Assembly: GCA_903831545.1 (NCBI GenBank)
Contig: CAIKYI010000347.1
Span: 1 to 10,377 of the forward strand
Direction of reading: 5' to 3'
Source: an uncultured Methylobacter sp.
Lineage (GTDB): Bacteria; Pseudomonadota; Gammaproteobacteria; Methylococcales; Methylomonadaceae
Length of the DNA stretch: 10,377 nt
The notes under the pieces are model-generated. The model was not told the origin of the DNA. It saw only the letters and a program-made list of their open reading frames with translations, and made no database searches. Shown here in pieces: positions 1 to 10,377 of this stretch (position 1 is its first letter; the number at the start of each line of letters is the position of its first letter). The translations under genes and the position numbers were made by a program.

Positions 1-2168
1 ATGGATTCCCAATACATAATCGGTAAGTCCGTGGTTTCAGGTGCGATGGATTGTACCTGGGTTATAAATTCCTCCAGACTGGCCAAATCGTTCAGGTCTT
101 TTTTAGGGAAAATCTGGATGCGGTAAGAGCCGATCTTACTTAGCCATTTGTCCTTTATATCTGCGGGAATGTCGTTAAGGGAGACGTTACTGGCATTGAA
201 GCTGGCCAATAATTCATTCATCATGTTCGGTAAAGTACCGAGTAGCGATGTTTGGATTTTATCAATGAACATGCGTCTGTTTGGTTGTTGGCGCGTATCA
301 AGTTCAAGCAAAATATCCTGTAGTTCTTTTTTAAAGTTGGTTAGTGCCAACCGTTCGCGAACATCAGTTTTTTGGGGCAGAAGGCTGTCTATGGTTTTTA
401 TCAGGCGATTGATGGCGGGCACCGGGTCGGTACCGGTTTTTAGTTCGGGAAAGCTTTGTGTCTGTTCGCCGAGCATGAGGCTCATGTCTTCAATCAAGGC
501 CAGTTTATCGTCCTGACTTTTGGGTTGAAAATCAAACAGACTGATGGTTTTATCAACCGAGGTCAGGGTTAAAAGCTTTTCCGTAATGGCTTTGGCGCTG
601 ATTTCATCCTTTGCCAGAACGGTTAACGTTAGCGGAGTGGTTTCTTTGTCTTTCATCAGATTTTTAAACGCGATAACCGATTCGGTATTAGGGTCGCGTA
701 AGTTGATCGGGTTGAAATCTGTTTTTACGCTAAACATCAGTACGATTGAAATGATGGCGATGACAAAAGTTGCCAGCGCAATGGGTTTGGCAAAATGCAG
801 GGGAAAGCTCGCCAGTTTTTCTGAAAGTTTTGCAAGTGCACCCTGGCTTTCTTCGGCCTCGTAGTTTACCGGAGGCGGCAAGATTTTTAACAGTGCGGGT
901 AAGGCAATCAAGGTAATTAAAAGACAGATAAACAGACTGGTGCCCGCTAAAAGCCCAAGCTCGGAGACGCCTTTGTAATCGGTGGGTATAAAAGCATAAA
1001 GTCCGATGGAGGTGGTGCCAGCACATAATAATAACGATGGGGCAGTACTTGTTAAAGTGCTGCGTAGCGCCAGGTCTTTATGAATATGATGGGTCAGATT
1101 ATCGCGATAACGTAAACAAAAATGGATGGCATATTCAACACCCAAACCGATATTGGACACCGCAAAAGCCACTGAAATCAAGTTAAGTTCCATGACTGAA
1201 AAAGCCGCGAATGCTCCACAAAACAACATGCCCAAGGCCAGTGTAATTAAGGTGGCAACTGTCAGTAAAACCGAGCGGTAGGCTATCAGTAGAATAAATA
1301 ACACCAGCACCAGGGAGAAAATGCTTGCGGTGAAAGTGCCTGCGCTCATGCCAGACAATTCATCATCTTCAAGACCGACTTCGCCAGTGATCTGAACCTT
1401 GACGGCAGGCAGATTGGGGTCCTGGATTTGCTCAACGGCTTTGCGAATCGAATTAATCGCAGTTTCTGCAGGACGAATTTGTGAGAAATCGAATTTGGGC
1501 AAGACGACAATAAAGCCGTTTGCAGAATGTGTTTTCTTGTCGCTTATTAATGATTCCCAGGATAGCAAAGCATTTTCGCCATTCAGGGTTTTATGTAAGG
1601 CCATGGCGACTTTGTCTATCAGCGAAGTCAGGTCAATGGGTACAACCTGGGTTTTATCTTTTGAGGTAAGGGCGTCTTCAAAAATTGAAAGAAAACCCGA
1701 TAAATCAGGCTCCTGAGCAATTCTGCCAATAAAAGGCTGGGCAAGTGACAGGTTTGTCGAGAGGGTCTGAAGTTCGTCAGTCTCAAGATAAAGCAGGCCG
1801 TTCTGGCGAAAAAAATCGTTGTCATTGGGGATATAAGCGGAATTGAAATGCTCTTTGTTGGCACTTAACAGACGCAACAACCTTTTGGTAGCTGCTTTGG
1901 TGAGTTCTGGCGTATCAGATTCAACCACCAGTAACAGCGAGTGAACATCCTGTGAAAAGGCTTTTTCGTAATTACGGCGATTAATCTGGAAAGGCGCGTC
2001 GGGCGCAATTAATTCGGCGGTATCTGTATTAATACTTAAATGGTTTGCAGTGTATTGCAGCGCAAAAAAGCCGGACAGAATAACCAGGGCTATCACCGTA
2101 ATCGGGTGGCCTAAGGTCCAATCTCCCCAACGGGAAAAAAAAGTATGACTGCTGTTTTTTAATGACAT
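1..2168 (-). CDS. hpnN: HpnN-type hopanoid-associated RND/MMPL transporter, 3' end cut by window edge
   Basis: Inner-membrane RND/MMPL-superfamily transporter. In characterised bacteria HpnN moves hopanoids from the inner to the outer membrane. The frame is open from ATG at 2168 to the left edge (722 codons); the family is usually about 860-880 residues, so roughly the last 150, with the final membrane helices, are missing. TM1 lies at about residues 22-41, a periplasmic porter domain at 42-275, a bundle of helices at about 276-430, another helix at about 460-480, then a second periplasmic domain. Family-like stretches are FFRQNGLLYLETDEL (119-133), the ISVAFAV/GLGV segment (331-344) and NLRDPNTESV (489-498), which matches the HpnN pattern RDPxTESV. 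Oddity: the TM4 acidic residue, normally Asp in GLGVD, is Glu345. The start is 17 nt after the apbE stop with no clear Shine-Dalgarno, so translation is probably coupled. A generic MMPL transporter is the alternative, but the match extends through both halves. Confidence 0.88.
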   Translation of the reverse strand, partial: MSLKNSSHTFFSRWGDWTLGHPITVIALVILSGFFALQYTANHLSINTDTAELIAPDAPFQINRRNYEKAFSQDVHSLLLVVESDTPELTKAATKRLLRLLSANKEHFNSAYIPNDNDFFRQNGLLYLETDELQTLSTNLSLAQPFIGRIAQEPDLSGFLSIFEDALTSKDKTQVVPIDLTSLIDKVAMALHKTLNGENALLSWESLISDKKTHSANGFIVVLPKFDFSQIRPAETAINSIRKAVEQIQDPNLPAVKVQITGEVGLEDDELSGMSAGTFTASIFSLVLVLFILLIAYRSVLLTVATLITLALGMLFCGAFAAFSVMELNLISVAFAVSNIGLGVEYAIHFCLRYRDNLTHHIHKDLALRSTLTSTAPSLLLCAGTTSIGLYAFIPTDYKGVSELGLLAGTSLFICLLITLIALPALLKILPPPVNYEAEESQGALAKLSEKLASFPLHFAKPIALATFVIAIISIVLMFSVKTDFNPINLRDPNTESVIAFKNLMKDKETTPLTLTVLAKDEISAKAITEKLLTLTSVDKTISLFDFQPKSQDDKLALIEDMSLMLGEQTQSFPELKTGTDPVPAINRLIKTIDSLLPQKTDVRERLALTNFKKELQDILLELDTRQQPNRRMFIDKIQTSLLGTLPNMMNELLASFNASNVSLNDIPADIKDKWLSKIGSYRIQIFPKKDLNDLASLEEFITQVQSIAPETTDLPIMYWES

Positions 2169-2185
2169 AGCTTGGAGTTAAAGTG

Positions 2186-3208
2186 TTATTTAATAGTCAG
2201 GGTGTTTAAAGTGTTTAATGCGTCACTTCGTGATTCGATCAGGTCACTGCCTTGCAGTTCTATGAACAGGGCAGGAATTTTTGCAGTATTTGCAGCCTGT
2301 AGGCCGTCCTTTTGGCCAAGGCACAACAGCGCGGTAGACCAGGCATCGGCAACTGCAGGGTCACTGACAAAAACGGTAGCTGATACCAGATTATGAGCCA
2401 CCGGTTTTCCGTTGCGGGCATCAAGGATGTGGCTATAACGTTGCCCATGGGCATCGAAATAATGCCGGTAAGTGCCTGAAGTCATCACCGCAAGTGGCAC
2501 GTCTTTAGGCATGATAATTACTTTTTGCATGGTTCGTTCTTCAGGTAACGGTCTTTCCAGGGCAACGCGCCAGGGTTGCAGGCCAGGTTTGGAACCGTTG
2601 GTTTTTAACTCGCCACCTATTTCGACCAGATAATGGCTGATGCCCTTGTGTTCCAAAACCTGGCTTAGTCGTTCGACGCTGTAGCCCTGAGCAATAGACG
2701 ATAGATCAATTTTTAGATCTGCCTGTTGTTTGCGCAGATGGGTATCATCAACCACTTCAAGTTTTTCCATACCGATTTGTTTGAGTGTGCTGAGAATGGT
2801 CGGCTCTTCTGGAATAGTCAGTGCCTCGCCTCTGAAGCCCCATAACTCGAAGATTGGTTTGATGGTCAGGTCATAGCAACCATGGCTGGCTTGATGAACA
2901 ACCTGCGCTATTTTAACCAGGGACACAATTTCGCTGCCGACTTCCTGACTATCGGTATTCTCGATGCTATTGAAGGTTTCGATGGTCGAGTCTTTACGGT
3001 AATTGGAGAGCAGTTTGTCGATGATGTTGAATTCATTTTCGACAGTCGCTTTAATCGCGACTGTATCTACAGGGGTTTCTGACCAGTAACTGATATGGTA
3101 AGTAGTACCTTGGGCGGGACCTTCCAGTTTTTGGATGGCAGGTTCCGAGCAGCCGGTAAGGAGCACTAAAAACAGACTGGACAGGGCGGGGCGTTTAAAG
3201 TTTGTCAT
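2186..3208 (-). CDS. apbE: FAD:protein FMN transferase, ApbE-family lipoprotein
   Basis: Transfers FMN from FAD to Thr/Ser of target proteins, in known cases NqrB/NqrC, RnfG and similar subunits, at the periplasmic side of the membrane. The 340-residue product starts with a lipoprotein signal: hydrophobic 8-17, lipobox LTGC with Cys20, and Ser at +2, which predicts outer-membrane sorting. ApbE motifs follow in order: GTTYHISY (34-41), YDLTIKPIFELWGF (112-125), IDLSSIAQGYSV (167-178), YLVEIGGEL (193-201), TSGTYRHYF (243-251), SHILDARNGKPV (259-270) and the probable metal-binding pair Asp288/Thr292 in VADAWSTAL. DARNG replaces the commoner DPRTG. I chose ATG 3208 because it places the signal peptide at the N-terminus; the frame stays open to 3451, but that would bury the lipobox at residue about 101. 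The Shine-Dalgarno is weak. It lies first in a unit with hpnN. No flavinylation target is visible in the window. Confidence 0.93.
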   Translation of the reverse strand: MTNFKRPALSSLFLVLLTGCSEPAIQKLEGPAQGTTYHISYWSETPVDTVAIKATVENEFNIIDKLLSNYRKDSTIETFNSIENTDSQEVGSEIVSLVKIAQVVHQASHGCYDLTIKPIFELWGFRGEALTIPEEPTILSTLKQIGMEKLEVVDDTHLRKQQADLKIDLSSIAQGYSVERLSQVLEHKGISHYLVEIGGELKTNGSKPGLQPWRVALERPLPEERTMQKVIIMPKDVPLAVMTSGTYRHYFDAHGQRYSHILDARNGKPVAHNLVSATVFVSDPAVADAWSTALLCLGQKDGLQAANTAKIPALFIELQGSDLIESRSDALNTLNTLTIK

Positions 3209-3383
3209 CAAATGGTCTTTTTGATTGAACCCGGCGGTTATGTTTGGCTTTTTCAGGTTAGATAATTTCCAAAAGTTAATGGAACCAAGGTGCAATGGAT
3301 TTTTTTTTATTTTTAAAGCTAAAAAAAAGGTGCGTGGCAGGGCGACGAAACTATTTTTAAACCGCAGAAAATAAATAAAAACA

Positions 3384-3395
3384 CCGGCATGCCGG
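3384..3395. repeat. 12-bp perfect palindrome next to T-rich sequence
   Basis: CCGGCATGCCGG is a perfect palindrome, with A-rich sequence to its left and GTTTGTTTTT to its right. As RNA it could form a short GC stem with a CATG loop followed by U-rich sequence on either strand. It might be a weak terminator-like hairpin or a protein-binding site. No gene obviously ends here, so a role is not assigned. Confidence 0.35.
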
Positions 3396-3710
3396 GTTTG
3401 TTTTTCGCAGGAAATTGCCTGAGTCATCCTTCTCTCACTTTGTTTTATCATTACAATTTATCAATAAAGAACTTCATAAATACGCGGCGCCGCTTAATAA
3501 ACTTTAGTTCAAAAAGACTGATTGCCGCCCCTTAGCTGCGCAATTGTGCGTAACGTCTTAAACAACTCGCCTTATTATAAGCGGAAAGGCGTTAAAGCTA
3601 TTTTAAAAAATGGTAATTACAAAGCTACGAGACATTTTTTTTGGATAAAAATTTAAATTGGCGAGCTTTTGTTGATGCCTTTTAATACTTATCAAAAGCA
3701 CTGCAGACTC

Positions 3711-3740
3711 TGAATATATGAAAAATTGAATATTTGAAAA
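3711..3740. repeat. Tandem 14-bp direct repeat, period 16
   Basis: TGAATATATGAAAA (3711-3724) is followed by TGAATATTTGAAAA (3727-3740), 13 of 14 positions identical and 16 bp apart from start to start. The pair sits about 180 bp upstream of the ABC gene start. Spacing of about one and a half helical turns could suit a regulator, but AT-rich DNA gives such pairs by chance fairly often. Confidence 0.4.
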
Positions 3741-3795
3741 GATAAATTCATTCGTCCAATAGCCTATTTATGCATCTGCACATTAGTAAAATAGA

Positions 3796-3830
3796 TTGTA
3801 AAATTGTGATTATTCGATAAATTCTATTAA
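3796..3830 (+). promoter_or_regulatory. Weak candidate promoter for the ABC-GH5 unit
   Basis: Two overlapping weak sigma-70-like combinations are visible. TTGTAA (3796-3801) lies 16 bp before TAAATT (3818-3823), and TTGTGA (3804-3809) lies 15 bp before TATTAA (3825-3830). Neither is a strong match, and the whole stretch is AT-rich, so this is only the most promising place to look. Confidence 0.22.
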
Positions 3831-3846
3831 AATCGTGTTCGGTAAG

Positions 3847-3882
3847 AGACAAGGCGCATTAGAACAAGAAAAAGCCATGTCT
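3847..3882 (+). other. Inverted repeat / possible leader stem-loop before the ABC gene
   Basis: AGACAAGGC (3847-3855) and GCCATGTCT (3874-3882) pair in 8 of 9 positions around an 18-nt loop. The element lies 38 nt upstream of the GTG start, so it would be in the 5' leader if transcription begins near 3835. It could be a leader hairpin or an operator. It is followed by the sequence TTGTTATTTATTT, which is not a clean U-tract. Confidence 0.35.
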
Positions 3883-3910
3883 TAAGTTGTTATTTATTTC
3901 ACTATAACTC

Positions 3911-3914
3911 GGAG
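3911..3914 (+). promoter_or_regulatory. Shine-Dalgarno that fixes the GTG start of the ABC gene
   Basis: GGAG lies 6 nt before the GTG at 3921. This supports the unusual GTG codon as the true start, ahead of a protein that begins MEFSNGFFIQF, as is usual for the N-terminal segment of this family. Confidence 0.7.
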
Positions 3915-3920
3915 TTTCCT

Positions 3921-5612
3921 GTGGAATTTTCAAACGGATTTTTTATTCAGTTTATTCGGTTAGCGGGACCTTTTTGGGATTCTGAAAACAAGTCTACTAT
4001 TCGTAGTCTGGCCCTGGCTTTATTCATGTTGACCGTAATACAAATCGGCATTGCCGTTATCATAACAGTGTGGAGTGCCGATCTTTTTAATGCACTTGAA
4101 CAGCGCTCAATGAGCGGGCTGTTTATGCAGATAGTTGCAATCGTTATGATTTTCCTGGCAAATATAGCTGTTACAACGGCCCATTTTAAGGTTAAGCGGC
4201 GTTTGCAACTCGATTGGCGCAGTTGGCTAACCCAACATTTGATTAGTTTATGGATGACTGACGGTCGCCATTATCTGGTCACCCATATTCAGGGAACTCA
4301 CGATAATCCTGATGGACGTATTGCAGAGGATATTCGTATTGCGACCGAATCGGCTATCGAACTTTGCCATTCTCTAATGTACTGCCTGTTGGTGATTATT
4401 AGTTTTTCCAAGATACTTTGGACACTTTCCGGAACTGTTATGCTGGATCTCTGGTTCTTTGAAATTCCCGTATATGGGCATTTGGTCTGGCTGGCTATCA
4501 TCTATTCAGCGTGCGCATCATCATTGGGTTGGTGGTTAGGTCGCCCCTATACTTTGGCAACTGATGCCCGGCAAACTGTGGAAGCCAACTTCAGGTTTGG
4601 TCTTGTAACTGCACGCGAAAACTCCCTGGCGATTGCGCTGGTTCATGGTGAAGCCAATGAACAGACCCGTTTTGTCGCGCTTTTTAATGATATCGTTCAT
4701 GCCTGGCAACGCCAAACCCATACCTGGTCGCATTTGTTTATGCTGACTTCCGGCTACTCGGTATTGTCAATGGCGTTTCCCATTCTGGTGTCTGCGCCTC
4801 GTTATATTTTGGGAAATATCACCTTGGGTGCATTGATGCAATCAGCACAGGCATTTCAGCAAACCGCAGGAGCTCTGTCCTGGCCAGTAGACAACATGGC
4901 CAGAGTCGCAGAATGGCGCGCTTCGGTTGAGCGGGTATTGGGATTAGCCAATGGTTTGGATAAGTTAGAGCAGGAAATTATCCGTCATGATCCGCATCGA
5001 ATTCATCTGAAAAAAACAGAGCGGGATGTATTGGGTATTTCCAATCTGTGCATTATCAGGCTAGACGGCGTGGTGTGTTTATCGGCAATCAATGAAGAAA
5101 TTAAACCCGGGGAGCATGTGCTGGTTACAGGTAATGCTTTTACCGGTTCCAAATTATTTAAGGCGATAGTTGGTCTCTGGCCTTGGGGAGAAGGAACTAT
5201 TGAGTTGCCCAAAGACTTTGTATTTTTTATGCCGCCAAGACCTTATCTACCAACAGGTTCTTTACGGGCTGCAATTTGTTATCCGTCAACCCAGATAGCC
5301 TATTCCGAGTCTGAGTTGGGTGACACACTTGAATTGGTAGGTTTGGAGGAATTACAGGAGCAACTGGATCGTGAAGATAATTGGGCCACTGCACTTTCGC
5401 GCGAACAACAACAGCGTTTGGGTGTGGTCAGATTATTGCTTCAGCAACCCAAGTGGATTTTGCTGCAGGAGGCGATGGATTCTCTTGATTCCTCATGTGA
5501 ATTGAAAATGCTGCGTTTGATAGCCAAAAAACTGCCTGATGCCGCAATCATGACGATTACCAATGAACCTTTGGCCGAAGCTTTTCATCAGCGTCGAATT
5601 CTGCTGCAATAG
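3921..5612 (+). CDS. SbmA/YddA-type ABC membrane protein with degenerate ATPase domain
   Basis: Inner-membrane protein of 563 residues, the usual length of YddA-like fusions of an SbmA/BacA-type membrane domain (ABC_membrane_2) with a nucleotide-binding domain. The membrane domain (about 1-340) has helices near 30-50, 66-86, 150-170, 186-205 and 272-292. It keeps family motifs: LQLDWRSWLT (95-104), DNPDGRIAED (128-137), and VEANFRFGLV plus ARENSLAIAL (220-240). The nucleotide-binding domain (about 370-563) aligns throughout, with GLWPWGEGTI (418-427), RPYLPTGSLR (440-449) and RLLLQQPKWILL (504-515). Every catalytic motif is changed: Walker A GNAFTGSK (404-411) has Ser-Lys where Lys-Ser/Thr belongs; Q-loop Gln is Pro439; the signature LSxGE is LSREQ (Gly to Glu495); Walker B Asp is Gln516, though Glu517 remains; the switch His is Asn548. 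I infer no normal ATPase activity. The GTG start has a good Shine-Dalgarno. The GH5 gene follows 22 nt after the stop. The substrate is unknown. Confidence 0.88.
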   Translation: MEFSNGFFIQFIRLAGPFWDSENKSTIRSLALALFMLTVIQIGIAVIITVWSADLFNALEQRSMSGLFMQIVAIVMIFLANIAVTTAHFKVKRRLQLDWRSWLTQHLISLWMTDGRHYLVTHIQGTHDNPDGRIAEDIRIATESAIELCHSLMYCLLVIISFSKILWTLSGTVMLDLWFFEIPVYGHLVWLAIIYSACASSLGWWLGRPYTLATDARQTVEANFRFGLVTARENSLAIALVHGEANEQTRFVALFNDIVHAWQRQTHTWSHLFMLTSGYSVLSMAFPILVSAPRYILGNITLGALMQSAQAFQQTAGALSWPVDNMARVAEWRASVERVLGLANGLDKLEQEIIRHDPHRIHLKKTERDVLGISNLCIIRLDGVVCLSAINEEIKPGEHVLVTGNAFTGSKLFKAIVGLWPWGEGTIELPKDFVFFMPPRPYLPTGSLRAAICYPSTQIAYSESELGDTLELVGLEELQEQLDREDNWATALSREQQQRLGVVRLLLQQPKWILLQEAMDSLDSSCELKMLRLIAKKLPDAAIMTITNEPLAEAFHQRRILLQ

Positions 5613-5634
5613 AGAATAGAGTCGCGCCCTATTA

Positions 5635-6765
5635 ATGACTGACAATATGAAGCATGATTTTGATCATAACGATGTTAAAAAAATACGTGGCGTTAATCTG
5701 GGCGGCTGGCTGGTTCTTGAAAAATGGATGACGCCCAGCGTTTTTGAAGGACTGGAAGCGGTTGACGAAACCAGCTTTTGTGTGGAACTGGGCGCAAGAG
5801 CCGGGCAAGTCCTTAAACAACACTGGGATACTTTCATTACCCGCGAAGATTTTGTCTGGTTGACCAATGTCGGTATCAATGCAGTTCGCATACCGGTAGG
5901 TCACTGGATATTCGGTTCCGATTATCCTTATCACGTCAGTTATGGCCAATATGCTCATCCTTATGTCGAGGGCGGTCTAGCGGTTTTGGATCGCGCTTTT
6001 GACTGGGCAGACGAATTGGGTTTGCATGTCGTGCTGGATTTACACGCCGCGCCCGGTTGTCAAAACGGTTTTGATAATGGCGGTATCAAGGATGTTTGTC
6101 AGTGGCACACTAAAACCGAATATATTGATTATTCGTTAGGCGTTCTGGAACGTCTTGCCGAACGTTATCACGTTCGACCTGCCTTGCATGGTATCGAAGT
6201 ACTGAATGAACCACACTGGGATATTGGTACGGATATTCTAAAAAAATATAACACAGCTGCTTATCATCGAATTCGTAAATACTGTAATGCCAAAGCTGTT
6301 GCCGTGGTTTTTCATGACGGCTTCCGATCCTTTCGGGAATATACCGGGTTTTTAACTGAACCAGAGTTTAATAATGTGGTGTTGGATATCCATCGCTATC
6401 AGTGTTTTATGCGCGAAGACATAGATACGGATATTTATGGTCACCTGCAAAAAGCTATCCTTGAATGGAAACATGAAGCCGATAATATTAACACTGAACT
6501 TGGTTGCGCTTATGTTGGCGAATGGAGTTTGGGTCTTGATTTAAGGGTTGTTTCACTGTGGGCGGAAGGGCCGTTTAATCATGCCTTGCAAAAGATGGAC
6601 GACTTCCAGCTGGATGCTGCCTATCGTGGTTACGCAGCCGCTCAATTGCTTGCTTTTGAAAAATATCCTGGCTGGTTTTTTTGGAGCTATAAGACTGAAA
6701 CAACGCCAGCCTGGTGTTTTCGGGATTGCGTTGCAAGGGGCTGGCTTCCTGATAACTTTTCTTGA
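5635..6765 (+). CDS. Glycoside hydrolase family 5, exo-beta-1,3-glucanase-like, cytoplasmic
   Basis: Retaining glycosidase with a GH5 TIM barrel, most like the exo-beta-1,3-glucanase subfamily (GH5_9, fungal Exg1 type). The 376-residue product has the N-terminal family stretch RGVNLGGWLVLEKWM (18-32), NAVRIPVGHW (82-91), DLHAAPGCQNGFDNGG (135-150), the acid/base Glu192 in VLNEPHWD (189-196), DIHRYQCF (251-258) and the nucleophile Glu296 in YVGEWSLG (293-300). WFFWSYKTE (347-355) is the late aromatic barrel strand. All catalytic positions look intact. There is no signal peptide or membrane helix, so the enzyme is probably cytoplasmic, unlike the secreted fungal members. ATG 5635 is 22 nt after the ABC stop, so the two are probably co-transcribed. 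Shine-Dalgarno pairing is poor; ATG 5647 is an equally possible start and would lose only four residues. The likely substrate is a beta-1,3-glucan oligosaccharide or a glucosylated molecule, but subfamily specificity cannot be fixed by eye. Confidence 0.88.
   Translation: MTDNMKHDFDHNDVKKIRGVNLGGWLVLEKWMTPSVFEGLEAVDETSFCVELGARAGQVLKQHWDTFITREDFVWLTNVGINAVRIPVGHWIFGSDYPYHVSYGQYAHPYVEGGLAVLDRAFDWADELGLHVVLDLHAAPGCQNGFDNGGIKDVCQWHTKTEYIDYSLGVLERLAERYHVRPALHGIEVLNEPHWDIGTDILKKYNTAAYHRIRKYCNAKAVAVVFHDGFRSFREYTGFLTEPEFNNVVLDIHRYQCFMREDIDTDIYGHLQKAILEWKHEADNINTELGCAYVGEWSLGLDLRVVSLWAEGPFNHALQKMDDFQLDAAYRGYAAAQLLAFEKYPGWFFWSYKTETTPAWCFRDCVARGWLPDNFS
6344..6360 (+). repeat. 17-bp direct repeat, copy 1 (inside GH5 gene)
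   Basis: CCGGGTTTTTAACTGAA occurs here, coding part of TGFLTEPEF in the GH5 protein, and again at 6785-6801 just past the gene. After one mismatch, CAG follows in both copies. Confidence 0.55.
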
Positions 6766-6784
6766 AATGGATTTTGTGCAAGTC

Positions 6785-6801
6785 CCGGGTTTTTAACTGA
6801 A
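6785..6801 (+). repeat. 17-bp direct repeat, copy 2 (downstream of GH5 gene)
   Basis: Second exact copy of the 17-mer at 6344-6360, in the short gap between the convergent GH5 and CBU_0592-type genes. It is non-coding here. With its CCCGGG core followed by five T it could incidentally act in transcript ending, but no clear stem-loop precedes it. Confidence 0.55.
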
Positions 6802-6808
6802 TCAGGTT

Positions 6809-7045
6809 CTAAGTTAGTTGAAGCAAACCCAATAGGGCAATTAAAGACCAAACAATGTTCAGCCAAAATAGGGGGTTGGTTTTATTGTGTCTGGCGTTGA
6901 TAACCATACATAAAGCACCGGCCAGGTTGGTCAGGTGATATAAAGCGGAATTTATATCAAGCAGTTTTATCGTAACAAAAAAATACGCACTAACGATGAG
7001 AATAAAGCCAAGCCAGCCAATTTGTTCAAAATGTTTATCTGTCAT
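6809..7045 (-). CDS. Small CBU_0592-type membrane protein
   Basis: A 78-residue integral membrane protein with three predicted helices at about 9-28, 36-52 and 58-76. It resembles the small family often annotated as CBU_0592-like: a G(W/x)LGF...AYF first helix, a conserved Tyr-His (36-37, ALYHLTNLAGAL), and a third helix with N-x-x-W-S-L-I-A (63-70). The function of the family is unknown to me. I chose ATG 7045 over the in-frame GTG at 7054 because AAGGTG (7057-7052) lies 6 nt before it, a proper Shine-Dalgarno that would be consumed by the longer start. It is transcribed alone, convergent with the GH5 gene (43 bp between stops) and divergent from the chemoreceptor gene. Confidence 0.78.
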   Translation of the reverse strand: MTDKHFEQIGWLGFILIVSAYFFVTIKLLDINSALYHLTNLAGALCMVINARHNKTNPLFWLNIVWSLIALLGLLQLT

Positions 7046-7051
7046 TATCAA

Positions 7052-7057
7052 CACCTT
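7052..7057 (-). promoter_or_regulatory. Shine-Dalgarno that decides the start of the CBU_0592-type gene
   Basis: On the minus strand AAGGTG is followed by 6 nt and then ATG at 7045. The position favours the ATG over the upstream in-frame GTG at 7054, which lies inside this site. Confidence 0.55.
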
Positions 7058-7150
7058 GTCAGTTAGATTTTTTCCAAGGAATGAACCGTTCCAAGTGCGG
7101 TAAGCAAATTCTCTATAATTGTTTTAAATGCAGCGATGTCGAGGTTTGCA

Positions 7151-7172
7151 TACTATATAAGGGAAACTATAG
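7151..7172. repeat. Inverted repeat ACTATA-N10-TATAGT
   Basis: Perfect 6-bp arms separated by 10 nt, in the divergent intergenic region, about 30 bp upstream of the -35 element of the chemoreceptor promoter. The position suits an operator, or overlapping -10-like elements for the minus-strand gene, since each arm resembles TATAAT-type sequence. Confidence 0.35.
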
Positions 7173-7202
7173 TCGTTAATTTGATCGTTTTCAGCAATTC
7201 TT

Positions 7203-7231
7203 TTGACTTGAAGTAGCGCGCGAAATATTAT
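7203..7231 (+). promoter_or_regulatory. Sigma-70-type promoter for the chemoreceptor gene
   Basis: TTGACT (7203-7208) and TATTAT (7226-7231) each match the -35 and -10 consensus at 5 of 6 positions, with an ideal 17-bp spacer. Transcription would begin near 7238, leaving a leader of about 175 nt. I see no sigma-28 (FliA) promoter, which many chemoreceptor genes use, so expression may be constitutive or regulated by factors acting on this promoter. Confidence 0.6.
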
Positions 7232-7413
7232 GGTTGTTAGACAAATTTAAGAATATATGACTGTCCAAGCGTGGCCAAGTTTTCTAAGATTCGACAGTAG
7301 GGCTTGATACTATAAAACAGCTTCACAAATATTGGGTTATTGACGGTTTTGTCGCGCTTACACTGACTGCATAGGGAACATTGGATTATCTGTAAAATTC
7401 GGGGTATACAATT

Positions 7414-8925
7414 ATGAAAACGCTTAAAGTTAAAACCAGTTTGATATCAGGTTTTGGTGTCATGCTGTTATTGCTGGCTATTGTTGCCGGCATTAGTGTT
7501 AAAAACATGAATGATCTCAATGTGAGTTTGGATGATATTGTTAATGACAAATTCCCCAAAACCGCGTGGACTAATAAAATTGCCGCCAATGTGAATGTCA
7601 TTGCACGGGCAATGCGCAATGTTCTGCTTATTAAAGACGTCGATAAAATAGCACAAGAACTTAAGCGTATTGATGATGCTCTTAAGAACATCGACGAAAA
7701 TATGGTGCAACTGGAAAGTAAAATCAAAAGCCCGGAAGGAACGGCTTTGCTTACAAAGGTAAAAGACACTGGCACCACCTATCTGACCGCACAAAAGAAA
7801 TTTATCCGGCTTGTCAATGAGCATAAGCAAAGTGAAGCAATTGACTATTTGCTGGCCGAACTGCGAACCATGCAAACTGCCTACATGACGGCGATTGACA
7901 AGCTGACAGAGTATCAGGTCAGGTTAATGAAAGAGGCGGGAGAAAATGGTAACCATCTGGTTGGCAAAGCTTTGCTTGATATTTTTATTGTTTCCGGTAT
8001 TTCACTGTTTATTGGTGTGTTTTTAACTTTTTTTCTGATTCGGACCTTGATGAAGCAACTCGGTGGTGAACCTGCTTATGCCGCTGAGGCCGTTATCAAA
8101 ATGGCCAATGGCGATCTTGGTTTAGATATTTCCTTAATAAAGGGTGATCACGGCAGTTTGCTGTTTGCGCTTAAAAATTTGCGTGACCAACTTAGTGGTG
8201 TTGTCTATAAAGTTCGCTGCAATTCGGATGCCTTGGGAAGCGCCTCTCAGGAAGTGAGTGCAACGGCTCAATCCATAAGTCAAAGCGCTACTGAACAGGC
8301 ATCAGGGGTTGAAGAGACTACGTCTTCAATTGAAGAGTTGACGGCTTCGGTAAAACAAAATGCTGACAATGCTAAAGTCACCAATAATATTGCCACAACG
8401 GCGGCACAAGAAGCCGCTAACGGCGGCCTGGCTGTAAAACGCACCGTTGCAGCCATGAAAGAAATTGCCGATAAAATTGGTTTAATTGAAGATATTGCCT
8501 ATAAAACCAATTTGTTGTCACTCAATGCCGCCATTGAGGCAGCACGAGCCGGTGAACATGGCAGAGGCTTTACTGTTGTTGCTGCCGAAGTAAGAAAGCT
8601 GGCGGAAAATAGTCGCGTTATCTCGCAGGAAATTAATAAACTGGCAAAAGACAGTGTCAAAATTGCTGAAGAAGCGGGTAATCTGTTAGAGAAAATGGTG
8701 CCAAATATTCAGCAAACCGCAGATTTAGTCGGAGAGATTGCGGCATCTTCAGAAGAACAGGCTCAAGGCATTGGCCAAATTAGCGATGCGGTTGGGCAAC
8801 TTGATAAAGCGGCACAACAAAATGCGGCGGGCTCAGAGGAACTTGCCGCAACAGCCGAAGAACTTAGCGGTCAGGCACTGCAACTGCAAGAGGTTATGGA
8901 ATTCTTTAAAGTGGGTAATCGTTAA
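7414..8925 (+). CDS. Methyl-accepting chemotaxis protein with four-helix-bundle sensor
   Basis: Transmembrane chemoreceptor of 503 residues that would signal through CheW/CheA to the flagellar or pilus motor. TM1 is at about 9-28; a periplasmic helical sensor of four-helix-bundle (4HB_MCP) type at 29-185, with the [10 protein letters not shown] and RAMRNVLL helices typical of it; TM2 at about 188-210; a HAMP-like linker starting [10 protein letters not shown] (216-225), with GDL at 233-235; then a long coiled-coil signalling domain from about 265 to 498. The hairpin tip [20 protein letters not shown] (361-380), then EHGRGF, is well conserved; Lys364 replaces the Gln common in AFQTN and is known in this subclass. 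Glu-rich adaptation stretches are visible ([10 protein letters not shown], 300-309; [10 protein letters not shown], 475-484). There is no C-terminal NWETF-type CheR tether. The ligand cannot be predicted. GGGGT (7401-7405) serves as Shine-Dalgarno, 8 nt before ATG. No che genes are adjacent. Confidence 0.95.
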
Positions 8926-8944
8926 GCCTGAATAAACATTGCTG

Positions 8945-8995
8945 AGCCACCGATGAGCTTGATACACAAATGTTTACATCGGTTGATCTGTGGCT
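8945..8995. terminator. Inverted repeat between convergent genes, possible bidirectional terminator
   Basis: AGCCAC (8945-8950) pairs with GTGGCT (8990-8995), and inside it CGATG (8951-8955) pairs with CATCG (8977-8981), leaving an 8-nt bulge on the right arm. It stands 20 nt after the chemoreceptor stop and about 40 bp from the stop of the convergent minus-strand gene. Neither side has a proper T-tract, so this is a stem-loop at the expected place for a terminator rather than a textbook intrinsic terminator. Confidence 0.4.
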
Positions 8996-9037
8996 AAACA
9001 AGGTTTTAAGTAAGTTTGTTGATCTGAAAGTCATGTT

Positions 9038-9625
9038 TTATGACACTTGATCATTCCTCATTAACCGTTTTAACACATCCCAGGCCGAGCGAAGGTTTGA
9101 CTCGGGTTTAAGTAACAGCCAGGTAATCAGTATTTCATCAAGGGCCGCAACTATGCATAGTACGGCTGCAATTCGAAATGGCCAGGCTGGGCCGCCCAGA
9201 AAAAGTACGTATAAGGAAGAGCCCATCGCAGCCGCCGCGATTTTAACTCCCCAAGTGTGATAGCTGGTAAAACAGCCAAATTTGTAGATACCTGCAGCCG
9301 CAGGTAACAGGCAACTCGCAATAATAAAAACCACAAAAATCAGCTCTCTGTTCACAATAGCCGGCCACAGCCACCAGCAGCCTAGCGCTACAGTCAAATA
9401 AGTGATTACATCAGCCCAGCTGTCAAGGGTTGCGCCAAACTCGGTAACCTGTCCGGTTAATCGTGCGACCATGCCGTCAACCAAATCACTGAAAAAAGTG
9501 ACCGCTAAAAGCGCCATAAAAGCAATGGGGTAATTATTCCAGGCTAGCCACAGCAAGATTGGCGCAGCGATGAACCGGAATCCGGTCAGGAGATTTGGCA
9601 AGGTTAGTTTGGACGGTTTTTTCAT
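9038..9625 (-). CDS. CDP-alcohol phosphatidyltransferase family membrane protein
   Basis: Integral membrane enzyme of phospholipid synthesis that joins a phosphatidyl group from CDP-diacylglycerol to an alcohol. The 195-residue product carries the complete family signature D-x2-DG-x2-AR-x8-G-x3-D-x3-D: Asp47, Asp50-Gly51, Ala54-Arg55, Gly64, Asp68 and Asp72, all present. Membrane helices flank it at about 16-31, 34-50, 73-90, 95-113, 126-143 and 150-172. The size and NLLTGFR start (11-17) resemble PgsA or CDP-OH cardiolipin synthases, but the alcohol acceptor cannot be named from sequence alone. ATG 9625 is chosen because it overlaps the upstream gene's stop as ATGA, a sign of translational coupling, and because the conserved N-terminus starts there; the frame is open upstream to 9673 without family similarity. 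Confidence 0.88.
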   Translation of the reverse strand: MKKPSKLTLPNLLTGFRFIAAPILLWLAWNNYPIAFMALLAVTFFSDLVDGMVARLTGQVTEFGATLDSWADVITYLTVALGCWWLWPAIVNRELIFVVFIIASCLLPAAAGIYKFGCFTSYHTWGVKIAAAAMGSSLYVLFLGGPAWPFRIAAVLCIVAALDEILITWLLLKPESNLRSAWDVLKRLMRNDQVS

Positions 9626-10374
9626 AAGGTAAATGCAGCGGTCAGGGGTGAGTGATCTGACAGTGTGTGCCAAGGCGCTTTGGTCAGCCGTTCACAGGAA
9701 AGAAGATTTAAGCCGCGATAATAAATGCGATCCATCTTTAAAAAGGGTAACCAGGATGGAAAGCTTCGCGCATACCGCCCTTGACTGATGTGAAAAACTT
9801 CCTCTAGTCCCAGGTGTTCATGAAAAAGACGGTCGGCCTGTCCCAGCCAGTCGTTAAAATCACCGGCTATAATCAGCGGAGCGTCAGGAGGTACATGGCT
9901 ATCAATACGCGCAGAAAGCTTGTTGAGTTGCAGGCGGCGCTCTTTACCGAGCAAACCCAAATGTATGCACACAATATGTAAATCCTGAGGACTCCCGGGT
10001 AATTGAATAAAACCATGCATCAGGCTGCGGCTGGCCCAGGGGAAGGGTGACACATTGATGTTTTCGAGGAGTTGGAACGGATATTTACTCAAGATGGCAT
10101 TGCCGTGATGACCGGCAGTGTAAACCGCATTCTTGCCGTAAGCGTGGAAAGGCCAGGTGGTTTCAGCGAGAAATTCAAGCGGCGATAAAGCTGGCCAGTC
10201 GACTATTTTCTTTTGATGACGAGTATGCTCACCCTGTACTTCCTGCAGGAAAATCAAATCGGCGTCAGCAATTTGTAACGCGTCCCTAATCTGGTGCAGG
10301 ACAAAGCGTCGGTTGCCGCTGTCGAAACCTTTATGGATGTTATAAGTTAATACCCGTAAACCATTTTTATTCAT
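9622..10374 (-). CDS. Endonuclease/exonuclease/phosphatase (EEP) family protein, YbhP-like
   Basis: Metal-dependent phosphoesterase fold shared by DNase I, exonuclease III, sphingomyelinases and inositol phosphatases. The 250-residue product has the catalytic motifs in order: TYNIHKG (10-16, Asn12), LQEV (43-46, Glu45 metal ligand), GHHGNAILSK (88-97), HLGLL (138-142, catalytic His138), GDFNDW (171-176, Asp172/Asn174), MDRIYY (214-219) and SDHSPL (239-244, Asp240/His241). No signal peptide is seen. It most resembles YbhP-type proteins, which in E. coli are encoded beside a cardiolipin synthase; here the partner is a CDP-alcohol phosphatidyltransferase overlapping by 4 bp, so a phospholipid-related phosphodiesterase role is an attractive inference. 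The ATG lies 3 bp from the window edge, so a Shine-Dalgarno or longer start cannot be checked, but the N-terminus fits the family. Confidence 0.88.
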   Translation of the reverse strand: MNKNGLRVLTYNIHKGFDSGNRRFVLHQIRDALQIADADLIFLQEVQGEHTRHQKKIVDWPALSPLEFLAETTWPFHAYGKNAVYTAGHHGNAILSKYPFQLLENINVSPFPWASRSLMHGFIQLPGSPQDLHIVCIHLGLLGKERRLQLNKLSARIDSHVPPDAPLIIAGDFNDWLGQADRLFHEHLGLEEVFHISQGRYARSFPSWLPFLKMDRIYYRGLNLLSCERLTKAPWHTLSDHSPLTAAFTL

Positions 10375-10377
10375 AGG

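Follow-up and report, generated by a model that had tools for sequence, protein, structure and literature searches.

A conserved clade of YddA/BclA-type transporters in methane-eating bacteria and some distant relatives retains a dead ABC ATPase domain

The ABC half-transporter encoded in the 10,377-nucleotide stretch of DNA analyzed here (the window) carries a nucleotide-binding domain (NBD) with a dead ATPase, and this loss is real, shared, and maintained. It recurs throughout a clade of such transporters from methane-eating bacteria and some distant relatives; the window copy is not a lone decayed one. We regard the protein as very probably a pseudo-ATPase. With a probability of about 0.6, we read the clade as a conserved derivative of the YddA/BclA transporters that gave up ATP, acts as a homodimer driven by an ion or substrate gradient, and imports a β-glucoside that is cut by a GH5 enzyme; within this explanation, we infer that the protein is a homodimer and works without ATP in the cell, and likewise its coupling to ions, the direction of transport, and the substrate. 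Searches of an open-licence library turned up no description of this clade.

The transporter gene occupies positions 3921..5612 (+) and has a GTG start and, as the first-pass annotation of this DNA had it, an open frame of 563 codons free of internal stops. A GGAG, the likely ribosome-binding site, ends six bases 5′ of the start codon (3911..3914, +). Pfam searches placed a membrane domain at residues 25–334 (3993..4922, +; PF06472, 3.6e-34; PF05992, 3.4e-18), fused to a degenerate NBD at about residues 364–563 (5010..5609, +; Pfam and AlphaFold2 model) on which PF00005 (ABC_tran) scored 24.7 bits over residues 388–518, 0.3 below the cut-off of 25. This joining of PF06472 to an NBD is the YddA/BclA architecture, and the protein has the same domain order and fold as YddA, BclA, and Rv1819c (PF06472 + PF00005), with loop lengths in its clade equal to those of canonical relatives. 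Rv1819c was the top PDB match both by sequence (6tqe, 5.1e-61, residues 60–560) and by fold (TM 0.87). The source metagenome-assembled genome (MAG; 3.64 Mb, 805 contigs, 72.7% complete) has Methylobacter as its closest named relatives. By Pfam, the other genes around the transporter in the window are MMPL, ApbE, GH5, and MCP, with no ATPase among them, and an Rfam scan of the window gave no matches. An 81-aa ORF at 6809–7054 (−) had no Pfam match, and its homologs lie near the transporter in a few other Methylobacter-type loci.

Measured against YddA/BclA, none of the Walker A, Q-loop, signature, Walker B, and H-loop motifs is intact in the window protein. The former Walker A, GNAFTGSK (404–411; 5130..5153, +), is short by one residue, and Pro439 (5235..5237, +) stands in place of the Q-loop Gln. 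The former signature reads LSREQQQR (492–499; 5394..5417, +) with Glu495 in place of Gly, the former Walker B reads WILLQE (512–517; 5454..5471, +) with Gln516 in place of Asp, and Asn548 (5562..5564, +) replaces the switch His. Every residue sits at the number that the first-pass annotation had given. That annotation called the Walker A Lys replaced; it is indeed gone, by what the alignment shows to be a one-residue P-loop deletion, so that Lys411 stands opposite the canonical Thr/Ser. The annotation's further claim that every motif was lost holds for the five residues it named but not for Glu517 (the catalytic Glu position), Asp523 (the D-loop), and Leu492-Ser493, all of which are still present.

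We collected homologs from named genomes (80 loci kept from 116 confirmed) and from further genomes and aligned 193 sequences, after duplicate removal, with two E. coli references. The alignment comprised 111 rows of the window's group, labeled by the gapped Walker A Lys position (“A_del”); 53 canonical rows, defined by Walker A Lys plus Ser/Thr and Walker B Asp plus Glu; 15 rows belonging to a second degenerate type; 15 more that largely or wholly lack an NBD; and L168, an odd row on its own. E. coli YddA (canonical rows) and SbmA (NBD-poor rows) were each counted twice, and two of the 111 clade rows are partial (L002, L202). Because the labels were set by Walker residues, counts at the Q-loop, signature, and H-loop are independent tests. 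The one-residue gap that removes the Lys, which also defines the clade label, was found in 111/111 NBD-bearing clade rows; Lys, Q-loop Gln, and Walker B Asp were jointly lost in 108 of them, and all five residues named in the first-pass annotation in 73. The H-loop His is still present in 35/111 rows and the D-loop Asp in most. Named hosts include Methylobacter, Methylomonas, Methylovulum, Methylomicrobium, and Crenothrix and also Candidatus Thiosymbion, Desulfoprunum, Desulfobulbus, and a Nitrosomonas MAG. The altered positions are, hence, common to close orthologs and to a large clade, a recurrence that goes beyond chance.

In the alignment, the lost motif residues were mostly swapped for new fixed ones rather than eroded. 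Among the 111 clade rows, position 411 is Lys or Arg in 110, and Pro439 (105 rows), Gln516 (104), and Glu517 (92) are similarly prevalent. A comparison of 42 core clade rows with 43 canonical rows gave Pro439 (Gln in canonical rows), Glu495 (Gly), Gln516 (Asp), and Asp520 (Ser) as sites that are conserved but different; positions 439 and 495 are the cleaner cases of replacement, because the canonical group was defined by Walker residues. Mean conservation within the clade was 0.78 for motif columns vs. 0.67 for the remaining NBD. Three basal rows (L130, L135, and L144) retain the Q-loop Gln, and L130 also retains the Walker B Asp and Glu. Since these rows share the P-loop gap with all others, the alignment indicates that the gap came first or early, with the Q-loop and Walker B changes later; the switch His appears to have been lost in parallel. 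Pfam did not report an NBD at all in L102 and L144, and routine annotation would, therefore, label such members only as SbmA/BacA-like.

Two further sets of degenerate sequences were observed. Six sequences (L190, L191, L193, L194, L195, and L204) form a paralogous group at 52–55% identity with a Walker A that is degraded further (such as SDQANNG), and no GH5 gene was found near them in the sequence stretches examined. The 15 rows of the second degenerate type (L131, L213–L216, and L223–L232; in genomes of group f4 from the same order) form an independent degenerate-NBD clade in the same family, in which Walker A (such as GPNDPAKLALLR) retains its Lys, the Q-loop Gln is changed to Glu, the catalytic Glu is mostly Arg (FLDRxxTAL), and the switch His is gone. 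Members of this second clade occur in several copies per genome and, in genome G057, beside a canonical copy.

Some relatives have no NBD. Of the 15 rows with little or no NBD, six belong to the clade, seven lie outside it (E. coli SbmA twice, four rows branching with SbmA, and L138), and two are cut, L094 by a contig end and L217 by the edge of its stretch. At least five genomes (G659, G727, G741, G745, and G793) carry an NBD-less gene besides a full-length copy, and in these genes the match ends at query residue 351–352, with a stop soon after. The sixth NBD-less member, L137, comes from a genome (G194) that has no other PF06472 match. A search of the six NBD-less stretches for NBD sequence found it only within the separate full-length copy of L185, a locus where the NBD-less copy, the full-length dead-NBD copy, and a GH5 gene lie consecutively on one strand (L185:3474-7698). 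A terminator after the NBD-less genes, seen by eye, was discarded after a scan of one such gene found none.

We built a careful tree from 44 chosen rows, including four of the six NBD-less members. The dead-NBD clade took up 34 of the 44 rows with support of 100/99, and two NBD losses were needed over the 5–95% range of 200 bootstrap trees. On a larger tree with long branches (seven rows left out and the rest thinned to 115), three NBD-less representatives fell inside the 50-row clade (SH-aLRT 99). The four closest NBD-less members showed dN/dS of 0.022–0.027 (6 pairs), and the NBD-less members retain the long cytoplasmic loops (45–46 and 50 columns). On these alignments and trees, it looks like the NBD was dropped at least twice within the clade, along a second, independent SbmA-like path. 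The clade also has specific membrane residues (His88, Lys92, Arg93, His150, Gln265, Gln310, Gln313, and Pro322), which are present in the basal L130, L135, and L144 and in the six NBD-less members, four of which have Tyr at 150. Their presence in the basal rows indicates that changes in the membrane domain accompanied that in the P-loop. The first-pass suggestion of an intermediate form between ABC and SbmA-like transporters, thus, gains support from the NBD-less relatives nested inside the clade.

Selection on both domains is purifying in the Methylobacter-type sequences. Among 20 of them (161/190 pairs usable), median dN/dS, obtained by a basic counting method (dS close to 1), was 0.060 for the membrane domain and 0.103 for the NBD (NBD range 0.038–0.268), below 1 as proposed for a maintained protein. 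Constraint is strongest in the membrane domain. Compared at matching membrane-domain distances, the NBD rate ratio was 1.08–1.63 over bins in the clade vs. 0.84–1.22 in canonical relatives; this faster rate argues for constraint that is strong yet partly relaxed. The NBD/membrane ratio in nine Desulfobulbus-type sequences was 0.98. Together, the shared altered positions, the low dN/dS, and the NBD-less relatives within the clade bear out the maintained pseudo-ATPase that the first-pass annotation had put forward.

An AlphaFold2 model of the window protein reached a mean pLDDT of 89.3 with a well-folded NBD. In this model, only GN of the P-loop remains as loop, and a helix at 406–416 runs through AFTGSK, whereas in the canonical control model (one relative) the five residues ASGSG form a loop and the helix begins at the Walker A Lys. 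The NBD is, thus, predicted to fold with a collapsed P-loop. Pro322 (4884..4886, +), which is found in 111/111 clade rows and 0/53 canonical rows, adjoins the SbmA Tyr368 gate position. We rejected Pro322 as the cause of a new break in TM6, because the canonical control model breaks at the same place and the break is, therefore, not special to the window protein.

SbmA/BacA (SLiPT) proteins, which are proton-driven peptide transporters, have a membrane domain related to that of the window protein (PF05992), and neither has a working ATPase. The NBD, however, is retained here and missing from the six relatives described above; the TM0 region of SbmA/BacA is absent from the window protein in the alignment; the cytoplasmic coupling loops measure 45–48 and 50 in the clade vs. 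35–36 and 42 in five SbmA-type proteins; and SbmA/BacA sit on a branch separate from the clade (115-row tree). The SbmA glutamate ladder is reported to comprise residues 193, 203, 269, 276, 287, and 378 (PMC13316013). Three of these Glu are absent from the clade; in their place stand Ile, Val, or Leu at 203, Thr at 269 (109/111 rows), and mostly Arg at 287 (95/111). Position 378 is Glu in 75/111 rows, and positions 193 and 276 are Glu in the clade but commonly so in canonical relatives too. We, therefore, rejected the SbmA ladder as the proton path, its remaining Glu not being clade-specific; if protons drive transport, their path differs. An acidic residue at SbmA position 200 was likewise dismissed as a clade-specific feature, since 25/53 canonical rows also have one. 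His150 (4368..4370, +), four residues after the Glu203 position, and an acidic residue at 143, three before it, are proton-path candidates only, picked out from the alignment. Canonical BclA is reported to require ATP hydrolysis (PMC12003926), and work on MsbA-MD indicates that an ABC exporter membrane domain can couple to protons without its NBD (PMC4979069). We lean toward ATP-independent secondary transport for the window protein, and we name protons as the coupling ion tentatively, at somewhat worse than even odds.

Directly downstream, 22 bases past the transporter stop, lies a gene for a GH5 exo-β-1,3-glucanase-like protein (5635..6765, +) that the first-pass annotation did not mention. 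Its product matches the PF00150 fold and has both catalytic Glu, and its best PDB matches are exo-β-1,3-glucanases (8z2w, 4.7e-62; 1eqp, 1e-53). The catalytic Glu are found in 54/55 and 52/55 rows of GH5 homologs, with gaps in the remainder, and from sequence, the enzyme probably cuts sugar chains. It differs from known exo-β-1,3-glucanases in traveling with a transporter and in that no signal peptide was seen by eye in seven N-termini. A GH5 homolog is directly downstream on the same strand in 54 of the 80 loci from named genomes, with an estimated gap of ≤31 bases in 46 of these 54; the other 26 have no adjoining GH5, six of them offering fewer than 900 bases in which it could lie. Methylobacter tundripaludum SV96 (L033), for one, carries the transporter with no GH5 over 5 kb downstream, and a further ortholog of the transporter is that of Methylomonas sp. 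LW13 (L065). Nine Desulfobulbus-type loci have a GH5 that is 63–68% identical to that of the window and a transporter that is 53–55% identical. Across 61 related genomes, GH5 occurred in 17/31 with the transporter (14/31 lacked it) vs. 0/30 without (Fisher p 7e-7, relatedness of the genomes ignored), and in 15 of the 17 it is adjacent to the transporter by coordinates. Among 274 genomes of the class, a sample that holds few transporter-bearing genomes, GH5 was found only in that of the window. None was found around canonical, second-type, or basal members in the sequence stretches examined, flanks being short in stretches from genomes outside the named set. GH5 was rejected as the reason for NBD retention, as the NBD/membrane distance ratio in Methylobacter-type sequences was 1.59 with and 1.70 without it. 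The association suggests that transporter and GH5 form a unit in which an imported β-glucoside or β-1,3-gluco-oligosaccharide is cut inside the cell, although a β-glucoside is, taken by itself, a doubtful assignment of the substrate.

The mechanism that we propose begins with the one-residue P-loop deletion common to the whole clade, by which Walker A lost its Lys. Four more motif residues would also have gone and mostly given way to fixed ones: the signature Gly, Q-loop Gln, and Walker B Asp, with the switch His disappearing in parallel. The protein most likely acts as a homodimer whose dead NBD stays folded in the cytoplasm, where it would serve as a clamp or as a scaffold for regulation. 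The membrane domain would work by alternating access, like SbmA, powered by an ion gradient (perhaps protons) or a substrate gradient, and would perhaps import a β-glucoside or β-1,3-gluco-oligosaccharide for GH5 to cut in the cytoplasm. Several observations weigh against this explanation: the missing SbmA-specific Glu, the persistence of Glu517, most D-loop Asp, and 35/111 H-loop His, the loci and transporter-bearing genomes that have no GH5, the faster NBD relative to canonical proteins, and the ATP requirement of canonical BclA.

It is improbable that a partner, either the live half of a heterodimer or an independent ATPase subunit from another locus, still powers transport with ATP. There is well-established precedent in heterodimeric ABC exporters in which one site is degenerate (PMC7756269) and which likewise have an NBD with altered catalytic motifs; the window's genome has at least 30 ABC_tran matches elsewhere, and the membrane domain keeps full-length coupling loops. 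In the window protein, however, the P-loop itself is lost, and no canonical partner gene of the same family turned up in 19 of 20 same-genus genomes. A PF06472 search of the 61 genomes, 23 of them of the same genus (that of the window included), found the family in 20 of the 23 and a single gene in 19 of these 20, 11 of the 19 genomes being at least 99% complete. In the remaining one, the window's own, contig C440 (3,039 bases) bears part of a second copy (L002, L203), which is probably contamination or a strain mix, because it matches the G017 copy with 100% identity over 439 aa. A live partner of the same family is, therefore, unlikely, and we rejected such a partner, which the first-pass annotation had raised as an active half-transporter; the genome's other ABC_tran matches may include an unrelated ATPase subunit acting in trans. 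The NBD-less relatives, with the lone PF06472 match in G194, and the lack of an ATPase among the window's neighbors also speak against an ATP-driven partner.

A role as a regulator, sensor, or channel instead of a transporter, with nucleotide or some other ligand still bound where the motifs were altered and a signal passed, for example, to GH5 or the membrane, is slightly less improbable but still unlikely. The new residues fixed at positions 411, 439, 516, and 517 and the constraint on the NBD would suit such a role, but it is the membrane domain that is most constrained and that persists without the NBD. A decaying pseudogene could account for the relaxation of the NBD relative to the membrane domain beyond that of canonical relatives, but dN/dS far under 1 among the 20 sequences, together with open frames, largely refutes decay, and the same losses are found in different phyla; we give it hardly any weight. 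Our preferred reading remains a clade that gave up ATP for gradient-driven import.

A wider reading, which we hold tentatively and at a little under even odds, is that, in this clade, an ABC transporter turned into a secondary transporter for a second, independent time and that members at each stage survive today, with new membrane residues replacing the ladder and β-glucoside uptake served by a dedicated intracellular GH5. The stages would be canonical; P-loop deleted with other motifs present; all motifs replaced with the domain kept; and the domain discarded, at least twice. Judged from the alignment, His150, Gln265, Gln310, Gln313, and Pro322 would stand in for the glutamate ladder of SbmA. 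A study from 2026 concludes by inference that loss of the ATPase domain from a YddA-type ABC transporter gave rise to the proton-driven, SbmA-like transporters; it names split or separated NBD genes, and the word “degenerate” is absent from its main text (PMC13316013). On its separate branch, the clade contributes intermediate forms in which the motifs go by degrees before the whole domain is lost, and the order of events and an ATP-free drive of an ABC membrane domain, therefore, become testable in culturable methanotrophs. A substrate class is also indicated, because an uncommon GH5 travels with the transporter.
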